The position numbers and the translations under genes are program-made. From Candidatus Gastranaerophilales bacterium (GTDB taxonomy: Bacteria > Cyanobacteriota > Vampirovibrionia > Gastranaerophilales > Gastranaerophilaceae), in the NCBI GenBank assembly GCA_944323285.1, contig CALURV010000010.1:1-64000 (forward strand): DNA of 64,000 nt, read 5' to 3'. The notes below the pieces were generated by a model, which worked only from the letters and a program-made list of their open reading frames with translations, did no database searches and was not told the DNA's origin. This document shows, one piece after another, positions 1 through 64,000 of this stretch; within the stretch, counting starts at the first letter, position 1, and each line of letters begins with the position of its first letter.

Positions 1-1068
1 TCAAATTTAACAACAGCAAATTATTCAGATGCGGCAGCTGCAAATGAAGGTGGAAATATAAGAATATTAGCCGGTAACAAAGCATCAGTAACAGCCAGCA
101 AATTAAATTCAGTAGGAAAAGTAGAAGCTATTGCTCAGAATGGAGATTCAGTAATAGATAATACAACTATAACAGCAGCAAAAGATGTAAATGTTACAGC
201 TGGAAATAGAGCTTCTATACAAAAGAATTCAACAGTAAAAGGCAATAATGTAAATGTAGTTGGAGCTAAAAGATCTCAAGTACATAATTCTACAGTTATT
301 GCAAATGAAAAAGTTAATGTAAATTCTGATAATGATGTTTGGTTCTATAATGCAAACATAAAAGCAGGTAAAGAAGTTAATGCAAAAGCTGCTAAGGGTT
401 ATATCTTGGCTCAAGATACGACTATAGAAGCTCCTAAAGTAACATTAGATGCAGCAACAAATGTTACAGGTAAAATTGATTTAAAGAATAGCCAAGCTAA
501 TATATATGCAGGAAAAGATATTGATTTAACATTAGCAAATGTTGGAGATAGAAACAATGATTTAGTTGCAAAAGCAGGCAATGATATGACAATTACAACA
601 GATGGTGACTTGGCTGTTTCTAGTTTAATTTCAGGAAATAATATGACACTTAATGCAAAAAGAATTCTTTCAGGGAATCATAAAACTTCTGAAATCTTAA
701 GAGAAGAAGGCGATAGTGCAGATCGTGCTTATATTGAAGTTGGTGGAAAGTTCACTTCAAATCCTGATTTTGAAGTTACTGATTCTGCACAATCTACACA
801 AGATGGTTTATATAATCAAAGACACCATATCCAATATGAAAATGGAACTGAAAAAATCTTATTAGTTAATAAAAGACCGATTGTTACTCCTCCTCCTACT
901 GAAGAAGAAACAGTTGATGGAGAAGACCAAGCTCAAATGTTAAATAAATTACCTCGTCAACCTGAAACATATAGTAATGTTGCAAATATAACAGATGCCA
1001 GAACAACTTTTGTAGATGTATTCGCAGCAGCTAGTCAAATTGAAATTGTTGATGACGAAGAAGAATAA
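1..1068 (+). CDS. Large filamentous/beta-helix adhesin, C-terminal part (5' end outside window)
   Basis: The frame is open from the first base and ends in TAA at 1066-1068, so this is the last ~355 residues of a longer surface protein. Residues 1-220 are short repeats rich in V, N, A, T and G (motifs such as KDVNVTAGN, GNNVNVVGA, KEVNAKAAKG). This is the pattern of right-handed beta-helix filamentous haemagglutinin-like adhesins. The end is different: a hydrophilic region with a PPPTEEE stretch and an acidic tail ending DDEEE. No C-terminal autotransporter barrel or LPXTG anchor is visible, so export would need a separate partner or another route. It resembles proteins annotated as LktA-family filamentous adhesins in related gut bacteria; that name is from memory. 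A strong terminator follows. Confidence 0.75.
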   Translation, partial: SNLTTANYSDAAAANEGGNIRILAGNKASVTASKLNSVGKVEAIAQNGDSVIDNTTITAAKDVNVTAGNRASIQKNSTVKGNNVNVVGAKRSQVHNSTVIANEKVNVNSDNDVWFYNANIKAGKEVNAKAAKGYILAQDTTIEAPKVTLDAATNVTGKIDLKNSQANIYAGKDIDLTLANVGDRNNDLVAKAGNDMTITTDGDLAVSSLISGNNMTLNAKRILSGNHKTSEILREEGDSADRAYIEVGGKFTSNPDFEVTDSAQSTQDGLYNQRHHIQYENGTEKILLVNKRPIVTPPPTEEETVDGEDQAQMLNKLPRQPETYSNVANITDARTTFVDVFAAASQIEIVDDEEE

Positions 1069-1082
1069 TAATTAACATACAA

Positions 1083-1127
1083 AGTCAATTAAAAAGGAGC
1101 TATTTTATAGCTCCTTTTTAATTGACT
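1083..1127 (+). terminator. Rho-independent terminator after the adhesin
   Basis: A perfect 20-bp inverted repeat (1083-1102 with 1108-1127) and a 5-nt loop lies 15 nt after the adhesin stop. The descending arm contains a run of five T, and the ascending arm a run of five A. It separates the adhesin from the TPR gene and could work in both directions. Confidence 0.85.
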
Positions 1128-1178
1128 AAACTATTTTATTAAGATAACATAGTGTAAGATTAATTATGAGGATTTTGT

Positions 1179-2957
1179 ATGAAGTTAAAAATTTGTTTAT
1201 TATTGTTAATATTATCAGTTGGTTATGAATCTTTAGCAAATGCAATAATTGATAGATCTTTACCAAATAGAAATTCGGCAATAAACAAATCAAGTATTGT
1301 TCATAGTTCTATATTTGAAGATAAAATACAAGAACAAGATTATGAATCAATTATAAATGATTTAAATAATCAAATTAATGAAAATCCTGAGGAATATTCA
1401 TTATATGTTTCTTTAATTGAAGCATATATTAAGAATAAAAATTATAATGAAGCTTATGATAAATTATTATTTTTGAAATATATGAAAGATCAAGATAAAC
1501 TTTCAGACGAAAATAATGAAGAAATAAAAAAATTATACTTTAACATTAGCAAATATAGTAAGTATTTAAGACAAAAATCGTCAATTTATGTTGAATTAGC
1601 TTTATTAGCTATTTTAAATGATAATTATATAGCAGCTGAAAATTATATTAAAAATTCAGTAAAAAATGTTACAAATCAATATATTGTTATTAACGGTATT
1701 AATATTGTATTTGAAAATACACAAAACTATATTGATGCTGTTTCTACATATAACCTTTTTTTATCTTTAAATAAAGCAAATACAAATGAAGTAAAAAAAC
1801 ATAAAATTTATTTTTTACTTAAAAGTAATAATTTGAATGCTGCTTTATCTGAATATAGTGATCTTTTACAAAATAATGATGATTTATATAGTTATCAAAA
1901 ATATGAATTACTTAAAGCTATGATAGAGAGTAACATAAATGATAAAAAAATATATGAAACTTTTTACAAGAATAAAGATGGTAGTTTATTAAACTTTTAT
2001 TTTGAAGCATATAATTTGTTAGAAGAAAATAAAAATAATGATTTAGCAAAACATTATGCAGATAAAATTGTTAAGGAGTTTCCTGACTCTACAAGTGCAG
2101 AATTTATAAAAGCTATTAATTTAATAAACCAAGGAAAAAATATTGAAGCATATAATATTTTAAATTCATTAAGAAATAGAATATCTGCAGAAGATGAAAT
2201 TAATCTTTTTAATAGATTATTAGTATTAATCTCAGGAGATAATTTTTCAGAAGTGTTAGGTTTAATAGATCAAGGATATTATAAGCAAGCAATAGAAATT
2301 TTAAATTCAAAAAATATCATAGAATCGGAACTAACTTCTGCATTAAAAGCAAAATGTTATATTGAATTAAATCAAATGCAAAAAGCTTTAGAATGTTTAA
2401 ATAAAGGACTAACATATAATCCTAATTATTACTTATTAAATTTAAATTTTGCGGAGTATTATCAAAGAAATGATAATTGTGAACTGGCCAGAAAGTATGC
2501 TGAAAAAGCATATAATTTATCTATAAATGATATCCAGAGAGATGTTAGCCAAAGTGTTATTAATAGTATAAATGAAATAGAAGCTGGTAAGTACACTAAT
2601 AAGATAAATTCTGCTCTTGATTCTCAGAATTATGAAGAAGCAATGAGATTAATTGACGCGGCTTTATCAATAGATCCTAATTCATCTGAGTTATATTTCT
2701 ATAAAGGATTATGTAATATAGCTCAAAGTAATTATGCTGAATCTACTGCTGCATTATATAAATCTATAGAACTTGATGAAAATAATGTTTTAGCCCATTT
2801 CTATTTGGGAGTTGCTTTTGATAATTTGTCTGAAGAACAAAATGCTCTTAATTATTATGAAAGATTTCTTCAATTATTAGCAGTAGATGAATATCAAGAA
2901 ACTGAAAAGGCGGAATATGCAAGAGCGAGAATACAGAAAATTAAAAAAATTAAGTAG
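1179..2957 (+). CDS. Secreted tetratricopeptide (TPR) repeat protein
   Basis: 592 aa. The first ~22 residues (MKLKICLLLLILSVGYESLA) form an N-terminal signal peptide with likely cleavage after ALANA, so the protein is exported. The rest is helical repeats rich in N, Y, K and E. The clearest TPRs are near the C-terminus (residues ~475-575), for example YFYKGLCNIAQSNYAES and AHFYLGVAFDNLSEEQNA. Others occur near residues 55-110 and 390-445. TPRs bind protein partners; no enzymatic domain is seen. GAGG 8-9 nt before the ATG acts as ribosome binding site. It has its own transcription unit after the adhesin terminator. An assembly or scaffold role in the periplasm is possible but unproven. Confidence 0.8.
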   Translation: MKLKICLLLLILSVGYESLANAIIDRSLPNRNSAINKSSIVHSSIFEDKIQEQDYESIINDLNNQINENPEEYSLYVSLIEAYIKNKNYNEAYDKLLFLKYMKDQDKLSDENNEEIKKLYFNISKYSKYLRQKSSIYVELALLAILNDNYIAAENYIKNSVKNVTNQYIVINGINIVFENTQNYIDAVSTYNLFLSLNKANTNEVKKHKIYFLLKSNNLNAALSEYSDLLQNNDDLYSYQKYELLKAMIESNINDKKIYETFYKNKDGSLLNFYFEAYNLLEENKNNDLAKHYADKIVKEFPDSTSAEFIKAINLINQGKNIEAYNILNSLRNRISAEDEINLFNRLLVLISGDNFSEVLGLIDQGYYKQAIEILNSKNIIESELTSALKAKCYIELNQMQKALECLNKGLTYNPNYYLLNLNFAEYYQRNDNCELARKYAEKAYNLSINDIQRDVSQSVINSINEIEAGKYTNKINSALDSQNYEEAMRLIDAALSIDPNSSELYFYKGLCNIAQSNYAESTAALYKSIELDENNVLAHFYLGVAFDNLSEEQNALNYYERFLQLLAVDEYQETEKAEYARARIQKIKKIK

Positions 2958-2972
2958 TTTATTTTACAATAT

Positions 2973-3011
2973 TTGACATTTCTACAAAAAAATATTTAAT
3001 TTTGTTATTAT
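2973..3011 (+). promoter_or_regulatory. Candidate promoter(s) for the small gene at 3018 and engB
   Basis: TTGACA at 2973-2978 is followed after 16 nt by TTTAAT at 2995-3000. A second -10-like box, TATTAT at 3006-3011, ends exactly 6 nt before the ATG at 3018. Use of the second box would give a leaderless message. There is no Shine-Dalgarno before 3018. Confidence 0.4.
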
Positions 3012-3017
3012 ATAAGA

Positions 3018-3263
3018 ATGGATATATTAAAAACATTCGAAATATTTTTGTCTTCACCAATAAGTATAATTCATAAAAGAAAAATAAAGATTATGCACGT
3101 TGAAACAAATATTTTTGCTCAACAATTACCAATAGATGTTAATTTAGATGAAGATATTCAGTTAACTGTTTATAATAATCAAAAAGTATATAAATTACTT
3201 TCAAGTGTTATATATAAAAGACGACAGAAAGATGAAAATAACAAAAGCAAAGTTCATAATTAG
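3018..3263 (+). CDS. Small protein of unknown function overlapping engB
   Basis: 81 aa, not recognised. It starts at ATG 3018 just after a good -10 box and has no Shine-Dalgarno. It runs in a different frame from engB and overlaps the engB start by 32 bp. The N-terminal ~25 residues are hydrophobic then basic (HKRKIKIM). The middle (VDVNLDEDIQLTVYNN-like) looks like ordinary protein sequence. The last ~20 residues are basic and lie over the start of engB. The overlap and promoter position suggest translational coupling to engB. It could instead be an untranslated or spurious leader ORF; conservation in relatives would decide. Confidence 0.4.
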   Translation: MDILKTFEIFLSSPISIIHKRKIKIMHVETNIFAQQLPIDVNLDEDIQLTVYNNQKVYKLLSSVIYKRRQKDENNKSKVHN

Positions 3264-3810
3264 TGCTCCTTCTATAAAAGAATGTCCATGTTTAAGTTTG
3301 CCTGAAATAGCATTAATTGGCAGATCAAATGTAGGTAAATCTTCTTTTATTAATTCAATAGTAAATATAAATGGTCTAGCCAAAACAAGTAATACTCCGG
3401 GGAAAACAAAGCTAATTAATTTATTTAATATTAATGATTCTTTTATTTTTGCTGATTTGCCAGGATATGGTTATGCAAAAGTTTCTTGCAAAATACAAAA
3501 TCAATGGCAAAAAAATCTAGAAAAATATCTTACAAATCGGAAAGAAATTATAAGTTTAATTCAATTAATAGACTCTAGGCATCCTATACAGGACAATGAT
3601 TTACAAATGAACTATTGGATAAAGCACAATAAACTTAATTGTTTCATTGTTGCAACAAAAGTTGATCAAATATCAAAATCTAAAATAAATGAAGTATGTT
3701 CTGTATTTGAGAAAGAACTAAATCTTCCTGTTTTCCCTTTTTCAAAGAATAATTCTTATTATAATCAGAAAATAATAGATTATATTGAATTTTTAATAAG
3801 TCATAATTAA
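3232..3810 (+). CDS. engB: Ribosome biogenesis GTP-binding protein EngB/YsxC
   Basis: 192 aa from ATG 3232. An in-frame GTG at 3205 would add nine residues, but the ATG start matches the usual family N-terminus (KAKFIISAPSIKECP). TrmE-Era-EngA-EngB type GTPase: G1 GRSNVGKSS at residues 30-38, G3 DLPGYG from residue 75, G4 TKVD at 142-145. The ending falls near the usual family length of ~195-210 aa. EngB assists late 50S subunit assembly in the cytoplasm. It follows the small gene at 3018 and converges on the membrane-protein gene at 3811 with no gap. Confidence 0.95.
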   Translation: MKITKAKFIISAPSIKECPCLSLPEIALIGRSNVGKSSFINSIVNINGLAKTSNTPGKTKLINLFNINDSFIFADLPGYGYAKVSCKIQNQWQKNLEKYLTNRKEIISLIQLIDSRHPIQDNDLQMNYWIKHNKLNCFIVATKVDQISKSKINEVCSVFEKELNLPVFPFSKNNSYYNQKIIDYIEFLISHN

Positions 3811-4152
3811 TTATTTTGTTCTTTCTAAAAATTCTTTTATGCAAATTGTAATATTATTAGGAGTTTTTAAATTATTATCTTTTTTATTTTGAAATTCTTT
3901 ATAATTTTTTGATTTTTTTATGTATTCATTATTGTCAGATGATAATTTTTTTAAAAAGACAAATATTAAAATAACAAGAAGCGTACAGAATACAATAATA
4001 GAAAATGAGAAAAAATTTTCTTTTGAAACTTTATTATCTATATGTGATTGAATATTACTAGATAATAAAGTTTCTTGCTTTATTTCCTTATCAAAATTAG
4101 GAATTTCTATATTAAATAAATCTTCGTTATTTGAAATATAAATGTTAGTCAT
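3811..4152 (-). CDS. Single-pass membrane protein, unknown function
   Basis: 113 aa, not recognised. An acidic, N-rich N-terminal ~65 residues is followed by one strong transmembrane segment (roughly residues 47-68, FFSFSIIVFCTLLVILIFVF) and a lysine-rich tail. This suggests a membrane-anchored small protein. Its start overlaps the 3' end of the RNase E/G gene by 8 bp, so it is probably translationally coupled and is the last gene of the long minus-strand run. RNase E homologues are often membrane-associated, so an anchoring role near the RNase is conceivable, but only position supports it. Confidence 0.55.
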   Translation of the reverse strand: MTNIYISNNEDLFNIEIPNFDKEIKQETLLSSNIQSHIDNKVSKENFFSFSIIVFCTLLVILIFVFLKKLSSDNNEYIKKSKNYKEFQNKKDNNLKTPNNITICIKEFLERTK

Positions 4153-5938
4153 TTATTTTTTGTTCGCTTTCTTCATTCGTTTGTTTTTTTATTTTTCGAG
4201 GTTTCCTCACTGTTTTTTTCTTTACTTCTGCTTCTATATCAGCTTGTTGAAGAGAATCTTCTTTTTTATTTAACTCATCTTTTATAGCATTTTCTGCTTT
4301 TAAAGTTTCTTTTTTATTAATTTTTTTTCTGCTTGGCGATTTCCTTGGTTTTTTTGTTTGTTTTTCCTCATCTTTATTTACAGTATCATTTGTATTTTGA
4401 TTTTCAGTTATATTTATATCTTGTTGTGTGGTTTTTTGCTTATCAATATTTATTTTAGACTCTTCAATAAATGTTTCGTCATTTGTAACAGAGCTGTTAT
4501 TTTGTTCTACAACTGAATTTTCATTTTGTTTATTATTAAATTTAAAATTCTTTTTTGGCTGATTAAAGTTATTTGTATTATTTTGCTCATTATTTTCATT
4601 TAAAGGATTATTATTGGGGTTATTAAATACCTTATTTTGTTTATAATTTGGTATTTTATTTTTAATTTGTTGAACTGGAATTTTTAGTTTTGCCGCTTTT
4701 GCTTTAATTTCTCCTTCAACAACAGGAGAAGAAAAAGTTAAGTCATCTGCAATATAACCGGTTCCTTGACAGTGAGGACATTTTTTCCCAAATATTTCTG
4801 ACAAACTTTGCCCTTGTCTGTGTCTTGTAAGTTCAACTAATCCCAAATCAGATAATTGACCTATTTGCGGTTTTGCTTTATCTTTTTCAAGTGCAATTTC
4901 AAGTTCTTCCATTATTGCAAGTTTGTCTTGCCTGTTATTCATATCTATAAAGTCTACAATAACCATACCGCCTATATTTCTTAGTCTTAATTGTCTTGCT
5001 ATTTCATGAACGGCTTCCAGATTTGTTTTTACAATTGTCTCATCTTGTGTATTTGAGCTAACAAATTTACCACTATTAACATCAATAACAGTTAAAGCTT
5101 CTGTTGTCTGTACGAACAAATATCCTCCGCTTGGTAAATTTACTTTTGTTTGAAGAGCTGATTTTATTTCTTTAACAATACCTGATGCAGTTAGTAAATT
5201 TTCTGAACCCTTGTATACATTAACTGCTATGTTTTTATTCATATTCCAGTTTTGAAGAATTTGCTGTGTTCTATGCACCCCATAAGAAGTATCTAATATT
5301 ATTTCATCCACATCTTCGCTGCAAGCTTCTCTCATAACTCTGTATAATAAATCTTGATCTCTATATAATAAACTTGGAGCAGGTCTTGTTTCTGCTGCAG
5401 TAATAATAGTATTCCATTTTTCAAGTAAAATTTCCAAATCTTCTTGAATATCAGCATCAGATTGTCCTTCTGCCTCTGTTCTTACTATAACGCCAATACC
5501 TACAGGTTTCAAAAGACTTATAATTGATTTTAGTCTTGCTCTTTCTTTTTGTGAAACTATCTTTCTTGAAACATTAATACCTGTTTCTTGTGGCATCAAT
5601 ACCAGAAAACGTCCGGGTAAACTTATTAAAGTTGATACTCTTGGTCCTTTATGTCCAACAGGCTCTTTAACTACTTGAACAATAAGTTTTTGTTTTGGCT
5701 GCAATTTCTCTTTTAAAGTTCCTTTTCCTATTGCATCATGAGCGTGTAAAAATCCCATTTTATCATAGCCGACATTAACAAATGCAGCATCTATACTTGG
5801 TAATATGTTATCTACTGTTGCTAAATATACATCATTTAATAACATATCTCCTCGATGAACGTAAAATTCACATATTTTACCATCTTCTATTACTGCTGCA
5901 ATATTATCTCTTTCTGCTACAACTATGGCTTTTGACAT
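4145..5938 (-). CDS. rng: Ribonuclease E/G family endoribonuclease
   Basis: 597 aa, cytoplasmic RNA processing and decay nuclease. An S1 RNA-binding domain (residues ~35-100, with AAFVNVGYDKMGFLHAHD) is followed by the catalytic DNase I-like domain. The metal ligands D286 (in VIDVNSGK) and D329 (in VIVDFID) are 43 residues apart, as in the E. coli enzyme. A Zn-link CPHC lies near residue 387. After residue ~400 the protein becomes an N/K/E-rich disordered tail, longer than in RNase G but shorter than in E. coli RNase E, ending in basic PRKSPSRKK and RKPRKIKK patches likely to bind RNA or partners. AAAGGA precedes the ATG. It follows the radical-SAM/DUF2344 gene, a pairing also found in many other bacteria. 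Confidence 0.93.
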   Translation of the reverse strand: MSKAIVVAERDNIAAVIEDGKICEFYVHRGDMLLNDVYLATVDNILPSIDAAFVNVGYDKMGFLHAHDAIGKGTLKEKLQPKQKLIVQVVKEPVGHKGPRVSTLISLPGRFLVLMPQETGINVSRKIVSQKERARLKSIISLLKPVGIGVIVRTEAEGQSDADIQEDLEILLEKWNTIITAAETRPAPSLLYRDQDLLYRVMREACSEDVDEIILDTSYGVHRTQQILQNWNMNKNIAVNVYKGSENLLTASGIVKEIKSALQTKVNLPSGGYLFVQTTEALTVIDVNSGKFVSSNTQDETIVKTNLEAVHEIARQLRLRNIGGMVIVDFIDMNNRQDKLAIMEELEIALEKDKAKPQIGQLSDLGLVELTRHRQGQSLSEIFGKKCPHCQGTGYIADDLTFSSPVVEGEIKAKAAKLKIPVQQIKNKIPNYKQNKVFNNPNNNPLNENNEQNNTNNFNQPKKNFKFNNKQNENSVVEQNNSSVTNDETFIEESKINIDKQKTTQQDINITENQNTNDTVNKDEEKQTKKPRKSPSRKKINKKETLKAENAIKDELNKKEDSLQQADIEAEVKKKTVRKPRKIKKQTNEESEQKIND

Positions 5939-5970
5939 ATTTTTTCCTTTTCTAAATTTTACTAAACCTT

Positions 5971-8481
5971 TTATAACTTATTCATATTTTTGTCAAATAA
6001 TTCATGTCTTATAATTCTAAAATCTATATTAGAAGCATACTTTTTAAGTATATCGTCGGGTTTAACTGACGGGATTTCTTCTGATTGTCCTGTTTTTAAA
6101 ACCATATATAACTTCATATCTTTTACATCTATGATTTTTATTGACGGTTTTATATTTATAAGTTTTTTTATACCTTTTTTATTTATCTTCTCTATAAATA
6201 TTTCATTACTTGAAGATATAACATCTTTAATATACAACAAATCTTTAATTTTTAAAATACCCTCTTTTATTGGTGTAAAAGAATATAATGCCCATTGTGC
6301 TTTTATATCAATAGCTTCAGTATTTTTTTCTATTTTTTTAGTATTTATTATTCTTATATTTTCAGGTAATACATTGTTTAATATTTGAGTTAATTCTGAT
6401 TCTTCTAAATTATTGTATATTTCAATATCAATAAATTCATTTTCTCCTTCTACAAATATAGGGAGAGCTATTCCTAGAGATATTTTAGGACTTGGATTGA
6501 ACCCTTGAGAAAAGCATAAGTCAAGTTCTGATCTATATAGCATTTTTATAATAGTATTTTGCCAATCTAAGTGAGAAATATATCTTAATTCATTTTTCTT
6601 TGTTATTCTTAACCTATATTTATAAGATTGTTTTATACCATTTTTTTCATCATTTTTTTCTTGAATTTCATTTTTTAATGAAAATGGTTTATCAATAACT
6701 TTATGAGTCTTAAAATTTGTACAAACGCCACACTTTACACAGTTAAATTCACAAGGATTTATATTTATTTCATTTAATGCATTATTATACTGCTCAATCA
6801 GCCAGCTTTTATCTATTCCTATATCTATAATATCCCAAGGAAGAATTTCTTCAGTTTTATATGTTCTTTCGGCTTCTTTATCAATATCTAATCCGTATTT
6901 TAATGCTGTATTTAGCCATAAATCTTTATCAATATTTTCATCCCAAGTAGATAGATATACTCCCTGATTATTTAATTCAAGAAAGAAATCATTATATCTT
7001 TCATCTCCTCTTGTAATTGCACATTCAAGCTTGGAGGTAAAACTGTTATGATAATTTATTTTTACTCCTTTTACAGTTTTAATTTCGTCTAGTAGAAATC
7101 TTATTTTTTCTTTTATTTGTTCAAAAGAATTTTGACCAAACCACTGAAAAGGGGTAAAAGGTTTTGGTACAAATATTGATACAGTGCATGTTAAATTAAG
7201 TCCGTCTTTTAATTCTAATTCTTTTTTTATAAGTTTACTTTTATATCTTATTTTTCGAAATAACTCAATCATTTCTTCTATATCTTCAATTTTTTCTGTA
7301 GGAAGTCCAATCATAAAATATAATTTAACGTGAGAAAAGCCATTTTTATAACAATTTAAAATTGTATCAATAATTTGTTCTTCACTAAGGTTTTTATTAA
7401 TAACATTTCTAAGTCTTTGGCTTCCTGCTTCAGGAGCCAAAGTAATAGTTGTAGAACGTACACTTTTTACAAGCTGAGCCAGTTTTTGACTGTATTTGTC
7501 TATTCTTTGACTTGGAAGGGAAACAGAAACTCGTTTTTTATTCATTATATTTGATAAATATTCAATAACACTTTCTATATTTGTATAATCATTAGAAGAT
7601 AAAGAAAGTAGAGAATATTCATCATAACCGGTTTTTTCAATTGATTCTATTACATTTCTTATTATGTTTTCTGCTTTTCTCTCTCTTATAGGTAGATTTA
7701 CATGCCCTGCTTGGCAGAATCTGCACATTCTGCCGCATCCACGTCTTATTTCTATTATTGTTCTATCGTGAATGCTTGAAGAATAAGGAATTGGAAATGT
7801 TGTAAATTTATCTGTATCTTTAAAATTATAAATTCTTTTTTTTGTTTTATTTTGAAGTTCAGGAGAATACACTCCTTCTATTTTTGCAAGTTCAATAATA
7901 ATTTTGTTTCTTGAAAATCCTTTTTGCTTTAAATCTTGATATTTTTCAAGTAATTCAATAATTAATTCCTCTCCATCTCCAATTAGAAATAAATCAATAA
8001 ATTTTTCAATAGGTCTTGGATTAAAACAGCAAGGACCTCCTGCAAATATTATAGGTATATCTTCTTTTCTGTCTTTTCTTAACAGAGGAATACCGGATAA
8101 TTTTAGCATTCCAAGCATAGTTGGATATGCAAGTTCATATTGAAGCGAAAAACCTACTAAATCAAATTTTTTTATTTCTTGTTTACTTTCTAATGCTTTT
8201 AAATTTTCATTTTTATCTTCGAGAATTTTTTTGTAATCAAAATCAGGTGCATATACTCTATCTGCCATAAATCTACTATCAGAATTAACTATTTCATATA
8301 GAATTTTTTGTCCTAAGTTGCTTATAGCTATTTCATATTTATCTGGGAAAGCAAAAACCATTTTTACTTCAGCGTCATCAAAGTTTTTATTATAGCTTAA
8401 ATATTCGCCGCCTATATATTGATATGGTTTTTTAACTTTATATAAATCGCATTGAGTATCAATTGGAATTGTATATTTCAT
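5971..8481 (-). CDS. Radical SAM protein (TIGR03960 type) fused to DUF2344
   Basis: 836 aa. The N-terminal ~200 residues form a B12-binding-like domain. The radical SAM core follows with C249-x3-C253-x2-C256 (RRGCGRMCRFCQAG), the ligands of a 4Fe-4S cluster. A Cys cluster near residues 580-595 (CEFNCVKCGVC) may bind a second cluster. The C-terminal ~210 residues (from KYRLRITKKNELRYISHLDW) are the DUF2344/TIGR03936 domain. The family is conserved and often next to RNase E/G, but its substrate is not established; RNA or ribosome modification has been suspected from that context. The ATG directly abuts the stop of the upstream 111-aa gene, consistent with coupling. Confidence 0.88.
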   Translation of the reverse strand: MKYTIPIDTQCDLYKVKKPYQYIGGEYLSYNKNFDDAEVKMVFAFPDKYEIAISNLGQKILYEIVNSDSRFMADRVYAPDFDYKKILEDKNENLKALESKQEIKKFDLVGFSLQYELAYPTMLGMLKLSGIPLLRKDRKEDIPIIFAGGPCCFNPRPIEKFIDLFLIGDGEELIIELLEKYQDLKQKGFSRNKIIIELAKIEGVYSPELQNKTKKRIYNFKDTDKFTTFPIPYSSSIHDRTIIEIRRGCGRMCRFCQAGHVNLPIRERKAENIIRNVIESIEKTGYDEYSLLSLSSNDYTNIESVIEYLSNIMNKKRVSVSLPSQRIDKYSQKLAQLVKSVRSTTITLAPEAGSQRLRNVINKNLSEEQIIDTILNCYKNGFSHVKLYFMIGLPTEKIEDIEEMIELFRKIRYKSKLIKKELELKDGLNLTCTVSIFVPKPFTPFQWFGQNSFEQIKEKIRFLLDEIKTVKGVKINYHNSFTSKLECAITRGDERYNDFFLELNNQGVYLSTWDENIDKDLWLNTALKYGLDIDKEAERTYKTEEILPWDIIDIGIDKSWLIEQYNNALNEININPCEFNCVKCGVCTNFKTHKVIDKPFSLKNEIQEKNDEKNGIKQSYKYRLRITKKNELRYISHLDWQNTIIKMLYRSELDLCFSQGFNPSPKISLGIALPIFVEGENEFIDIEIYNNLEESELTQILNNVLPENIRIINTKKIEKNTEAIDIKAQWALYSFTPIKEGILKIKDLLYIKDVISSSNEIFIEKINKKGIKKLINIKPSIKIIDVKDMKLYMVLKTGQSEEIPSVKPDDILKKYASNIDFRIIRHELFDKNMNKL

Positions 8482-8817
8482 TTACGCTAAATCTTCAGGT
8501 ATGTATCTTTCTATATCAATAATTTCACCACAGCTTGAATCATTTTTAAAAAAAATGAGAAAATCTAAAAGCGAATTATATGGTACTTTATATTTGTATA
8601 TTGCAGCACTAAGACCATTATTCCTCATAACACTTACTATGTAGTATGTCTTTTGCGCATATTCCCTTAATGAGTCTTCTTTAAAATAATTTCCATTATC
8701 GTCTTTTGTTAATTTTACGTATTGAAAACCTTTGAAAAACCTTTGTTCTTTATTATCTTCAATATCTGAAGATTTCTTAAATAAATTAATTACTTTATCA
8801 TCAATATTATCTGTCAT
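8482..8817 (-). CDS. Conserved-looking protein of unknown function, 111 aa
   Basis: Not recognised. Soluble, mixed alpha/beta composition with no signal peptide or membrane segment. The central part reads like a small folded domain (KTYYIVSVMRNNGLSAAI, then YNSLLDFLIFFKNDSS). The stop is immediately next to the start of the radical-SAM gene, suggesting coupled expression. The 50-nt gap to gcvPB upstream carries a TTGACC box on the minus strand and an ATATTATT stretch directly before the ATG, so an internal promoter is possible. No usual Shine-Dalgarno is visible. Calling it a gene rests on length, position and composition. Confidence 0.65.
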   Translation of the reverse strand: MTDNIDDKVINLFKKSSDIEDNKEQRFFKGFQYVKLTKDDNGNYFKEDSLREYAQKTYYIVSVMRNNGLSAAIYKYKVPYNSLLDFLIFFKNDSSCGEIIDIERYIPEDLA

Positions 8818-8867
8818 AATAATATTGAACCGAATTTTTCAAGTAGGGTCAAGTTATTAACAATAAT

Positions 8868-10307
8868 TTATTTCTGGATTTTATATGCTAAATCAGGGTT
8901 CCTTGCAGCTAAAGTTTCATCAACCTTTTTAACTGGTGTTGTTAATGGATGAGTTAAAACTTTTTCAGGATTTGTATTAACTTCATTAGCAATTTGTATC
9001 ATAGTATTAATAAAGTCATCCAGTCTTTGTTTTGTTTCTGACTCAGTTGGTTCAATCATAATAGCTTCATGTACAATTAAAGGAAAATAAATAGTTGGAG
9101 GATGAAAGTTTGAATCCATTAATCTTTTTGCAATTGCTAATGTATTTACACCTTTTTCTTTTTGCCAATTTCCTGATAATACAAATTCGTGCATGCACTT
9201 TGTATTATATGGTAGAAGATAATAATCTTTTAATTTATGCATAATATAATTTGCATTTAAAACAGCATTAGAACTTACATCTTTTAAATTTTGTCCTGTC
9301 AATAAAATATAAGCATAGGCTTTAACAAGAACAGAAAAATTACCATAAAATGCTTTCATCTTTCCTATTGAATGTTTAACATTGTATTCTCGGTAATATT
9401 TATTACCGTCAAATTTAATAATAGGAACAGGCAGGAAGTCTTTTAATTTTTCAACCACTCCAACGGGACCAGCACCTGGACCTCCGCCTCCATGCGGAGT
9501 TGAAAATGTTTTGTGTAAATTCAAATGCACAATATCAAATCCCATTAGTTTGGGATTTGTATATCCCATAATGGCATTCATATTTGCTCCGTCATAATAC
9601 AACAATCCGCCAGCTTCATGAACTAATTTCGATATTTCAAGAATATTTTCTTCAAATAGACCTAAAGTATTTGGGTTTGTTAACATTATTGCCGCAGTAT
9701 TTTCATCCAATACTGTTTTTAATGCTTCAATATCAACAAGTCCTTTTTCATTAGATTTAATTTCAACAATATTAAACCCGCACATAGCTGCACTGGCAGG
9801 ATTTGTACCGTGAGCCGAATCTGGAATAATAACATTTTTCCTGTTTTCGCCTATTGTTTCAAAGTACTTTTTTACTATCATCATTCCGCATAATTCGCCA
9901 TGAGCGCCTGCTGCAGGCTGCAGGGTTATTGCATCCATTCCTGTAATAACTTTTAGACTTTCTTGCAATTTATACATTAATTTTAATGAACCTTGAGCAT
10001 CTTCATCATCTTGTTTTGGATGTAAATCGGTAAATCCTTCTAATGCGGCTAACACTTCATTGATTTTAGGATTATATTTCATTGTGCAAGAGCCTAAAGG
10101 ATAAAAACCTTTTTCTATGCAAAAATTTTTATCAGACAACTCTTTAAAATGTCTCATTACTTCAAGTTCTGAAATATCGGGTATGATTGATGATGTATTT
10201 TTAGATATAAATTTTTCATTTATAAAACTAAAATCTATTTTTTCATCAGTTAATTTTATGCCTTCTGTATTTTCTACGTTCTTCTTAAAAATTAATTCAG
10301 TCATCAT
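8868..10307 (-). CDS. gcvPB: Glycine dehydrogenase (decarboxylating) subunit 2 (P-protein beta half)
   Basis: 479 aa, the PLP-binding half of the split P-protein of the glycine cleavage system. It decarboxylates glycine and passes the aminomethyl group to lipoylated H-protein. The PLP lysine is K266 in LHKTFSTPHGGGG. Other family motifs are EKGFYPLGSCTMKYNP, LQPAAGAHGE and PDSAHGTNPASA. AGGGG before the tandem ATGATG fits the second ATG (10304) slightly better than the first. The partner gcvPA and the T and H proteins are not in the window, so the complex must be encoded elsewhere or be incomplete. It lies 13 nt downstream of the KDPG-aldolase-like gene. Confidence 0.95.
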   Translation of the reverse strand: MMTELIFKKNVENTEGIKLTDEKIDFSFINEKFISKNTSSIIPDISELEVMRHFKELSDKNFCIEKGFYPLGSCTMKYNPKINEVLAALEGFTDLHPKQDDEDAQGSLKLMYKLQESLKVITGMDAITLQPAAGAHGELCGMMIVKKYFETIGENRKNVIIPDSAHGTNPASAAMCGFNIVEIKSNEKGLVDIEALKTVLDENTAAIMLTNPNTLGLFEENILEISKLVHEAGGLLYYDGANMNAIMGYTNPKLMGFDIVHLNLHKTFSTPHGGGGPGAGPVGVVEKLKDFLPVPIIKFDGNKYYREYNVKHSIGKMKAFYGNFSVLVKAYAYILLTGQNLKDVSSNAVLNANYIMHKLKDYYLLPYNTKCMHEFVLSGNWQKEKGVNTLAIAKRLMDSNFHPPTIYFPLIVHEAIMIEPTESETKQRLDDFINTMIQIANEVNTNPEKVLTHPLTTPVKKVDETLAARNPDLAYKIQK

Positions 10308-10320
10308 ATCCCCTAAAAAT

Positions 10321-10938
10321 TTAATTGCATTCTTTTACTTTGTTACAAGCTATTAGTGCCCTTTTTGTTATTTCTTCATAAGCTGCATCTTTATATAAAG
10401 CCCTGCCTATTCCGACAGCTTTTGCACCCGCTTTTAGGTAGCAAGGAATATCATTTATTTTTATATTACCTGCCGCGATTATATTTATAAATTTCATTGG
10501 TCTTAAAATATCTTCTATATATTCAGCTCCGCCCATAGGATTGGCAGGAGAAATTTTAATTAATTGAGTTCTGGCTTTCCACGCAGAATAAGCTTCATTT
10601 GGTGTTGTTGCTGTCATAATTAAAGGAATTTTTTGCCCTTTACATAACCTTACTAAGTTCATTTGAAAAACAGGTGATACAATAACATCTGCACCTGAAT
10701 TAATCGCTATTTGTGCTTGCCTTTGTGTAATAATTCCGCCTGCCATTATTAATGGACGATTATCTTCTTTTGTAATTTCTTCTAATAATTTTACAGTTTC
10801 AGGCTTTTCTATAACTATTTCTATAATATTTATCCCGCCATCGACTAATGCCTTTATTATATTTTTTGTTTTTTCAACTTCTTGTATTCTTAAAACTGCA
10901 AATATTTTTTCTTCAGATATTTTATCTATTGGATTCAT
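10321..10938 (-). CDS. KDPG/KHG aldolase family protein
   Basis: 205 aa TIM-barrel of the Eda type, which cleaves 2-keto-3-deoxy-6-phosphogluconate to pyruvate and glyceraldehyde-3-phosphate. Seen: GGINIIEIVIE (family catalytic Glu), a lysine in IKISPANPMGG at the Schiff-base position (KFFPA in E. coli), and the phosphate-loop-like GAKAVGIG. Several usual motifs differ: GAGTV reads MAGGI, PG[IV]ST reads TATT, and the Arg usually after the catalytic Glu strand is Lys (EKPET). Substrate may therefore differ from KDPG. It sits between cdaA (3-nt gap) and gcvPB in one run. Confidence 0.75.
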   Translation of the reverse strand: MNPIDKISEEKIFAVLRIQEVEKTKNIIKALVDGGINIIEIVIEKPETVKLLEEITKEDNRPLIMAGGIITQRQAQIAINSGADVIVSPVFQMNLVRLCKGQKIPLIMTATTPNEAYSAWKARTQLIKISPANPMGGAEYIEDILRPMKFINIIAAGNIKINDIPCYLKAGAKAVGIGRALYKDAAYEEITKRALIACNKVKECN

Positions 10939-10940
10939 TA

Positions 10941-11843
10941 TTATTTCTTTCTTAACTTCAATAAATTAGTCATAAATGCATTATCAATCTTTTCAGAGAT
11001 TTCATTAGATATTATTTTTTCTAAATCTTCTTTAAATCTCGTTATATCATCATATTTTCTTAATATTCCATCGATTGCTATAGAAATATCACCGGTTTCC
11101 TCAGAAACAACAATACAAGCTGAATCTGATATCTCACTGGCCCCTATTGCTGCTCTGTGTCTTGTTCCATACCTCCAGCTTAATTTGGGATCTTCTGTAA
11201 GCGGTAAAAGTACTCCGGCTGCTAAAATTTTATCATCATGAATTACCATCGCTCCATCATGCAGTGGCGTGTTTGGGAAAAATATTGTTAAAATTAATTC
11301 TGCAGATATGTCTGCATTTATTGTAGTTCCGACTTCATTATATAAAGATTTATCTTCTGTCTTTTGTATAACAATTAAAGCTCCTCTTTTAACTCTGCTG
11401 CAATATTTTACAGCTTCGGTTATTTCTTTTATTACATTTGTTTTCTGCTCTTTATTATTGTTATTTTTAAATGCAAAGAAATTTTTTGCAACAAATTTTG
11501 TTTGCCCCAAATGTACCAATAATTTTCTTAATTCGGGTTGAAAAACTATTACTAATGATAACAATATACCTGTTAATAAATATTGAGCTATTTGTCCTAA
11601 TATTTGGAATTCTAATGCGATAAGTACTGCACTAAATATCCAAGCTATCGTTATAAAAAATAATATTCCTCTAACCAACTTTTCCGCTTGAGTATTTTTT
11701 ATAAATCGCATATAGAAATATATTACTATTAATATTATTACTAATACTTGAATAAAATCTTTGAAGGTAAAAGTAGCCGGATTATTTACCAACTCACCGC
11801 TGCTAAAAAAATTTCTGTAAATATTAAATATTGTATCCAGCAT
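10941..11843 (-). CDS. cdaA: Diadenylate cyclase CdaA (c-di-AMP synthase)
   Basis: 300 aa. Three N-terminal transmembrane segments (roughly residues 28-100) are followed by the DAC domain that condenses two ATP to c-di-AMP. Signature motifs are present: D196-G-A (LHDGAMVI) and R228-H-R (GTRHRAA), plus GEASE-like AAIGASE. Length and layout match CdaA/YbbP. C-di-AMP usually controls potassium and osmotic balance and wall homeostasis. No cdaR or glmM follows, unlike Firmicute operons; lysA lies directly upstream (7-nt gap) and the aldolase downstream. Confidence 0.94.
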   Translation of the reverse strand: MLDTIFNIYRNFFSSGELVNNPATFTFKDFIQVLVIILIVIYFYMRFIKNTQAEKLVRGILFFITIAWIFSAVLIALEFQILGQIAQYLLTGILLSLVIVFQPELRKLLVHLGQTKFVAKNFFAFKNNNNKEQKTNVIKEITEAVKYCSRVKRGALIVIQKTEDKSLYNEVGTTINADISAELILTIFFPNTPLHDGAMVIHDDKILAAGVLLPLTEDPKLSWRYGTRHRAAIGASEISDSACIVVSEETGDISIAIDGILRKYDDITRFKEDLEKIISNEISEKIDNAFMTNLLKLRKK

Positions 11844-11850
11844 CAGCTAC

Positions 11851-13176
11851 CTAATTCAATCTCTCAGGAATTATATCATTTTCACATAATTGTTCATATG
11901 TTTGCCTATTTATTATGATATCAGATTTTCCGTTATTTACAAGTACTGCTGCAGGCTTTAATACTCTGTTATAATTGCTGGACATTGAATATCCGTATGC
12001 ACCTGTATCATAAAAACATATTATGTCACCTTCTTCAATTATAGGTAAATTAACGTCTTTTGCTAAAATATCACCCGATTCGCAGAATCTGCCGGCAATA
12101 GTTACAATTTCTTTTTCTTCTTCTTTAGGTTTATTTGCCACTTCAACTGTATATTTTGCTTGATATAAACTTGGTCTTGCATTATCAGCCATTCCGCCAT
12201 CTACTGCTTGATATCTTCTGCCATTTGGCACTTGTTTTGAACTACCTGCTGTATATATTGTTACACCTGCTGTTCCTACAATGCTTCTTCCCGGCTCTAT
12301 AAATAAATATGGTTCTTCTACATTATATTTTTTAGAATGTTCTTCAATTGATTCTATAATTGTTTCTGCTATCTCATATATTGATATTGGTTTATCATTT
12401 TCTGTATACTTAATTCCAAGTCCGCCACCTAAGTTAATTTCAGATAGTGTTATATTATGTTTATCTTTTATTCTTTTTATTTCTTTGAATATTACATCAA
12501 CTTCATCATAAAATACTTTTTTCTCAAATATTTGTGAGCCTATATGTGCATGTAATCCAATTAATTGCAAATTAGTATATTCTTCTTTTATAAGTTCTAT
12601 TGCATTATCAACTTGTGTTAAATCAAATCCGAATTTTGAGTCTAAATGCCCTGTTTGAATGTATTCATGCGTATGACATTCGATGCCGGGAGTTATTCTT
12701 AAAAGAATTCTTACTGTTTTATTTTGTGATTTTGCTATATTATCTAAAATTGCAAGTTCAAAGAAATTATCAACAGATATTGTTCCTATTCCATAATCTA
12801 AAGCCATACATAATTCTTCATAAGTTTTATTGTTGCCATTAAAGAGAGTTTTTTTCATGTCAAAATCGGCTGATTTTGCTGTATATATTTCACCGCCTGA
12901 ACATAAATCAAGACCAAAACCCTCTTCCTGCATTATTTTACATATCGCTTTTGTCATAAATGCTTTTGATGCAAACATCATCTTCATCTTTGGATATGCT
13001 TTAAAGGCATCTTTATATGATTTTGTAATAGCTCTTATTGTTTCTTCGTCAAATACATATAATGGGGTGGAATATTCATTGGCAAGTTCTACTAAATCAC
13101 ATCCGCCTATTTCTATATTGCCTTTCTCATTAATTTTTGTTGTAATTGGTTTTATGTCTTGATTTGCTGTTTTCAT
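11851..13176 (-). CDS. lysA: Diaminopimelate decarboxylase
   Basis: 441 aa PLP enzyme converting meso-diaminopimelate to lysine. Alanine-racemase-like barrel with PLP lysine K71 (MMFASKAF). Also present: HAHIGSQIFE, the glycine loop GGGLGIKY, EPGRSIVG, CESGD (active-site Cys of the partner subunit) and GAYGYSMSSNYN. AAGGAGAG precedes the ATG. It heads the long minus-strand run; a copy of the dispersed repeat lies directly upstream. dapB, earlier in the pathway, is at 23439. Confidence 0.96.
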   Translation of the reverse strand: MKTANQDIKPITTKINEKGNIEIGGCDLVELANEYSTPLYVFDEETIRAITKSYKDAFKAYPKMKMMFASKAFMTKAICKIMQEEGFGLDLCSGGEIYTAKSADFDMKKTLFNGNNKTYEELCMALDYGIGTISVDNFFELAILDNIAKSQNKTVRILLRITPGIECHTHEYIQTGHLDSKFGFDLTQVDNAIELIKEEYTNLQLIGLHAHIGSQIFEKKVFYDEVDVIFKEIKRIKDKHNITLSEINLGGGLGIKYTENDKPISIYEIAETIIESIEEHSKKYNVEEPYLFIEPGRSIVGTAGVTIYTAGSSKQVPNGRRYQAVDGGMADNARPSLYQAKYTVEVANKPKEEEKEIVTIAGRFCESGDILAKDVNLPIIEEGDIICFYDTGAYGYSMSSNYNRVLKPAAVLVNNGKSDIIINRQTYEQLCENDIIPERLN

Positions 13177-13198
13177 TCTCTCTCCTTAATACTTTTTA

Positions 13199-13321
13199 TT
13201 TAATCTAGTATCGCACTTTGTTACCGAGTCATCCTCGCTAACAAAGAACTCACCTTTTAAAAACGCTACTCGAACAACTTCACTCACACTTTCAGCTTAT
13301 CGTGAATTTTTTCTCGGACAT
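13199..13321 (-). repeat. Dispersed intergenic element, copy B (near full length, minus orientation)
   Basis: About 120 bp, nearly identical after reverse complementing to 41942-42066. In the element's own orientation it starts TGTCCGAGAAAAAATTCACG and ends GATACTAGATTAAATA. It contains a hairpin with arms ACTTTGTTA/TAACAAAGT-like (plus-strand 13215-13245 region), here extended by CGAG/CTCG pairing. It fills the divergent gap between lysA and the gene at 13385. No open reading frame or terminal inverted repeats are apparent. Confidence 0.85.
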
Positions 13322-13368
13322 CTTAATATTAACATAAAGACAATCAATCTTGATAAACGAAAAAAAAG

Positions 13369-13380
13369 TATTATTATAAT
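13369..13380 (+). promoter_or_regulatory. -10 boxes directly before the gene at 13385
   Basis: TATTAT at 13369-13374 and TATAAT at 13375-13380 end 10 and 4 nt before the ATG. No Shine-Dalgarno is present, so the message would be leaderless or nearly so. Confidence 0.4.
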
Positions 13381-13384
13381 TATT

Positions 13385-13942
13385 ATGAAGAAGAAAATAT
13401 TAATACTGCTTGCTTTCTTATTTTTCGGATTTTCAGTATTCGCAGAAAATTGGGATTCTTTATATGATGCTGCTGAACCTTTTCAATCTAAATTGTATAA
13501 TGATATAGATCCTTATCAAGATGAAGATACAATTAGATATTCTTGGTCGCCTTATCCTTTATTTAGAACTTCTGCTGATTTGTATTTTAAAGATATTAAA
13601 ATTGAACCCGGATATTATTTATTAACCCCTAGAACTCTTGGTGGTAAAGATTACGTTTTGTTCAAGCAAAACGGAAAAGTTCAGTTTATAATACCAGTTG
13701 CTAAAAAAGAAGCTACTCCGCTTAATTTCTATAATGCCAATACCCCCCAAGTAAAAAAAACAAAATGGCAAAAATTTACACAATCCGTTAGAAAAAAATT
13801 CTATGATACTGCAAAAGATTCAGGACGTTCAACTCCGCCAAGCTCGCTTGTTGATATTTCTGTTGAAGTTAAATATATTATTATGAATTTCTATTATGGT
13901 GAATATAAATATGTTGTTCTCTTTAAAAGGAGTCCTTATTGA
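13385..13942 (+). CDS. Exported protein of unknown function, 185 aa
   Basis: Not recognised. A clear signal peptide (KKKILILLAFLFFGFSVFA) with likely cleavage before ENWDS sends it across the inner membrane. The mature part is rich in aromatic residues (WSPYPLFRTSADLYF, GYYLLTPRTLGG, IIMNFYYGEYKYVVLF), suggesting a beta-rich periplasmic or outer-membrane-associated fold. A basic linker lies near residues 125-145. A -10 box stands right before the ATG without a ribosome binding site. It overlaps the convergent zinc-ribbon gene by 7 bp. Confidence 0.7.
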   Translation: MKKKILILLAFLFFGFSVFAENWDSLYDAAEPFQSKLYNDIDPYQDEDTIRYSWSPYPLFRTSADLYFKDIKIEPGYYLLTPRTLGGKDYVLFKQNGKVQFIIPVAKKEATPLNFYNANTPQVKKTKWQKFTQSVRKKFYDTAKDSGRSTPPSSLVDISVEVKYIIMNFYYGEYKYVVLFKRSPY

Positions 13943-14175
13943 TTTTTTATGTCTTTAAAAAAATTTTTGTTTTTTATAAGTCTTCCTTTGTTTACAACAT
14001 AACCGCATTTTGAACATGCAAGTATTTCTCCTGTTGAGTCTATTGGCATAAAATTATGTTCGCAGGTTATAATATCTTCTAGTTCATCAATATCAGTTTT
14101 TTTCGCTATAAATTGGGAAACTTCCTTTTTTATAAGTTTGTAATATAACTTGATAATTTTTTCTATGATATACAT
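13936..14175 (-). CDS. Small zinc-ribbon-like protein
   Basis: 79 aa. A basic amphipathic N-terminal helix (KIIKLYYKLIKKE) is followed by a likely metal site: CEHNF, then CSKCG about 14 residues later, then NKGR. C-x-H...C-x2-C spacing fits a treble-clef or rubredoxin-like zinc ribbon, but the family is not recognised. The ATG overlaps the region of the UbiA-family stop (TAAATG), so the two genes are probably co-translated. A membrane-peripheral partner of the prenyltransferase is possible from context only. Confidence 0.6.
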   Translation of the reverse strand: MYIIEKIIKLYYKLIKKEVSQFIAKKTDIDELEDIITCEHNFMPIDSTGEILACSKCGYVVNKGRLIKNKNFFKDIKNQ

Positions 14176-15288
14176 TTATTTCATAATTCTCGATAATATT
14201 ATTGATATACATAATAATATAGTAAAAATAGAAAGCAAATTTCTTACTATTAAAAATTTTAATAAAAAATTTTTTTGAGATTCTTCTGCTTTGTTTAATT
14301 CTCTAAGGTCGCCCATAAAAATAGTTGGTTTTATTTCTTCTTTATGATTTTTAATGTGAATTTTCATGACATTTAATAATGTATATGCTGTGGGTAAACT
14401 TAAAAATGTTAAGTAATAAACCGAGCTTAAATAACCTAAATTACACAATATAATTATATTAAAATATGCTCCGATTACAAATACACACAGTAGATAATAT
14501 GCCTTTTTTTCCGACTTGCATATCCTACAGAGTGTTATTTTTTTATTTTTTGTATCTATTTTATAATCTAATAGCATGTGAGTATGTAATACAGCTACTG
14601 TTAGTAAACCTGTAGAAATTGATAATATTAAAATTGTTGCAGAAAAGTCTGCGCTCATTACATAATAAGTTCCAATGTATAGTAATGGAGCAAATATAAT
14701 AGCTATTATTACCTCTCCTAATCCTAAACTTCCAAGAATTGGATAAGATAAACATAATAATAATGTTGGAATTAAAATATATAACAATTTTAATCCGTAT
14801 ATATTTAGAAAATATAAACCTATAATTCCTGCTGATAAAAATAATACCATACAAGCTACTATGTAATCTTTTATTGATAATAAGTTTTTAAATATACAAA
14901 AACATTTACCTTCTTGAAAATTAAAGCAATCTGTTAACCCTTTTTTTATTCTTTCTTTTGCAATTAAATAGTCAATAGTATCATCAAATAAATTTGAACC
15001 TAAATGCAAAATTATTATTCCAATAAGGGCAATAAATCCATATTTTAAATTGCCTCCTTTTGATAACGAATAAGTAAAAGGAACAATCCATGCCATTATA
15101 GAAATTGGCAGAGAATATGCTCTTAATGCAATAAACCAATATGAAAATTTTTTTGAAAAATAATTTATAAAATGCAAAACTTCACCCAATATACTATAAG
15201 CATACAACAAAAATATATATTTTTTGTTAATTTTTGTTACAATATAAATCAAAATATATCTATATAAGACTAATAAATAAAAAAACAA
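14176..15288 (-). CDS. UbiA-superfamily prenyltransferase (MenA-like)
   Basis: Integral membrane protein with about eight hydrophobic segments. First Mg-diphosphate motif NLFDDTIDY, second LLDYKIDTKNKKITL, both typical of UbiA enzymes that move a polyprenyl chain to an aromatic acceptor. ALRAYSLPISIMAW resembles the MenA N-terminus (RPxTLP region). The start is uncertain: the given span begins at a TTG with no ribosome site and gives 370 aa. A TTG at 15177 is preceded by GGGTGAAG, giving 333 aa, and fits the family better. An unusual loop after motif 1 carries Cys residues (CFNFQEGKCFCIF). No other quinone genes are in the window, so the acceptor is unknown. Confidence 0.78.
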   Translation of the reverse strand: MFFYLLVLYRYILIYIVTKINKKYIFLLYAYSILGEVLHFINYFSKKFSYWFIALRAYSLPISIMAWIVPFTYSLSKGGNLKYGFIALIGIIILHLGSNLFDDTIDYLIAKERIKKGLTDCFNFQEGKCFCIFKNLLSIKDYIVACMVLFLSAGIIGLYFLNIYGLKLLYILIPTLLLCLSYPILGSLGLGEVIIAIIFAPLLYIGTYYVMSADFSATILILSISTGLLTVAVLHTHMLLDYKIDTKNKKITLCRICKSEKKAYYLLCVFVIGAYFNIIILCNLGYLSSVYYLTFLSLPTAYTLLNVMKIHIKNHKEEIKPTIFMGDLRELNKAEESQKNFLLKFLIVRNLLSIFTILLCISIILSRIMK

Positions 15289-15514
15289 TTATTAAAATAG
15301 TGTTTAATTTTTAAAAAAAATGTGTAAATCTGCAAAAAAATATGTTATTATATTAGAACCAAGCACGATAAAGTGTCAAAAATACATTTTATCCAAAATG
15401 GAAACAAAATGTTAATATATTGTAAATAAAAAATCCTTAAAATGACAATTATTTTTATTTAAAATTTTTTATATATAAGTGATGGTAAGTAAGTAATTTT
15501 TTGTCGGAGGAAGA

Positions 15515-16363
15515 ATGACAATAAGTGTGAACTCTAGAAAAAAACAAGCAAAGAAAACTTTTGATGAATTATTAAATGATTTAAGAACAAGCAATTCAGA
15601 AAAAGTAAGATATAATGCAGCAAGAGTACTTGGAGAAATGGGTGATGCAAGTGCTGTTGAGCCGTTAATTGATGTATTAAAAAATGATAGAAATGGTTCT
15701 GTTCGTTTATATGCTGCAAGAGCATTAGGAGAACTTGGTGAAGTTTCAGCAACTATTCCTCTTATTGAGTCTTTACGTGAAGATCGAAATGTTGATGTTC
15801 GTGTTCGTGCGGCTCGTGCTTTAGGTCGTTTGGGCGGAAGAGAAGTTGTTGAACCACTAGTTGAAGCATTAAATGATGAAAATCCTCAAGTTTGTATTAC
15901 TGCTACTGATGCCTTAATTGAAATTGGCGATGTTGCTACAGATTCTTTAATTGAATCATTGGATAGCGAAAAAGTTAACGTTAGATGTGATGCTACAAGA
16001 GCATTAGGGGAAATTGGAAATCCTAAAGCTGTTGATTACATTATCAAAATGTTAAAAGATGAATGGGTTAATGTTCGTATTTACGCCGTTACTTCTTTAG
16101 GCAAGTTAAATGATACCAAAGCTGTTCCTTCTTTAATTGAAGTTATGCAAAATGAAAAAGAAAATGACTTGGTTAGGGCCGGTGCTGCAGCTGCTTTAGG
16201 GGTACTTCGTGATCAAAGAGCTTTACTTCCTTTAAGAGAATTAATTGTTAAAGCTGAAGAATTAGGTGAGCTTGAGGACACCGCTCTTAAATCTTTTAAG
16301 AAAATTATGGCTGCTAACTGGAAACCTGTTAATGAAGGTCAAGCAAAAAAAGTTACAGCTTAA
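15515..16363 (+). CDS. HEAT-repeat protein (phycocyanobilin-lyase-like repeats)
   Basis: 282 aa made almost entirely of ~31-residue HEAT/PBS-lyase-type repeats from residue ~15 to 250 (RYNAARVLGEMGDASAVEPL, RLYAARALGELGEVSATIPL, VRAARALGRLGGREVVEPLV). Such alpha-solenoids bind other proteins. The repeats resemble those of cyanobacterial bilin lyases, but no phycobilisome genes are near and a scaffold role is more likely. GGAGGA precedes the ATG. The upstream 226-nt AT-rich gap holds no further gene I can support. A terminator follows. Confidence 0.85.
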   Translation: MTISVNSRKKQAKKTFDELLNDLRTSNSEKVRYNAARVLGEMGDASAVEPLIDVLKNDRNGSVRLYAARALGELGEVSATIPLIESLREDRNVDVRVRAARALGRLGGREVVEPLVEALNDENPQVCITATDALIEIGDVATDSLIESLDSEKVNVRCDATRALGEIGNPKAVDYIIKMLKDEWVNVRIYAVTSLGKLNDTKAVPSLIEVMQNEKENDLVRAGAAAALGVLRDQRALLPLRELIVKAEELGELEDTALKSFKKIMAANWKPVNEGQAKKVTA

Positions 16364-16380
16364 TAATATAAATTGAATTA

Positions 16381-16410
16381 AGAATACCCTATTTAATAGG
16401 GTATTCTTTT
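16381..16410 (+). terminator. Rho-independent terminator after the HEAT gene
   Basis: Inverted repeat 16381-16392 with 16396-16407 (AGAATACCCTAT arm) and a short loop, followed by a T run, 17 nt after the HEAT-protein stop. Confidence 0.85.
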
Positions 16411-16432
16411 TGTGTTAATTTTAATCTCTTTT

Positions 16433-16460
16433 TTGACATTAGAGGTTTTTTTATTTAAAG
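16433..16460 (+). promoter_or_regulatory. Weak promoter candidate for lptB operon
   Basis: A perfect TTGACA -35 box at 16433-16438 lies after the upstream terminator. The best -10 at the right distance is a poor TTAAAG (16455-16460). AAAGG follows before the lptB ATG at 16521. Confidence 0.3.
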
Positions 16461-16520
16461 TTAATTATTATAGTGTATTAATTATTTTATTATACCCTTA
16501 AATTTTATAAAGGTTTAAAT

Positions 16521-17243
16521 ATGAAGATAAGAGCAGAGAATCTCGTAAAAATTTATAATGACAGAACTGTTGTAAATGATATTTCAATAGAAGTAAATAA
16601 AGGTGAGGTGGTTGGTTTATTGGGGCCTAATGGTGCCGGTAAAACTACTACTTTCTATATGGTTGTTGGTTTAGTTAGACCAAATACAGGTAAAATTTTT
16701 ATTGATGACACTGATTTAACGAATATGACAATGAATTTAAGAGCACGCCATGGTATTGGATACTTACCTCAAGAAGCTTCTATATTTAGAAAATTATCTG
16801 TTGAGGATAATATAAAATTAGTTTTAGAGTTAAATGATAAATTAAGTTCTAAAGAAAAAAAGGATAAGCTTGAAGAGTTATTGGAAGAATTTAGTATAAA
16901 AAAATTAAGAGATACTTCTGCTGTTTCTTTATCAGGGGGTGAAAGAAGAAGAGTTGAAATTGCTAGAGCTCTTGCGGCAAGCCCTGAATTCATTCTTCTT
17001 GATGAACCATTTGCCGGTATTGATCCAATTGCAATTGGTGAAATTAAAGATAATATCAAAATACTTTCAAAACGAGGTTTGGGTGTTCTAATTACCGATC
17101 ATAATCCAAAAGCTACTCTTTCTATTACTGATAGAGCTTATGTTATTTTTGATGGTAAAATTAAAATTCAAGGTTCCAGAGATGAAATTGCTAATGATAA
17201 TGTTGCGAAACAATTTTATTTAGGAAAGGATTTTTCACTTTAA
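16521..17243 (+). CDS. lptB: LPS export ABC transporter ATPase LptB
   Basis: 240 aa, the cytoplasmic ATPase that powers extraction of lipopolysaccharide from the inner membrane. Walker A GPNGAGKT at residues 35-42, signature LSGGERRRVEIARALA, Walker B ILLDEPFAGIDP with the LptB-type FAGIDPIA. It also has the H-loop (TDHN). Length is standard. The stop codon overlaps the start of the permease gene (TAATG), and the family-typical pairing supports LptB over other branched-chain-amino-acid-like ABC ATPases. Confidence 0.93.
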   Translation: MKIRAENLVKIYNDRTVVNDISIEVNKGEVVGLLGPNGAGKTTTFYMVVGLVRPNTGKIFIDDTDLTNMTMNLRARHGIGYLPQEASIFRKLSVEDNIKLVLELNDKLSSKEKKDKLEELLEEFSIKKLRDTSAVSLSGGERRRVEIARALAASPEFILLDEPFAGIDPIAIGEIKDNIKILSKRGLGVLITDHNPKATLSITDRAYVIFDGKIKIQGSRDEIANDNVAKQFYLGKDFSL

Positions 17244-18346
17244 TGAAAATTAAACTTATTGACAAATATATCTTAATGCAAGTTTTTCTTTCTTGTTTCG
17301 CTTGTGTATTTATTTTTATGATTGTTTGGATAATGCCTGAAATCTTCTTAAAAACTGTTCAAAAAACAATTAGCGGTCAATATAGTGTTGAAACAGCAGT
17401 ATCTATTATTGTTTATGAACTTCCTAAGGTTTTGAATATTGCTTTACCGGTTGGAATGCTTCTTGGTGCTATTTTAACTTTTGATAAGTTAAGTAAGGAT
17501 TTTGAAATTACTGTATTAAGAGGTTCCGGTATTTCTTTTTTTAGAATAATTGCTTCTGTTATAATATTGAGTATATTTGCTATGTTTTTAACATTTGTTG
17601 TGGGCTCAAAGTTTTTACCTGTTTCTGCCTGTAAATTAAAAGTAATCAAGGGTGAAAACAGGGCTTCTCAATTTGTTTTTCCGGTTAAGCATACAAATGG
17701 TTCTATGGATAAAATATTGATTATATCTAATTTTGATAATAATAATATTAGAGATGTTATTGTTTTAAATTTTTATGATGAAGCAAAAGATGGTTCCAGC
17801 CTGCTTTCCAGTATCCTTGTTTCTGATTTTGTTAAGTATAAAAATGCTAACTGGCAGTTAAATTCTGCTAAGAAATATATAATTTCGAAAGAAGGTGTTT
17901 TTAGCAGCATTGAAACCGTTAAGAACTTATCTGTATTAAATGGAATTAGTGCTTTAAATGCATATAAATTGATGAAATATTCTGTTTATAGAGATAGAGA
18001 ATTAACAAATAGTCAAATATATGAGTATATTAAACTATTAAAAAAAGAGAGAATGGACGATGAATATAGATTTATGTTAAATAAATATATTCAAAGATTT
18101 GTACATTCTTTTATGTGTATTTTATTTGCAATTTTAGGTTGTTTACTTGGTTTTTCTCAACCCCGTGAACAAAAATTTATAGGAATGCTTATTGCAGTTG
18201 CCGTAATATTTTCTTATTATATTACTATTCCTTTTTTTGACCTATTGGCCGAAAAAGCTATATTGTCTCCTTGGATTACATCTATGATTGCCCCTGTTTC
18301 TGCATTTATTCTTATTTGTGTATTAAAGAAAACAAAGGATTTATGA
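17243..18346 (+). CDS. LptF/LptG family permease (YjgP/YjgQ)
   Basis: 367 aa inner-membrane protein with two N-terminal helices, a third near residue 105, a large periplasmic domain (~residues 130-270), then three C-terminal helices. This is the LptF/LptG layout. The C-terminal half has FMLNKYIQRFVHSFMCILFA before helix 4. Only one such gene is here, whereas enterobacteria have two; cyanobacterial-type genomes often show a single permease beside lptB. The start overlaps lptB by one base and the end overlaps the next gene (ATGA), so the three are co-translated. Confidence 0.9.
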   Translation: MKIKLIDKYILMQVFLSCFACVFIFMIVWIMPEIFLKTVQKTISGQYSVETAVSIIVYELPKVLNIALPVGMLLGAILTFDKLSKDFEITVLRGSGISFFRIIASVIILSIFAMFLTFVVGSKFLPVSACKLKVIKGENRASQFVFPVKHTNGSMDKILIISNFDNNNIRDVIVLNFYDEAKDGSSLLSSILVSDFVKYKNANWQLNSAKKYIISKEGVFSSIETVKNLSVLNGISALNAYKLMKYSVYRDRELTNSQIYEYIKLLKKERMDDEYRFMLNKYIQRFVHSFMCILFAILGCLLGFSQPREQKFIGMLIAVAVIFSYYITIPFFDLLAEKAILSPWITSMIAPVSAFILICVLKKTKDL

Positions 18347-19164
18347 TGAATAGATTTTTCAAATTATTTTTAGTTTTATTATTATTTTTCTTTTTTACTT
18401 GTGATATTTCTTCTGCTAAGATATCAAGATGTCCATATCGTATTGTACAAGACCCCAATGGAGTTTATATAGTTGAAGTGATAACTTCAAAAGCTAAGGG
18501 AAAACTTGTTCCTTATTATGTAGATGAACTTGAAACAAATTTTGATGTTTTTAGCAAAACTAAAGCGAGGTTTGTTGTTAATGCGGGTTTTTTTGATCCT
18601 AAGAATAAGAAAACAGTTTCTTATTTAATTAGTGATTCAAAAGTTGTATTGGATCCTACAAAAAATGAAAATCTGACACAAAATAAGGCTCTTGAACCAT
18701 ATTTAAATAAAATTTTTAATAGAAGTGAATTCCGTATTTTACAAGATTCTAAAGGTAAAATTTTATATGATATTGCTTGTCATAATGACAAAATTTCTGA
18801 AGGATACACTTTAAAACACTCAATACAAGCAGGTCCTATGCTTTTCCCTGAACTTAGGTTAGAAGAAGAATTCTTTGTTCTTGTAAAAGATGGAAAAATT
18901 ATTAGTGAATCTGCTTCTGCTCTACACAAGTATGCAAGGACTGCTATTGGAATAAGAGATAATAATGTTTATTTATTCATTGTTACAAATGATGCGCCTA
19001 TGACTTTAGAAGAATTGGCTGACTTGACTAGAAAATGGGGAATGCAAAAGTCTATGGCTTTTGATGGCGGCGGCTCTACTTCTTTTGATTCTCAAGAACT
19101 TCATATTATTTCTGAAAAAGATAATCAAGCAAGAAGACTCAAATCTTTCCTTATTTTAAAATAA
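18343..19164 (+). CDS. Exported phosphodiester glycosidase family protein (NAGPA/DUF2233)
   Basis: 273 aa from ATG 18343 (or 18346), which overlaps the permease stop and follows AAAGGA. A longer reading from 18271 would lie inside the permease gene and is not preferred. A signal peptide (RFFKLFLVLLLFFFF...SSA) precedes the domain of NAGPA-like phosphodiester glycosidases: ARFVVNAGFFDP, SIQAGPMLF, ARTAIGIRD and the C-terminal DGGGSTSFD. Members remove sugar-phosphodiester caps or act on exopolysaccharides. Location after lptB and its permease hints at an envelope polysaccharide role; the substrate cannot be read from sequence. Confidence 0.85.
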   Translation: MMNRFFKLFLVLLLFFFFTCDISSAKISRCPYRIVQDPNGVYIVEVITSKAKGKLVPYYVDELETNFDVFSKTKARFVVNAGFFDPKNKKTVSYLISDSKVVLDPTKNENLTQNKALEPYLNKIFNRSEFRILQDSKGKILYDIACHNDKISEGYTLKHSIQAGPMLFPELRLEEEFFVLVKDGKIISESASALHKYARTAIGIRDNNVYLFIVTNDAPMTLEELADLTRKWGMQKSMAFDGGGSTSFDSQELHIISEKDNQARRLKSFLILK

Positions 19165-19599
19165 TTATTTTTTTAAATAGTCAATGATTGCAATTAATCC
19201 AAGTTTATAACTATTTTCACCGAAGCCTGTTATCTGCCCGATACAGGCAGGTGCTGTTAGAGAAATCTTTCTAAATTCTTCTCTCTTATGAATATTTGAT
19301 AAATGTATCTCAACAGTCGGAATTTCAACAGCTAATAGAGCATCTCTAATTGCAACACTGGTATGTGTATAGGCTGCAGGGTTCATTACTATTCCGTCAT
19401 ATAAACCTTTTGCTTCTTGTATTTTGTTTACAAGTTCTCCTTCTATATTACTTTGATAAAAAGTAACAGATATATTATTTTTTTCTGCTTCTTTTTGTAT
19501 AAATTCTTCTATATCTTTTAATGTTTTATTTCCGTATTTATCAGGTTCTCTGCTTCCCAATAAATTTATATTTGGTCCATTTAAAAATAATATTTTCAT
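19165..19599 (-). CDS. aroQ: Type II 3-dehydroquinate dehydratase
   Basis: 144 aa, shikimate pathway: 3-dehydroquinate to 3-dehydroshikimate. Motifs: LNGPNINLLGSREPDKYG (catalytic Arg and Tyr loop), SNIEGELVNKIQ, NPAAYTHTSVAIRDAL, and EIHLSNIHKREEFR with the catalytic His. Length is typical of this small dodecameric enzyme. It is the last gene of a minus-strand set with dxr and manC, 11 nt after dxr, and converges on the glycosidase gene without a gap. Confidence 0.96.
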   Translation of the reverse strand: MKILFLNGPNINLLGSREPDKYGNKTLKDIEEFIQKEAEKNNISVTFYQSNIEGELVNKIQEAKGLYDGIVMNPAAYTHTSVAIRDALLAVEIPTVEIHLSNIHKREEFRKISLTAPACIGQITGFGENSYKLGLIAIIDYLKK

Positions 19600-19610
19600 A
19601 ATACCTCTTT

Positions 19611-20759
19611 TTATATAGAATTTATAATTTCTCTTGTTAATATTCTAATTTTTTCGTCTTCTTCTATAATATCATCAATTGCTGGATTTACTATAGAATT
19701 ATATGAATCAAATACTTGTTTTGTAATATTATAAATATCTAAAAATTTAATTTTCTTTTCAAGAAAGGCAAAAACAGCTTCTTCATTTGCTGCATTCATA
19801 CATACCGGATAAGTTCCCCCCAGTTTACCTGCTTTAAATGCTAAAGCTAGTGATGGAAATTTCTCTAAATCAGGTTTATAAAATTCAAATTTAGCTGCTT
19901 TTATAAAATCAAAACTTTCTGTTTCAATTCCTTCAACTCTTTTTGGATAAGTTAGTGCATATTGAATAGGAATATGCATGCTTGGATTTCCAATTTGTGC
20001 TATTATACTTCCGTCTTTATATTCAACAGCACTATGTATATAGCTTTGAGGATGTACTATTACTTTTATATCATCATAGTCAAAATTAAATAAATGATGT
20101 GCTTCTATTACTTCAAGCCCTTTGTTCATTAATGTTGCAGAATCTACGGTGATTTTTTTCCCCATATTCCATCTGGGATGAGCCAGTGCGTCATCTAGAT
20201 TTGCATTCTCCATTTCTTCTATTGTTGAATTCCTAAAAGGGCCTCCTGATGATGTTATTATTAGATGTTTTACTTCTTCCCTTTTATTTATACATTGAAA
20301 TATAGCTGAATGTTCACTGTCTACAGGTAGTATTCTTACATTATTCTCTTTTGCAAGTTTCATTACAATATCGCCTGCCATAACTAGTGTTTCTTTGTTT
20401 GCTAAAGCTATATCTTTTTTATTTTGTATTGCTCTTATTGTTGGCTTTAAACCTATTTTGCCAGATACTGCAACCAATATAATATTTATATTTTCTATAT
20501 CCGCAATTTTAATAAGTCCTTCATCTCCATATAATATTTGAATTAAAGGATATTTTTTTTGTAAATTTACAGCATCTTCCTTTGTTTTTACGCTTACTAT
20601 TTTAGGACTATATTTTTCTATTTGTTTTGAAATTAAATCTATGTTATTTCCGGCTGATAGTGCAATAACTTCAATATCGTCGTTAATTTTGTCTATTACT
20701 TCTAATGCTTGGGTCCCTATAGAACCGGTTGAACCTAAAATTGCTATTTTTTTCTTCAT
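19611..20759 (-). CDS. dxr: 1-deoxy-D-xylulose 5-phosphate reductoisomerase
   Basis: 382 aa, second step of the MEP isoprenoid pathway (DXP to MEP with NADPH). NADPH site GSTGSIGTQALEV at residues ~8-20, metal and substrate motifs PVDSEHSAIFQ, SSGGPFR, HPRWNMGKKITVDSATLMN, and NKGLEVIEAHHLF. All catalytic motifs look intact. It lies 6 nt after manC in the same direction. Product isoprenoids would feed the lipid carriers used by envelope synthesis. Confidence 0.97.
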   Translation of the reverse strand: MKKKIAILGSTGSIGTQALEVIDKINDDIEVIALSAGNNIDLISKQIEKYSPKIVSVKTKEDAVNLQKKYPLIQILYGDEGLIKIADIENINIILVAVSGKIGLKPTIRAIQNKKDIALANKETLVMAGDIVMKLAKENNVRILPVDSEHSAIFQCINKREEVKHLIITSSGGPFRNSTIEEMENANLDDALAHPRWNMGKKITVDSATLMNKGLEVIEAHHLFNFDYDDIKVIVHPQSYIHSAVEYKDGSIIAQIGNPSMHIPIQYALTYPKRVEGIETESFDFIKAAKFEFYKPDLEKFPSLALAFKAGKLGGTYPVCMNAANEEAVFAFLEKKIKFLDIYNITKQVFDSYNSIVNPAIDDIIEEDEKIRILTREIINSI

Positions 20760-20765
20760 TTTGTA

Positions 20766-22208
20766 TTAAGCTCTTCCGTATATATCTTGTATTCTTTCAA
20801 TATCGTTTTCATCAAGTATATCGCCTTGCTGTACTTCAAGAACTTTTAATTGTTCATTTCCTAAATTTTGAAGAGAGTGAATTTCTTCTACATCTATGTC
20901 AATACTATCTCCAGAAACAAGAGTTAAAATTTCATCCCCCTTTATTACAGTTGCGTCACCTTCTAATATAATCCAGTGCTCACTTCTATGAAAATGTTTT
21001 TGTATACTTAATTTTGCATTAGGATTTACTGTAATACACTTTGTTAAAAATCCTGTTCCTTCTTCAAGTACAGTATAATATCCCCAAGGTCTATATACTG
21101 TTTTATGTATTTCTTTTGCTGTTGAATTTTTACCGCTAAGCTTTTTGTATATACCTTTTACACCGTTAATTTTTTTTCTGTTGCAAACTAGTACTGCGTC
21201 TTCTGTTTCTACTACTATGGTATCTTTTAAATCCATTGTTGCAACTAATTTTGAAGTTGAATATACCATTGAATCTTTTGAGCCTATATCAATAGCATTT
21301 CCTTCAATATAGTTGCCATTTTCATCTTTTTTACCTATTTCATATATACAATCCCAAGAACCAATATCTTTCCAATCCATCTCAAATGGAATGGTAACAA
21401 GTTTTTTGCTTTTTTCCATAATGGCATAATCTATTGATATTTCTGGCATTTTCTCATATATGTTTAAAGATATTGATGGAATTGAATCTTTTATAACTTC
21501 ATCTTTTATTATTTTATATATTTCTTTTGAATTCTTTTCCAGTTCATTTAGAAATGTTTCAGCACTAAACATATAAATTCCTGTATTTACAAAGAATTGT
21601 CCTTTTGAAAATTCTTTTGAGTCCTTTTCCGTAGGTTTTTCTACAAAACTTGAAACTTTAAAAGCGGTTGGTTCAATTTCTGATATTTTAGAATTCTTTC
21701 TTGTTTTTATATAGCCAAAATTTTCATTTATTTCATTTGCTTTTGTTGAAAATGTTACTATATAGCCTCCTTCTGCAAGAGAAATTCCTTTTTCTATTAA
21801 AGACGCGAATAATTCTCTATCATTTATAATGTGGTCAGAAGGAACTGCCAAAATTATTGGAGATTCTTTTTTAAAAGATTTTATGTCTTTAATATATTTT
21901 ACTGCTATGCTTAATGAAGGTGCTGTATTCTTAGATATTGGTTCTGTTAACATTCTATATTCTGATTTTCGACAGAATTTTTCTTGTAATAATTTTAATT
22001 GCTCTTTTATCATAGAAGCATGTTTTATATTTGTAGTTGTAATGATATTTTTATCATCTATAACACTAGCTAATCTTAAAAATGTTTGTTGGAAAAGAGA
22101 ATTTTCATTATCCAGTTTTAAAAATTGTTTAGGATACATTTCTCTTGATATTGGCCATAATCTTTTTCCTGACCCGCCTGCTAATATAATTGAATATAGT
22201 GCTGCCAT
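20766..22208 (-). CDS. manC: Mannose-1-phosphate guanylyltransferase / mannose-6-phosphate isomerase
   Basis: 480 aa bifunctional type. N-terminal nucleotidyltransferase with ILAGGSGKRLWPISREMYPK and the FVEKP motif. The C-terminal cupin (from ~residue 365, PWGYYTVLEEG, then QKHFHRSEHWIILEGDA) is the type II phosphomannose isomerase with metal-binding His residues. It makes GDP-mannose for surface polysaccharide or LPS. A good GGGGAG site precedes the ATG. It starts the manC-dxr-aroQ set, divergent from anmK. Confidence 0.95.
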   Translation of the reverse strand: MAALYSIILAGGSGKRLWPISREMYPKQFLKLDNENSLFQQTFLRLASVIDDKNIITTTNIKHASMIKEQLKLLQEKFCRKSEYRMLTEPISKNTAPSLSIAVKYIKDIKSFKKESPIILAVPSDHIINDRELFASLIEKGISLAEGGYIVTFSTKANEINENFGYIKTRKNSKISEIEPTAFKVSSFVEKPTEKDSKEFSKGQFFVNTGIYMFSAETFLNELEKNSKEIYKIIKDEVIKDSIPSISLNIYEKMPEISIDYAIMEKSKKLVTIPFEMDWKDIGSWDCIYEIGKKDENGNYIEGNAIDIGSKDSMVYSTSKLVATMDLKDTIVVETEDAVLVCNRKKINGVKGIYKKLSGKNSTAKEIHKTVYRPWGYYTVLEEGTGFLTKCITVNPNAKLSIQKHFHRSEHWIILEGDATVIKGDEILTLVSGDSIDIDVEEIHSLQNLGNEQLKVLEVQQGDILDENDIERIQDIYGRA

Positions 22209-22294
22209 ATATCTCCCCTGTACAGTTATTAATTATACAATAAATAACCTAAATGTTGAATTGTTAAATTCTTTTCTTATATATATTCAAGTCG

Positions 22295-22300
22295 TATAAT
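22295..22300 (+). promoter_or_regulatory. -10 box 6 nt before the anmK start
   Basis: Perfect TATAAT ending 6 nt before the ATG, with no Shine-Dalgarno. This puts the likely transcription start on or next to the start codon (leaderless message). Confidence 0.5.
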
Positions 22301-22306
22301 TCTTGT

Positions 22307-23437
22307 ATGAAAACTTATAAAACTATTATATCAATGATGTCAGGTACTTCTCTTGATTCAATTGATGCTTGTTTACTTAAAATATTTGATGATTTATCTT
22401 TTGAAATAATTGATGATTTTTCATTAGATTATCCTGTAAATATTAGAAAAAAATTATTTGAGCTTGCAAATGGCTTAGGTTCTGTTAAAGATGTTTGTTT
22501 TATGAATTTTGTCGTGGGTGAATTATTTGCAAAAACAGCTAATCTGCTAATAGAAAAGTCTAAAATTAATAGTACTGATATTGATTTTATTTCATCTCAC
22601 GGACAAACTATTTACCATATTCCTAATGATATAGAAATAGATAATGTAAAAACAAAAAGTACGCTTCAAATAGGCGATATTTCCGTTATTTCTCATAGAA
22701 CAGGAATTATGACAGTTGGAGATTTTAGAACAAAAGATATTGCTGCAAATGGGCAAGGTGCTCCTTTAGTACCGTTTGCAGACAAAATAATTTTTGGAAC
22801 GGATAAAAACAGGCTTGTTCAAAATATTGGCGGAATCTCTAATGTTACTGTGCTTTCTGATTCTTGTGATATTTTTGCTTTTGATAACGGCCCGGGAAAT
22901 ATGTTAATTGATTACTGTGTAAATAAATTCTTTAATTTACCTTATGATAAGAATGGAGAAATTGCTCTGAAAGGCAGAATTGATAATGTATGGCTTAATA
23001 AATTATTAGCTGAGTCTTATTATTCTCTTAAACCGCCAAAAACAACAGGCAGAGAATTATTTAATAATGATTATGCTGAGAAAATCTTATTAAGTGCGCC
23101 TTCTGATAAATATGATATTATTGCTACAATTACAAATTTAACTGCAAAAGTTATTGCAGATTCATACAGTAATTTTGTTTTACCTAAAATTAGATATATT
23201 GATGAAATTATATTAGGCGGGGGCGGAGCGTATAATTTAGCTTTAATTTCTTGTTTAAAATCTTATCTGCCTGATATTATTATAAAAACTCATGAAGATT
23301 ATAATATCCCAAACAAACTAAAAGAAGCTGTTGCTTTTGCTTATTTGGGATATTTTACTTTTAATAAGAAATTTAATAATGTTCCGTCTTGTACAGGGGC
23401 AAATGAGCCTGTTATTATGGGTAAAATATCTTATTAG
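22307..23437 (+). CDS. anmK: Anhydro-N-acetylmuramic acid kinase
   Basis: 376 aa. Phosphorylates and opens 1,6-anhydro-MurNAc to MurNAc-6-phosphate in peptidoglycan recycling. Motifs: MMSGTSLDSIDACLL at the N-terminus (ATP loop), SHGQTIYH, TVGDFRTKDIAANGQGAP, NIGGISNVT, AFDNGPGNMLIDY and EIILGGGGAYN. Length is typical. It starts at ATG 22307 directly after a TATAAT box and ends 1 nt from the convergent dapB gene. No murQ etherase is seen nearby. Confidence 0.95.
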   Translation: MKTYKTIISMMSGTSLDSIDACLLKIFDDLSFEIIDDFSLDYPVNIRKKLFELANGLGSVKDVCFMNFVVGELFAKTANLLIEKSKINSTDIDFISSHGQTIYHIPNDIEIDNVKTKSTLQIGDISVISHRTGIMTVGDFRTKDIAANGQGAPLVPFADKIIFGTDKNRLVQNIGGISNVTVLSDSCDIFAFDNGPGNMLIDYCVNKFFNLPYDKNGEIALKGRIDNVWLNKLLAESYYSLKPPKTTGRELFNNDYAEKILLSAPSDKYDIIATITNLTAKVIADSYSNFVLPKIRYIDEIILGGGGAYNLALISCLKSYLPDIIIKTHEDYNIPNKLKEAVAFAYLGYFTFNKKFNNVPSCTGANEPVIMGKISY

Positions 23438-23438
23438 T

Positions 23439-24233
23439 TTACATTATATTATCTAAACCATATACAAAATCGTTGTTATTATAAACATGTTTTATTGCAA
23501 GTATAACTCCTGCCATATAACAGGATCGATCCATTGTATCATGTCTTATTGTAAATAGTTGACCGGATGAGCCAAAAATTACTTCTTGTGATGCAATATA
23601 TCCAGGCATTCTTACTGAGTGAATATGTATATTAGCCTCTGACTTTGCTCCTCTTGCTCCTTCTATTAGTTCTGTTTCACTACAATTCCCTAATGTAAAA
23701 TTTGGATTTTCTTCTGCCATTAGTTGGGCTGTTTTTATTGCAGTACCTGATGGTGCATCTTTCTTTTGATTGTGATGTAATTCTATTATTTCTGCATTAT
23801 TAAAGTATTTTGAAGCCTGTTTTGCAAACATCATTAATAATACTGCTCCTGTTGAGAAATTTGGAGCTATTAAACAAGATGTATTATTTATTTTTGATAG
23901 TTCTTCTAATTTCTTTATTTCTTCTTCTTTTAAACCTGTTGTTCCTATTACTGATTTTACATGTTTTTCCATATATAAATTAACATGTTCATATATATCT
24001 TTAGGCTGGGTAAAATCAACTATTACATCCGGTTTTTTTGTTTCAATTGATTTTTCTATATTTGTATCTATTAAAATATTACAAGATTTTCCAATTGCTG
24101 CTAATCCAATATCACTGCCTTCTCCTACAATATCAACAGCCATTACCAATTCTAACTCTTTTTCATTCAGAACTGCTTTAACAACTTCTTTGCCCATTTT
24201 GCCTAAGGCACCTACTACACCTACTTTTATCAT
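23439..24233 (-). CDS. dapB: 4-hydroxy-tetrahydrodipicolinate reductase
   Basis: 264 aa, lysine/diaminopimelate pathway. NAD(P)H loop GALGKMGKEVVKAV at the N-terminus, DFTQPKD, GTTGL, APNFSTGAVL, and the catalytic/substrate motif ELHHNQKKDAPSGTA with the HH and K residues. FTIRHDTMDRSCYMAGVILA closes the family pattern. GAGGAG precedes the ATG. Monocistronic as far as visible; lysA of the same pathway is at 11851. Confidence 0.96.
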   Translation of the reverse strand: MIKVGVVGALGKMGKEVVKAVLNEKELELVMAVDIVGEGSDIGLAAIGKSCNILIDTNIEKSIETKKPDVIVDFTQPKDIYEHVNLYMEKHVKSVIGTTGLKEEEIKKLEELSKINNTSCLIAPNFSTGAVLLMMFAKQASKYFNNAEIIELHHNQKKDAPSGTAIKTAQLMAEENPNFTLGNCSETELIEGARGAKSEANIHIHSVRMPGYIASQEVIFGSSGQLFTIRHDTMDRSCYMAGVILAIKHVYNNNDFVYGLDNIM

Positions 24234-24385
24234 ATTTTCTCCTCATTTTATATTTTAATAATACGTTTTAATTGTTTGAAAATACATATCTTGTAAACAA
24301 ATCTTTAAATTATTTTTTTTTAATTGTACAATATGGGAAAATATGTTAGTATTATGAAAAATAATTTATTAAAGAGGTTGTGTTT

Positions 24386-24616
24386 ATGAAAGGAAATAAT
24401 ATAAATCATTCTGAAAGATTAGAAAATAAAGTGCGTTCTTTAGGTATTGATATTACTTTAATGGGCAGCTTGGTTAATTTTTTAGTTGAAGGTATTAATG
24501 ATAATTCAGGTCAAATGAAAAATATTGATATTGCTAATTTATCTGAAGTTATTAAACGTATGGTTAAAATTATTAAACTAAAACAGGATAATATAGAAAA
24601 AATATTAAATATTTAG
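24386..24616 (+). CDS. Small protein of unknown function, 76 aa
   Basis: Not recognised. The start is ATG 24386, 8 nt after AAAGAGG (24371-24377); a GTG two codons earlier is less likely. The sequence is soluble and helix-forming (ERLENKVRSLGIDITLMG, then NLSEVIKRMVKIIKLKQDNIEKIL), consistent with a small helical-bundle or coiled-coil protein. A possible promoter is TTGTAC at 24324 with TATTAT at 24350. It is followed by a separate promoter for the next gene. Confidence 0.65.
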   Translation: MKGNNINHSERLENKVRSLGIDITLMGSLVNFLVEGINDNSGQMKNIDIANLSEVIKRMVKIIKLKQDNIEKILNI

Positions 24617-24648
24617 GAATCTTTCTATTAATTTCTTATGTATTAAAT

Positions 24649-24677
24649 TTGACCTTTTTGAATACTTTTATTAATAT
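24649..24677 (+). promoter_or_regulatory. Promoter candidate for the gene at 24704
   Basis: TTGACC at 24649-24654, 17-nt spacer, TAATAT at 24672-24677, then GAGGAG before the ATG at 24704. Confidence 0.5.
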
Positions 24678-24703
24678 TATTATTAAGTAGAGGAGATATT
24701 AAT

Positions 24704-24961
24704 ATGCCGCAGCCATTTTCTCAAGGCAATCAGCTAAAAAAAAGGACTTCTGTTCTTGTCTTTCTTAAGGGAACTACTGCTCCGTTAGTTTTATATGTTG
24801 AAAATCCTCTTGCTTTGTACGATGAATTATCTCAAATATTAAAGCTTAATTCACCAACTGTTAAATTAATTGAAAAAAATACTCTTGGTCCTGTTAAAAA
24901 AGTTTGTATTCAATCTACTCAAATATGTGCTGTTGCTCTGCAAGAAGAACAATATATGTAA
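24704..24961 (+). CDS. Small protein of unknown function, 85 aa
   Basis: Not recognised as a named family. The start is supported by GAGGAG 7 nt upstream and a promoter at 24649. The sequence looks like one compact mixed alpha/beta domain (SVLVFLKGTTAPLVLYVEN, LYDELSQILKLNSPTVKLIE, KKVCIQSTQICAVALQ) in which a strand-helix-strand could form a small RNA-binding-like or Hfq-like size fold; that is speculative. It has two Cys residues near the C-terminus. It converges on the cation transporter with no gap. Confidence 0.65.
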   Translation: MPQPFSQGNQLKKRTSVLVFLKGTTAPLVLYVENPLALYDELSQILKLNSPTVKLIEKNTLGPVKKVCIQSTQICAVALQEEQYM

Positions 24962-25627
24962 TTATTTCATATCTATTAATATTTTTACTGTATGTTTTAA
25001 TAGTTTATATGCCCAATTTAAAATTAAAATTGCTCCTATTATTCCTGTTATGGCATCTAGATGTATGCAGTTAAAATACTTTCCTATAACAAGTGCAAAA
25101 ATTGTCAAGATTGAAATTAATACATCCGCTAAAATATGGTAATATGCTGCTTTATAGTTATAATCTGTTTTAGAGTCAAAATGGTGATGATGAAAGTTAT
25201 TCTTTCCTTCCATTACAATTATGCATATGAAATTTATTACAAAAGCAAATATTGAAGCATATATCGCTTCTGTGAACAATATTGTTTCAGGATGTATAAA
25301 TCTCATTATTGATTCATACATTATTCCAAAACCTGTTATTCCTAAAAATAAAGAACTTGTATATGCTGTTAGCGTTCCTATTTTTTGTGTCCCATTTATA
25401 AATAAATCAGAATCTTTAAATTTTCTGGCGAGTATATATGCAATATAGGTAAGTCCTAAAGTTATAATATGAACACTCATGTGATAACCTTCTGCAAGAA
25501 GTGACATCGATTTTGTTAAATAACCAAAAGATATTTCTGTAATCATTGCAAAAATAGTAAATATTATTACAATTAACATCTTTTTCTCATTAATTACATA
25601 TATATCTTTTTTTTCTGATTCATTCAT
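24962..25627 (-). CDS. Cation diffusion facilitator (CDF) transporter
   Basis: 221 aa inner-membrane metal efflux protein with six hydrophobic helices. Metal-site motifs: EGYHMSVH in helix 2 and YHILADVLIS in helix 5 (H/D ligands). A histidine-rich cytoplasmic loop FHHHHFD lies near residue 147. The C-terminal cytoplasmic domain of most CDFs is absent, as in the short DmeF-like group that exports Co/Ni or Zn; the metal cannot be told from sequence. It lies 1 nt after kdsB in the same direction. Confidence 0.87.
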   Translation of the reverse strand: MNESEKKDIYVINEKKMLIVIIFTIFAMITEISFGYLTKSMSLLAEGYHMSVHIITLGLTYIAYILARKFKDSDLFINGTQKIGTLTAYTSSLFLGITGFGIMYESIMRFIHPETILFTEAIYASIFAFVINFICIIVMEGKNNFHHHHFDSKTDYNYKAAYYHILADVLISILTIFALVIGKYFNCIHLDAITGIIGAILILNWAYKLLKHTVKILIDMK

Positions 25628-25628
25628 C

Positions 25629-26360
25629 TTATTTATTTTCTACAAGTTTTTTAAATGCATTTAAATCTTCAATAGTATCGATTCCTATTGAATTATATTC
25701 TACAACAGAAGTTTTAATTTTCATTCCGTTATATAGTGCTCTTAATTGTTCTAAACTTTCAGCTTGTTCTATTTCCGGCTGCTCAAATTTTGTCATCTTA
25801 AATAATGATTCTCTTTTATAAGCGTATATCCCAATATGTTTATAAAATTTTGCTATATTAAAATTTCTTTCATAAGGAATTTTTGAACGTGAAAAATACA
25901 TTGCATAGCCGTTGATATCTTTAACGCATTTTACCATATTAGGATCATCCAAATCTTCATCTTCTTTTATTGGAGATAATAATGTTGCAATATCGGCATT
26001 TTTATCTTCTTTTATTTGTTTTATAACTTCTTCTATACATTCAATACTTATCATAGGTTCATCGCCTTGAAGATTAATTATATATGATAAATCAGGATAT
26101 TTCTGCGCTACTTCAACAATTCTGTCGCTTCCGCACTTATGATTTTCTGAAGTCATTTCAACATTTGCGCCAAAGGCTTTTGCTGTTTCAAATATTTCTT
26201 TATTATCAGTAGCTATTATTACTGTATCTGCAGATTTTACCTGAATAGCTCTTTCCCATACCCATTGAATAATAGGTTTATCGCATACTTTTATTAGAGG
26301 TTTGCCTTGTAGTCTTTTTGAATTATATCTTGCAGGTATTATTATTGCTGTTTTTGACAT
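25629..26360 (-). CDS. kdsB: 3-deoxy-manno-octulosonate cytidylyltransferase (CMP-KDO synthetase)
   Basis: 243 aa, activates KDO for the LPS inner core. Motifs: IIPARYNSKRLQGKPL near the N-terminus, IIATDN, NLQGDEPMI, MYFSRSKIPYER and IGIYAYKRE, all family hallmarks. GGAGAA lies before the ATG. It abuts prmA upstream (stop and start adjacent) and the CDF gene downstream. Together with lpxI, lpxB and lptB it argues for KDO-containing LPS in this organism. Confidence 0.96.
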   Translation of the reverse strand: MSKTAIIIPARYNSKRLQGKPLIKVCDKPIIQWVWERAIQVKSADTVIIATDNKEIFETAKAFGANVEMTSENHKCGSDRIVEVAQKYPDLSYIINLQGDEPMISIECIEEVIKQIKEDKNADIATLLSPIKEDEDLDDPNMVKCVKDINGYAMYFSRSKIPYERNFNIAKFYKHIGIYAYKRESLFKMTKFEQPEIEQAESLEQLRALYNGMKIKTSVVEYNSIGIDTIEDLNAFKKLVENK

Positions 26361-27284
26361 CTATTTCTCCTTTTGAACAACTATTGCTATCCATTCTTTT
26401 TGGTGCATTGTTTCTATTATATTTAATTTATTTTCATTTATCGCTTCTATTACAACATCTTCTTTTCCTTCAAGTATACCGCTTAAAACAATTTTTGCAC
26501 CATTTTTCATTATTCGCTTTAAATCGGGCATGATTTGCGCAAGCACATTATGAAGAATATTTGCAAATACAAAATCGTATTTATTATTTTCTAACATTTC
26601 AGAGGTTGCTGTTTGAAAATTAATAGAATTTTCATTATTTATATCTGCATTTATTTTTGCTGTTTCAATAGCGGTTTCATCGTTGTCAACGGCATCAGCT
26701 TTAATTGCACCAAGCTTCATTGCGCATATAGCTAAAATACCTGAACCGCATCCAACATCTGCAATTGTTGCTCCTTTTTTCATATATTTTTCACAAGCTT
26801 TTATACAGAGTTGAGTTGTTGAATGAGTGCCCGTACCAAAAGCATTTCCTGGATCTATATTTACAATAATTTCTTCATTTTTAGGTGTATATTTTTCCCA
26901 AGTAGGGCAAATTACTATTTTCTCAGATACAATTGTAGGTTTCCAATTCTCTTTCCACTTTTTTGACCAGTCAATAATCTCTTGTTTTTTTATTGAGATA
27001 TTCCAGCTTCCAATATCACAATTGAAGGCATTTCTTTCTATTAATTCCTTTTTCTTTTGATTAAAAAAGTTTTGTATTTTTTCTTTTTCAAGAGAATCAG
27101 CAATAATATATGCTTTTATAATATTTTCTGTTGTTTCAATTAGTTCCAGATTTTTATATTTTTCTTCAGCTGTAATAATTCCTTCACAATCAAATTCAGA
27201 TTGAATAATGTCACATACAATATCAGAACAAACAGGATTTATTTCAACAGAAAGTTCCCAATATGTTTTATCTTTTACTGACAA
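26361..27284 (-). CDS. prmA: Ribosomal protein L11 methyltransferase
   Basis: 307 aa SAM-dependent methyltransferase modifying L11 lysines. N-terminal substrate-recognition part (residues ~1-95), then the class I methyltransferase domain: NIDPGNAFGTGTHSTTQL, IADVGCGSGILAI (SAM loop), FANILHNVL (NPP-like motif IV) and LSGILEGKE. The start overlaps the end of accA by 10 bp. The N-terminal part is slightly longer and more divergent than in E. coli PrmA, but the core is typical. Confidence 0.92.
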   Translation of the reverse strand: MSVKDKTYWELSVEINPVCSDIVCDIIQSEFDCEGIITAEEKYKNLELIETTENIIKAYIIADSLEKEKIQNFFNQKKKELIERNAFNCDIGSWNISIKKQEIIDWSKKWKENWKPTIVSEKIVICPTWEKYTPKNEEIIVNIDPGNAFGTGTHSTTQLCIKACEKYMKKGATIADVGCGSGILAICAMKLGAIKADAVDNDETAIETAKINADINNENSINFQTATSEMLENNKYDFVFANILHNVLAQIMPDLKRIMKNGAKIVLSGILEGKEDVVIEAINENKLNIIETMHQKEWIAIVVQKEK

Positions 27285-28225
27285 AATACACCCATTCTTC
27301 TAAATTTATTATATCTGTCATTTTTAAGTTTTTCGGGTTTGATATTTTTTAATTCTTTAATTGATTTTAAAATTGTTGATTTGAGTTCATTTCCAATCAT
27401 TTCATAATCACAATGAGCGCCGCCTAGAGGTTCTTTTACAATTCCATCAATTATTTCAAGTTCTAATAAATCTTCACTTGTAATTTTTAAAGCTTGTGCT
27501 GCAACATCAGCTTTTGAAGCATCTCTCCATAAGATAGAAGCGCATCCTTCAGGCGAAATAACAGTATAATAAGAATGTTCAAGCATAAATACTTTATCTG
27601 CAACAGCTAAACCTAATGCCCCTCCGCTGCAGCCTTCACCTGTTATTACAGCAATAATTGGAACATTTAACTTTGCCATTTCTCTTAAATTTTCTGCAAT
27701 AGCAGTTCCTTGAGCTGTTTCTTCTGCCTTCATGCCCGGGTAGGCTCCTGGGGTATCTATCAATGTAACAATAGGTAAGTTAAATTTATTTGCGTGGTAA
27801 AAGAGTCTTAATGCTTTTCTATATCCTTGAGGCTGAGGCATTCCAAAATTGTATACCAAATTCTCTTTTGTTGTTTTACCTTTTTGTGTCCCAATTATAA
27901 TTACACTTTGACCATCTATTTTAGCAATACCGCCAATTATAGCTCTATCATCACAGCCCTCTCTATCGCCGTGTAATTCTATAAAATCGGTTGTCATTAA
28001 TTTTACATAATCAAGAAAAGTTGGTCTGTCTGAATGTCTTGCTATTTGTAGTCTTTGTGCAGGTGTTAGATTAGCATAAAGTTCTTTTTTATATTCATTT
28101 GCCTGTTTCTCAAATGTTTCTATTTGTTCTGTTACATCCATTCCTGATGACTCGCTTATTTGTTTCAATTCTTGTATTTTTTCTTGAATTTCATATAATG
28201 GTTTTTCAAATTCTAAAATAGTCAT
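27275..28225 (-). CDS. accA: Acetyl-CoA carboxylase carboxyltransferase subunit alpha
   Basis: 316 aa. Pairs with AccD to transfer the carboxyl group from biotin-BCCP to acetyl-CoA, the first step of fatty acid synthesis. N-terminal helical segment (EFEKPLYEIQEKIQELK), then the crotonase-like core with TDFIELHGDREGCDD, IIGTQKGKTTKEN, NFGMPQPQGYRKALR, LIDTPGAYPGMKAEE and GEGCSGGALGLAVAD. AGGAG precedes the ATG. It follows accD by 8 nt, so the two subunits are co-expressed. Confidence 0.97.
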   Translation of the reverse strand: MTILEFEKPLYEIQEKIQELKQISESSGMDVTEQIETFEKQANEYKKELYANLTPAQRLQIARHSDRPTFLDYVKLMTTDFIELHGDREGCDDRAIIGGIAKIDGQSVIIIGTQKGKTTKENLVYNFGMPQPQGYRKALRLFYHANKFNLPIVTLIDTPGAYPGMKAEETAQGTAIAENLREMAKLNVPIIAVITGEGCSGGALGLAVADKVFMLEHSYYTVISPEGCASILWRDASKADVAAQALKITSEDLLELEIIDGIVKEPLGGAHCDYEMIGNELKSTILKSIKELKNIKPEKLKNDRYNKFRRMGVFCQ

Positions 28226-28233
28226 ATTTTCTC

Positions 28234-29097
28234 CTAATTCTTATGAAGATTAATCAATTTAGATATTGTGGATTTTAATTCTGCTCTTGAAGAAATCATA
28301 TCAATTTGACCATATTTCATAAGATAATTTGCTGTCTGAAAATCTGCAGGTAGACTTTGTCTTATAGTTTGTTCTATAACTCTTCTGCCTGCAAACCCTA
28401 TTCTTGCATCTTGTTCTGCAATAATAATATCACCTAATGTTGCGAAACTGGCTGTTACGCCGCCAAAAGTAGGCTCTGTTAAAACTGTTATGTATAATAA
28501 TCCTGCTTCATTTAATCTTGCAACAGCGCAGCTTGTTTTTGCCATTTGCATTAAACTTAATATGCTTTCCTGCATTCTGGCTCCGCCTGATGCTGTAACT
28601 GCAATCATAGGAATTTTTCTTTTTAGTGCTTCTTCCATTGCAAGTGTTACTTTTTCTCCTACAACACTTCCCATTGAACCGCCCATAAATTCAAAATCCA
28701 TAACTGCTGCTGCCACTTCATTACCATCTATCTTTCCGACTCCTGAAATAACAGCTTCATTCATATTTGTTTTTGCTTTTGCCTGCGTAATTCTCTTTTT
28801 ATATGGTTCCGTATCTACAAAATTCAAAGGGTCAGCTGTTGTTATATTCCCAAATAATTCTTCAAATGTACCTTCATCAAATAATTGATTTATGCGTGTT
28901 CTTGCATTTATTCTAAAATGATAATTACATTTTGGACATACATCTAAATTTTCTTCAACTTCTTTTTTTAATAATTGTGAGTTGCAATTATAACATTTAA
29001 CCCATAGTTTTCCTATACTGTCATCAATTTGAGTTTCTTTGGCTCTTCTTGCTATTTGCATTTCTTTGCGTTGTTCGAACCAATCCTTTACTGTCAT
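28234..29097 (-). CDS. accD: Acetyl-CoA carboxylase carboxyltransferase subunit beta
   Basis: 287 aa. An N-terminal four-Cys zinc ribbon (CYNCN and CPKCN, residues ~35-57) is followed by the carboxyltransferase core: SGVGKIDGNEVAAAVMDFEFMGGSMG in broken form, SGGARMQESILSLMQMAK, PTFGGVTASFA, and AFGLAG-like GFAGRRVIEQT. GGAGGA precedes the ATG. It heads accD-accA-prmA-kdsB-CDF, an apparent operon. A TATAAT is present in the upstream 100-nt gap (minus strand, 29144-29149). Confidence 0.97.
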   Translation of the reverse strand: MTVKDWFEQRKEMQIARRAKETQIDDSIGKLWVKCYNCNSQLLKKEVEENLDVCPKCNYHFRINARTRINQLFDEGTFEELFGNITTADPLNFVDTEPYKKRITQAKAKTNMNEAVISGVGKIDGNEVAAAVMDFEFMGGSMGSVVGEKVTLAMEEALKRKIPMIAVTASGGARMQESILSLMQMAKTSCAVARLNEAGLLYITVLTEPTFGGVTASFATLGDIIIAEQDARIGFAGRRVIEQTIRQSLPADFQTANYLMKYGQIDMISSRAELKSTISKLINLHKN

Positions 29098-29143
29098 AAA
29101 TGACTTCCTCCGCTAATCTACTTCGCATATCCACAACATATTT

Positions 29144-29149
29144 ATTATA
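29144..29149 (-). promoter_or_regulatory. -10 box candidate upstream of accD
   Basis: Minus-strand TATAAT about 47 nt before the accD ATG. A clear -35 box was not found. Confidence 0.35.
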
Positions 29150-29199
29150 CATCAAATATATTTCTTAGTATGTTTTTTATTGTTCTTGTAATCGTTTTT

Positions 29200-30939
29200 T
29201 TACATTCTTTCAGGTGCACTTACTGATATTAAATTCATTGCTGATTTTAATATTATTGTAACCGCCTTTACTATTGCAAGTCTTGCATACATTAAATCGA
29301 TGTCTTCAACAATAACTTTCGAGAATGTATAGAACTGATGGAATAAAGCTGATAATTCTTGCAAATACTTTGTTAATAGGTAAGGTGTTCTGTTTTGGGC
29401 TGCTGTTTTTACAATATATTTATATTCTTCAAGTTTTAATAGAAGTTTTTGTGTTATTTCTATTGATTTTGAATCATTAACATTCCATAAAATATTGTAA
29501 TTTTCCGGCTTTAATTCTTCTAAATCTCTTTCTTTTAATGAATTATTAGAAATATATTCTTTTGCGTGTCTTAATATAGAACAAGCTCTTGCGTGGGCGT
29601 ATTGTACATAAAATACAGGATTTTCATCTGTTTTTGACTTCGCAAGATCTATATCAAAATCAAGAGTTGTATCTATGCTTCTCATTATCATCCAATATCT
29701 TGTTGCATCAATACCTACATCTTCTATTAATTCATCAAGGGTAATCATTTTTGTTCTTTTACCCATTCTTACTTGTTCTCCGTTCATAACAAGGTTTACA
29801 AGTTGACCGAGTAAGACTTCTAATGAATTTGGATTGTATCCTAATACTTCAATAGCGGCTCTCATTCTTGGAATATAACCGTGATGATCTGCACCCCATA
29901 TATTTATTAATCTGTTAAAACCTCTTTGAAGCTTATTATAATGATAAGCAATATCAGCTGTTAAATAGGTATAGGCGCCGTCTGATTTTTTTATTACCCT
30001 ATCTTGATCATCACCAAATTTGGATGATGCAAACCATAAAGCACCATCTTTTTCATATAAAACATCAAGCTCATCAAGCTTTTTTATGCATTCTTCAACT
30101 TTTCCGCTTTCGTGCAGGGTTAATTCACTAAAATAATTATCAAAATGTGTGTTAAAGTTTTCAAGTAATTTTTTCTGGGAATCAAGCATCTTTAATCTTG
30201 CATATTTAGATAAATATTTTAAATGTTCTTTATTAAATTCACCCTTATAGTCTGCTTTTATTTCTTGAGCTTTTTCTTTTTGTTCTTTTACAAATTCTTC
30301 TGCTACCGAGATTAAGTATTCTCCGGTATAAAAGTTTTTCGCTTCTTCTTCATCTTCAGGAAAATCAATATTTACATTTAATTCTTTTAATATTCTTATA
30401 TATAAAGATTTGCCAAGTTTTTGAATTTGGCTTCCTGCATCATTTATATAAAATTCTTGATACACATTATAACCGGAATATTTCATAACATTAGCAAGTG
30501 CGCTTCCCATTGCAGCCCATCTCCCATGTCCTATATGAAATGGTCCTGTTGGGTTTGCACTTACATATTCAAGTATTACTTTTTCTCCATTGCCAGAATT
30601 ATTTCTTCCATATTCTGTCTTTTTCTCTATTATTTCTCTAATTATTTGATTAAATAAACAAGGTTTTATTTTAAAATTAATAAAACCGGCGGTTGTATTA
30701 ATTTCAAAATCTGTTTTATTTATGTTGTTTGCAATTAATTCAGCAATTTTATTTGGAGCTAGTTTTGCATATCTCGCAAGAGAAGCTACATTTACTGCAA
30801 AATCACCAAAATCAGGATTTTTTGGTACCTCAACATTTAAGAAGATTTCATCATCTTCTTTCATTTGTCCGAGTTCACTATTCTTTACTAAATCTTTTAT
30901 TGAATTATTTACTATTCCCAAAAAATATTCTTTCAACAT
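29200..30939 (-). CDS. argS: Arginyl-tRNA synthetase
   Basis: 579 aa class I synthetase. N-terminal Add-1 domain (residues ~1-100), HIGH motif in ANPTGPFHIGHGRWAAMG, KMSK-region counterpart VRMGKRTKMI (ArgRS sequences often have a modified motif), and the DALR anticodon-binding domain at the C-terminus ending SAPERM. YVQYAHARACSILRHA is typical. AGAAGG precedes the ATG. A region able to form two alternative hairpins lies directly in front of that ribosome site (30952-30977). Confidence 0.96.
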   Translation of the reverse strand: MLKEYFLGIVNNSIKDLVKNSELGQMKEDDEIFLNVEVPKNPDFGDFAVNVASLARYAKLAPNKIAELIANNINKTDFEINTTAGFINFKIKPCLFNQIIREIIEKKTEYGRNNSGNGEKVILEYVSANPTGPFHIGHGRWAAMGSALANVMKYSGYNVYQEFYINDAGSQIQKLGKSLYIRILKELNVNIDFPEDEEEAKNFYTGEYLISVAEEFVKEQKEKAQEIKADYKGEFNKEHLKYLSKYARLKMLDSQKKLLENFNTHFDNYFSELTLHESGKVEECIKKLDELDVLYEKDGALWFASSKFGDDQDRVIKKSDGAYTYLTADIAYHYNKLQRGFNRLINIWGADHHGYIPRMRAAIEVLGYNPNSLEVLLGQLVNLVMNGEQVRMGKRTKMITLDELIEDVGIDATRYWMIMRSIDTTLDFDIDLAKSKTDENPVFYVQYAHARACSILRHAKEYISNNSLKERDLEELKPENYNILWNVNDSKSIEITQKLLLKLEEYKYIVKTAAQNRTPYLLTKYLQELSALFHQFYTFSKVIVEDIDLMYARLAIVKAVTIILKSAMNLISVSAPERM

Positions 30940-30951
30940 AATTTTGCCTTC

Positions 30952-30977
30952 TATTTGTTTATTTGTATAAACAAATA
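30952..30977 (-). promoter_or_regulatory. Hairpin with alternative pairing in the argS leader
   Basis: TATTTGTTTA (30952-30961) pairs with TAAACAAATA (30968-30977) over a 6-nt loop. The inner half also forms part of a competing palindrome (ATTTGTTTATACAAAT on the minus strand). It ends just before the argS AAGG site, so pairing could affect translation. It is not a T-box by appearance. Confidence 0.35.
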
Positions 30978-30999
30978 TAGCAAAAAAATGTTTTAAATA

Positions 31000-31027
31000 A
31001 AAAACTAATTATTTTTAATTAGTTTTT
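31000..31027 (-). terminator. Hairpin terminator at the end of the small gene 31005-31157
   Basis: A 12-bp stem (31000-31011 with 31016-31027) over a 4-nt loop. On the minus strand the 3' arm ends in five T followed by more AT-rich sequence. The stop codon of the small gene lies inside the stem. Confidence 0.6.
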
Positions 31028-31157
31028 CATTTTCATTTAAACTCTTTTTTATACATTGGGAATATATATCAATATTACTTCTTAGAGAATTGAAATTACC
31101 AAGAAGATATTTTAATTTTTCAATAGTATTATTTTTTAATGCATATTCGCTGTTCAT
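31005..31157 (-). CDS. Small protein, 50 aa, paralogue of the gene at 31417-31554
   Basis: Not a named family. The start at ATG 31157 is supported by GAGGG four bases upstream; a longer reading from GTG 31235 has no good ribosome site. The protein is hydrophilic and helical. Its middle (NTIEKLKYLLGNFNSLRSN then IDIY) aligns with NTEDLKKIIDNIDNIKSN then VDIY of the neighbouring 45-aa protein, so the two appear to be diverged duplicates. That similarity is the main evidence that both are real genes. The C-terminus is lysine- and asparagine-rich. Function is unknown. Confidence 0.6.
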   Translation of the reverse strand: MNSEYALKNNTIEKLKYLLGNFNSLRSNIDIYSQCIKKSLNENEKLIKNN

Positions 31158-31293
31158 CTTACCCTCATGCTTTAATAATTTACTTATTTGCCTTAAATTA
31201 TTTATTCCCATATTTAAAATTAAATAAACAATCACTCTTAATATTATTAATGATAATAAATATTAATTTTTTCGATTTGAGTTAAAAAAGATA

Positions 31294-31349
31294 GATACTT
31301 TGTTATCCCAAATGGCTCTCAAACAAAGTGTGATACTAGATTAAATATA
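31294..31349 (+). repeat. Dispersed intergenic element, copy C (3' remnant)
   Basis: Matches only the last ~55 bp of the element seen at 41942-42066. It has the hairpin arms ACTTTGTT/AACAAAGT (31297-31304 and 31322-31329), a different loop, and the end GATACTAGATTAAATATA. The first half of the element is absent or too diverged to see. It lies between two paralogous small genes. Confidence 0.7.
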
Positions 31350-31416
31350 TATAGCAAATAAAAATATTAATCCCTAATTTATAATGAAGTTTAATTTTTA
31401 AATTTACAGTTAAAAC

Positions 31417-31554
31417 TTATGCAGAAGCAACTAAAACCTGTTCTTCAACAAGTAACTCATAAATATCAACATTTGATTTTATGTTATCTATATTATCTAT
31501 AATTTTCTTTAAATCCTCAGTATTTTCTCTATTTGTTAACAATTCAATATTCAT
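31417..31554 (-). CDS. Small protein, 45 aa, paralogue of the gene at 31005-31157
   Basis: Starts ATG 31554 after GGAGAAAATAA, an excellent ribosome binding site, and stops at 31417-31419. It has a helical acidic core (NTEDLKKIIDNIDNIKSN) and then VDIYELLVEEQVLVASA. The NT..(L)K..I.N....+SN[VI]DIY block is shared with the gene 260 bp downstream. There is no signal peptide or transmembrane segment and no toxin, antitoxin or RiPP-enzyme partner next to it. The length falls below common gene-calling cut-offs. Confidence 0.6.
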   Translation of the reverse strand: MNIELLTNRENTEDLKKIIDNIDNIKSNVDIYELLVEEQVLVASA

Positions 31555-31650
31555 TTATTTTCTCCAAAAAACTAACATGTTTAATATCGGCATTCATAAT
31601 TAAAAACTTTAGTTTTTAGTTTATTTATTGTTAAAAAGTGTTAATGTATT

Positions 31651-32403
31651 TTATGCAGAAAATAGTTCATATAAAATAATGGAAGCACTAACAGATAGAT
31701 TTAGAGATTCAACATTTTTTTTCATATTTAATAATATATTTTTATCGGCAATATTTATAAGAGCCTCACATAATCCGTTTGCTTCAGAGCCAAACATAAT
31801 TATAGTTTTTTCAAGTTTAGATATTTCTTTTATACTTATATTAATTTGTTTAGAAAGAGCTGTTGATATAATAATGTGATTAGGAAAATATTTTTTTAAC
31901 TCATCAGCTGTTTCTATATTCACTATTGGTACTTTAAAAAAATTTCCTGCAGAAGATCTTATGACTTTAGGAGAATATAATTCAACACAATTTCCAAATA
32001 AAATAATACCTTCAACATCGAAAGCAGCTGCACTTCTTATTATTGTACCTAAATTTCCCGGATCTGAAATAGAGTCTAATAATATCAACTTATTTTTTTT
32101 AGTTATTTCATCAATTTTTGTCTCTTTTTTCTTCGCTATTGTTAGAATTTCACAAACGGATGAAGTTGTTGATATCTTTTTCATATCGTCTTCACTAATA
32201 AGTGTTATTTCTTTTGATATTTTTTTATTTTTTATTTCTTTTGTAGCAAATATTTCTATTATTTCAATATTTGCTACAATTAATTCTTCAAGTGCTTTAA
32301 TACCTTCAACAATAAAAATATTACTTTCATCTCTATATTTTTTTTGGTGCAGTTTTTTTATTTCTTTTATTTTGTTATTTGATAACTTATCTAGAGAATG
32401 CAT
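31651..32403 (-). CDS. TrmH/SpoU-family RNA 2'-O-methyltransferase
   Basis: 250 aa SPOUT enzyme with an N-terminal substrate-binding part (HQKKYRDESNIFIVEGIKAL, typical of the 23S rRNA methylases). Catalytic motifs: SDPGNLGTIIRSAAAF (motif 1), IMFGSEANGL (motif 2) and NLSVSASIILYEL (motif 3), which form the SAM-binding knot. It probably methylates 23S rRNA or tRNA ribose; the exact target is not readable. The start overlaps the end of the aminopeptidase P gene by 13 bp. Confidence 0.9.
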   Translation of the reverse strand: MHSLDKLSNNKIKEIKKLHQKKYRDESNIFIVEGIKALEELIVANIEIIEIFATKEIKNKKISKEITLISEDDMKKISTTSSVCEILTIAKKKETKIDEITKKNKLILLDSISDPGNLGTIIRSAAAFDVEGIILFGNCVELYSPKVIRSSAGNFFKVPIVNIETADELKKYFPNHIIISTALSKQINISIKEISKLEKTIIMFGSEANGLCEALINIADKNILLNMKKNVESLNLSVSASIILYELFSA

Positions 32404-34046
32404 GAATTAGCCTGCCACTTCATATAATAATATTTTTCATAATCGCTCATTAATGATAAATCTACCAGTTTAATTTCAAAAGGAAAATGACAAAGAGATT
32501 TCATAATAATTTTATCTTCTTCAACTTTTGCATATACAGTATTTTCAAGTCTGATGCCGCCCCAGCCTTCTTTATATAACCCTGGTTCTATTGAAAATAC
32601 TGTGTTTTCAATTATCTTTGTTTTAGATATATCAGAAGAAGAAACTCTTGGTGGATTTTCATGAACAGAAATGCCTACCCCATGACCTGTTGAATGAGAA
32701 AATTCACAACCTTCAGGTGCTGTTTTATATATAGTATCTCTTGCTACTTTATCAATATTAAAGTATGAAGATTTCTTGTCATATTTTGTATAATAAGCAT
32801 TTAGAAATGCTTTTAAAACACTTGTATAAGCAGCTTTCTGCTCAGAAGTCGGGGTTCCTTTTATGAATGTTCTTGTTGTATCTGTTGCAAGTCCGCCTTC
32901 ATAATATCCGCCATAATCAACTAAAAGAAAATCTCCTTCTTCTACTTTTTTTTCCTTTGATGGCATAGAATAATGTATTATCGATGTATTACTTCCAGCT
33001 GCAACTATTGGCTTAAAGCTTAAAGACTTGGCTCCATTTTCTTTTATCGCATTTACTAATGCTTCATAATAATCATACTCTGTATATATTGTCTCAGAAT
33101 TTATCATCTCATATATTACTTTTAGTGCATTATCAGCTCTTTTAAAGCATTTTTTTAAATGTTCTATTTCTTCTTCACTTTTTACTGTTTTAAATAATTT
33201 TAAATGACTTTGAAGTACTTTGTTATTATCTTTGATTAATTTATAGTCGAACATTGAAAGCTGTGACTCATCTATATATACTTCACTTCTTTCAATTGAT
33301 TTAACAGCTTGTTCAAATTCATTTATTGGTGCAATTTTAAAATATTCGCCTATCTCTGAGATTTTACAATCAGTATATATTGTTGCTGAATTTTCATTGA
33401 TTATAGCCTTGGCTGGAAATACTGCACTATATGCAAAATCATAAGAACGTTTATTAGTTAAATAAGCTATATCTTCTAAAGAAGTTACTAATATATTGAA
33501 TTTTTCTCCAACATATTCTTTTATTAACAAGAATTTTTCGTCAGGAGTTTTACCGGCAATTTCTTTATCTACATTAAAAATATTGTAGTTTATCTTTTTA
33601 ATTTCATCTTTTTTAAAATCCATTACAGGGTCTGTATTTAGAAGTTTAATTATTGAATTTTTGGCTGTAAGATTTTTGTTTAAACAATCATAAAAATTTT
33701 TTGTTACCTTTGTTGATATTAATCCTAATTTAAAATAGCTTGGTACGGTTTGAGTTAAAGCAGTTAAAAAAGATTGTGTCATTGGCATCTTTACTACTTC
33801 AATATAATGTTTATCCACCTGTTTATCCGCTTGTTCGTGATATCTTGTATCTACAAATAAGTATATTTTATCATTTGTGAATAAAACATCTCCTGTTGAA
33901 CCTGTAAAACCTGTAATATAATAACGAGAATTTAATTCAAGTATATTATATTCAACAAGAAACTCATTTGTTGAATTAATAATAATACCGTCTAAATCAT
34001 TTTTTGACAGAAATTCTCTTAAATATTCAATTAAATTTGTATCCAT
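32391..34046 (-). CDS. pepP: Aminopeptidase P family metallopeptidase (M24B)
   Basis: 551 aa, three-domain XPNPEP-type enzyme removing residues before proline. Two creatinase-like N-terminal domains (to ~residue 300) are followed by the pita-bread catalytic domain with metal ligands in LVDYGGYYEGGLATDTTRT (two Asp), HSTGHGVG (His), SIEPGLY (Glu) and GIRLENT (Glu). The C-terminal extension after the last ligand is that of the longer eukaryote-like/cyanobacterial type. The start overlaps the parvulin stop by 1 bp. The symbol is by family. Confidence 0.9.
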   Translation of the reverse strand: MDTNLIEYLREFLSKNDLDGIIINSTNEFLVEYNILELNSRYYITGFTGSTGDVLFTNDKIYLFVDTRYHEQADKQVDKHYIEVVKMPMTQSFLTALTQTVPSYFKLGLISTKVTKNFYDCLNKNLTAKNSIIKLLNTDPVMDFKKDEIKKINYNIFNVDKEIAGKTPDEKFLLIKEYVGEKFNILVTSLEDIAYLTNKRSYDFAYSAVFPAKAIINENSATIYTDCKISEIGEYFKIAPINEFEQAVKSIERSEVYIDESQLSMFDYKLIKDNNKVLQSHLKLFKTVKSEEEIEHLKKCFKRADNALKVIYEMINSETIYTEYDYYEALVNAIKENGAKSLSFKPIVAAGSNTSIIHYSMPSKEKKVEEGDFLLVDYGGYYEGGLATDTTRTFIKGTPTSEQKAAYTSVLKAFLNAYYTKYDKKSSYFNIDKVARDTIYKTAPEGCEFSHSTGHGVGISVHENPPRVSSSDISKTKIIENTVFSIEPGLYKEGWGGIRLENTVYAKVEEDKIIMKSLCHFPFEIKLVDLSLMSDYEKYYYMKWQANSCIL

Positions 34047-34330
34047 TAGTCTTTCTTATCTGTTAAATATATTAAATGATAACCAAATTGTGTTTTTATA
34101 GGGTTAGAAACTTCACCAACTTCCATAGTAAAAGCAGCATCTTCAAATTCTTTTACCATTTGACCTCTTGTAAAATAACCGAGATCTCCGCCATTTTGAC
34201 CTGATGGGCAGAGTGAAACCTCTTTTGCTGCTTGCGCAAAATTTTTACCATTATCTATTTCTTGTTTCAATTTTAAAGCTTCTTCTTCTGTTTTAACAAG
34301 TAAATGACTTGCTTTTACATATGTAGTCAT
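34046..34330 (-). CDS. Parvulin-type peptidyl-prolyl cis-trans isomerase
   Basis: 94 aa, a bare PpiC/rotamase domain: KASHLLVKTEEEALKL, then SLCPSGQNGGDLGYFTRGQM, FEDAAFTMEVGE, and TQFGYHLIYL. The start is ATG 34330, preceded by AAGGAG; a longer reading to 34423 would add an unsupported hydrophobic stretch. No signal peptide, so it is cytoplasmic, like E. coli PpiC. It is co-transcribed with pepP (1-bp overlap) and divergent from miaB. Confidence 0.93.
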   Translation of the reverse strand: MTTYVKASHLLVKTEEEALKLKQEIDNGKNFAQAAKEVSLCPSGQNGGDLGYFTRGQMVKEFEDAAFTMEVGEVSNPIKTQFGYHLIYLTDKKD

Positions 34331-34393
34331 ATTTTCTCCTTTTTCTTGAGTATAGCATGACAAATGCTTTTGAACAATTAAAAATGTTTCAAG

Positions 34394-34399
34394 TATAAT
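34394..34399 (+). promoter_or_regulatory. -10 box 7 nt before the miaB start
   Basis: Perfect TATAAT, then 7 nt to the ATG; no Shine-Dalgarno in between. Predicts a leaderless miaB message. Confidence 0.5.
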
Positions 34400-34406
34400 T
34401 ATCATT

Positions 34407-35729
34407 ATGAAAAAGTTATACATAGAAACACTTGGTTGCCAGATGAATAAATCAGATACAGAGAGAATTATAGGAATTCTTTCTGAATTTGGTTATGTTG
34501 AAACAAATATTGAAAAAGATGCTGATTTATTAATTATAAACACGTGCAGTATTCGTCAATTATCTGCGGATAAAGCATATAGTAAATTAGGTGTTTGGGG
34601 AAAATGGAAAAAATCAAATCCAAACTTAAAAATTGCTATATGCGGGTGTGTCGCTCAGCAGGATAAGGAAAAAATAAGAAGAAGAGCGCCATATGTAGAT
34701 TTGATTTTTGGTACTCATAATATATATAAACTTCCTGAATTAATAAAAAAAATAGAAAATAATGAAAAAGTTTGTGCTATTACAAATAAACCTGTTATTT
34801 GTAATCAAAATGATTTTAAAATTATCAGAAAAAAATCTGTAAATGCTTGGATTCCTATCATTGAAGGCTGTAATAATTTTTGTACTTATTGCGTTGTTCC
34901 TTTTACAAGAGGCAGAGAAAGAAGCAGATATCCTGAAGAAATTATTCAAGAAGCAAAAAATATTATAAACGAGGGCTTTAAAGAAATTACACTTCTCGGA
35001 CAGAATGTTGACAGCTATGGAAAAGATTTAAATGATAAGAATATTACTCTTGCAAATCTTTTGCGTGATTTAAATAAACTTGATGGCGAATTTAGAATTC
35101 GTTTTGTTACTTCATATCCTTCTGATATTACTGATGATTTAATAAATGCAGTAGATGAATGTGAAAAAGTATGTAAATATTTTCATATTCCTATGCAATC
35201 AGGTAATTCAAGAATTTTAAAGGAAATGAACAGGCATTATACAAAAGAACAGTATTATGAAATAGTATCTAAAATAAGAAATCGTTTTCCAGATGTTGCT
35301 ATAACCAGTGATTTTATTGCAGGTTTTCCCGGTGAAACAGAACAAGAATTTCAAGATACTCTTGATGCAATTGATGAATTAGAACTTGATTATTCTAATA
35401 CTGCCGCATATTCTCCAAGAGAATTTACGAAGGCAGGAAAAATGATTGATAAATTTCTGCCTGATGATGTTAAATATGAAAGACTTGAAAGGCTCAATGA
35501 AAAAAATAAGCAAGCTTGTTTGAGGTCTAATGAAAAATTTATAGGAAAAATTTTAAAAGTTCTTGTAGAAGATAAAACGGAGAAAAACGGCGTTATAACA
35601 TTAAATTCAAGAGCGGATAACAATAAAATAGTTCATTTTGTTGATAATTCTCTAAACATTGGAGATTTTACATATGTTAAAATTACCAAAGCTCAAACTT
35701 GGTGTCTTTATGGTGAGCCTGTTGTGTAA
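34407..35729 (+). CDS. miaB: tRNA-2-methylthio-N6-dimethylallyladenosine synthase MiaB
   Basis: 440 aa radical SAM methylthiotransferase acting on A37 of tRNAs. The N-terminal domain carries three cluster Cys (GCQMN at 11, NTCSIR and GCVAQQ). The radical SAM motif is C155-x3-C159-x2-C162 in EGCNNFCTYCVVPFTRGRE. It also has GQNVDSYG, HIPMQSGN, TDFIAGFPGET and a C-terminal TRAM domain (last ~65 residues). Motifs favour MiaB over MtaB or RimO. It has no ribosome site but a TATAAT 7 nt upstream. Confidence 0.95.
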   Translation: MKKLYIETLGCQMNKSDTERIIGILSEFGYVETNIEKDADLLIINTCSIRQLSADKAYSKLGVWGKWKKSNPNLKIAICGCVAQQDKEKIRRRAPYVDLIFGTHNIYKLPELIKKIENNEKVCAITNKPVICNQNDFKIIRKKSVNAWIPIIEGCNNFCTYCVVPFTRGRERSRYPEEIIQEAKNIINEGFKEITLLGQNVDSYGKDLNDKNITLANLLRDLNKLDGEFRIRFVTSYPSDITDDLINAVDECEKVCKYFHIPMQSGNSRILKEMNRHYTKEQYYEIVSKIRNRFPDVAITSDFIAGFPGETEQEFQDTLDAIDELELDYSNTAAYSPREFTKAGKMIDKFLPDDVKYERLERLNEKNKQACLRSNEKFIGKILKVLVEDKTEKNGVITLNSRADNNKIVHFVDNSLNIGDFTYVKITKAQTWCLYGEPVV

Positions 35730-35751
35730 TTTCATATTTTTTCCATGTCGT

Positions 35752-35757
35752 GATAAT
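35752..35757 (+). promoter_or_regulatory. -10 box 8 nt before the solute-binding lipoprotein
   Basis: GATAAT (TGATAAT) ends 8 nt before the ATG at 35766 and no Shine-Dalgarno is present, implying a leader of at most one or two bases. Confidence 0.4.
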
Positions 35758-35765
35758 CTTTTATT

Positions 35766-37616
35766 ATGAATAAAATTAAAAGAATAATATTTTTATTGGT
35801 AATAATATCTTTAATTCTTGTATCCTGTTTTAGAATTGATAAAGGTTCTGATGGATTAAATTCAGCTAAAGATACATATATTAACAATAATGATGAACAA
35901 AAAGTTGAATATAAACCATATAAAACTTTATTTTACAACGGAGTAGACTATAAAATGTCACGATCTCCTGTTGGAAAATATGGGGGTCAGATTGTTTCAT
36001 CAACAATTGGGGAAGGACCAAAAACTTTTAATCCTTGGGTTTCAAAAGATGCAACTTCTTCTTTAATAGGTGATTTATTATATGATCCTTTATTCTCAAC
36101 GGACTCTGATACAGGTGAGGTAATTCCTGCTTTAGCTAAAGAAATGCAAGTATCAGATGATCAAAAAACTTATCTGATAAAATTAAGACGTGGGGTAAAA
36201 TGGACAGATGGCGAAGAAATAACAGCTGATGATGTCGTTTTTACTTGGAATGAAATTATATTAGCAGGTTATGGAAATACTTCTTTAAGAGATTCTGTTT
36301 TAATTGATGGAGAATATCCTAGAGTTAGAAAAATAGATAAATATACTGTAGAATTTAAGATAAAAAAACCATTTGCACCTTTTCAACGTTTTGTTGGTAC
36401 ATCTATAGCACCTCAACATGTATTTGCTCCTGTTGTTAAAAAAGGAAAAAGATTTTTTGATTCTTATCTTGGAACAACTGTTAATCCGAAAGATATTGTT
36501 TCATCTGGCGCATTTATGCTTGATGAATATGTTCCGGCTCAAAGAGTTGTTTTAAAGAGAAATCCTAATTATTATTCAATTGATGAAAATTATCATAAGC
36601 TTCCGTATATTGATAAATATGTTATTTTAATTGTTGGTGACTTAAATAATGAACTTTTAAAATTTGAATCAGGAGAGCTTGATGTAATTTCTGTTAGAGG
36701 AAAAGATTTACCTCGATTTAAAGAAAAAGAAAAGAAATCTGATTTTAAAATTTATAACCTAGGTCCAAATACAGGAACTATGTTTTTGGCATTTAATTTA
36801 AATACAAGAGAAAATAAAGAAGGTAAACCGTATGTTAATCCTATAAAACAAAAATGGTTTAATGATTTAAATTTTAGAACAGCTATTGATTATGCTATTG
36901 ATAGAAATGCAATGGTTGCTAATGTCGCTAATGGTGCAGCTCAACCGTTATTTACAGCAGAGTCATTATCTTCAATATTTTTAAATGAAAAACTTGCATC
37001 CGGTCATGAAAAAGATTTAGAATATGCAAAATCTTTATTAAAAAAATCCGGTTTCTATTTTGATAAAAATGGATTGTTACACGATAAAGAAGGAAGTTTA
37101 GTTGAATTTGACTTATATACAAATGCTGGACAAACAGAAAGAGAAGCCTGCGGCGTTATGGTTAAAGAAGATTTACGAAATCTTGGAATAAAAGTCAATT
37201 TTAAACCTATTGAATTTAATTCGCTGGTAAGTAAAATGATGTCTACATCTGATTGGGATATGGTTTTAATGGGGTTAACGGGTAGCCCTTTAGAACCTCA
37301 TAGCGGTAAGAATGTATGGTATTCAAAAGGACATCTTCACTTATTTAATATGCGTTTTGCAGGAGATAAAAATGATATACTATTACCCTGGGAAAAAGAA
37401 CTAGATGAAATTATAGAGCAGGGTGCTTTAGAACTTGATTATAATAAAAGGAAATTAATATATGATAAATATCAACAGATTATTTATGACCAAAGACCTT
37501 TAATATATTTGTACTCACCTTTAACTATAACTGCAGTTAGAAATAAAGTTAAAAACCTTCATCCTACATCCTTAGGTGGTACTTTACATAATATTGATGA
37601 ACTATATATTGAATAA
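35766..37616 (+). CDS. Oligopeptide-type ABC transporter substrate-binding lipoprotein
   Basis: 616 aa. Lipoprotein signal peptide with lipobox LVS-C21, so it is anchored to a membrane facing the periplasm. The rest is a family 5 extracellular solute-binding protein (OppA/DppA type): GEGPKTFNPWVSKDA, LLYDPLF, YLIKLRRGVKWTDGEEITADDVVFTW, VLKRNPNYY, DYAIDRNAMV. Substrate is likely peptides. No permease or ATPase genes follow, so the transporter partners must lie elsewhere. Confidence 0.93.
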   Translation: MNKIKRIIFLLVIISLILVSCFRIDKGSDGLNSAKDTYINNNDEQKVEYKPYKTLFYNGVDYKMSRSPVGKYGGQIVSSTIGEGPKTFNPWVSKDATSSLIGDLLYDPLFSTDSDTGEVIPALAKEMQVSDDQKTYLIKLRRGVKWTDGEEITADDVVFTWNEIILAGYGNTSLRDSVLIDGEYPRVRKIDKYTVEFKIKKPFAPFQRFVGTSIAPQHVFAPVVKKGKRFFDSYLGTTVNPKDIVSSGAFMLDEYVPAQRVVLKRNPNYYSIDENYHKLPYIDKYVILIVGDLNNELLKFESGELDVISVRGKDLPRFKEKEKKSDFKIYNLGPNTGTMFLAFNLNTRENKEGKPYVNPIKQKWFNDLNFRTAIDYAIDRNAMVANVANGAAQPLFTAESLSSIFLNEKLASGHEKDLEYAKSLLKKSGFYFDKNGLLHDKEGSLVEFDLYTNAGQTEREACGVMVKEDLRNLGIKVNFKPIEFNSLVSKMMSTSDWDMVLMGLTGSPLEPHSGKNVWYSKGHLHLFNMRFAGDKNDILLPWEKELDEIIEQGALELDYNKRKLIYDKYQQIIYDQRPLIYLYSPLTITAVRNKVKNLHPTSLGGTLHNIDELYIE

Positions 37617-37736
37617 TATAAATATTCTCTTCTTATTTTTTGTAGATTGTTTATTTTTGTAAAGAAAAAATTTAAATATTAAAGAATTCTATAAAAAAGA
37701 CGTTAATTAATAATATTAACGGAATGTAAGGTTTTT

Positions 37737-40700
37737 GTGGAAATTCATAATAAAATAAATTCTTCAAATATTAATATATTTAAGGAAAATCAAAAGAAAA
37801 TAACTAAAAATACAAGTATTACATTTAACGGTAATGCTACTATTGGTAGTTCGTCAAAGGCTATAGAGAGTATTGCTAAAGCTAAAATTGCTTTGGATAA
37901 TGCTTATACTAAGCCCATACCTTATGAAGAAAAAATAAAAATATTAAGAGATAAGAATGTAGAAGAAAAATATTTTGAACTCTTTTTATCGCAGGACGAT
38001 GATGAATTTAAAAAAATGTTAAAATACCTTGATTCTGGTATAACTCTTGAACAAATTAAGTCTATTTATAACCCGTTTTGGGGAAGTGAATATGCAAGAC
38101 AAGCTGCTGAATTATCCGAATTTAATATTCCTTTTGATTTTGCCAGAGACTTATATTCTTTTTACAAAGTGCCTCAAGAAAAAATTGAATTTTTAAAACA
38201 AGCAAAATTTGATTTTTCTAATGAAAATAAAAATTTTAAAATTGATAAATATAGATTAAAAGATATTTTATGTAATGAAGATTTTTTTAAAAAATTTAAT
38301 TCAGTTTTTCAAAAAAGGGTAGATGCTAATGTAGCTCTTGCTGCTTTAAACTTGAATGATGATGATTATCAAAAACTACTAAGCAAACTCGATTCGGATA
38401 ATACTGTAAATAATTCTGCAACTAGTGCATATTTTATATATCAATTTACAGATGATGATATAAATACGATTATAGAAGCATCAAAAGAAAATAAACTAGA
38501 TTTTAATAATTATGATTTTTGGATAAATTCTTCTCGTAGTAGAGGAATTAAAAATACAGCAGAACTTTTACGAGCAGGAGTTCCCATTGATTGTTTAGAA
38601 AAAGATGTTTATTTGAATGATGAACAAATAATAGAAGCAATTTCTTCAGCAAAAAAATACAATATTGCTGCTTCTGATGCTATTTTTGCGTATCAATTTG
38701 CAAATGATGATGAACAAAAGAGAAATAGAATTTTTGAGCTTATAAAAGAAAAAGGTTTGGATTGTAATTATGCTTGTAGATTAGCAGGATATGATAATAA
38801 TGTTGTAGATTCTACAATTTCTTATATGGAAAGAGGTATTGATTTTAATAATTCATTAAACCTTGCTTTATTAAAGAAGGATGATACTTACAAGGAACGA
38901 GTTATTGAATTGTTAGATGTTTTAAAGAATGTATGTGACGCACAAACTTTTTTAAATATGAACTTATCAGAAGAAGATAGTGCAAAAGCTTTAGATTTGT
39001 TAAAAAAAGGAGCAAATCTTTATTTTGTAAGTTTTTGCATGCAATCGCCTGCAGTATATGAAAAAGCTTGTTCTTTATATGATTCTGGTGTTTGTGACTC
39101 ATTGGATGGTTTATATGGTGGAATTAATGAAGAAGAAGTATTAACAGAGCTTGAATATATTGCACGTGGAGTGCCTAAGGAAAAAGTATCTCAGTTTTTA
39201 TCTGCTGCAACTCCGGAACAAATAGATTTGTTGAATAGTGGCGTTATGTATGAGGCTCTTGCACCTTTAAAAGAGTATGAAGGAAAATGCCATGATTGTA
39301 CATTTATTAAAGAATATCTAAAAAAGGGTATTTCTTTTGATTTGGCATTAAATCTTAAAAAGAGAGTGGATTTAGAAAAAATTCCAAATGGAATTGTTCT
39401 TGATAATGTATATAAATCATTAAATGAAGATAAAATTATTGCTTTATCAAAAATACAAATGCAAAGAGGAAAGGATTGGATAACTGGGAAAGACAAAGAT
39501 ATTTTGATTGAATTTATAAGTTTAATTAAAGATTTAGGAAATTTAGTTGAGCTTATTGATTTGGGATTTATAAATGAAAAAGCATTATTAAATTATAATG
39601 AATTTGTAAAAAGAGGAATTCCATATAGTCAATCTAATAATGCAATAATATTATCACAATTGGAATTCCAAAATTCTGCCCAGTTTGATAGAGCAACTGA
39701 ATTATTAAAAAGGGGAGTTCCTTTTGAAAAAATACTGTTTGCAATTAATGATGACAAATCATTTATGGAAGCTATTAATAGCTTAAAAAATGATGAAAAA
39801 AAATATAATAATTTTACCTTAAATTCTAATATTCTTAAATTATATAAGAATGGTTTAAACAAGGATGATATTAATTTTATAGTAAAAAATTGTGATTTTT
39901 ATAATCAAGAAGATTTTGATAATTTATTAAAATATATTAATAAAGGACATTCTATTCAAGATGCAGTTAAAATTTCAGGATATTGTGTCTATATGAAGAA
40001 TTCTTATACTGAAATAAATATAGAAAAAACATTACAGGATCGAGAATTTATATCTGACATGATTTTAAAGGGATGTAAAATTGATTCTTTATTTATGATA
40101 GTTTCAGATGATAAAAAATTACAAAGATTACATGAACTTTTAGCCAAAGGTTATGAGCCAAAATTGGCAGAAAAAATTGTATCTTGTAATATATCTCCAA
40201 CAGATGACAAAAAAATAACCAAAATAAAAGAATTTCAAAATACTAAATTAAATGAAACTATAAAAAAAATGTGTACAAATACAAATTTGTATCCTTTTAT
40301 TGATGAATTGTATTCTTTTGAAAATTATATAGGTTATCAATATGCGAATATAATAAATTCGAACATTTCATTACAGGATATTTTAAATAGTGCAATAGCA
40401 TTTGTTAAATCACCCTTAAAACAAGCCATGAAAAGACCTAATATGTATTTAAGCGGGATTCCTATTGAAGATACTGAAAAAGTAAATGGGAAATATCCAA
40501 AATTATCAGAAAAAAAGATGCAAGAATATCGAACTAGGTTGTTAATGTTTTTTAAATCGCATATGGTTGAAATAACTAGAGCACTTAAATATCTTGATGT
40601 TGATACTTTTAATCAGCTTATGGATAAAAGAACAATAAATTTCTCAGAACAACTCGAGCAGTTAAATAAGATGGATAACAAGCATTATGAACTTGTATCA

Positions 40701-41939
40701 AAAATTACTAAATGTCTCAATGAAGATGGTAAACCATTGAGCTCAAAAGAAAAAATTGATTTGGCAAAAATAATTCTTTATCATCAATTGGGATATATTG
40801 ATATAGCTTACATTGAAGAATTTATTAAATCAGGAATTGTTAATATTTCTCAATTTCGTAAAACTCTTTTCAATAAATTAATTGATTCAATAGGCTTGTC
40901 TCAAGAAGAGGTGCAAGCACATACAGATAAATTGAATTTTGATAATGAATATGTTTTTCTTTTATTAAGAACTCAAAATAGTGCAGATTTTATGATTATA
41001 AAAGATGCTTTACAAGATAAAAAAACATTAGAATCAACAATAACAACGCTTAAGGAATTATTATCTGCCCCTGAAGAGCTTGCACATAATGGTCTTACTG
41101 AAGAAAAAACAGTTGCATTGATAGATTTACTAAATCGTGCCAGTGAAATGGAGGAGAAAGATATTTATAAGGAATTTTCTAAAATTTCTCCTTTTGCATT
41201 AGTTAGTTTAACAGCACAAGATATTGCCAAAATAGCTATTTTGAATGATTTTAATAGTTATATTCAGGATGTTTCAAATCCAATTGGAAAAATTAATGCA
41301 GAAACGAAAGCACAATTTGAAGAATTGGGACTTAATTATAATAGCTGGTTGAATTTTGTGGAGGAGGATTCAATAGTATTTAATGGACAAAGTTATGGAC
41401 TTAAATTATGGGATAGAAATCCGCAAAAAGATTTGTTTATGGGAAACAGAACTTCTTGTTGTACAGCTATAATAGAAGGAGGTAATGGTAAAGCAACTCC
41501 AATATATCTGGCTAATACTGCTTTTAACGTAATTGAGCTTACCGATGAAAATGGAAATATTGTTGCAATGTCAAGAATTTTTGTAGCTATTGTTGATAAT
41601 AAACCGTCTATTATTGTTGAAAATATTGAAATAAATAATTCGTTTTTAAAGAATAAAACGCCGGAAGAATTAAAATTATTAAGAGATAAAATGTTTGAAT
41701 ATGTAGAGAATTTTTCAAAAGAACTTTCAAACGGAAAGAAAATGGATATATATTTCTCTAAAAATTATACGTATGTTCCTATTTCTAATTATAAATTAGT
41801 TCAAAAAAATATAGATTTTGTAGGTTCTATATCTTCTGATAATATATATTTAAATTGCAAACCCGGATGGGTAAATACGAAAGAATTAAAGAACCAACCT
41901 TGTGAATTATATTTAATTTCACAAGATGAGAATACATAA
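37737..41939 (+). CDS. Giant alpha-solenoid protein with unassigned C-terminal domain
   Basis: 1400 aa, not recognised. GTG start supported by TAAGG 5 nt upstream. No signal peptide; the N-terminal ~35 residues are N/K-rich with ITFNGN. Residues ~90-1050 hold at least a dozen degenerate helical repeats with the signature [LYF][LIV]x+G[IV]xxxxA. Examples are AELLRAGVPID, ISYMERGIDFN, DLLKKGANLY, EYLKKGISFD, EFVKRGIPYS, ELLKRGVPFE and ELLAKGYEPK. Spacing is uneven. The last ~230 residues form a different domain with WDRNPQKDLFMGNRTSCC (Cys 1241-1242) and ELTDENGNIVAMSRIFV, which looks enzymatic or binding but unassigned. A repeat copy and a terminator follow. Confidence 0.8.
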   Translation: MEIHNKINSSNINIFKENQKKITKNTSITFNGNATIGSSSKAIESIAKAKIALDNAYTKPIPYEEKIKILRDKNVEEKYFELFLSQDDDEFKKMLKYLDSGITLEQIKSIYNPFWGSEYARQAAELSEFNIPFDFARDLYSFYKVPQEKIEFLKQAKFDFSNENKNFKIDKYRLKDILCNEDFFKKFNSVFQKRVDANVALAALNLNDDDYQKLLSKLDSDNTVNNSATSAYFIYQFTDDDINTIIEASKENKLDFNNYDFWINSSRSRGIKNTAELLRAGVPIDCLEKDVYLNDEQIIEAISSAKKYNIAASDAIFAYQFANDDEQKRNRIFELIKEKGLDCNYACRLAGYDNNVVDSTISYMERGIDFNNSLNLALLKKDDTYKERVIELLDVLKNVCDAQTFLNMNLSEEDSAKALDLLKKGANLYFVSFCMQSPAVYEKACSLYDSGVCDSLDGLYGGINEEEVLTELEYIARGVPKEKVSQFLSAATPEQIDLLNSGVMYEALAPLKEYEGKCHDCTFIKEYLKKGISFDLALNLKKRVDLEKIPNGIVLDNVYKSLNEDKIIALSKIQMQRGKDWITGKDKDILIEFISLIKDLGNLVELIDLGFINEKALLNYNEFVKRGIPYSQSNNAIILSQLEFQNSAQFDRATELLKRGVPFEKILFAINDDKSFMEAINSLKNDEKKYNNFTLNSNILKLYKNGLNKDDINFIVKNCDFYNQEDFDNLLKYINKGHSIQDAVKISGYCVYMKNSYTEINIEKTLQDREFISDMILKGCKIDSLFMIVSDDKKLQRLHELLAKGYEPKLAEKIVSCNISPTDDKKITKIKEFQNTKLNETIKKMCTNTNLYPFIDELYSFENYIGYQYANIINSNISLQDILNSAIAFVKSPLKQAMKRPNMYLSGIPIEDTEKVNGKYPKLSEKKMQEYRTRLLMFFKSHMVEITRALKYLDVDTFNQLMDKRTINFSEQLEQLNKMDNKHYELVSKITKCLNEDGKPLSSKEKIDLAKIILYHQLGYIDIAYIEEFIKSGIVNISQFRKTLFNKLIDSIGLSQEEVQAHTDKLNFDNEYVFLLLRTQNSADFMIIKDALQDKKTLESTITTLKELLSAPEELAHNGLTEEKTVALIDLLNRASEMEEKDIYKEFSKISPFALVSLTAQDIAKIAILNDFNSYIQDVSNPIGKINAETKAQFEELGLNYNSWLNFVEEDSIVFNGQSYGLKLWDRNPQKDLFMGNRTSCCTAIIEGGNGKATPIYLANTAFNVIELTDENGNIVAMSRIFVAIVDNKPSIIVENIEINNSFLKNKTPEELKLLRDKMFEYVENFSKELSNGKKMDIYFSKNYTYVPISNYKLVQKNIDFVGSISSDNIYLNCKPGWVNTKELKNQPCELYLISQDENT

Positions 41940-41941
41940 TT

Positions 41942-42066
41942 TTGTCCGAGAAAAAATTCACGATAAGCTGAAAGTGTGAGTGAATTTTATTAAGTGGCGT
42001 TTTTAAAAGGTGAGTACTTTGTTAGCGAGGATGAGAAGGTAACAAAGTGCGATACTAGATTAAATA
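41942..42066 (+). repeat. Dispersed intergenic element, copy A (full length)
   Basis: Begins TGTCCGAGAAAAAATTCACG four bases after the stop of the 1400-aa gene and ends GATACTAGATTAAATATA. It matches the reverse complement of 13199-13321 along ~120 bp except for a divergent patch in the middle (TTTTATTAAGTGG here) and the hairpin loop. Inverted repeats: AATTCAC/GTGAATT and ACTTTGTTA/TAACAAAGT. No coding capacity is evident. Confidence 0.85.
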
Positions 42067-42083
42067 TAATAAAATGACAATTT

Positions 42084-42117
42084 TTTACCTGAATTTTGTT
42101 TTATATATATAGGTAAA
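42084..42117 (+). other. Hairpin region upstream of the terminator
   Basis: TTTACCT (42084-42090) can pair with AGGTAAA (42111-42117) across a 20-nt AT-rich loop. With the terminator 16 nt downstream it could form a structured 3' end of the upstream mRNA or a short independent RNA. No convincing promoter with standard spacing was found. Confidence 0.3.
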
Positions 42118-42132
42118 GTAAGAAGGTATGGG

Positions 42133-42159
42133 GTAGGACAAAGAAGTCCTACTTTTTTT
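42133..42159 (+). terminator. Rho-independent terminator
   Basis: GTAGGAC (42133-42139), a 6-nt loop, GTCCTAC (42146-42152), then seven T. It ends transcription coming from the 1400-aa gene and copy A of the repeat. Confidence 0.85.
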
Positions 42160-42171
42160 ATTTATATTATT

Positions 42172-42177
42172 TATAAT
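42172..42177 (+). promoter_or_regulatory. -10 box 6 nt before the DegT-like gene
   Basis: Perfect TATAAT ending 6 nt before ATG 42184; no Shine-Dalgarno. It lies just after the terminator, so the gene must be transcribed from here or not at all, giving a leaderless message. Confidence 0.5.
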
Positions 42178-42183
42178 TTTATT

Positions 42184-42975
42184 ATGGATTATGAGTTAAT
42201 AAAATTAAATACAGCTAGAAATTCATTAAGATATGTTATAAAAGCTTATCAAATAAAGGAAATATATATCCCATATTATATTTGCCCTGCTATTCGTAAT
42301 GCTGTATATAAAGAAGGATGTAAGGTTAAATATTATCATATAGATAAAAATTTTTATCCTATTTATAAATTTCCAGAAGAAGCTTTTATTTTATATCCGG
42401 ATTATTTTGGAGTATGTTCGTTTATTGTTGATGAATTGAGTAAAAAATATAACAATTTAATAATTGATAATGCTCATTCATTTTATTCAAAACCTAAAGG
42501 TATAGCTTCTTTTAATTCTTTGAGAAAATTTTTTCCTATATTGAGAAATGGTTCTTTTTTATATGCAAAAAGAAAAATAGACATAAAGCCTATGAAAGAT
42601 GATTTTAAATATAAACCAGAAGTTTTAAGCTATAAAGATTTGTGTAAAAATGAGAATATTTTGGATTTAGAAGATATTAAATATATCTCAGATTCATCTA
42701 TCCAAATTTATGAAAGTATTAATATTGAAGAAGAAAAAGAAGCAAGAATAAATAAATTTAATTATTGGAATAAAAGACTAAACGGTAATATTAAATTGCA
42801 TGAAGATGAAGTGCCTTTTTCATATCCATATATAGCAAGAAGTGCAAAAGAAGCAGATTATTTAGTGAATGAATTAGAAAAAGAAGGAATATTTATATTT
42901 AGGTATTGGAATAATTTGCCTGATAAATATGTTGAAAAAATCTTTTATACAAATTTGGTATCCATACCATTATAG
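42184..42975 (+). CDS. Compact DegT/DnrJ/EryC1-like PLP-dependent protein
   Basis: 263 aa, well short of the usual 360-400. Features of fold-type I sugar aminotransferases are visible in order: NTARNSLRYVI near the start, IPYYICPAIRNAV, YPDYFGVCS, LIIDNAHSFYSKPKG (PLP-ring Asp), and FNSLRKFFPILRNGSF, whose Lys matches the PLP lysine. The small C-terminal domain is abbreviated and ends at LVSIPL, where longer relatives carry on. It may act on nucleotide-linked sugars of the envelope; no other sugar genes are adjacent. It could be slightly truncated at the C-terminus. Confidence 0.72.
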   Translation: MDYELIKLNTARNSLRYVIKAYQIKEIYIPYYICPAIRNAVYKEGCKVKYYHIDKNFYPIYKFPEEAFILYPDYFGVCSFIVDELSKKYNNLIIDNAHSFYSKPKGIASFNSLRKFFPILRNGSFLYAKRKIDIKPMKDDFKYKPEVLSYKDLCKNENILDLEDIKYISDSSIQIYESINIEEEKEARINKFNYWNKRLNGNIKLHEDEVPFSYPYIARSAKEADYLVNELEKEGIFIFRYWNNLPDKYVEKIFYTNLVSIPL

Positions 42976-42987
42976 TAAAAATTAATT

Positions 42988-44670
42988 TTATTTTATAAAG
43001 TTTTCAAAAATAGAAGAAATATTAGTTTCTATTTTTGAATTAGAATTAGTAGAACTTTTTGCAAAAAGGTTTGAATCCTGCATTTTTTTAATGGCAAGCA
43101 TAGATGCAATTTTCTCTGAAAGTTTTTGTTGCTTAGTAAGTTTTGCTTCAATAATAGCGGCAGGAATAAAAGCGATAATAGCTCCTATTCCGGTTAGAAA
43201 ACCAGCAATTTTTTTATTGCCGCATTTTTTTGCGAGTTTGTTTCCAATGATTCCGCCTATAGCAGTTGCTGCTATATCTATAGGTCCTAATATTGTTTCT
43301 GATAATGATTTTATACCTACTGATTGATTAAAAACTTCTTCTTTTAGTATATTTAATGCCATTGTTGTATTTTTCTGTAAAGCTTTTGCTTCATTTATTT
43401 GAGCTTCACTTAATTTAATTTGTTTTTTTGCGTCCATTTTTTGTTTTAATTCGGGTAGTTCTGTTTGAGCAAATTTATCATAATCTTTCATATCTTTTAT
43501 AATATTTTTTATAAACTCAAATAAATTTTCTTTTTTATTCTCTTCTAAATTAGAATTTTGCATAGGGTTTTGTGTGAATTTTTTTAGATATTTATATTTA
43601 GTTGCAAGAATAGCTTTATTTTCTATATCAGAAATATTTTTATTTAAAACAAGGTATGTTAAAAGAGGAACTCCAATTTTAATACCCATGCTAATAAATT
43701 TATTTTTTATTCCTAAAATATCAACCAGTTTATCTGAAATTAAATATTCCAGGAACCCTCCTGTAAACATGGCCGAATAAGAAATATTAGATATTGTTTC
43801 AACTTTTCTTAAAGGTTCTAAAACTTCGTGCTCAACATTTTTGAGCAAATTTGTTAATAAAATTTGATCTTCTGTAGTTTTGTCTGATATAGAAGATGTT
43901 GAATTTTGATTTTTAGTTTTTAAACTATTAAAATATTCATCTTTTTTCTTTTTATAACTTTTTAAAGTTCTTTTGTAATCTCCTACAGCTTGAAAAGATG
44001 AATTTATGTCAATTTTATCTTTTAATTTATCAACAAAAACAGACTTATTTTTTTGTTGATAATTAACAATTGAATTAACTTTTTTTTCTTGTTCCGGAGT
44101 TAAAACAGCAAAAAGTTTAGGATCATTTAATATGTTTTGAGTGGCATCAAAACCTGATTTTCTTATAAGCCCTAGCTGAGAAGCCATAGAATTTTTAATA
44201 CCGTTTGCAAAAAATAATGCACTGCAAAAACCGGCAATGATGGTTGCTAACTTCGTTGTTTTTATTTTTTTACCGGCTATTTTAATTACTGAATTTTTGT
44301 ATTTTGATAAATATTCAGCTGCATTTTTTGCGATTTTATTATTATTTGCATGTTTATTTAAGACAGGAATTAATTTAGTTATTGTTATTGGTAGAGAAGC
44401 TAAAATGCCTGTAATAGACATAAGTTCTATGTTTAATGTTTGAAAGAAAGTTTCAGAATCTTCGGCTTTTTCATGTACATAACTATCAAATAACAGAATC
44501 GGATCTGCGATAGCTTTAGCTTTTTTCTTTAATAATTCTTCAGTGTTTATAGGAAGAGATTCTCTAGGTTTTTTACTGCTGGATACTTTATGCTCGTTAT
44601 TTTTTATCCAGTGGTTATATTCATCAACATGATTTCTATATTTAGTATAATAAGAAAAAATATTGTTCAT
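42988..44670 (-). CDS. Multi-pass membrane protein of unknown function, 560 aa
   Basis: Not recognised. A charged N-terminal ~80 residues is followed by hydrophobic segments near 90-110, 150-170, 300-350 and 455-515. The last group is glycine/isoleucine rich (GPIDIAATAIGGIIGNKLAKK, then FLTGIGAIIAFIPAAIIEAK in separate helices). Long basic coiled segments lie between (~200-265 and ~370-450). Translation start is odd: GGAAGG is 14 nt from the ATG, and a three-codon ORF with its own ATG at the proper distance ends in a TGA overlapping the main ATG. It converges on the DegT-like gene. Probably lineage-specific. Confidence 0.7.
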   Translation of the reverse strand: MNNIFSYYTKYRNHVDEYNHWIKNNEHKVSSSKKPRESLPINTEELLKKKAKAIADPILLFDSYVHEKAEDSETFFQTLNIELMSITGILASLPITITKLIPVLNKHANNNKIAKNAAEYLSKYKNSVIKIAGKKIKTTKLATIIAGFCSALFFANGIKNSMASQLGLIRKSGFDATQNILNDPKLFAVLTPEQEKKVNSIVNYQQKNKSVFVDKLKDKIDINSSFQAVGDYKRTLKSYKKKKDEYFNSLKTKNQNSTSSISDKTTEDQILLTNLLKNVEHEVLEPLRKVETISNISYSAMFTGGFLEYLISDKLVDILGIKNKFISMGIKIGVPLLTYLVLNKNISDIENKAILATKYKYLKKFTQNPMQNSNLEENKKENLFEFIKNIIKDMKDYDKFAQTELPELKQKMDAKKQIKLSEAQINEAKALQKNTTMALNILKEEVFNQSVGIKSLSETILGPIDIAATAIGGIIGNKLAKKCGNKKIAGFLTGIGAIIAFIPAAIIEAKLTKQQKLSEKIASMLAIKKMQDSNLFAKSSTNSNSKIETNISSIFENFIK

Positions 44671-44757
44671 TTAAACATACAAAACCTTCCATTAACAATT
44701 GAATAAAGTTAAAGATACTTTAAATTTGTTATTTTTTCTATTATTTATTTATATAAT

Positions 44758-44788
44758 TTTACAATTTTCATTATTTTTTTAGTAAAAT
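44758..44788 (+). promoter_or_regulatory. Promoter candidate for the activase gene
   Basis: TTTACA at 44758-44763, 19-nt spacer, TAAAAT at 44783-44788, followed by AGAGAGGGA before ATG 44818. Spacer is longer than ideal. Confidence 0.35.
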
Positions 44789-44817
44789 GATAATAATTAT
44801 GTAGAGAGGGATATTAA

Positions 44818-45813
44818 ATGTCAATAAATTCATATTTGGGAATTGATGTAGGTTCAGTAACAACAAAAGCAGCAATTGTTGATGAAAATGGCAAATTTAT
44901 AGACGGTTATATGACTAGAACAGCTGGTAAACCTGTTGTTGCAGTACAAACATCTTTGAATAATTTATTAAAACAATCTAAAACTGAATATAATATATTG
45001 GGGGTTGGAACAACGGGTTCTGGCAGAAATTTGGCAGGAGCATTAGTAGGCGCAGATGTTATAAAAAATGAAATTACAGCACATGCTGTTGCTGCAAGTA
45101 CTTATGTGCCTGGAGTGCAAACTATTCTTGAAATAGGCGGTCAAGATAGTAAAATAATTATTCTTAGAGATGGAATAGTAACTGATTTTGCTATGAATAC
45201 AGTATGTGCAGCAGGAACAGGAAGTTTCTTGGATCAACAAGCTTCAAGATTAAATGTTCCAATCCAAAATTTTGGAGAAATAGCGCTTAAATCAAAATCA
45301 CCTGCCAGAATTGCAGGAAGGTGCGGGGTATTTGCTGAATCTGACCTTATACACAAACAACAATTAGGTTATCCTGTTGAAGATTTATTATATGGATTAT
45401 GTCAAGCTTTGGTTAGAAACTATTTAAGTAATCTTGCTTTGGGTAAAGAACTGCTTCCAATCGTTACTTTCCAAGGTGGTGTTGCAACAAATTCAGGCAT
45501 GGTTAAGGCGTTTGAAGAAGCTTTAAATACTAAGGTCGTAGTACCTGATAATCATCAAACAATGGGTGCAATTGGTGCTGCATTATTAGCAATGGAAAAC
45601 CATCAATTTAATGATAAAAAGACAACCTTTAAAGGTTTTAGTGTTGGGGAAATGTCTTTTAATTCATACACAAATCAATGCAGCGGTTGTGCTAATAATT
45701 GCGAAGTTATTACTATAGTTGAAGGTGAAGTTACATCAACAGATTTAAAAAATAAAAATGATAAGATTATTGCACGATGGGGTGGCACATGCGGAAGATG
45801 GGATATCGGTTGA
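44818..45813 (+). CDS. 2-hydroxyacyl-CoA dehydratase activase-like ATPase (BadF/BadG/BcrA/BcrD family)
   Basis: 331 aa. ASKHA-fold ATPase with GIDVGSVTTKAAIVDENG at the N-terminus, GVGTTGSGR, EIGGQDSKII, and the two cluster Cys of HgdC-type activators: C130 (VCAAGTGSF) and C169 (GRCGVFAES), 39 residues apart as in the characterised protein. A C-terminal extension has C288-x2-C291-x3-C295 and C325 (GGTCGRW), normally the junction to a long DUF2229 dehydratase-like part in fused homologues. Here the protein stops five residues after that Cys. No dehydratase subunit gene is near. The activator's usual role is ATP-driven electron transfer to the dehydratase. Confidence 0.88.
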   Translation: MSINSYLGIDVGSVTTKAAIVDENGKFIDGYMTRTAGKPVVAVQTSLNNLLKQSKTEYNILGVGTTGSGRNLAGALVGADVIKNEITAHAVAASTYVPGVQTILEIGGQDSKIIILRDGIVTDFAMNTVCAAGTGSFLDQQASRLNVPIQNFGEIALKSKSPARIAGRCGVFAESDLIHKQQLGYPVEDLLYGLCQALVRNYLSNLALGKELLPIVTFQGGVATNSGMVKAFEEALNTKVVVPDNHQTMGAIGAALLAMENHQFNDKKTTFKGFSVGEMSFNSYTNQCSGCANNCEVITIVEGEVTSTDLKNKNDKIIARWGGTCGRWDIG

Positions 45814-45914
45814 TTTTTTGTAAATAAATGTTACATTTATTTACTCTAATCTAAAGAATATTTAAAAAAAAGTCGACATAGTTAATACAAAATATATATA
45901 AAGGAGTATAAACT

Positions 45915-46787
45915 ATGGGACTAGCCGCATCACAAGGTCGCTACTTATGCCTTACTGCAAGAAATAGTGATTTGATATATGAAGGACAGCAAATAGCGCA
46001 ACAACGTCTTGCTTTAACACAAGAAACACAAGCAGCCTCTGATAAATATAATGAAGCTATGAATAATACAAAATTACAAGCTACAACACCAGAAGGTGGA
46101 ACACAACAATTGACCTATGAAATAATTACCAGCCAAGATCCATTTTCAGGTTTATGTATGAGAATAGTTGATGTAAATGGAAATGTTGTTGTTCCAGGTA
46201 AAACGGAATTTTTATCTGTTACTTCTAAAAATGAAGAAGGAGAAGATGAAACATTCTCAATTACTTCTCCTTATGAATTTGTAACAAAATATATGACTGG
46301 TTTGGATTCGGAAACAATTTCTGACTTAAGTAATAAATCATTATCTTATCTTGCTGATTATTATAATAAAAATTATTCAAATACAGGGATTAGTGTTCAG
46401 TATACACAAAATCAATATGCATCATTAAAGAATGAAAATGAAAGATTTTGCTATGATGAATATTGCACAGATCCTGAGTATTTACAACAAATGTTAACTT
46501 CCGGTGAGTGGTTACTTCAACAAGTTTCAGCAAGTGAAGAAACAGGATGGGAGAATATTGTATGGCAAGGTTCAAGTGCGGTTTCTGAAGTTTATGATAC
46601 GTCTGATGATGCAGCAGCTGAGGCTGAATATGAAGCTGCTATGACTCAAATTCAAAAACAAGACAAATTATTAGAACTAAGATTAGAACAAGTTCAAACA
46701 CAGCAGGAATCCGTCCAAACAGAGTTAGAATCTATAAAACAAGTTATTGATAAAAATATTGAAGATTCCTTTGGAACATTCGCTTAA
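45915..46787 (+). CDS. MGLAASQ-type protein of unknown function, 290 aa
   Basis: AAGGAG precedes the ATG. The N-terminus (MGLAASQGRYLCLTARNSDL) and the following helical QQIAQQRLALTQETQA recall a family common in gut Gastranaerophilales-type genomes, as I remember it; no function is known to me. The middle is S/T-rich beta-like sequence (ITSQDPFSGLCMRIVDVNGN), the end an E/Q-rich coiled coil (residues ~235-285). No classical signal peptide is seen. The coiled-coil ends around a variable middle resemble the layout of filament or hook-type structural proteins, but that is only an analogy. Confidence 0.7.
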   Translation: MGLAASQGRYLCLTARNSDLIYEGQQIAQQRLALTQETQAASDKYNEAMNNTKLQATTPEGGTQQLTYEIITSQDPFSGLCMRIVDVNGNVVVPGKTEFLSVTSKNEEGEDETFSITSPYEFVTKYMTGLDSETISDLSNKSLSYLADYYNKNYSNTGISVQYTQNQYASLKNENERFCYDEYCTDPEYLQQMLTSGEWLLQQVSASEETGWENIVWQGSSAVSEVYDTSDDAAAEAEYEAAMTQIQKQDKLLELRLEQVQTQQESVQTELESIKQVIDKNIEDSFGTFA

Positions 46788-47779
46788 GCTATATTAAAAC
46801 AAGGAATAATATCCCCTAATACTTCATTATCTTGGGAAATAATCTTACTTATATATATTTTGTTTATTTGGCTGGAATATATTCTATTTGGTTCCAGCCA
46901 TTTTAATTGAATAAGTGCATTAATTGTTGCAAAACTTCTTGCTTCCATATTAGAATCTGCAATTTTAATAACAATACATTCTTCTGATTTTAAATTTACG
47001 ACAACACATAGTCCACAAGCTCCTACTTTCGCTATTAGATTACCATTAGAAGCATTAATAATTTCAGAATCAAGTCTTTCTTTTCCTCCTATTATATAAG
47101 GATATTTTAAGAATGCTTCTTTGATTTTTTTATATTTATTGTTAAGAAAGAGGTTTAAAAAACCCTTACCAAGTGCCTCAAGTGTTGTAGCGATTACAGG
47201 AAGACCACATCCATCTTTACTTATTATTATTTCCTCATCATTTATTTCACATAATTCACAAACTTTATTAATTATATATTTTGTAAGAGGATGATTTATA
47301 TCTTTATAATTATTGATTGAATATCCTAACTCTTTACAAATGGCAAGCATTATGGCATGTTTCCCGGAACAGTTGTTATGAATTTTTAGAATTGGCTCTC
47401 TTTCTATTATTAACCTTTCTTTTTCTTCTTTACTTAGTGGTAAAATAGGTTTGCATAATAAATTATTTTCGTTAAAACCCGTTTTATGTAAAACAGATAA
47501 TACCGCGTTTTGATGAATGATATCGCCGCAATGTGACGCGCAGCATATCCCAATCTCTTCTAATGTTAAACTATACTTTTTATCGATATCTAAATCTATT
47601 AAAGGTGATGCTTGCAAGGGTTTCATACAAGAACGGTGATAGAATCTATAATTATTATTATTTGTTTTGTACAAAACTTTTTCTTTGTTCATATAAAATA
47701 TAGTGCCGAAATGTACTTGCTCAACAAGTCCATTTCTTACATATTCAACAAGTTTTGTATAATTATAGTTGTCTTCCAT
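46784..47779 (-). CDS. L-asparaginase II (Rhizobium etli AnsA-like family)
   Basis: 331 aa, Asparaginase_II family, which hydrolyses asparagine to aspartate and ammonia and is unrelated to the classic bacterial type. Motifs: YHRSCMKPLQASPL, CCASHCGDIIHQ, HNNCSGKHAIMLA, SKDGCGLPVIATT and IAKVGACGLCVV, with the conserved Ser, Lys and Cys residues. No signal peptide, so it is cytoplasmic. No ribosome site; a minus-strand TAAAAT box ends 6 nt before the ATG. It overlaps the previous gene convergently by 4 bp. Confidence 0.9.
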   Translation of the reverse strand: MEDNYNYTKLVEYVRNGLVEQVHFGTIFYMNKEKVLYKTNNNNYRFYHRSCMKPLQASPLIDLDIDKKYSLTLEEIGICCASHCGDIIHQNAVLSVLHKTGFNENNLLCKPILPLSKEEKERLIIEREPILKIHNNCSGKHAIMLAICKELGYSINNYKDINHPLTKYIINKVCELCEINDEEIIISKDGCGLPVIATTLEALGKGFLNLFLNNKYKKIKEAFLKYPYIIGGKERLDSEIINASNGNLIAKVGACGLCVVVNLKSEECIVIKIADSNMEARSFATINALIQLKWLEPNRIYSSQINKIYISKIISQDNEVLGDIIPCFNIA

Positions 47780-47785
47780 ATATTT

Positions 47786-47791
47786 ATTTTA
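47786..47791 (-). promoter_or_regulatory. -10 box 6 nt before the asparaginase start
   Basis: Minus-strand TAAAAT ending 6 nt before the ATG at 47779, with no Shine-Dalgarno; predicts a leaderless message. Confidence 0.4.
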
Positions 47792-47842
47792 TCTTAAAGA
47801 CTTATAAAAAAAAGAAGTTTTAGCATACAACTTGTGTATGAT

Positions 47843-47870
47843 TTGTATATAAATTTAAATGTTGTATAAT
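47843..47870 (+). promoter_or_regulatory. Promoter of the HerA-like/CarD-like gene
   Basis: TTGTAT at 47843-47848, 16-nt spacer, perfect TATAAT at 47865-47870, followed by a ~40-nt leader with AAGAGG before ATG 47917. Confidence 0.6.
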
Positions 47871-47916
47871 AGAGGGTATCATAAAGAGATATATTGTCTG
47901 TTTTAAGAGGTTGTGG

Positions 47917-50229
47917 ATGCAGCTGTTAGAAGTAAAAAATAATATAGCAAAAATTGTTTATAATCCGGCAGAAAATCATCTTTTGCCATCAGATTTTTTA
48001 CTTATCGAAGACTTTAATCAAAAATTAATTTCTCAAATTATAAATATTGAAACAACCGATGAGTCCAATAATAACCTCGCTGTATTAAGATTATCTCTTT
48101 CTATTGATAAAGAAGATAATCTTTCTTTATATAATGGCTATATTCCTGCAAAAAGTTCTAAAATTATTTATATTAATCCGGATGAGATTATGGAACTTAT
48201 AAAAGGAAATGGTTTAAATATATATTTTGGAAATCTTGCAAATAATATTTCCTGTTTCGTTAAACCTTCAATATCTTTTTTAAACGATAATTTATATATT
48301 CAATCAGACAGAGATGATAAAACTTATATAGTTATTCAAAATATTATAAGAGAACTTCAAAATAAAAATAAAAAAGTTTTATTACTTGATTTTGATGGAA
48401 GATATAATTCTATAGAGAATTCTTTATGCTTGAAAATATCACAAAATTTTAAATTACCTCTTAACATTGACGCCTTTAATACAATTTTGGAAAATGATAT
48501 TTCGGATTGTCCTATAGAAGATAAAGCTGTAATACAAAGTATAGTTCTTGAGTTAAGAGAATATTTACAGACAATCCCTGAAAAATTTATACCTTTTACA
48601 AGGTTTAAAAATGTTGTTGATGATGAATTTTTATCAAATCCGGTGTCCGGTTTAATGTTATTTAGAAATAAATTATGGTTATATTCTCAAGATAATATTT
48701 TTGCAGAAGATATTAATCAGTTTAAAGTTTTTAATAAGTTATTTGAAACAGCAAATACAATTGTAATTGATGCATCTTTAATTGATGCAAAATGGTATAA
48801 ATTTATAATTCAAACATTATTGAATTTAATAAATATTCCTTGTTATTTTATATTATCTTTAAATGACATTTTATTGGATAGAAAATCCATAATTAATCTT
48901 TATAATAAAGAAGAAATTATACCTGTAGTTTCTACTTCTTATGAAAATAAATACAGGCAAATATTAAAATCAATATGTAAAAATCAAATTTTGAGCAAAC
49001 CTTCAAAAATTCAAACTGATGATGAAAATTATTCATTGTTCTTAAATAGGATAAATACTAGCGAAATTATTTTATATGGCGAAGCTACTTTCTTTCTGCC
49101 ATTGATTGTTGAGTTAAAATTATTTACTCCTACTACAGCTGATGAAATAGTTGATAATGAAATAAAAAAAGACGTAGATAAATTATTATCTTCATCTCAA
49201 AGTGTTATATCGCCTGAAAATATTACAAATGAAATTTCGAGTACTAACGAAAATACGCAAGAAAATTATGAAATAATTGAAGAAGATGATTTAACAGATA
49301 GTGATTTGGACTTTTTAGATGAAGATTTAAATCAACAAAGCGGTAATGATGATAAAAATATTATAAGTGATAATCAAGAAAAATATGATTTATTTGAGCC
49401 GATTGAAGTTGAAAGTCAACAAGATACAGAAATGACAGAAATAACTGTGCATATTGATTCTGATGAATCAAAAGAAAATCTTAATAATATAAATGATATA
49501 CCTGTAGAAATTGTTAATCCTGTTATAGAAAAAAATGAAAATATAGAAAAAAATGATATTGTAGACCAAATAGTTGTTGATAATCAAATACAAAATATTG
49601 ATTCTATTAATCAAAATTCCGATATAAATACAGAAAATAAAGAAGAATTAGTTCAAGAATACAATGAAGAATTAGAAGAAAAGAAACTTATAATCACTGA
49701 AAATGATATTATCACTGATTCAAAAGAAGAAACTTCGACTGTTGAGCAAATAGAAGAAGAAAATAAATTGGCGGTACAAGAAGAAAAAGAATTAAATATA
49801 GAAGATAATCAAATAAAGGAAGAAGAAATTACTTCCATTGATGAAGTGGTACAAACAATAACTGAAAAGTTAAATGAAGAAGATAAAAATAAGAATATTG
49901 AAGATGATAAAGCAGAAATCAAAATAGAACTAGAAGAAGAAGAAAAAGAAGAAAAAGAGGAAAAAGAACCTCCGGTAATAAATGAAAATATAAATATAAA
50001 AAAATCAGTAGATTTGCCTATATATGAAACAGACAATTCTTCATCAATATTAATAGAAGATATGCCTTTTAAAATAGGAGATAAAGTATACCACCCTAAG
50101 CATGGAAAGGGTGTAATTGAAGGATTTGCAAATTATAGTAATAAGATATTATTCTGTCAGATAGAATTTGAAAATGTTGGGAGAAGGATTTTAGACCCAA
50201 GAATATCAGGAATAGAGAAGATTTCATAA
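47917..50229 (+). CDS. HerA-like NTPase-fold protein with degenerate P-loop, acidic linker and CarD/TRCF-like C-terminus
   Basis: 770 aa; start ATG 47917, six bases after AAGAGG (a TTG two codons earlier is less likely). Residues ~1-115 look like the HerA beta-barrel. Then NIYFGNLANNISCFVKP leads into a RecA-like core where the Walker A position reads QSDRDDKT (K135) without glycines. VLLLDFDGRY (~156-165) matches the HerA Asp-Gly-Glu strand, and TIVIDASLID looks like a Walker B remnant. Residues ~400-705 are acidic and disordered. The last ~55 (GDKVYHPKHGKGVIEGF) resemble CarD/TRCF or UvrD-tail RNA-polymerase-interaction domains. Probably non-hydrolysing; a DNA- or polymerase-linked role is inferred. 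Confidence 0.68.
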   Translation: MQLLEVKNNIAKIVYNPAENHLLPSDFLLIEDFNQKLISQIINIETTDESNNNLAVLRLSLSIDKEDNLSLYNGYIPAKSSKIIYINPDEIMELIKGNGLNIYFGNLANNISCFVKPSISFLNDNLYIQSDRDDKTYIVIQNIIRELQNKNKKVLLLDFDGRYNSIENSLCLKISQNFKLPLNIDAFNTILENDISDCPIEDKAVIQSIVLELREYLQTIPEKFIPFTRFKNVVDDEFLSNPVSGLMLFRNKLWLYSQDNIFAEDINQFKVFNKLFETANTIVIDASLIDAKWYKFIIQTLLNLINIPCYFILSLNDILLDRKSIINLYNKEEIIPVVSTSYENKYRQILKSICKNQILSKPSKIQTDDENYSLFLNRINTSEIILYGEATFFLPLIVELKLFTPTTADEIVDNEIKKDVDKLLSSSQSVISPENITNEISSTNENTQENYEIIEEDDLTDSDLDFLDEDLNQQSGNDDKNIISDNQEKYDLFEPIEVESQQDTEMTEITVHIDSDESKENLNNINDIPVEIVNPVIEKNENIEKNDIVDQIVVDNQIQNIDSINQNSDINTENKEELVQEYNEELEEKKLIITENDIITDSKEETSTVEQIEEENKLAVQEEKELNIEDNQIKEEEITSIDEVVQTITEKLNEEDKNKNIEDDKAEIKIELEEEEKEEKEEKEPPVINENINIKKSVDLPIYETDNSSSILIEDMPFKIGDKVYHPKHGKGVIEGFANYSNKILFCQIEFENVGRRILDPRISGIEKIS

Positions 50230-50231
50230 AA

Positions 50232-50257
50232 AAGAAGTTGATAATTATCAACTTCTT
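50232..50257. terminator. Bidirectional terminator
   Basis: A perfect 26-bp palindrome (AAGAAGTTGATAA and its complement) is flanked by A and T runs. It lies between the convergent genes ending at 50229 and 50282. Confidence 0.8.
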
Positions 50258-50281
50258 TTTTATGAAAGTTTAATATTTAAG

Positions 50282-51370
50282 TTATTTTTGATTATTTGAT
50301 AGAAGTTCTATTGCTTTTGTAGCAGCTTCTTGAACTCTTTTATCTTCATCAGATTTAGCTAATTCAAATATTACGTTTAAATCATCTTTATATTCAGGTC
50401 TTTGAATATGTGATAAAGCAGCTATTGCACCAATTCTTAACATTGGGTTAGGATTTGATTTTGCTGTATCAATAACTTTCTCAATACAAGGTAAGTCTTT
50501 TAAAGAAAGAGCTTGACCATTTCTTTTCTCTAATTCATTATTTAAACGTTCTTGCATATAAGATATTGTATATAGAGCATATTGTTTATTAATTTCGGCA
50601 GCTTCTAAAGGGGTTGGGTTTTTAGCTTTTTCTTTATCAGCTTCAGATAATTCTTCTTGAGGTTTTTGTCTTAATTCAATTATCTCAGGTGTAGGTCCTT
50701 GAAGAGAAGAAGTATCTCTATCAACAATATCAACTAAAGCATCAAAAACTTGAGTATCTAAAAGAACCGGTCCTAATGTTTCATTATTTTTTACAGTATC
50801 AGCAACTTCTTCAATAGCAGCTTTTTGAGCCGCTAAATCACTTGTTTTTAATTTACCGGCAAATGATTCGGGAGTTTGAGAAGCATCCGGAACTTGTGGT
50901 TGTTCAACAACTGGAGTTGTTGCTGGAGTTGTTGCCGGAGTTGTTGCCGGAGTTGCTACCTGCGGTATTACTTGACCATTATTATTATCTGTTGTTATGT
51001 TAGGTGCAGGTACTTGAGCAGCAGGTATTTGAGGAGCTTGTACTATAGCTTGAGATGCCGGCATTTGTGGATAATATGGCATTTGAATTGGCTGCTGTAC
51101 AGGCATGAACTGTGCTGGCATTTGAACTCCATTTGTTGGAACAATTCCTTGTCCTTGAGGATTTAATATTTCAATATTAACTCCATTAAATTGTGATTTT
51201 TCTGTACAATAAGGATTTTGTGTTGGCATATAACAACTTGTTGCCGGATAATTATATATTACACCAGGGGTTTGATTGTATTGTATTGCATTATTTGCAC
51301 CATGCTGAGGATAATTTGTCTGCATCGGTTGTTGGCCCGGTATGTATTGTAAGTTTGGTGCTTGTATCAT
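50282..51370 (-). CDS. Pro/Gln-rich N-terminus plus HEAT-like C-terminal domain, unknown function
   Basis: 362 aa, not recognised as a named family. Residues 1-170 are low complexity, rich in P, Q, N, Y and A, with an ATPATTPATTP tandem block coded by 12-bp DNA repeats. Residues ~175-360 are helical: FAGKLKTSDLAAQKAAIEE, then HEAT-like PMLRIGAIAALSHIQRPEY and RVQEAATKAIELL at the end. There is no signal peptide, so the protein may be cytoplasmic and partner-binding. AAGGAG precedes the ATG. The gap 51371-51645 upstream holds only AT-rich sequence and promoter elements for the two divergent genes. Confidence 0.72.
   Translation of the reverse strand: MIQAPNLQYIPGQQPMQTNYPQHGANNAIQYNQTPGVIYNYPATSCYMPTQNPYCTEKSQFNGVNIEILNPQGQGIVPTNGVQMPAQFMPVQQPIQMPYYPQMPASQAIVQAPQIPAAQVPAPNITTDNNNGQVIPQVATPATTPATTPATTPVVEQPQVPDASQTPESFAGKLKTSDLAAQKAAIEEVADTVKNNETLGPVLLDTQVFDALVDIVDRDTSSLQGPTPEIIELRQKPQEELSEADKEKAKNPTPLEAAEINKQYALYTISYMQERLNNELEKRNGQALSLKDLPCIEKVIDTAKSNPNPMLRIGAIAALSHIQRPEYKDDLNVIFELAKSDEDKRVQEAATKAIELLSNNQK
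50911..50958 (-). repeat. 12-bp coding tandem repeat (4 units)
   Basis: Four consecutive 12-bp units, CTGGAGTTGTTG twice then CCGGAGTTGTTG and a variant, encode the repeated ATTP block of the P/Q-rich protein. Copy number could vary between strains. Confidence 0.75.
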
Positions 51371-51588
51371 TTTATACTCCTTATTATACTACTTTATTTA
51401 TTAACATTTTTGCTAATGTACACAATGATAAATGTTTCTAAAATAAAAAAATTGCTATTAATCTTTTTTATGTTTAAAAAAAAAACTTTAAAATGTCTGA
51501 AAAAACAGTAATTTTAATATTATTGCCTTGTTTACAAAAGTTAATGTTTTTCATTGTTTTAATATATGTTATTAATTTTTTTGCGTGG

Positions 51589-51619
51589 TTGTACAATTTT
51601 TTTTTATTTAATGTAAAAT
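51589..51619 (+). promoter_or_regulatory. Promoter candidate for the sigma factor gene
   Basis: TTGTAC at 51589-51594 and TAAAAT at 51614-51619 (19-nt spacer; 18 if TGTACA is taken). It lies ~33 nt before ATG 51652. Confidence 0.35.
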
Positions 51620-51651
51620 ATGACATGTAGAGTATTTATTATTTTGTGGGT

Positions 51652-52275
51652 ATGAGTATAGAAAATAAAACAACACAAAGGTTTAACATAAAGGACTATC
51701 AGGAATTGATAGATACTCTTGCAAAAGTTGAGTATAAAAAATTATCTTCTAAACATTTAATAGATTTTTCAGAATTAATTAATATTGGTACACAAGTAGT
51801 TCATCGTTTGTGTTCAAGTGTTCCAACAGATACATATAATAAGTCATACTTATCAACTGCTATCAAGTGGGCGATACGAAATGAAGTAAGGCGTCGTTAT
51901 AAATGGTATGTTTTAAAAAATCAAAAAGAAACTGTTGTTGATGATGAAAATCAGGATAATATTAGAGAAGCTGTATATAAAACTATATTATCAGTTGATG
52001 AGATGGCAGAAGGAGATAATCCTACTCAAATAAGAGATTTTAAAAGAAATCCTGAAGAAAAGGTTCTTTTTTACGAATTAAGTGAAAGCATTAAAAATGC
52101 GATTAAAAATTTACCACCGAGAGAGAGAGAACTTATTGAGTGTAAATTTTTTAATGATAAGAAGTTAAGAGAGATATCTGAAGAATTTAATCTTTCTCCA
52201 TCAAGAATTTCAAGAATTATTCAATCTGGTTTAAATAAAATAAGAAAAGAATTAGTTAAACAAAATTTAGTTTAG
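51652..52275 (+). CDS. Sigma-70 family RNA polymerase sigma factor
   Basis: 207 aa from ATG 51652 (a GTG two codons earlier is possible). Region 2-like helices lie at residues ~35-85 (FSELINIGTQVVHRL, LSTAIKWAIRNEVRRRYKWY). Region 4 is at ~145-205 (LPPRERELIECKFFNDKKLREISEEF then LSPSRISRIIQSGLNKIRKEL) with a good helix-turn-helix. Region 3 is reduced. This is the layout of small group 3/FliA- or SigF-like factors. No anti-sigma gene is adjacent, so the signal is unknown. The stop codon sits inside a terminator hairpin. Confidence 0.85.
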   Translation: MSIENKTTQRFNIKDYQELIDTLAKVEYKKLSSKHLIDFSELINIGTQVVHRLCSSVPTDTYNKSYLSTAIKWAIRNEVRRRYKWYVLKNQKETVVDDENQDNIREAVYKTILSVDEMAEGDNPTQIRDFKRNPEEKVLFYELSESIKNAIKNLPPRERELIECKFFNDKKLREISEEFNLSPSRISRIIQSGLNKIRKELVKQNLV

Positions 52276-52301
52276 AACAATGTTATAGCATTGTTCTATT
52301 T
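52274..52301 (+). terminator. Terminator overlapping the sigma factor stop codon
   Basis: AGAACAATG (52274-52282) pairs with CATTGTTCT (52289-52297) over a 6-nt loop, followed by ATTTTT. Read-through could still feed the phosphate genes downstream. Confidence 0.7.
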
Positions 52302-52328
52302 TTAGGAAGCAAAAGGAGAAATAAAATT

Positions 52329-52973
52329 ATGTCAAAATTAATGAGTGGAATAATGTCTTATATATTACCTCCTTCTAATGATGTTTTTTATTCATTATTT
52401 GAGGATGGTACAAAATATTGTAAGCAAGCAGCAGAATTATTTCATGAAATAATAGAAGAAGGAATAACAGAAGAACATATAGCAAGAGCAAGACAATATA
52501 AACATGCCAGCAATAAAACAATAAAAAAGACGCTTGAAGTTTTAGATACTTCTTTTATAACTCCTATTGATAGAGAAGATATTCAAACAATCTCAACATT
52601 ATTAAATAAAATCACAAAAAAGATAACAAAGGCTTGTTTGAACTTAAAAGTATATAAATTAGAAAGTTTTACAGAAAATTTAAAAAATCAGTCACAAACG
52701 TTAATTGCAGCGACAGGTGAATTAGAACAAATTTTTGCCAATTTTAAAAAACCTACAATATCAGATATGACATCAAGAAATTTAAAAATGAAGGAAATAG
52801 AAACAAGAGGAGATGAGATATTATATCATGCAACAGAGGCTTTGTTCTCAGGAAAATATGATGCGTTAAATGTAATTAAATTGCGTGATATTCATAAAGA
52901 TTTAGAAAATGCATTGGATGCTTGTTATAGTGTATCAGATGCGGTTGTTAGTGTTGTATTAAAATTAAGTTAG
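52329..52973 (+). CDS. DUF47 (PhoU-like) phosphate transport accessory protein
   Basis: 214 aa all-helical protein of the DUF47/TIGR00153 family, a PhoU relative that accompanies low-affinity phosphate transporters. Seen: SNDVFYSLFEDGTKYCKQAAELF near the N-terminus, TFITPIDREDIQTIS (the family's metal-site motif TPxDRxD), EIETRGDEILYHATEALF and DALNVIKLRDIHKDLE. AAAGGAGA precedes the ATG. The pit gene follows after 13 nt, the standard family arrangement; it probably regulates that transporter. Confidence 0.92.
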   Translation: MSKLMSGIMSYILPPSNDVFYSLFEDGTKYCKQAAELFHEIIEEGITEEHIARARQYKHASNKTIKKTLEVLDTSFITPIDREDIQTISTLLNKITKKITKACLNLKVYKLESFTENLKNQSQTLIAATGELEQIFANFKKPTISDMTSRNLKMKEIETRGDEILYHATEALFSGKYDALNVIKLRDIHKDLENALDACYSVSDAVVSVVLKLS

Positions 52974-52986
52974 TCGGAGTTTTATT

Positions 52987-53991
52987 ATGACATTATTTTT
53001 ATTGATATCAGTAATAATTGTAGCATTAGCATTTGATTATATTAATGGGTTTCATGATTGTGCAAATTCAATAGCATCTGTAGTATCAACAAAAGTTCTA
53101 TCACCAAGGCAGGCTGTTTTATTTGGTGCAGTATTGGAAGGAACAGGTGCCCTGTTAGGCGTTAATGTTGCAAAAACAATAGGAGCTGGTATTATAGCAA
53201 GTGATACAATTACTTTGCAAGTAATATTATGTGCTCTATTAACTGCAGTTATTTGGAACTTAATAACGTGGTGGTTTGGGTTGCCATCAAGTTCTTCCCA
53301 CGCGCTGATAGGTGGATTATTGGGTTCTGCATTTATACATGCCGGATTAGACCCTATAAATTTCTTTATACTTTTTGAAAAAGTTATAATACCAATGTTT
53401 GCATCCCCTGTTGTTGGTTTTACTGTTGGATTTCTAGTAATGTGTTCATTTTTAAGATTATTTTATAAAATGAAGCCTGATATTATAAATATAAGATTTA
53501 AAAGGATACAACTGTTTGCTTCAGGGCTTATGGCTTTAAGTCATGGTTTAAATGATGCTCAAAAAACTATGGGTGTTATTACAATGGCACTTGTTACAGG
53601 TGGTGTATTAACAATGGATGCAAGTAATTTTTATATACCAGTATATGTAAAGGTAACTTGTGCAATTACAATGGCATTAGGAACAATGTCAGGCGGTTGG
53701 AAAATTATAAAAACAATGGGGAGTAAAATAATAAAATTAAAGCCAATATCAGGTGCTGCTGCTGATTTTTCAGCTTCTTTTATTGTCTTACTTGCTTCTA
53801 TTTTTGGTATCCCTCTGAGTACTACCCATGTTGTATCTACAGCTATTATGGGGGTTGGTACTGCGATTAAAGGATCTTCTGTTAGAACTAATATTATTGG
53901 AAATATTATTACAGCATGGGTATTGACAATTCCTTGTTGTATTATAATGGCTTTAATAATATATTCAGTATTAAAACATATTCCTCATTAA
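52987..53991 (+). CDS. pit: Inorganic phosphate transporter (PiT family)
   Basis: 334 aa inner-membrane protein with about ten helices. Family signatures: FDYINGFHDCANSIASVVSTK in the first half (GFHDxAN) and MALSHGLNDAQKTMGVITMAL in the second half (GxNDxxK), plus GLPSSSSHALIGGLLGSA and GIPLSTTHVVSTAIMGVG, the paired inverted repeats of the PiT fold. It takes up phosphate with H+ or Na+. It is encoded right after its DUF47 partner with a short GGAG-like site. Confidence 0.95.
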   Translation: MTLFLLISVIIVALAFDYINGFHDCANSIASVVSTKVLSPRQAVLFGAVLEGTGALLGVNVAKTIGAGIIASDTITLQVILCALLTAVIWNLITWWFGLPSSSSHALIGGLLGSAFIHAGLDPINFFILFEKVIIPMFASPVVGFTVGFLVMCSFLRLFYKMKPDIINIRFKRIQLFASGLMALSHGLNDAQKTMGVITMALVTGGVLTMDASNFYIPVYVKVTCAITMALGTMSGGWKIIKTMGSKIIKLKPISGAAADFSASFIVLLASIFGIPLSTTHVVSTAIMGVGTAIKGSSVRTNIIGNIITAWVLTIPCCIIMALIIYSVLKHIPH

Positions 53992-54010
53992 TAATAGAAA
54001 GAAGTATAAA

Positions 54011-54289
54011 ATGGCATTAAGAACTATTCAATATAGAACCCAAGGTACGTGTTGTGCATTAATGAACGTGGTTTTGGATGATGATAAAATATATGATGTT
54101 GAGTTTGTCGGAGGATGTCCGGGAAATTTAAAAGGAATTAGAGAACTTTTAAAAGGTATGGATATAGATAATGTAATTGAAAAGTTTAAAGGTATAACTT
54201 GTGGTTCAAAACCGACAAGTTGTCCTGACCAACTATCACAATGTTTAGTTGAGTATAAAAAACAAACTCAAAGCCAAATAGCAAAATAA
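54011..54289 (+). CDS. TSCPD domain protein (TIGR03905)
   Basis: 92 aa. Contains YRTQGTCCALMNVVLDDD, VEFVGGCPGNLKGI, LLKGMDIDNVIEKFKGITCG and the terminal TSCPDQL motif that names the family. This domain also ends vitamin-B12-dependent ribonucleotide reductases; stand-alone members are of unknown role, possibly metal or thiol related given five Cys residues. AGAAAGAAG precedes the ATG. It follows pit by 19 nt, probably co-transcribed. Confidence 0.9.
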   Translation: MALRTIQYRTQGTCCALMNVVLDDDKIYDVEFVGGCPGNLKGIRELLKGMDIDNVIEKFKGITCGSKPTSCPDQLSQCLVEYKKQTQSQIAK

Positions 54290-54348
54290 AAATATTAATT
54301 TTTCTTTTTTTCTATTATAATAATATGTTGTAAGAGGATTAATTAGTT

Positions 54349-55164
54349 GTGTCTATAGAATTAGAGAATAAACAAGGTTTAATTGCAGGAAATGGTCAAT
54401 TACCTGTACAGTTGGCTAAGAATGCAAAAGAAAACGGATTTGAAGTAGTTGCTATTTCTTTATCTTCTGATAATAGGAATGAGCTAAAAAAATATTGTTC
54501 AAAGGTATATGATTATGCTCCGGGTGAAGTTTTAAAAATAAAAAATACACTTCTAAATGAGCAAATAAAGCAGCTTACTTTTATAGGAAAAGTATCAAAA
54601 AGTTTAGTTGTAAAAAGACCCAGATTTGATTCTTTAGCGGTAGAATTTTTAAAACAAGCTACAAGATTAAATGATGATGCAATTATGCTTTTTCTTGTTG
54701 AAGAATTAGCCAAAATTGGTATTACTGTTTTAGATCAAACAATTTTTATAAAAAATTTAATGGTTCCAAGAGGAGTATTAGGTAAAATTAAACCAACAGA
54801 AGCAATGCTTTCGGATGTTGAGTATGGCTATAAAATTGCAAAAGAGATGGGTGAACTTGATATTGGTCAATCAGTAGTCATTAAAGATAGGATGATTATG
54901 GCTATAGAGGCAATTGAAGGTACTGATAGATGTATTAAAAGGGGTTGTAAATTAGGAAAAAAAGATTCTATCATTGTAAAAGTCTCAAAACCAAAACAAG
55001 ATAAAAGGTTTGATATACCGGCATTTGGTCTTAATACATTAAAAACAATGAAAAAATATAAGGCTAAATTAATTGCAGTAGAAGCAAATGAAACGATTTT
55101 AGTTGATTATAAAAAAACAATTGAGTTTGCAGATAAAAATAATATTATTGTAATGGCTGTATGA
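54349..55164 (+). CDS. lpxI: UDP-2,3-diacylglucosamine pyrophosphatase LpxI
   Basis: 271 aa, DUF1009/LpxI family: hydrolyses UDP-diacylglucosamine to lipid X in lipid A synthesis, replacing LpxH. Motifs: GLIAGNGQLPVQLAKNAKENG at the N-terminus (split here), IGKVSKSLV, LNDDAIMLFLVEELAK, AIEAIEGTDRCIKRG and KPKQDKRFDIPAFGLNTL. GTG start preceded by AAGAGGA. It overlaps lpxB by 4 bp (ATGA), so consecutive lipid A enzymes are co-translated. Confidence 0.94.
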   Translation: MSIELENKQGLIAGNGQLPVQLAKNAKENGFEVVAISLSSDNRNELKKYCSKVYDYAPGEVLKIKNTLLNEQIKQLTFIGKVSKSLVVKRPRFDSLAVEFLKQATRLNDDAIMLFLVEELAKIGITVLDQTIFIKNLMVPRGVLGKIKPTEAMLSDVEYGYKIAKEMGELDIGQSVVIKDRMIMAIEAIEGTDRCIKRGCKLGKKDSIIVKVSKPKQDKRFDIPAFGLNTLKTMKKYKAKLIAVEANETILVDYKKTIEFADKNNIIVMAV

Positions 55165-56288
55165 AAAAATTATTTATAATAACAGGTGAATATTCTGGTG
55201 ATAAACATGCTTCAGATGTTGTTAAAGAACTAAAAAAAATAAGACCTGATATACAAATTGAAGCAGTTGGCGGTGAAAATCTTGCTAATGTTGGTGTAAA
55301 ATTATTTTGTGACCATTCTAAAATGTCTGCAATGGGTTTTAATTTGAAAATTATTTTAAATCATATTACATTAGGTAAGAGAATTGCTAAATATCTAAAA
55401 GAAGAATATAAGCCTGATATGGTTCTACTAACGGATTATGGCGGTTTTAATTTGAATCTTTCAAAAGTACTTTCTAAATATGGATTTAAAATATATTATT
55501 ATATACCGCCTCAAATTTGGGCATCAAGAAAATGGCGATTGAATACAGTAAAAAAGTGTATAAATAAAGTACTTACTATATTTCCTTTTGAAAAGGAAAT
55601 GTACGAAAAAGAAGGAATTGACGTTGAGTTTGTTGGGCATCCTTTATTAAAGCAGCTTCCTGAAAAAACAAATAGAAATGATTTTTTTGATTTATATAAT
55701 TTTGATAAAAATAAAAAATTAGTTTCTATTTTTCCAGGCTCTAGAGTATTTGAAATAAATAACCTTTTAAAAATTTTCTTAGATGCTGCTAGAATATTAA
55801 AAAATAAAAATCCAGACATTCAATTTGTATTGTGCCAAGCTCCAAGTATAAAAGATTCTATTATTATTCCTGTTTTAGAAAATTATAGTGATTTAAATAT
55901 AAAAATTTTGAAACATAAAAATTATGAACTTTTGTCTGTGTCAGATGCTTTAATGCTTGCTTCTGGTACGGTTGCATTGGAAGCTGCTTTATATGAAACA
56001 CCAATGATTATTAGTTATAGAGGTCCTTGGTTTTTATATTTTATATATTTGTTAGTTAGATGTATAAAAAGAGTTTCTTTGCCGAATATTATTTTGGATA
56101 AGGATGTTATACCCGAACTGATTCAATTAAAAGCCAAACCTGAAATAATTGCTGATAATTTGTCAAAAATTCTTTTTGATAATAATTATAGAAATAATAT
56201 GTTAAGTTCTTTGAAAAATGTTAAGCAAAAATTAATGATTTCTGATGCTGCAACAAAAACTGCAAATATAATATCTAACGATATCTAA
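55161..56288 (+). CDS. lpxB: Lipid-A-disaccharide synthase
   Basis: 375 aa GT19 glycosyltransferase joining lipid X and UDP-diacylglucosamine, peripheral to the inner membrane. Motifs: ITGEYSGDKHASDVVKEL, EAVGGENLANVGVKL, MSAMGF, DYGGFNLNLSK, YYIPPQIWASRKWR, VGHPLL, FPGSRVFEINNLL and ASGTVALEAALYETPMII. All are typical except that GSR.~E has a variable neighbour. It is translationally coupled to lpxI. Confidence 0.95.
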   Translation: MKKLFIITGEYSGDKHASDVVKELKKIRPDIQIEAVGGENLANVGVKLFCDHSKMSAMGFNLKIILNHITLGKRIAKYLKEEYKPDMVLLTDYGGFNLNLSKVLSKYGFKIYYYIPPQIWASRKWRLNTVKKCINKVLTIFPFEKEMYEKEGIDVEFVGHPLLKQLPEKTNRNDFFDLYNFDKNKKLVSIFPGSRVFEINNLLKIFLDAARILKNKNPDIQFVLCQAPSIKDSIIIPVLENYSDLNIKILKHKNYELLSVSDALMLASGTVALEAALYETPMIISYRGPWFLYFIYLLVRCIKRVSLPNIILDKDVIPELIQLKAKPEIIADNLSKILFDNNYRNNMLSSLKNVKQKLMISDAATKTANIISNDI

Positions 56289-56417
56289 AGGATATATTTT
56301 TTATTTTTTCTTTTTAAAAATGATAATTTATGTTAAGATATTTTTGTTACAGTTTATTACAAAAAAGCAATTTTCTCAATTTATAGATTTATAATAAAAC
56401 GTATTCAGGAACTAATA

Positions 56418-58283
56418 ATGCAAAAAGATAATAATAAAATAAAAGAATCTTATAAAACTAGTTCTCTCTCTCCTACAAAACAAATAATATCAAACCCGAT
56501 TGATAAAAGCGGGTTAATAGCCAAGATTAATGTTTTGGGTAGCGGGATTAATCCTAGTAAAGTGTCAAATGTGATTAACTCTTCGCATCATAATGATAAA
56601 TTTTATGGAGCTATAGATTATATTGGTTTTATAAAGGAAACAAATGAAATTTTAAAGAATCATAAAGCTCTAAAAGATACTTTAAATGCTTTTCACAATA
56701 TGTTTGTTAATAGATTAAATTGTGCTTATACTGCTTTAGGAATTATTAATGAACAATCAACAACTATAAATATAAAATTGTTAGATAAAAATTCAAACGT
56801 ATATTCTTTTAGAGTTTTTATGAATGATGATGATAATGAAATTATAAAGGCAATAAAAACAGGAGAAATAACTGTATTAAATGATTCTTCATTCTTAAAG
56901 GTTCCATCATTAGTAAATATTCCTTCCGTAATAATACCAATTCAATTAAAAGGAAGAAATATATGTGTAGCCATGGCTAGTGACTATAATATACATAATC
57001 ATATAAATATGTATCAAATGGCATCAATGAGCTTGGGGCTTATAGTTGAAAATTCAAAGTTACTTGAAAAGGTTGCACAAAGTTCGTATATGGATAGTTT
57101 GACTAATTTATATTCCCACAGAAGATTTCATGAACTTTTAACTCAAGAGTTAGCATATGCTGATTCAAGTAAAACAAAAGTTTCTATATTAATATTTGAT
57201 ATTAATAATATGGGACAAATTAATAAAGACTATGGACATTCTAAAGGTGATGAAGTAATTAAAATAGTTGCTAATAAGATTAATGAAAATATAAAAAAGC
57301 AAGATATAGCTGCTAGATATGGCGGTGATGAAATTGCGGTTATATTAAAGAATGTAAATGCCGATGAAGCAAAATATATGGCAGAATATCTTACTTATTC
57401 ACTTTCTTGTTGTTTGGTTGATGATATTGGTCCTGTAAATAAACTTTCTGTTGGAATTGCTACATATCCAGATGATTCTATGGATAAAGAAAAATTATTG
57501 ATATTAGCTGAACAGGCAGTTTTAGTATCCAAAACAAAAGGTTACAAAAATGGTATTTCTACAATTGTTTCAACACAAGATTATGATTTTTGGGATGATA
57601 CAGCATTAAATTCATTTGCTACAGTTATGGCAAAAAGACATTCTCAATTGGGAATTAATTTTGAAGAAGCATTAGTAGAACAATTTCAGAATGAAAATAT
57701 ATTATCTCAAAATCATTTGATAGAAGTTGTAACTTCTTTAGCAAGTGCAATAGATGCTAAAGATGAATATACAAAAGATCATTCATCTTCTGTATCAAGA
57801 TATTCTGTAGCTTTAGCAAGAGCAATAAATCTTCCTGAAAAAGAAATCGAACGCATTAAACTAGGAGCACTTCTTCACGATATAGGGAAAATAGGTATAC
57901 CTGAAGATGTTTTAACTAAGCCTTCAAAGTTAACAGAAGAAGAGTTTAAAATAATACAGCAGCATCCGACAATTGGAGTTGAAAAAATCCTTGAACCTAA
58001 TCCTTTGTTGCATGATTTAATACCAATAGTTAAGTATCATCATGAACAGTGGAATGGTGGAGGGTATCCTTGCAAATTAAAAGGTGAAGAAATACCACTT
58101 GCTGCTAGAATTGTTGCTATTGCTGATACATATCATGCACTAATTAGTGACAGACCATATAGAAAAGGGATGAGTGTATCTAAAGCTTGTTCAATTCTTG
58201 AAGAAGGTGCAGGTATTCAGTGGGATAAAGAATTAGTAAGACAATTTATTGCCATTGCTCCTTCTTTAGCTACTAAGATATAA
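56418..58283 (+). CDS. GAF-GGDEF-HD-GYP cyclic-dinucleotide signalling protein
   Basis: 621 aa. Residues ~70-215 look like a GAF sensor domain. A GGDEF domain follows (~225-375) with YMDSLTNLYSHRRFHE and GGDEI at 302-306 (F replaced by I, catalytic residues otherwise kept). HD-GYP phosphodiesterase domain ~430-615: LLHDIGKIGIP (H487, D488), HHEQWNGGGYP (GYP 549-551), ADTYHALISDRPYRKG. No transmembrane segment. It may make and break c-di-GMP or use GGDEF as a GTP sensor. AGGA precedes the ATG. A second HD-GYP protein is at 59292. Confidence 0.9.
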   Translation: MQKDNNKIKESYKTSSLSPTKQIISNPIDKSGLIAKINVLGSGINPSKVSNVINSSHHNDKFYGAIDYIGFIKETNEILKNHKALKDTLNAFHNMFVNRLNCAYTALGIINEQSTTINIKLLDKNSNVYSFRVFMNDDDNEIIKAIKTGEITVLNDSSFLKVPSLVNIPSVIIPIQLKGRNICVAMASDYNIHNHINMYQMASMSLGLIVENSKLLEKVAQSSYMDSLTNLYSHRRFHELLTQELAYADSSKTKVSILIFDINNMGQINKDYGHSKGDEVIKIVANKINENIKKQDIAARYGGDEIAVILKNVNADEAKYMAEYLTYSLSCCLVDDIGPVNKLSVGIATYPDDSMDKEKLLILAEQAVLVSKTKGYKNGISTIVSTQDYDFWDDTALNSFATVMAKRHSQLGINFEEALVEQFQNENILSQNHLIEVVTSLASAIDAKDEYTKDHSSSVSRYSVALARAINLPEKEIERIKLGALLHDIGKIGIPEDVLTKPSKLTEEEFKIIQQHPTIGVEKILEPNPLLHDLIPIVKYHHEQWNGGGYPCKLKGEEIPLAARIVAIADTYHALISDRPYRKGMSVSKACSILEEGAGIQWDKELVRQFIAIAPSLATKI

Positions 58284-58290
58284 CTTTATC

Positions 58291-59079
58291 TTAGTTTTTA
58301 CTGTAATATGGTAATTCTTTTGAGATATCTAGCTTTTTTGCAGATTTTTTAAATATTTTAGATTTATATATGCCTGTATAAGCGAGAAAATATTTTATGC
58401 TTACGCTTAATACTCCTAAGCCGTATTTACAAGAGCGAGTGAAATTAATAGAAGAAGCCTCTGGAAAATATTTTGTAGGACAGCTTATTTCTCCAATTTT
58501 ATATCCATAGTAGCTAACTAAAGCGAGCATTTCATTGTCAAATACAAAATCATCATCACAATCTTCAAGAGGGAGATTTTCCAAAACTTTTCTTTTGAAT
58601 CCCCTAAATCCTGTATGATATTCAGAAAGGTGTTGACCTAAAAATAAATTTTCAAATGCTGTTAAAAATTTATTTGCTACATATTTATATAGTGGCATAC
58701 CACCTTCAAGTGCATTTGATAACATTCTAGATGCTATTACGGCATCATATTCTTCAAATGCAAGCATTGATGCTATAGCTGGTATTAATTTCGGCGTATA
58801 TTGGTAATCCGGATGCAGCATTATTACAATATCTGCATTAGATTTTAATGCTGCTGTATAGCATGATTTTTGATTACCGCCATAACCTCTATTTTCTTTA
58901 TGAACAATTGTTGTTATATTTAAATCTAATGCTAAATCTTTTGTATTATCACTTGATTTATCATCAGTTAATATTATTTCATCTACTATTTCATGATATA
59001 TATCATTATATGTTTTTTTTAATGTTTTTTCTGCATTATATGCAGGCATAACAACTACAATTTTCTTTCCGTTTAGCAT
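58291..59079 (-). CDS. Family 2 glycosyltransferase
   Basis: 262 aa from ATG 59079, preceded by GAGGAA; a reading from 59121 has no ribosome site. GT-A fold: VVVMPAYNAEKTLKK, DEIILTDDKSSDNT (nucleotide-sugar site), KENRGYGGNQKSCY, IVIMLHPDYQYTP (DxD counterpart) and YHTGFRGFKRKVLE. It resembles dolichol/undecaprenyl-phosphate sugar transferases but lacks membrane helices at the C-terminus. Probably builds envelope glycans; the sugar is unknown. It lies between two HD-GYP genes on the opposite strand. Confidence 0.87.
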   Translation of the reverse strand: MLNGKKIVVVMPAYNAEKTLKKTYNDIYHEIVDEIILTDDKSSDNTKDLALDLNITTIVHKENRGYGGNQKSCYTAALKSNADIVIMLHPDYQYTPKLIPAIASMLAFEEYDAVIASRMLSNALEGGMPLYKYVANKFLTAFENLFLGQHLSEYHTGFRGFKRKVLENLPLEDCDDDFVFDNEMLALVSYYGYKIGEISCPTKYFPEASSINFTRSCKYGLGVLSVSIKYFLAYTGIYKSKIFKKSAKKLDISKELPYYSKN

Positions 59080-59200
59080 ATTTCCTCTTCTATAATCTTT
59101 TATAGTTATTATTATAAACATATTTATATTAATGTACGTTAAAAGTTATAATAATTAATAAAAAATGGTTATTTAATGCATTAATGATGTTTTCTTCATT

Positions 59201-59230
59201 TTGTTAACAAATGTAAAAATATGTTATAAT
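59201..59230 (+). promoter_or_regulatory. Promoter of the response regulator/HD-GYP gene
   Basis: TTGTTA at 59201-59206, 18-nt spacer, perfect TATAAT at 59225-59230, then a ~55-nt leader to ATG 59292. Confidence 0.5.
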
Positions 59231-59291
59231 ATCATAAAGTTTTAAAAAATCAAAGTCGATAGTCCATTTGATAGTTAATTGGTGGTGGTTA

Positions 59292-60422
59292 ATGAGTTCT
59301 TGTGAGTTGAAAGAAAGTTTAGAAGTAGTTTTAAATTTTTTTAATAAAGATGAAAAATATACAGTTTTAATAGTTGATGATGAAGAAAATAATCTTCAGT
59401 TAATAAAAAGAACTTTAAGAGGGCAATATAATATATTAACTGCCCATAATGGAGCTGAAGCTTTAGATTTAGTTAAAGAATTTGGTGATAAAATATCTTT
59501 AATTGTTAGTGATCAAAAGATGCCTGTTATGGAAGGTACTGACTTCTTAAAAAAAGTTAGAGAAATACAACCTCAAATAATAAAAATATTGCTTACAGGG
59601 CATGTAGACACGGATATTATTGTTTCATCAATAAATGATTGTGATTTATTTCAGTACATTTTAAAACCATTTGAACCTGAAGAATTAAAAATAGCAGTAG
59701 AAAGTGGTATAACAAAGTTTGCGATGTCTAGTAATAATAAAGTATATTATAAAGAGTTAAGGGAGTTATTTTATAAGACCATAAGAGCAATATCAAATGC
59801 TTTAGATACAAAAGATTCATATACAAATGGACATTCTCTGAGAGTAACTTTATACTCTATGATTCTAGCTAAACAGTTAGGTTTAGATGAAACATATATG
59901 GAAGATATAGAAATTGCAGGATTACTTCATGATATAGGTAAAATAGCAATGCCAAAAAGTATATTGTGTAAAAATGGTAAGCTTACAGATGAAGAATTTT
60001 TAGTAATGAAATCGCATCCGGTTAGGGGTGAAAAGATTGTTTTAAATATTAAGAAACTTCAAGTGATATCAGAGTGGGTAAAATCACATCATGAAAAGTG
60101 GGATGGCTCAGGTTATCCCGATGGATTAAAAGGAGAACAAATACCACTTCCGGGTAGAATAATTGCTTTAGCTGATACTTATGATGCAATGACTTCTACA
60201 AGACCATATAGAACAGCTTTATCTCATGAAGTTGCTATGCTGGAAATAAGAAAATGTGCAGGAACTCAATTTGACCCTAATCTTGCAGCTATATTTATTT
60301 CATTATCTGATGTTATTGATAATGCCAGAAAAAATCCGGAAGAAGCTTATAAGAAGTATTCTTTCCTTGCAAAAAATATTGATTTTAAAATAAGTTCTGA
60401 AGAATCTGCTAAAGTGAGTTAA
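59292..60422 (+). CDS. Response regulator with HD-GYP output domain
   Basis: 376 aa from ATG 59292 with GGTGG five bases upstream (TTG 59268 is a weaker alternative). Receiver domain ~30-145: VLIVDDEENN acidic pocket, phosphoacceptor D74 (IVSDQKMPVMEG), LLTGH and ILKPFEPEEL with the conserved Lys. HD-GYP domain ~165-360: LLHDIGKIAMP (H213, D214), HHEKWDGSGYPDG (GYP 274-276), ADTYDAMTSTRPYR. Probably a c-di-GMP phosphodiesterase switched by phosphorylation; no sensor kinase is adjacent. It overlaps dnaE convergently by 14 bp. Confidence 0.92.
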   Translation: MSSCELKESLEVVLNFFNKDEKYTVLIVDDEENNLQLIKRTLRGQYNILTAHNGAEALDLVKEFGDKISLIVSDQKMPVMEGTDFLKKVREIQPQIIKILLTGHVDTDIIVSSINDCDLFQYILKPFEPEELKIAVESGITKFAMSSNNKVYYKELRELFYKTIRAISNALDTKDSYTNGHSLRVTLYSMILAKQLGLDETYMEDIEIAGLLHDIGKIAMPKSILCKNGKLTDEEFLVMKSHPVRGEKIVLNIKKLQVISEWVKSHHEKWDGSGYPDGLKGEQIPLPGRIIALADTYDAMTSTRPYRTALSHEVAMLEIRKCAGTQFDPNLAAIFISLSDVIDNARKNPEEAYKKYSFLAKNIDFKISSEESAKVS

Positions 60423-63400
60423 CGCTTATTTTCACAAAGTCAGAAAAGTTTTTTTCTAAAGATTGTGTAAAATCGTTAGATGTATTAATCCAAAAGTTTG
60501 AAGAAGCAAGAATTTTTGTTGTTTGTCCATTGTTATCTGCTTTAAATACCAGAGGATCAGTTCCTTTAAAATTTGCAAGTAAATCTTTGATTGCTATAAG
60601 GGTTTCAAATGGGATTTCTTTTTTCAAAGTAATTGTAACTATATTACTGTTGTCTACGGGTTTTACATTTTCTATAATAATTTGTGAATTATTTTCGTCT
60701 CTTTTTTGATATTTACCTGAAATAATAACTTTCTTTTCCGGCTCTAAAAGAGAATTATAATTTTGCAGAGTTTTATGAAAAGCAACAAAAGCAACTTCAC
60801 CGGTTAAATCTTCAATAATACCAGTTTTAAGAAATTTAGTTGGATCTTTTTTTGTTGCAATTTGTCTTACAGAACTTAAAAGCCCGCAAATTGTTACAAA
60901 AGTGTCATTTTGTAAATCTTGAAGGTCGTTTATATTATGTGTTGTTAAGAAAGGTAATTTATCCCTAATTGATTCTAAAGGATGAGATGTAACATAAAAA
61001 CCCAAGTATTCTTTCTCAAATTCTTGTATTTCTTTATCAGAAAATTCTTCATCACTTCCATAAAGCTCAAAGGATTGCATTTGATAACTACTGCCACCTG
61101 TGCTTCCTTCAAGCCCAGCAAATAGACTTACTTGTCCTAATTCTCTGGCTTCACTTTCTCTTGCTGCGGCATTTAAAATATTATCTATATTATTAAACAG
61201 TTTTTTTCTAGAAGGTTCTAGGCAGGAAAATGCACCTGCCTTAATAAAGTTTTCCATTGCCTTTCTATTTATGAATTTTGGGTTTATTCTTTGTGTAAAA
61301 TCAACAATAGATTTAAATTCTCCATTTTTGTTTCTTTCTTCAGTAATTTCTCTTAAGACGGCTTCTCCAATTCCTTTTATTGAGTTTAGACCAAATCTAA
61401 TATTATTACCGTCAGGCGTAAATTCGGCATTGGATTTATTAATATCAGGGGGCAGAACTTTTATTCCGGTTTTTTGTGCTTCTGTAATGTATAGTTGGAT
61501 TTTGTCTAAATCATCTTTTGAATTTGTTAGCATTGCACAAATATATTCAACAGGATAATGAGCTTTTAAATAAGCAGTTTGGTAGGCGACAAATGCATAA
61601 CAAGCACTGTGAGCTCTATTGAAACAGTATGCAGCAAAACTTCCTATTTGATCAAACAACTCTTTTGCATCTTCTGATTTCATTCCTTTACTTATGCATT
61701 TTTCAATAAACGGACCTTCCAATTTTACCAAATCTTCAGGGTGTTTTTTTGCCATTATACGGCGTACTCCATCAGCTCCACCAAGTGTATAATCAGCAAG
61801 AACTTGAAATATTTGCATGATTTGTTCTTGATATACCATTGTTCCGTATGTATCTTTTAATATGTCTTCAAGCAAAGGATGAGCGTATGTTATTTTTTGT
61901 CGACCGTGTTTCCTCTCAACAAAGTTTTCAACCATACCTGAACCTAACGGACCCGGACGAAACAGTGCTACAAGTGCACCTAAGTCTTCAAAAACCGAAG
62001 GTTTTAAGTCCTTTACCAGTTTCTTCATACCTGCAGATTCTAATTGGAATACACCATCAGTATCTCCTTTTGACAACATTTCATATGTTTTTTTATCATC
62101 AAGCGGAATATGGTTGATATCAATATCTATGCCATGTCTTTCTTTTATCATTTCAAGTGTTTGTAATATGATTGTAAGGTTCTTTAAACCAAGAAAGTCC
62201 ATTTTTAATAGTCCGACTTTTTCGCAGTCTTCCTTTGGATATTCTGTTATTACATTTCCTTCTTTTGCATATTGTACAGGTACTATTTCATCTAATGGAT
62301 AGTGTGAAATAATTACACCAGCTGCGTGCATGCCTGTATTCTGTTTTAAACCTTCAATATTTCTTGCTTCGTCAATTATTTGTCTTATTAATGCATCTTC
62401 ATCATATACTTTCTTAAAATCAGGTGAAACTTCAAGTGCTTTATCTATAGTCATACCAATTTCTTGCGGTACATATTGGCTTACTTTATTTGAAATTTCA
62501 AAAGGCAGGTTCATAACTCTAGCTACAGCTTTTATCGCAGCTTTTGCTGATAATGTACCGAATGTAATAATTTGGCATACTTTATCTTTTCCATATTTTT
62601 CGGTTACATAGTCTATAACCTTATCTCTACCGTCTCCAAAATCTATATCAACATCAGGCATGCTTATACGCTCAGGATTTAGAAATCTTTCAAAAAATAA
62701 ATGATGTTTTATAGGGTCTAAGTCTGTAATTCCAAGGGCGTATGCAACTAAGCTTCCTGCAGCAGAACCTCTTCCTGGACCTACCGGAACTCCATTATGT
62801 TTTGCATAGTTTATAAAATCAGAAACAATTAAGAAATATGCATCGAACCCCATTTTATTTATTACTTCAAGTTCATATTTACAGCGTTCTTCTATTTCAG
62901 GTGTTATCTTCTCATATCTTTCGTCTAATCCCTTTCGCACTAAAAAATTTAAATATGATTCTATTGTATGGGTTGGTGGTACTTGAAAAGAAGGTAAAAT
63001 GCTTTTCCCCATCTCTATTATTACATGGCATTTATCAGCAATTATTGCAGTATTTTCTATTGCTTGTTCAAACGTATTACTATCAAGCCATTTAAATGAT
63101 TCTCTTAATTTCTCGGGGGTTTTTACATAAAATTCATTATTGGGAAATTTAAACCTATTTTCTTCTTCTTTTAAAGCATTAGTTTGAATACAAAGAAGGG
63201 TATCATGCCAAGATGCATCTTTTTTCCTTAAATAATGGCTATCATTTGTTATAACGAGAGGAATATCAAGTTCTTTTGCTATTTCTATTAATGTAGGATT
63301 TGAACGTTTTTGATCATCAAGTCCGTGGTCCTGAATTTCAATATAGTAATCGTCTTTAAAAAGGTTTTTATACCATTTTGCAGTTTCGATTGCAGCTTCT

Positions 63401-63849
63401 TTTTTTGAGTGAAGTATATTTTGAACAAGTTCTCCTTGAATACAGGCACTTAGGCATATTAACCCTTCAGAGTGTTTCTCTAATATCTCTCTATTTATTC
63501 TTGGTTTATAATAAAAGCCTTCTATATGTGCTATACTGACAAGTTTTACAAGGTTTTTATATCCTGTATTGTTTTTTGCAAGTAAAACCAAGTGGTATAA
63601 TTCTCTATTATTTGTGTCTTTATTTGTTATATCACCGTGGTATATATAAAACTCACATCCTAAAATAACTTTGAATTGTGCATCTTTTGCAAGTCTATAT
63701 AATTCTATTGCACCATACATAACTCCATGGTCTGTAACTGCAACTGCTTCAAAATTGTTTTCTTTTGCAAAATTAATAAGATCTTTTTGTCTTATTGCTC
63801 CATCAAGTAAACTGTATTCTGTATGTACATGTAATGGTACATAACGCAT
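60409..63849 (-). CDS. dnaE: DNA polymerase III alpha subunit
   Basis: 1146 aa replicative polymerase. N-terminal PHP domain (residues 1-~280: HVHTEYSLLDGAIRQ, AVTDHGVMYGAIELY). Polymerase core: GPGRGSAAGSLVAYAL, PDVDIDFGDGRDKVI with the catalytic Asp pair, KQNTGMHAAGVIIS and ALVALFRPGPLGSGMVE. Helix-hairpin-helix follows (INRKAMENFIKAGAF), then an OB fold (~1000-1070, VTICGLLSSVRQIATKK). AAGGGA precedes the ATG. Length and layout match DnaE1-type enzymes; no intein is seen, although dnaE of cyanobacteria is often split by one. Confidence 0.97.
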   Translation of the reverse strand: MRYVPLHVHTEYSLLDGAIRQKDLINFAKENNFEAVAVTDHGVMYGAIELYRLAKDAQFKVILGCEFYIYHGDITNKDTNNRELYHLVLLAKNNTGYKNLVKLVSIAHIEGFYYKPRINREILEKHSEGLICLSACIQGELVQNILHSKKEAAIETAKWYKNLFKDDYYIEIQDHGLDDQKRSNPTLIEIAKELDIPLVITNDSHYLRKKDASWHDTLLCIQTNALKEEENRFKFPNNEFYVKTPEKLRESFKWLDSNTFEQAIENTAIIADKCHVIIEMGKSILPSFQVPPTHTIESYLNFLVRKGLDERYEKITPEIEERCKYELEVINKMGFDAYFLIVSDFINYAKHNGVPVGPGRGSAAGSLVAYALGITDLDPIKHHLFFERFLNPERISMPDVDIDFGDGRDKVIDYVTEKYGKDKVCQIITFGTLSAKAAIKAVARVMNLPFEISNKVSQYVPQEIGMTIDKALEVSPDFKKVYDEDALIRQIIDEARNIEGLKQNTGMHAAGVIISHYPLDEIVPVQYAKEGNVITEYPKEDCEKVGLLKMDFLGLKNLTIILQTLEMIKERHGIDIDINHIPLDDKKTYEMLSKGDTDGVFQLESAGMKKLVKDLKPSVFEDLGALVALFRPGPLGSGMVENFVERKHGRQKITYAHPLLEDILKDTYGTMVYQEQIMQIFQVLADYTLGGADGVRRIMAKKHPEDLVKLEGPFIEKCISKGMKSEDAKELFDQIGSFAAYCFNRAHSACYAFVAYQTAYLKAHYPVEYICAMLTNSKDDLDKIQLYITEAQKTGIKVLPPDINKSNAEFTPDGNNIRFGLNSIKGIGEAVLREITEERNKNGEFKSIVDFTQRINPKFINRKAMENFIKAGAFSCLEPSRKKLFNNIDNILNAAARESEARELGQVSLFAGLEGSTGGSSYQMQSFELYGSDEEFSDKEIQEFEKEYLGFYVTSHPLESIRDKLPFLTTHNINDLQDLQNDTFVTICGLLSSVRQIATKKDPTKFLKTGIIEDLTGEVAFVAFHKTLQNYNSLLEPEKKVIISGKYQKRDENNSQIIIENVKPVDNSNIVTITLKKEIPFETLIAIKDLLANFKGTDPLVFKADNNGQTTKILASSNFWINTSNDFTQSLEKNFSDFVKISVNSL

Positions 63850-63924
63850 TTAAATATCCCTTTTATCTCGACTTCTTTTACTAATGTATCACATATAAAT
63901 AAGCAATGTAAATTAAAGATGTTT

Positions 63925-64000
63925 TTATGTAACGATTTTGGCAATTAATTTTTCGTTATCTTTATAAAAATCTATTATATGTATTTTTTGAATAGTATCT
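63925..64000 (-). CDS. 3' end of a gene running in from beyond the window
   Basis: An open minus-strand frame from the window edge reads DTIQKIHIIDFYKDNEKLIA then KIVT and stops at TAA (63925-63927), 75 nt upstream of dnaE. The 24 residues look like coding sequence (charged/hydrophobic alternation) and there is no other feature here. The product cannot be named. Confidence 0.4.
   Translation of the reverse strand, partial: DTIQKIHIIDFYKDNEKLIAKIVT

Follow-up and report, generated by a model that had tools for sequence, protein, structure and literature searches.

Three dispersed intergenic sequences in the window (the whole stretch of 64,000 nucleotides that was analysed) belong to a large family of folded elements which, judged from the comparison of closely related genomes, is mobile and not a remnant. 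It is an orphan element, as it works like the ends of a single-strand mobile element and the enzymes tested for were not found in the two genomes richest in copies. We consider it probable that this is a non-autonomous single-strand-mobile element, with ends like those of IS200/IS605 or REP/RAYT systems and its enzyme supplied in trans.

Copies in the window and extent of the family

All three places named in the initial annotation hold the element as described there, with sharpened bounds as two full-length copies and one right-hand fragment (Table 1). Copy A starts 3 nt past the stop codon of an open reading frame (37737-41939; 1400 aa, GTG start) that has no Pfam match and whose terminator-like hairpin (42130-42155) lies downstream of the copy. 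A terminator scan placed a terminator beyond the element at this site and none inside it, so that an intrinsic terminator was ruled out. Copy B is flanked by an ORF on the + strand (13385-13942) and by a gene on the - strand (11851-13176) for a PLP-dependent decarboxylase of the diaminopimelate/ornithine/arginine decarboxylase family; its end is 21 nt upstream of the decarboxylase start codon, directly before the ribosome-binding site.

Table 1. Element copies in the window and the parts of copy A
Feature	Position	Strand	Basis or remark
Copy A, full-length short form, 123 nt, TGTCCGAG...GATTAAAT	41943..42065	+	sequence, BLAST, covariance model
Copy B, full-length short form	13198..13320	-	sequence, BLAST, relative's empty site
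Copy C, 5'-truncated or decayed; right module (hairpin 3) and tail GATACTAGATTAAAT only	about 31271..31346	+	
Copy A, basal stem P1, 5' side TGTCC	41943..41947	+	pairs with 41994 and 41996-41999 (G.GGCG); sequence-conserved, with wobble
Copy A, hairpin 1, AAAATTCAC ... GTGAATTTT	41953..41988	+	double changes in 6 of 11 pairs across species
Copy A, linker between modules, TTTTTAAAA	42000..42008	+	consensus NNTTNAAAA
Copy A, right module	42009..42056	+	basal stem P3 GGTG / TACT, 42009-42012 with 42053-42056
Copy A, hairpin 3 arms, ACTTTGTTA / TAACAAAGT	42016-42024 / 42040-42048	+	
Copy A, unpaired conserved 3' tail, AGATTAAAT	42057..42065	+	

The genome that holds the window (G000) belongs to a gut bacterium, a non-photosynthetic relative of cyanobacteria, and is a metagenome-assembled genome (MAG) of the order Gastranaerophilales with 1.86 Mb in 36 contigs, 97% complete. 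BLAST returned 40 near-full-length matches in it besides the query (E down to 1e-54). The 3' tail GATACTAGATTAAATA, with at most one mismatch, occurs 77 times as against 0 for a reversed-pattern control, a few of these matches falling within coding sequence without an element, and a stricter search for hairpin plus tail gave 84 distinct copies. A covariance model raised this to at least 86, a lower bound since 86 candidates were scored. The match among the window copies is not due to chance, and the search for further copies proposed in the initial annotation thus returned at least 84 of them. Copies come in two size classes, a short form of ~123 nt and a long form of ~185 nt in which an insert is placed between hairpin 1 and the GAGTGGC strand. 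They are intergenic, with a typical distance of 10-25 nt from the preceding stop codon and of 80-110 nt from a start codon, and are found on either strand relative to the neighbouring genes.

Of 41 genomes of the genus, 36 carry the element by covariance model, and the number per carrier runs from 1 to at least 87; by species, copy number ranges from 0-2 up to at least 87. Weaker covariance-model matches extend to other genera of the family and to other families of the order, and almost every named record with the core motif is a 'Candidatus Gastranaerophilales' MAG. Phage, plasmid and IMG/VR records gave no match, which rules out a phage, plasmid or viral origin, and together with the Rfam result below this speaks against the match being part of a known tRNA, IS or attachment-site sequence. 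A literature search on repeats in Gastranaerophilales/Melainabacteria showed no relevant work among the titles listed.

A two-module fold and the strand that adopts it

The consensus fold, based on an alignment of 36 diverse copies, comprises a left module in which the basal stem P1 (TGTCC/G.GGCA) encloses hairpin 1, and a right module in which the basal stem P3 (GGTG/YACT) encloses hairpin 3 and is followed by the unpaired tail. With this fold 96.9% of cells are paired and 16 of 32 base pairs have changed on both sides across species (10 double-changed pairs in the hairpin-3 stems), which answers positively the question of covariation raised at the outset. The covariation score was 0.396, compared with 0.189 for shuffled alignments (0 of 500 reached the observed value) and 0.049-0.095 for slid ones; kinship among the sequences inflates counts of this sort, but the margin is wide and the slid controls point the same way. 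Double changes are confined to the hairpins, and the basal stems are conserved in sequence, without covariation support. The foot sequences are GTGAG at hairpin 3 and CCGAG or CCGAA at hairpin 1, and GTGG precedes an alternative, weak linker hairpin.

The differences that had been noticed between copies can be placed on this fold. The '~15-base central patch' corresponds to the variable linker that joins the two folded modules. The tip of hairpin 3 is inverted in 15 copies and normal in 90, and that of hairpin 1 is inverted in 6 and normal in 95; because loops occur in both orientations the stem arms stay constant while the loop differs, and the sequence of the tip matters little. Selection on structure, suggested from the kept arms and differing loops of three copies, is borne out. 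Several species have extra modules of ~55 to 100 nt in the hairpin loops, sometimes nested, and as such loop-inserted versions occur in many copies, the loops are dispensable for spread. Separate repeat modules lie in hairpin tips or junctions of other species, sometimes one within another (L134:2096-2394, L159, L147, L203), namely TACAAAGCGAA...GAGCCTGTAT of ~55 nt and GCGAAATTTCGGACGG...AATTTCAAGACAG of ~101 nt.

The two ends are not always found together. Genera g19 and g27 (L305-L307, L311) retain the left module and combine it with an unrelated right module (CAGCG...GTGGCGGAGAACTGCTTT, ending GGCGGAGAACTGCTTTT), and the converse, the usual right module joined to other left parts, is seen in some other families of the order. 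On sequence comparison the end modules evidently exchange partners between genera. One genome, G091, has several identical copies of the form with the left module and the other right module, which suggests recent activity. A further arrangement, back-to-back right ends without a left module, was seen at G000:C24:211644-211712 (L048), where they form a near-perfect palindrome GATACTAGATTAAAT...hairpin...ATTTAATCTAGTATC.

The substitutions in the stems indicate which strand folds. Among 53 short copies from the genome of the window and a close relative, 17 stem changes that form G.T were seen as against 17 expected from unpaired sites, and 3 that form A.C as against 37 expected (p about 1e-6, a value that assumes independent copies, although they are only partly so). 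The hairpin stems show the same across species, with 35 G.T cells and 1 A.C cell. Since G.T changes occur at the unpaired rate and A.C changes are rare, the TGTC...ATTAAAT strand is the folded strand, and this pattern indicates that it folds as a single strand, either as RNA or as ssDNA.

One explanation for this asymmetry is that the element acts at the RNA level, the folded transcript being a mobile intermediate that is reverse-spliced or reverse-transcribed at the fork, or a guide or scaffold RNA for another enzyme. Tolerance of G.U but not of A.C on one strand would be expected of an RNA, and the conserved U.G/G.U pairs in basal stems P1 and P3 fit RNA at least as well as DNA. Moreover, copies often lie just past stop codons and so would be co-transcribed, and group II introns likewise insert without duplication into DNA at the fork. 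However, in ssDNA too G.T is milder than A.C, copies occur in both directions relative to the neighbouring genes, the element has no splicing-type ends, and no reverse transcriptase (PF00078) was found in G000 or G058, the genomes with most copies. A known RNA family was ruled out by Rfam searches, which gave no gathering-level match in the window and, for five loci that bear the element, no credible hit at E<=5. We regard an RNA-level element as unlikely.

Insertion sites and replication-strand bias

Flanks were compared with those of the close relative G062 (BRZ_AN__bin63; G058 shares its coordinates and is taken as the same genome), which are ~83-95% identical at most resolved sites. Both shared sites and clean orthologous empty sites were found, the latter having been proposed as a check when the repeat was first noted. 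The site of copy B is empty in the relative (L219, about 9597), and in the reverse case a copy of the relative has its empty site near position 8868 of the window. The insertion before the decarboxylase gene may therefore cause the expression of this gene to differ between genomes. Of the three natures first offered for the repeat (a REP-like element, a structured RNA or a mobile remnant), the data favour a mobile, structured element resembling REPs and IS200 ends; a remnant does not agree with insertions that differ between close relatives, nor with other species having their own homogeneous sets.

The junctions show clean insertion of TGTC...ATTAAAT without target-site duplication, with an uncertainty of 1-2 nt at some sites where the flanks are AT-rich, and the element has no ORF and no terminal inverted repeat beyond 4 bp. 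This agrees with the initial annotation, which had found no ORF, terminal inverted repeats or target duplications and had concluded that the repeat was not a typical IS and no obvious MITE. ERIC units are known with internal insertions. In its size and intergenic placement (PMC2759123), and in having a long form with an internal insertion, the element does resemble ERIC and could in principle be an ERIC-like unit or an ordinary MITE, the remnant of a transposon moved by double-strand cut and paste. This reading is hardly credible, as it is refuted, as tested here, on duplication and on terminal repeats, and the orientation of the element is biased.

In 60 of 66 copies position -4 of the left flank is A, and the flank resembles the element's own right end, with exact TTAAAT in 9.5% as against 0.2% elsewhere (z=8.4). 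Another possibility raised by such a target is a substrate of a site-specific recombinase, of the tyrosine recombinase or integron-integrase type, in which a small circle with the junction ATTAAAT/TGTC would recombine with TTAAAT-like targets. Insertion without duplication would fit this, as would the likeness between target and end, and integron attC is a known case of a folded ssDNA site. Nevertheless, the crossover homology is loose, with only the A at -4 near-fixed, and inspection by eye showed no attC consensus boxes, so that we think such a substrate distinctly improbable.

The orientation of the element on the chromosome is better accounted for by replication than by transcription. Its strand lies on the G-rich strand in 100 of 124 copies (p=3e-12; 28/33 in the genome of the window and 72/91 in G062), as called from third-position GC skew corrected for gene strand. 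In bacteria the G-rich strand is as a rule the leading strand, and by assumption from this rule it is taken here as the leading-sense (lagging-template) strand. On contig C5 of G062 the orientation of the element flips where the skew flips. Gene direction was ruled out as the cause, as the genes of these contigs are split nearly 50:50 between the strands and 17 of 24 copies follow the skew where the two conflict. In a second genus, one genome had 11 of 16 copies along the G-rich strand, a non-significant trend. Contig C1 of G062 (370 kb) has no strand bias (15/27); most copies at about 51-204 kb of it (L218-L226) oppose the replication-strand rule with the sign of the skew unchanged, and this block may be due to an old inversion or to mis-joining of the contig.

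Strand bias of this kind might also reflect function; Chi and KOPS, both polar motifs, are likewise skewed. The copies, being strand-biased, intergenic and structured, could then be a polar host element held by selection, such as a chromosome-organising, recombination or mRNA 3'-end signal. Against this, sites are not conserved between close relatives, copy numbers within one genus differ widely by species (0-2 to at least 87), the sequence sets are species-specific, and the element is not an intrinsic terminator, the terminator-like site beyond copy A being separate. We judge a host function of this sort to be very unlikely.

We propose instead that the element moves as ssDNA by way of its folded ends, and it would then consist of just two end modules, P1 with hairpin 1 on the left and P3 with hairpin 3 and the tail on the right. 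The single-stranded TGTC...ATTAAAT strand would fold into both modules, and an enzyme supplied in trans would recognise the folded ends, cut after TTAAAT-like sequences (in the left flank and at the element's own right end) and rejoin the element behind another TTAAAT-like site. Movement would take place where the replication fork exposes ssDNA, most likely on the lagging-strand template. Such a mechanism would account for the lack of target duplication and of terminal inverted repeats as well as for the orientation along replication. Mobility, boundaries, insertion without duplication, the fold, the strand-specific constraint, the strand bias and the target resemblance are shown by the data; the ssDNA intermediate and an HUH-like enzyme are the parts that we infer.

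The missing enzyme and similar known elements

Candidates for the mobilising enzyme were sought in the genomes rich in copies. Y1 transposase (PF01797) was not found in G000, G062 or the third copy-rich genome (G007/G063), and TnpB was found in 0 of 40 genomes. An IS110 DEDD transposase was absent from G000 and G058 and present in 1 of 40 genomes. The window, ~0.7 Mb of the relative and the g19 genomes showed no autonomous copy, in which an ORF would lie between the ends. RAYT-like genes occur in 11 of 39 genomes of the genus, neither linked to nor correlated with copies of the element, and none is flanked by the element in the REPtron arrangement; two such Y1 transposase genes, of about 180 aa and without flanking element, lie at L110:1357-1893 and L111:1163-1702. 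RAYT was ruled out as the mover by its absence from the copy-rich genomes G000, G062 and G007/G063 and by the lack of flanking elements. As the sequences are MAGs, the gene for the enzyme could be unassembled. Because the enzymes were not found, the element has not been filed as a member of either IS200/IS605 or REP/RAYT.

The closest likeness in form is to the ends of IS200/IS605 elements and their non-autonomous derivatives of the PATE type. IS200/IS605 elements have subterminal hairpins (PMC6006769), and their orientation is reported to follow replication in the same sense as that of the element (PMC5371812). Shared with them are a subterminal hairpin at each end, the lack of terminal inverted repeats and of target duplication, and a target like the own right end. 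Unlike these, the element lacks TnpA (Y1) and TnpB in the copy-rich genomes examined, and it has a basal stem, a 9-nt tail past the last paired base and weak target specificity; IS200/IS605 elements insert 3' of a fixed tetra- or pentanucleotide that a guide at the hairpin foot recognises, and as a possible counterpart the flanks of the element show the near-fixed A at -4 and the resemblance to TTAAAT.

With REPs and REPINs, which are thought to be mobilised in trans by a Y1 enzyme, the RAYT (TnpA_REP), the element shares many intergenic, structured copies, often behind genes, in species-specific sets. It differs in its 123-185 nt and two different modules, whereas a REP has 20-40 nt or is an inverted doublet, and no canonical GT[AG]G guide is evident at the foot of hairpins 1 and 3, where the sequences are those given above. 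CGTC-tagged REPs are likewise orphan palindromic repeats without a dedicated transposase, and their tag may read TGTC, but in their 20-40 nt they have one hairpin, which follows the tag directly, and a CCA-like tail, whereas the element has two modules and the tail AGATTAAAT (PMC3733652). We know of no replication-strand bias in ERIC. ERIC and RU-1 (127 bp) share with the element a similar length, intergenic placement, a stable fold and an unknown mover, but ERIC has terminal inverted repeats and a TA target duplication (PMC2759123) and the element neither.

It is conceivable, and we suggest it tentatively, that the family is one of an orphan class of single-strand mobile elements, as ssDNA or RNA, which is spread across the Gastranaerophilales, has exchangeable end modules and nested loop modules, and has a mover that is neither a known Y1 enzyme nor based on TnpB, IS110 or reverse transcriptase. 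How short palindromic repeats spread without a dedicated transposase is an open question, stated for the CGTC REPs (PMC3733652), and the family offers a tractable case of it: there are at least 84 copies, the empty sites in close relatives are clean, the fold covaries, the active strand is defined, and the strand bias points to the replication fork. Should the mover be a new single-strand enzyme, it may be found by comparing sister species rich in copies with those that have none. For annotators, the implication is that mobile DNA accounts for many of the intergenic 'conserved RNAs' of gut Gastranaerophilales.
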